DNA from: Candidatus Aminicenantota bacterium
GTDB lineage: Bacteria; Acidobacteriota; Aminicenantia; UBA2199
NCBI GenBank assembly: GCA_020355945.1
Contig: CP070627.1
Coordinates: 1,611,533-1,618,474, forward strand
DNA length: 6,942 bases
Direction: 5' to 3'
Below are positions 1-6,942 of this stretch, in pieces (position 1 is the first letter of the stretch; each line of letters starts with the position of its first letter). The notes under the pieces were generated by a model that was given only the letters and a program-made list of their open reading frames with translations, ran no database searches and was not told where the DNA came from. Position numbers and translations under genes: made by a program.

Positions 1-4
1 GGGT

Positions 5-832
5 ATGGGTTTTAAAAATGTCAGACCTGCCGTGTATGCCTGGTTTTTTAATTTCTTTTTTTCTTTATTTATTTATTTTGGTTATTATCGAATATTTTCC
101 CGGGCAGCCGGGGAAAGCAAAATCGCTGCCAATGTCACCGGGGAGATTGGAATATTCACTTTCCTGGCTGATATAGCCCACCGTTTTCCCGGTAACCTGT
201 CCCTGGTCTTCTCCCTGGCATTAATGGCTGCATTCTTTTTCTTCCTGGTTTCCATCTTCGTATCCGCAGGCATATATTCCGTAATGGTGGGAGACGAACG
301 TACCACCTTTTCCAACTTGATTGCTTCATCAATTGAAAATTTTTTCAATATGTTAAAAGTCTTCCTGGTCAATATCCTGAACTGGTTGGCGGCCCTGATC
401 ATCCCCGGGATTTTACTGGTGGTATTCTTAAATATCAAATCCCTGGCTCTCAATGAGACCATTCTCCAGGTTTTCACTTATATATGGATCGGGATAACAG
501 CTTTGATATTCACCTTTTCAGTGGCTATTTACGATTTCTCACGAATATTCAGGCTAAAAGAGGATAAAAACGTTTTATATGCCTTTAAAAAGGCAATTGT
601 ATTCACTTTTTCAAATAAGTTGAACATCTTAGTGATTTTTTTAATGTATGCTGTTTTACTGGTGATTCTTTTTTTAATTTATGCTATATTTAATCATTTC
701 CTGGAAGATTTGCTGTATGTCTTTCTCCTGTTCATCATTTATCAAGTGTTTATCCTGGTGAGATATTTCCTGAAAGTGGCAGTCATGGGAGCGGAAGTTC
801 GATTAATAGAAATCAGGAACCAGGGAAATTGA
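5..832 (+). CDS. Six-helix integral membrane protein of unknown function, possibly 5'-truncated by the window edge
   Basis: Very hydrophobic protein of at least 275 residues. Helices can be drawn at about residues 12-28, 67-94, 117-144, 153-178, 207-230 and 235-258, with short polar loops such as GDERTT (96-101) and RLKEDKN (183-189). I see no catalytic or metal-binding motif. The layout, a short N-terminal segment 'FKNVRPAVYAWFFN' before the first helix and then paired helices, recalls bacterial membrane proteins of the DUF4013 or glycerophosphodiesterase-membrane-domain type, but this is an impression and not an assignment. The ATG at base 5 has only four bases before it and the frame stays open to the edge, so the true start may lie upstream. 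The stop is 27 bases before the zinc-ribbon/thioredoxin gene on the same strand, so the two are probably co-transcribed. The product may help assemble or partner that redox protein; this is inferred from position only. Confidence 0.8.
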   Translation: MGFKNVRPAVYAWFFNFFFSLFIYFGYYRIFSRAAGESKIAANVTGEIGIFTFLADIAHRFPGNLSLVFSLALMAAFFFFLVSIFVSAGIYSVMVGDERTTFSNLIASSIENFFNMLKVFLVNILNWLAALIIPGILLVVFLNIKSLALNETILQVFTYIWIGITALIFTFSVAIYDFSRIFRLKEDKNVLYAFKKAIVFTFSNKLNILVIFLMYAVLLVILFLIYAIFNHFLEDLLYVFLLFIIYQVFILVRYFLKVAVMGAEVRLIEIRNQGN

Positions 833-847
833 GAAGGTAAGAAAAAA

Positions 848-853
848 AGGAGG
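848..853 (+). promoter_or_regulatory. Strong ribosome binding site AGGAGG
   Basis: AGGAGG lies six bases before the ATG at 860 and fixes the start of the zinc-ribbon/thioredoxin gene. No promoter is visible in the 27-base gap, which supports translation from an mRNA shared with the upstream membrane protein. Confidence 0.85.
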
Positions 854-859
854 TTTAGA

Positions 860-1516
860 ATGGAATGCCCACATTGTAATGAATATGCGCCGGATACAAA
901 TTACAGGTGTCCTCACTGCGGCAATGTACTGCAGCCGGACAAAGAGCCGTCGGATTACTTTCCGACACAACCTCGAAAACGGTCCGGCCTTAATCCGAAT
1001 ATAGTGATTTTACTGGTTATTATAGTAGGTCTGGTGGTTCTCATCTTTATCGCACTTTTCAAAGGAAAGGGGAAGGTGCCTCAAAGCGAAACACGTGTGA
1101 GCTCTGAAATTTCAATGCCTTCCGGCGAAGAAGCGGAAGAAGCGGAAGAAGTGAGGATCGTCCAGGTGATTAACGCAGACAATCCAGGTGCGGAAATAGA
1201 TATCCGAAATTTCATCGAGGACGGAAAAACAACGATTTTTGACTTTTACAGTGAGTTCTGCGGGCCCTGTCTAAGACTATCCCCGTTACTCAAGCGCTTG
1301 CACGCCAAACGCAAGGACATTGTGGTACATCAAGTGGACATCAACCGCCCGGGAGTTCGCGGCATTGATTGGGGGTCGCCAGTGTCCAGGCAATACAACC
1401 TGAGGTCTATCCCCCATTTTATGATTTATGATTCTTCCGGCGCCCTTTCCTATCAAGGCAAACCAGCTTACCAGGAGGTGGTGAGACTACTCCAAAGTGA
1501 AGGAATCGTACGGTAG
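860..1516 (+). CDS. Membrane-anchored zinc-ribbon / thioredoxin-fold protein
   Basis: 218 residues in three parts. First is an N-terminal zinc ribbon with cysteines at 3, 6, 17 and 20 (CPHC...CPHC). Second is one hydrophobic helix at about 48-67, bracketed by basic residues (RKR at 39-41, KGKGK at 68-72). Third, after an acidic linker with a repeated EEA unit (90-97), comes a thioredoxin domain from about 100 to the end. That domain has the redox pair C134-G-P-C137 after 'FDFYSEF' and the expected cis-proline P185 in 'SIPHF'. CGPC is the motif of reducing thioredoxins, so a thiol-disulfide exchange role is likely. If the ribbon is cytoplasmic, the thioredoxin domain faces the periplasm or outer side; the charges around the helix do not settle the topology. 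It follows a membrane protein in a probable operon and converges with the gene for a Tat-exported oxidoreductase. The substrate is unknown. Confidence 0.88.
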   Translation: MECPHCNEYAPDTNYRCPHCGNVLQPDKEPSDYFPTQPRKRSGLNPNIVILLVIIVGLVVLIFIALFKGKGKVPQSETRVSSEISMPSGEEAEEAEEVRIVQVINADNPGAEIDIRNFIEDGKTTIFDFYSEFCGPCLRLSPLLKRLHAKRKDIVVHQVDINRPGVRGIDWGSPVSRQYNLRSIPHFMIYDSSGALSYQGKPAYQEVVRLLQSEGIVR

Positions 1517-1543
1517 AGGTTCATGAATGCCAGAGGTATCAGG

Positions 1544-2878
1544 TCAGGCCAGATTCAGCGTTAATGTACGATGCGCCAGGTTGAGAAGACCGTGGATGGG
1601 TACATCATAGGGGCAGGCAGGTTCACAAAAACCACTGCAATTGGTACACAAGTCCGCTTTGGCACCTTTGATACCGGCATAACTTTTCATGGCATATTTT
1701 TCTTTTCCCTGGGCTTCAAAGTAGTGGTTGTACCGCATGATGGTATTGATGGGCACATGATGAGGACAGGCAGGTTCACATATCCCACAGGCATGACGGC
1801 AATAAAGCGCTCCACAACCTCTTTTATAAGCTGACAACTTCTCTTTTTCCATGTCATCCAAACGGGTGCCGGATAAAGGAATATAAGCCTCCAGGTGATC
1901 AAAGTTTCTAAAAGCACGACAGACAGTATGTACATCCGGGTTGGAGAGGCAAAAGCGGATAGCTGCATCTCGCATGCGATTGTAATCGTCCAGTTTGTAT
2001 TTTTGGATAAAGGCCCGGGCGCGTTCCTGTTTGGCTTCCAACCTGGCAATCATGTCCGGATAATATCCGGGAACCTCTTTACCTTCTTTTTTCAATTTTT
2101 CTATCCGCTCTGTTAATATAGGAATATTACCAATGGGATTGACCTTCATCAAGGTTGTACCGATATTTTTTTCACGGCATACTCTCAGGACTTTGGCGCC
2201 GTTATCATCCTGGATAAAGTTGTAAGCCAAAAGCATTACATCAAAGCGACCATCCATTGCTGCTGCGGTTAATACTTTTTCCATTGGTTCTGCGGGGTCC
2301 CGGTACCAATTGGTACCGTGGTTAGCCACACCCACAAAGCGTAATTTGCCTTCATTTTTCAGTTGCTGCATAGCGGCGTGAAAACCCTCTGTCTTGAGAG
2401 TCTCAACCTTTTCCGGGCAGTGCATCATGATACAATCGACATAATCGGTTTGCAGTCGTTCCAGGCATTTACGAGCCCTGGACAGGAATCCTTCTTTGCT
2501 CAAATCCTTTTTTATTTCCAATTTAGTGGTAATGAACACGGATTCCCGGTCCCGCTTCTTTACCACTGTACCGATCATGGATTCATTCCCATAACTTTCA
2601 GCCGAATCGATATAGTTTATCCCGGCATTCAGCATTCGTTCCAATACCGCGGGGTTGTCCACATAACCGCTGCTGATATCAGATACTTTAAAACCTGTAC
2701 GCCCCAGGGTTCGGTATTCCTTTATTTTCAACTGTGCCTGGGATGATTGCGGCTGTTGGGAATTTTCGCCAAATATTTTAATTCCTGTTCCTGTTCCTAT
2801 TCCCGCTGCACCTAGACCAATTGCGGAATTTTTTAAAAACCGCCGCCGGTTCATACCACCATTAATGTTCTTACTCAT
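1544..2878 (-). CDS. Tat-exported aldo/keto reductase with C-terminal ferredoxin-like iron-sulfur domain
   Basis: 444 residues. The N-terminus carries a twin-arginine signal, NRRRFLKNS (10-18), followed by a Gly/Ala-rich hydrophobic stretch to about 33, so folded export with cofactors is expected. The aldo/keto reductase barrel starts near 55 (YRTLGRTGFKVSDIS). The usual tetrad is visible: D91 and Y96 in 'YIDSAESYGN', K119 in 'TTKL' and H153 in 'MMHCP'. The C-terminus has two cysteine groups, C360/C364/C367/C371 (with C355 nearby) and C411/C414/C418/C422, each ending in CP and suited to [4Fe-4S] clusters. Such ferredoxin-fused members are common in anaerobes; the natural substrate is generally unknown. 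The start at 2878 is preferred over the in-frame ATG eight codons later because AGGAGG lies four bases before it. It has its own promoter. It converges with the thioredoxin gene, with only 27 bases between the stops and no obvious terminator hairpin. The signal region is coded by a GGAACA-like microrepeat. Confidence 0.9.
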   Translation of the reverse strand: MSKNINGGMNRRRFLKNSAIGLGAAGIGTGTGIKIFGENSQQPQSSQAQLKIKEYRTLGRTGFKVSDISSGYVDNPAVLERMLNAGINYIDSAESYGNESMIGTVVKKRDRESVFITTKLEIKKDLSKEGFLSRARKCLERLQTDYVDCIMMHCPEKVETLKTEGFHAAMQQLKNEGKLRFVGVANHGTNWYRDPAEPMEKVLTAAAMDGRFDVMLLAYNFIQDDNGAKVLRVCREKNIGTTLMKVNPIGNIPILTERIEKLKKEGKEVPGYYPDMIARLEAKQERARAFIQKYKLDDYNRMRDAAIRFCLSNPDVHTVCRAFRNFDHLEAYIPLSGTRLDDMEKEKLSAYKRGCGALYCRHACGICEPACPHHVPINTIMRYNHYFEAQGKEKYAMKSYAGIKGAKADLCTNCSGFCEPACPYDVPIHGLLNLAHRTLTLNLA

Positions 2879-2882
2879 TATT

Positions 2883-2888
2883 CCTCCT
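2883..2888 (-). promoter_or_regulatory. Strong ribosome binding site (AGGAGG on the minus strand)
   Basis: The plus-strand CCTCCT reads AGGAGG on the minus strand, four bases before the ATG whose first base is 2878. This selects the longer start, with eight residues ahead of the twin-arginine motif. Confidence 0.8.
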
Positions 2889-2909
2889 GGTTAAATATTT
2901 AGCCGTTGT

Positions 2910-2938
2910 AATATATACAATACGTCTCAACCGGTCAA
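2910..2938 (-). promoter_or_regulatory. Sigma70-type promoter of the aldo/keto reductase gene
   Basis: On the minus strand TTGACC (2938-2933) is followed by a 17-base spacer and TATATT (2915-2910), one mismatch to consensus in each box. Transcription would begin near 2903 and give a leader of about 25 bases containing the AGGAGG site. The gene therefore need not depend on read-through from the transglycosylase gene 139 bases upstream. Confidence 0.7.
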
Positions 2939-3017
2939 AGGGTTTTCCAGGATAAAATACAGAGTTGTATAGGAGTGTTTGTGCTCAGCGATGAGTTAAC
3001 AGTTACGACCCAGTGGT

Positions 3018-3662
3018 TTAAATTGACAGTTCTTTGTCTTTGTTTTCCGCTTTAGGTTTCTTTTTACTATGGGAATAAAATTCTGTCGCAATGATTTTCC
3101 CATTATATTGTTTATTCTGGTATTTATACCCGTTGTTGTAGCGGAAAAGTGCCAAAAACATATTCCCTGAAGCCTCTTCATAGTAATGTTTCAATATGGT
3201 TAATCCCAGGTCAATGTTGTACTCTTTTTCAAAAATCCTGTTGAAATCAATGTTGAGTTCATCTTTCCAGACGGAATAGTTCACCTGCATCAGGCCGTAA
3301 GCGCCGACCGGGGAAACCGCGTATTGATCGAAGCCGCTTTCCACCTGGATCACAGCCATGATCAAATAGGGATTAAACCCGTATTTTTTGCTTTTCTTAA
3401 AGACGATTTTTGCGACTCGCGAAAAATCCGGGTCCCTCAAATTGAAAACATTCTCCCTGAACCGGTAGAACTCGATCTTTTCTTTCTCTTTTTCGTAATA
3501 GGTTACTTTTTCTTCCAGGTGGGCTGCGTTTTGAGTCAACTTAGAGATGGTTTCCTGGTTTTCTCCTTCCTGTTTTGCCAGGTCCGCTATAGTTACCGTT
3601 AGCAAAACCGTCGATACTGTCAACACTAAAAATAAAGCTCTATATATTCTTTTAAGGTTCAT
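3018..3662 (-). CDS. Signal-anchored lytic transglycosylase (SLT/GH23 type)
   Basis: 214 residues. It has a hydrophobic N-terminal signal or anchor (about 9-27 after MNLKRIYR) and a charged, probably coiled-coil stretch (30-66, rich in Glu and Lys). An SLT-like catalytic domain follows from about 78 to 190. Family motifs are clear: the catalytic glutamate E108 in 'VIQVESGFDQYAVSP', the 'GAYGLMQV' block at 120-127, and 'RYNNG' at 174-178, where YNAG is usual. The enzyme should cleave the peptidoglycan glycan strand between MurNAc and GlcNAc, forming 1,6-anhydro-MurNAc, outside the cytoplasmic membrane. A basic tail (KKKPKAENKDK) ends the protein. A weak AGAGAG site lies six bases before the ATG, below a consensus promoter. 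The following gene on the same strand has a different role, so I infer no functional link. Confidence 0.88.
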   Translation of the reverse strand: MNLKRIYRALFLVLTVSTVLLTVTIADLAKQEGENQETISKLTQNAAHLEEKVTYYEKEKEKIEFYRFRENVFNLRDPDFSRVAKIVFKKSKKYGFNPYLIMAVIQVESGFDQYAVSPVGAYGLMQVNYSVWKDELNIDFNRIFEKEYNIDLGLTILKHYYEEASGNMFLALFRYNNGYKYQNKQYNGKIIATEFYSHSKKKPKAENKDKELSI

Positions 3663-3668
3663 TGAATT

Positions 3669-3674
3669 CTCTCT
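3669..3674 (-). promoter_or_regulatory. Weak ribosome binding site (AGAGAG on the minus strand)
   Basis: AGAGAG sits six bases before the transglycosylase ATG. It is only a partial Shine-Dalgarno match, in contrast to the strong AGGAGG sites of two other genes here, but it supports the start at 3662. Confidence 0.5.
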
Positions 3675-3701
3675 TAGCTTTACTATAAAATTTAACGGGT
3701 G

Positions 3702-3730
3702 ATTATATTAAATAAACGACAAGATGTCAA
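3702..3730 (-). promoter_or_regulatory. Perfect consensus sigma70 promoter of the transglycosylase gene
   Basis: The minus strand reads TTGACA (3730-3725), exactly 17 bases, then TATAAT (3707-3702), with no mismatch to consensus. Transcription would begin near 3695, giving a leader of about 33 bases. The -35 box lies 14 bases from the left copy of the 63-base inverted repeat. Confidence 0.85.
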
Positions 3731-3744
3731 GTTTTTTTTGCTTC

Positions 3745-3807
3745 CCAGGGGGGCTCTTTTCGAGAAAACCGCCCCGTGAAGCATCTGTACCCCCTGCAAA
3801 AGCTTTT
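3745..3807 (-). repeat. 63-base dispersed repeat, left copy (inverted relative to the right copy)
   Basis: Its reverse complement matches 4374-4436 at 61 of 63 positions by eye. The two differences (G/A and C/T in the minus-strand reading) fall in the half near the transglycosylase promoter. It begins with the palindrome AAAAGCTTTT. Read on the minus strand it contains AGGGGG, five bases, then ATG, and an open frame MLHGAVFSKRAPL. That frame continues past the repeat and stops near 3692, so here it would make only about 30 residues and is probably not a gene. The same phase is open in the right copy. No target-site duplication is visible outside the pair. Confidence 0.9.
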
Positions 3808-3897
3808 GATTAATTTCATTCGTCTCCGGGCGCAAAAAGGTGCCAGGCGTGCCAGGCCGATTTTTTCCGTGGGAGTTTTGAGTATGCACTTTACGTC

Positions 3898-4338
3898 TTG
3901 AAGAACGACCGCTTCCGGTCAGTAGGCAGTTCAGTAGATGACATAAGGAGTTGGTTGGCCCTCGGCGGCATCAGCCTGGTAAGGGAGCACCTCAACAACC
4001 AGATGGAGATATGTGGTTTTTCCCCGGACAAAAAAGCGGCAGTTAACGATTTCTTGGAGCAACTGGTGCGAGACAATCGACGCCAGCTTTTGGAGTTGAT
4101 GGCAGAGGGAATCCTACCTCCAATAAAACAGGATTGGCTCTCGGCTTGCGGGCTGTCAGGGATGCAGTTTGAGGATTTGTTGAGAAGGATACTGGCAGGA
4201 GAAAGGCCATTTGAAGACTGGATGCATGCCAATGGTCACAGCGACGAGGAGATAGCGGAGGTCTATCGCAAAATCGACCAATGGCTGATGCAGAAAGGCA
4301 TTATTCCACAGCCACCCCCTGACCCCGGCTCGAACTGA
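3898..4338 (+). CDS. Uncharacterised, mostly helical protein between two inverted repeats; start uncertain
   Basis: The frame is open from 3814 to the TGA at 4336-4338. The only plausible early start is a TTG at 3898 with no clear ribosome binding site; the next in-frame ATG is about 35 codons on ('NQMEICG'), so the gene may be 5'-truncated or remodelled at the left repeat. The 146-residue product looks like real protein: amphipathic helices such as AAVNDFLEQLVRDNRRQLLE and FEDLLRRIL, conserved-looking 'HSDEEIAEVYRKIDQWL', and a proline-rich tail QPPPDPGSN. I see no membrane segment, signal peptide or catalytic motif and do not recognise a family. It ends 58 bases before the preferred start of the STAND ATPase gene on the same strand. 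It could be an adaptor or effector-associated module for that ATPase; this is inferred from position. A passenger gene or the remnant of a longer gene is equally possible. Confidence 0.55.
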   Translation: MKNDRFRSVGSSVDDIRSWLALGGISLVREHLNNQMEICGFSPDKKAAVNDFLEQLVRDNRRQLLELMAEGILPPIKQDWLSACGLSGMQFEDLLRRILAGERPFEDWMHANGHSDEEIAEVYRKIDQWLMQKGIIPQPPPDPGSN

Positions 4339-4373
4339 GGCCCAATAACAAACAAGGCGAAATAACAAAAATA

Positions 4374-4436
4374 AAAAGCTTTTGCAGGGGGTACAGATGC
4401 TTCACGGGACGGTTTTCTCGAAAAGAGTCCCCCTGG
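4374..4436 (+). repeat. 63-base dispersed repeat, right copy, read through by the STAND ATPase gene
   Basis: Inverted partner of 3745-3807 with two mismatches in 63. Between the copies lie 566 bases holding the 146-codon ORF. This copy contributes AGGGGG and the ATG at 4397, and its frame runs in phase into the ATPase coding sequence. Terminal inverted repeats of a small mobile unit are one reading. Two independently placed copies of a dispersed element is another, and I favour it because there is no transposase and no target duplication. Confidence 0.9.
4386..4391 (+). promoter_or_regulatory. Ribosome binding site carried by the repeat (AGGGGG)
   Basis: AGGGGG lies five bases before the ATG at 4397, the best Shine-Dalgarno-like site near the start of the ATPase gene. 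The alternative starts, TTG at 4382 and ATG at 4442, have no comparable site. It is inside the repeat. Confidence 0.5.
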
Positions 4437-6583
4437 CCGATATGCTGGACACCAACTACCAGCGCGCCCCGGAAATCGTGAGTTCCATCAAATTTCCCAA
4501 CGGGGATATCCCCTCCAAATGGCGGGGCCGGCAGGCCATTACCGGTTGGTACCTGGATGAAAAGGATAGGATTATCCTGCAAGCCCATCCCAAACCGGGA
4601 GAAATCGACGCGGTTCTTACACTTAAGGCCATGATGAAGGAAGAACTGGCCCTGATTTCCGCCCATCTTAAACAATATGGTTTTCCCGCGGACCTGGGGG
4701 ACCTGGATTTGGGCGATGTGTTTATTAAATCCCACCTGGAAAAAAAAGCCAAACTGGACCGGCCCTTTCCAGGAATGGCCTTTTATACCCAAAGGGAATC
4801 GGACATTTTCAAAGGCAGGGATAAGGAAATCGAGGATTTAGTTACCCAGGTAAGCTGTTGGCCCATTACACTGCTGGTGGGAGAATCCGGCGCGGGTAAA
4901 ACCTCGTTGATACATGCTGGTCTTTTTCCCAGACTGGAGGTCATGAAGTGGAAGTATACATGGACCAGGCCCTTTGAAAAGCCAGAAGAGTACATAAAAA
5001 AAACCCTATGGCACGAATTTTTGGAAGGAAAAGTGGAGGAGAAAAAGAGTCTCCTGGAGGTCTTGAAACTAGCGGCGGCAAAATGCAAACCCCACTGCTT
5101 ACTGGTGGTGATGGATCAATTTGAAGACATATTAAATTGCAGTGTACCGGAAATCCTGGAGGAGTTTTGGATGCAAATGGTGGCGGTGCAAACCGGGACT
5201 GTTATCCCCAATCTCAGGGTATTAATATCCTTTCGCGAGGATGCCCTGGTTAAATTGAACTCGCGGTTATTCAAGAAAATCACCGGCTCGGCCCGGGGTT
5301 TTCCCTTTGTCGAGTTGGAACGATTGACCATCGACGGCGCCAGGGCTGCATTATTGGCAGGATTGGAACATGCCGGCCTCGGCATAGATCCGCGCCAGGA
5401 AAAAGTACAAAGACCATTGATCGATATCATCCTCGACGATATCCGACAAGGAGAGGACCGGCTCTATCCCCCTTATATCCAGGTGGTAGCTGAGACTCTG
5501 TGTCGAAAGGTAGATCCGGATAAACCTGTCATTACCGGGGATATTTACTTCCACCAACTCAACAGCGCAAGTCATATCATTGCCCGTTATTTGCTGGAGC
5601 GATTGAAGGAATTCGGCTCTGGGGAAGAGAAAGCCAAAAAAGTTCTCATTTGCTTAACCTCCTCCCAGGGTAAAAAAGCCAGGAAAAGCTTGCGTGAATT
5701 AAGTCCAGAAACGGGGATAGGAGTAGAAGAGTTGAAAACTATCATGAAAGAAATGATCGATATGCGAATGGCCCGGGCAGCCGGTGAGGACGAATTTGAA
5801 ATCATCCACGATTACCTGGCCCGGCTTGTAGATGAGGAATTGGAGTTGGCAGAAGATCGAACTGTTAAGTTTTTGCATGAACTATTGGAATCCTATCGAC
5901 TGATATATGCTGCCCATAAAGCACCGATTATGTCACCGCCTTTTTTGGCAAATTTATATCGATACCGTGTAAAGATCAAAATAGGTGAAGAAAAATATCT
6001 CCTTATTTTATGTACCTGTCTAACTAAAAAAGTTGGGCTGGGTTGGTATTGGTTGAAAGATATTGAAAAGCCGCAAATGCTGGAAATGTTAAAAACGCAT
6101 ATCTCCCATGGAAAAGAAGATATTCGAGAAGAAGCTTCTAATGGATTTGTACTTTTGGCTGCCCCGGAGGATAAAGAGAACATACTCAATATGCTGTGGG
6201 ATGAAAACTGGTATGTCAAGCAAGCGGCTGGAAAGGCATTAGGAAAGATAGCCACACCGGAAGATCGGGATACAATCATCGATATGCTGAAGGATGGAGA
6301 CTATTATGGAAAGCAAGCGGCTACAGAGGCATTTGTAAAGGTAGCCACACCGGGAGATAGGAAGAAAATCATTGAAATGGTGAAGGATGAAGACATAGAC
6401 ATAAAAAAAGCAGGAGTATACGCATTTTTAAAAATATCCGGACCTGGGGACCACGAATACTTATTGGATCTATTGGCTGAACAATGCCAGGGTTGGAGTG
6501 AAGAAGACCTGGAAATATTTGAATTATTATCTGAAGTGGACAAAAGGTTGTACTGTCCATATTATGAAGAAGAAAAGGGTTAG
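4397..6583 (+). CDS. nSTAND1-like P-loop NTPase with C-terminal HEAT repeats (putative conflict/signalling ATPase)
   Basis: 728 residues from the ATG at 4397 (733 from a TTG at 4382). Residues 1-13 come from the 63-base repeat. Residues about 16-120 form an alpha/beta region I cannot assign. The NTPase module starts with 'FYTQRESDIFKGRDKEIEDL' (129-148), matching the 'F.GR..EI..L' entry of nSTAND1 domains. It continues with Walker A GESGAGKTS (162-170, K168), Walker B VVMDQFED (D240), an arginine in 'LISFRED' (R280) at the sensor position, 'YPPYIQVVAETLC' (357-369) and 'IIHDYLA' (469-475), comparable to the HE/HD.L motif closing the winged-helix part. From about 556 to 714 there are four to five HEAT-like repeats of 31 residues, a likely ligand-sensing scaffold. 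Family knowledge: STAND ATPases oligomerise on ligand binding and switch on an attached effector, often in phage defence or programmed cell death. No nuclease, TIR, protease or transmembrane effector is visible here, so the effector may be the unknown N-terminal region, a neighbour, or lost. The 3' third looks more AT-rich than the ATPase part. Confidence 0.85.
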   Translation: MLHGTVFSKRVPLADMLDTNYQRAPEIVSSIKFPNGDIPSKWRGRQAITGWYLDEKDRIILQAHPKPGEIDAVLTLKAMMKEELALISAHLKQYGFPADLGDLDLGDVFIKSHLEKKAKLDRPFPGMAFYTQRESDIFKGRDKEIEDLVTQVSCWPITLLVGESGAGKTSLIHAGLFPRLEVMKWKYTWTRPFEKPEEYIKKTLWHEFLEGKVEEKKSLLEVLKLAAAKCKPHCLLVVMDQFEDILNCSVPEILEEFWMQMVAVQTGTVIPNLRVLISFREDALVKLNSRLFKKITGSARGFPFVELERLTIDGARAALLAGLEHAGLGIDPRQEKVQRPLIDIILDDIRQGEDRLYPPYIQVVAETLCRKVDPDKPVITGDIYFHQLNSASHIIARYLLERLKEFGSGEEKAKKVLICLTSSQGKKARKSLRELSPETGIGVEELKTIMKEMIDMRMARAAGEDEFEIIHDYLARLVDEELELAEDRTVKFLHELLESYRLIYAAHKAPIMSPPFLANLYRYRVKIKIGEEKYLLILCTCLTKKVGLGWYWLKDIEKPQMLEMLKTHISHGKEDIREEASNGFVLLAAPEDKENILNMLWDENWYVKQAAGKALGKIATPEDRDTIIDMLKDGDYYGKQAATEAFVKVATPGDRKKIIEMVKDEDIDIKKAGVYAFLKISGPGDHEYLLDLLAEQCQGWSEEDLEIFELLSEVDKRLYCPYYEEEKG
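6158..6436 (+). repeat. Three 93-base tandem repeats coding HEAT units
   Basis: Units begin at 6158, 6251 and 6344 and code 31 residues each, with pattern (A/T)P.DR..I..ML.D......KQAA..A..K(I/V). Similarity is visible at DNA level: units 2 and 3 share GCCACACCGG followed by a near-identical GAGAT/AAGAT context, and units 1 and 2 share AAGCAAGCGGCT at the same phase. This points to fairly recent unit duplication. Flanking units (about 6062-6157 and 6437-6538) are more diverged. Confidence 0.75.
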
Positions 6584-6598
6584 ACGGGGGAAACAAAC

Positions 6599-6625
6599 CA
6601 CAGATTACACAGATTACACTGATTT
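6599..6625 (+). repeat. Short 9-base tandem repeat in the intergenic region
   Basis: Two exact units CACAGATTA (6599-6607, 6608-6616) and a degenerate third, CACTGATTT (6617-6625), run into a stretch of eight T (6623-6630). It lies 15 bases after the ATPase stop. No hairpin precedes the T-run, so this is not a convincing intrinsic terminator. It resembles low-complexity intergenic repeats rather than a regulatory site. Confidence 0.7.
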
Positions 6626-6631
6626 TTTTTC

Positions 6632-6660
6632 TTGAAATTGTTGTGTTTCTCCTGTAAGAT
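6632..6660 (+). promoter_or_regulatory. Probable promoter of the last gene
   Basis: TTGAAA (6632-6637), a 17-base spacer and TAAGAT (6655-6660) give one and two mismatches to the sigma70 consensus. The expected transcription start falls at about 6667, which is the A of the following ATG. Confidence 0.5.
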
Positions 6661-6666
6661 TCATGT

Positions 6667-6942
6667 ATGACAAAAAAGAAAATTTCTAACCGAAAATATG
6701 GTAAAGAAAAATTAGTCCGGGAAATAGAGCAGGCTTTGGACCCGGGGGAATTTATCCCATACAGCCAGGCATGGAAATTCGTTCAAGACCTGGAAGATGT
6801 TGGGGGCAAGATCGAAAAACTCGTCGAGAATGGAGAAGCAGCAAAGGCTGTTTCCCTGTATGAGATATTTCTTGCCGGATGTTATGACAAAGCAGGGGAA
6901 ATCGATGATTCGGGCGGAGATTTAGGTATGTTTTTTGCAGAG
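6667..6942 (+). CDS. DUF6880-like protein, N-terminal part, cut by the window end
   Basis: The frame is open for 92 codons from the ATG at 6667 to the last base with no stop, so the gene continues beyond the window. The product starts with a basic stretch, MTKKKISNRKYGKEKLVREI. It then shows 'FIPYSQAWKFVQDLEDV', a helix pair 'IEKLVENGEAAKAVSLYEIFL' and 'IDDSGGDLGMFF'. The pattern F.Y..A..........L..L...G....AV.L.E.......A...DDS.G.LG is what I recall of DUF6880 proteins, which often occur beside SWIM zinc-finger proteins; this is recognition from memory, not a search. The function of that family is not established. The frame has a TAA at 6655-6657, leaving ATG 6667 as the only early ATG. No Shine-Dalgarno site precedes it. 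It is separated from the ATPase gene by 83 bases and its own promoter, so it is probably a separate transcription unit. Confidence 0.75.
   Translation, partial: MTKKKISNRKYGKEKLVREIEQALDPGEFIPYSQAWKFVQDLEDVGGKIEKLVENGEAAKAVSLYEIFLAGCYDKAGEIDDSGGDLGMFFAE

Follow-up and report, generated by a model that had tools for sequence, protein, structure and literature searches.

The long inverted repeat pair in the window, by which we mean the whole stretch of 6,942 nucleotides of Candidatus Aminicenantota DNA that was analysed, most likely represents two dispersed copies of a hairpin repeat that border a rearranged region, and not a mobile unit or a switch; we assign this reading a probability of roughly 0.74. 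The repeats would have arrived through their own dispersal and would subsequently have acted as, or marked, endpoints of deletions or rearrangements, with the right junction possibly formed via a common stretch of 7 nt (CTGGCCG). The gene scrap left between the repeats would be debris of the rearrangement, and the inverted orientation of the repeats would then be incidental. Two genes are truncated here, a member of a 172-aa family between the copies and an HD-CE/nSTAND1/HEAT gene to their right, and both truncations have their edges at or near the repeats. The coordinates of all features are given in Table 1. What appeared to be a plausible switch or transposon candidate would be explained as debris around dispersed repeats, and was likely a false lead taken from sequence alone.

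Table 1. Features in and around the inverted repeat pair, in window positions.
Feature	Position	Strand	Remarks
SLT-domain (lytic transglycosylase-like) gene	3018..3662	-	PF01464, E 1.2e-21
Sigma-70-type promoter-like site, 12/12, facing SLT gene, 14 bases from left arm	3702..3730	-	consensus scan only
Left repeat unit: hairpin core and CAAAAGCTTTTG inner end	3745..3820	+	inner end probably runs on to ~3829
Remnant of 172-aa-family gene, codons 14 to 172 and stop, no genuine start	3859..4338	+	88.7% to P0002 over 159 aa
Right repeat unit, subvariant as in left unit (GTGAAGCATCTGTA)	4361..4436	-	63-nt core = 4374-4436
728-codon frame from ATG inside right repeat, length as stored protein P0121	4397..6583	+	start putative
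HD-CE/nSTAND1/HEAT gene without first 159 codons	4433..6583	+	numbering of P0122; 158 by P0143
CTGGCCG common to the outer end of the repeat and to the intact gene, possible junction microhomology	4433..4439	+	

The preliminary description had reported two oppositely oriented copies (3745-3807 and 4374-4436), identical at 61 of 63 positions and with 566 bases between them, and a repeat search of the window bore this out. The inverted-repeat search extended the arms to 76 nt each, 91% complementary and with 540 nt between them. This pair is far beyond chance, since the runner-up inverted pair in the window is only 26 nt long at 73%. Within these 63 positions the arms differ only at two, and these two pair with each other in the hairpin stem of the family, as G-C in the left and as A-T in the right arm. 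When folded as DNA, the window arms performed no better than shuffles (z 0.35 and 0.09), because GTGAAGCATCTGTA occupies the place of the outer part of the stem. Searching the window against Rfam with gathering thresholds gave 0 matches. In the protein collection, the proteins of the window map to a contig of 9.13 Mb. It had further been stated that there is no transposase and no visible target duplication. Both points held: a Pfam scan of the seven window proteins returned neither a transposase nor a recombinase domain, and no target duplication around the pair was visible by eye.

Relatives were reached via the 172-aa gene (14 loci), then via the phylum of one of its matches (396 genomes) and then via the class to which the best aldo/keto reductase match belongs (142 genomes). 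In this nearest class the 76-mer had matches in 9 of 142 genomes (E <= 0.01). Five of these (G484 and G487-G490) showed best E-values of <= 6e-10, and the other four contained matches of 21-37 bases only, some of which may be due to chance. A core pattern of 20 nt, searched with up to 2 mismatches and with the reversed pattern as control, was found 182 times in G487, 34 times in G490, 31 times in G489, 15 times each in G484 and G488, and twice in G485, compared to 0 or 1 control matches per genome (1 in G487); the outgroups G107 and G342 gave 0 each. The repeat is a short palindrome at high copy number, as measured in the relatives. The clade of relatives that bear it probably belongs to Candidatus Aminicenantes. 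The genome richest in copies, G487, is probably a MAG of Candidatus Aminicenantes, given that its HD-CE gene (L102) resembles by eye the protein P0143, which is so named. Two exact patterns of the repeat core gave 0 matches in viral contigs, and the family was not described in the literature that we searched. Y1_Tnp was detected in eight of nine genomes, among them G107 and G342, which are free of the repeat; the exception was G489, in which the repeat has 31 matches. The presence of the repeat does not follow Y1 (RAYT-type) transposases.

The core of the repeat comprises roughly 55-65 nt. Copies consist of an outer end (often GCCTCCGGCGG), a hairpin of the form CCAGGGGGGC..TTTTCGAGAAAA..GCCCCCCTGG, a C run and the inner CAAAAGCTTTTG; the inner extension of the left window unit also occurs in two G487 copies (L041 and L118) and in the peptide of P0205. 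Among 44 distinct units, the stem contained 32 double-change cells vs 14.7 in shuffles and 71.4% paired cells vs 66.7%, values that 0 of 500 shuffles reached in either case, and it should be kept in mind that the copies are related and that such kinship inflates these counts. Extra pair types in the stem of the same units showed no excess over chance, as 171 of 500 shuffles reached the observed value. As DNA, the consensus sequence of the family gives a good fold (z -2.85). In two places of G487 (C390, 8471-8640, and C631, 36310-36472) a common insert of ~97 nt was observed inside the hairpin, representing a longer structured form of the repeat. Locus L047 of genome G451 (1501-1524) holds a 24-nt match at 96% to the GCCCCGTGAAGCATC part of the left arm, which lies outside recognisable units and may be due to chance. 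Regarding the subvariant, GTGAAGCATCTGTA is encoded by three short ORFs on other metagenomic contigs and, in a shortened form, by a fourth, and the idea that it is unique to the window pair was rejected on these grounds.

The arrangement of the copies was analysed in 756,466 bases of G487, in which 65 units or outer ends were identified (35 with both marks, 16 with the outer-end motif only, 14 with the profile only). On this sequence the profile gave 49 matches at E <= 1e-3 vs 3 on the reversed sequence, and the outer-end motif 51 vs 5. Profile matches at E <= 0.1 were distrusted, with 33 vs 11 in the reversed control over 365 kb. All six neighbour pairs separated by no more than 64 bp were tail to tail, and these short doublets represent a genuine form of the repeat family. 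Two pairs at 143 and 245 bp were oriented <> in one case and >> in the other. Between 300 and 1500 bp we found four pairs of mixed orientation (two <>, one >>, one ><), where random placement predicts ~6 by our own arithmetic. Since this is mixed and near the random expectation, a pair at 566 bp as in the window is what scatter gives. The suggestion that the pair might be two copies of a dispersed genomic element was supported by the many scattered copies in related genomes, by the lack of a preferred orientation at the window's spacing in G487 and by the short ORFs that encode the subvariant on other contigs. Copies in the relatives are scattered, which by the preliminary description's own reasoning counts against a unit as well as a switch. 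From a hand-made list of 18 units, which left out minus-strand shadows and copies cut short by an end, six lay wholly inside stop-to-stop frames of at least 200 codons (three of them in NRPS genes), against a background in which such frames make up 78-95% of the sequence.

The arms in the window are themselves tail to tail, like the short doublets, and this speaks against the preferred reading, as do the poor folding of the window arms and the lack of an empty site at the loci compared. The tail-to-tail arrangement would fit a non-autonomous composite unit. In this view the two arms would form the termini of a single element, a kind of REPIN-like doublet whose loop is enlarged, which carries the 172-aa gene or has captured it and is mobilised as one piece. 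A single paired event of this kind would also fit the near-identity of the arms and the one subvariant they share, which in nine relatives did not rise beyond control level (two matches with 2 mismatches vs one control match). However, the wide spacing of the arms far exceeds that of any doublet seen, no target duplication is visible, the enclosed gene is without a start, neither a second copy of the whole as a unit nor a mobiliser has been identified, and the short ORFs that encode the subvariant elsewhere come without the 172-aa gene.

The enclosed gene bears on this alternative as well. A single 146-codon ORF had been described between the arms, and a frame does run from 3898 to 4338 with a TTG start. 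This TTG is just the first one in frame, there is no in-frame start before it, and the ORF is without a genuine start, given that homology to the 172-aa family already begins at codon 14 (nt 3859) and continues to the stop without a frameshift. The left repeat copy lies ~30 nt from this remnant. The family comprised 165 proteins at E <= 0.001, of which 120 were listed. It was found in 0 of the 142 class genomes, in a search that had no positive control within the class and whose query matched 14/14 genomes elsewhere, and the repeats therefore occur without the 172-aa family. Each of these 14 genomes, which were chosen for having the gene, contained one match, several of them partial. The dN/dS ratio was low in most comparisons, at 0.12-0.16 for five of the six pairs, whereas the most similar pair gave 0.48. 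Two loci (L001 and L003; 6001-6507) carry near-identical genes within unrelated flanks, with 96.7% DNA identity over 517 bp, corresponding to the ORF plus the 12 nt before it, and no other match listed between the loci. Judged from such sequence comparisons, the 172-aa gene looks like a single-ORF mobile gene, and its apparent horizontal mobility is a further point for a composite unit. Inverted repeats of at least 16 nt were however absent around the gene at four of five loci, and the fifth (L004) has two short ones. Taken with the points above, we regard a composite unit as unlikely.

The function of the 172-aa protein was approached by several searches. Among 19 members, Pfam gave weak matches only (best E 0.0014, in at least one of them), and comparison with PDB sequences gave nothing convincing (best E 0.13). 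Nor did Foldseek with the structural model (mean pLDDT 85.7), in which no solved fold reached E <= 0.001 (best E 0.58). The protein is predicted from the model to be all-helical. Neither a single-sequence nor a profile search found the family in viral contigs, and it was not found in phages; one relative (43.7%) is located on a Calothrix plasmid.

To the right of the pair, the repeat copy is joined in frame to the truncated HD-CE/nSTAND1/HEAT gene. The nSTAND1 domain (PF20703) was detected with 112.8 bits vs a curated cut-off of 27.1 (E 3.8e-32), and HEAT repeats were found by Pfam in the same ATPase. Relatives of 1214 and 902 aa with 60-80% identity align from residues 160 and 159 onward, and homology in the window begins at codon 18, that is at nt 4433, a few bases before the right arm ends. 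The lost N-terminal part holds the HDIGK stretch of P0122 and P0143. When the 396 genomes of the phylum were searched with P0122, a full-length relative of the ATPase, 0 matches were obtained at E <= 1e-30; this search had no positive control. In the junction region the orthologue L101 reads CCTGGCCGATATG and the window CCCCCTGGCCGATATG. CTGGCCG is present in L101 and in 13 of 49 repeat copies and is absent from the orthologue L102; a microhomology at the right junction is possible from this comparison, resting on one of two orthologues.

The truncations also weigh on the proposal that inversion between the copies could act as a switch, in which recombination between the arms would flip the enclosed segment relative to the ATPase gene. 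An inverted repeat of 63 bp is long enough for general recombination, and two weak promoter-like sites (9/12) to the left of the arms point toward the pair. On the other hand, the putative payload has lost its start and first 13 codons and the neighbouring ATPase gene ~159 codons, the seven window proteins include no recombinase domain, and copies in the relatives are scattered. A consensus scan of 3600-4600 gave four promoter-like sites, all of them left of the arms and none between them, and the sole 12/12 match faces away from the pair. Because both neighbours are 5'-truncated, no promoter-like site lies between the arms and the only 12/12 site faces the SLT gene, we consider a switch very improbable. 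On the left flank, an empty site was not found among the SLT matches at seven loci compared with the window, and the ATPase gene was absent beside SLT in both loci whose ORFs were read (L111 and L114).

Some copies of the repeat are read through by genes. Out of 97 distinct units, a non-random sample, 10 lie in frame just before a YKTGDLARW-like motif ([YFH][KR]TGDLAR), and all 10 are open; they derive from G485, G487, G489 and G490 (loci L042, L052, L067, L069 and L072, three places on C554 and two on C562 of G487). This count was obtained with a looser motif and offset than a stricter first count of 6/97. In all 10 cases the gene lies on the minus strand of the unit. We take the site, from its motifs, to be the linker of NRPS adenylation domains. 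A repeat family that combines paired stem changes with in-frame residence in NRPS linkers would make it possible to test how palindromes enter genes and leave them unbroken.

In another reading, the right arm would have been inserted into, or fused with, the HD-CE/nSTAND1 gene in frame, and a working chimeric protein would be made from the ATG of the repeat. The 728 codons from this ATG are open, the gene lies on the minus strand of the unit as in the 10 NRPS cases, and a G-rich stretch precedes the ATG. The HD part with its HDIGK stretch is gone, though, and a recent truncation would look identical, so a chimeric protein appears unlikely to us. Equally unlikely is a broader version, in which a coding-compatible palindromic family would remodel proteins: it would land in frame in NRPS adenylation linkers, and in the window a REPIN-like doublet would have trapped a single-ORF mobile gene, with a start and N-terminus supplied by the repeat taking the place of the HD domain in a conflict-type nSTAND1 NTPase and the new protein still being made.

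Several known systems resemble parts of this arrangement. With nSTAND1 NTPases that have HD-CE and HEAT regions, the window gene shares nSTAND1 and HEAT repeats, but it is without approximately the first 159 codons, HDIGK stretch included. With its inverted repeats flanking a short segment that has no transposase, the pair recalls MITEs and composite transposons; unlike in these, there is no visible target duplication, most copies in G487 are single units and no partner transposase was identified. Compared to REP sequences and REPINs (PMC3116915, PMC3733652), the window family is likewise a short hairpin repeat at high copy number, mostly outside long frames in our sample, and it forms close inverted doublets in a relative (G487). 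It differs in that GTAG was found in 1/44 and CGTC in 2/44 units, on either strand, at the foot of the palindrome, that its presence does not track that of Y1 (RAYT-type) transposases, and that the arms of the window pair are much farther apart than the doublets. Rickettsia palindromic elements (RPE; PMC10969869) are similar in that palindromic units are read through in frame inside genes, whereas the window family has a core of ~55-65 nt vs ~150 bp in RPE, belongs to a different lineage, and its in-frame cases counted here were confined to one kind of site.
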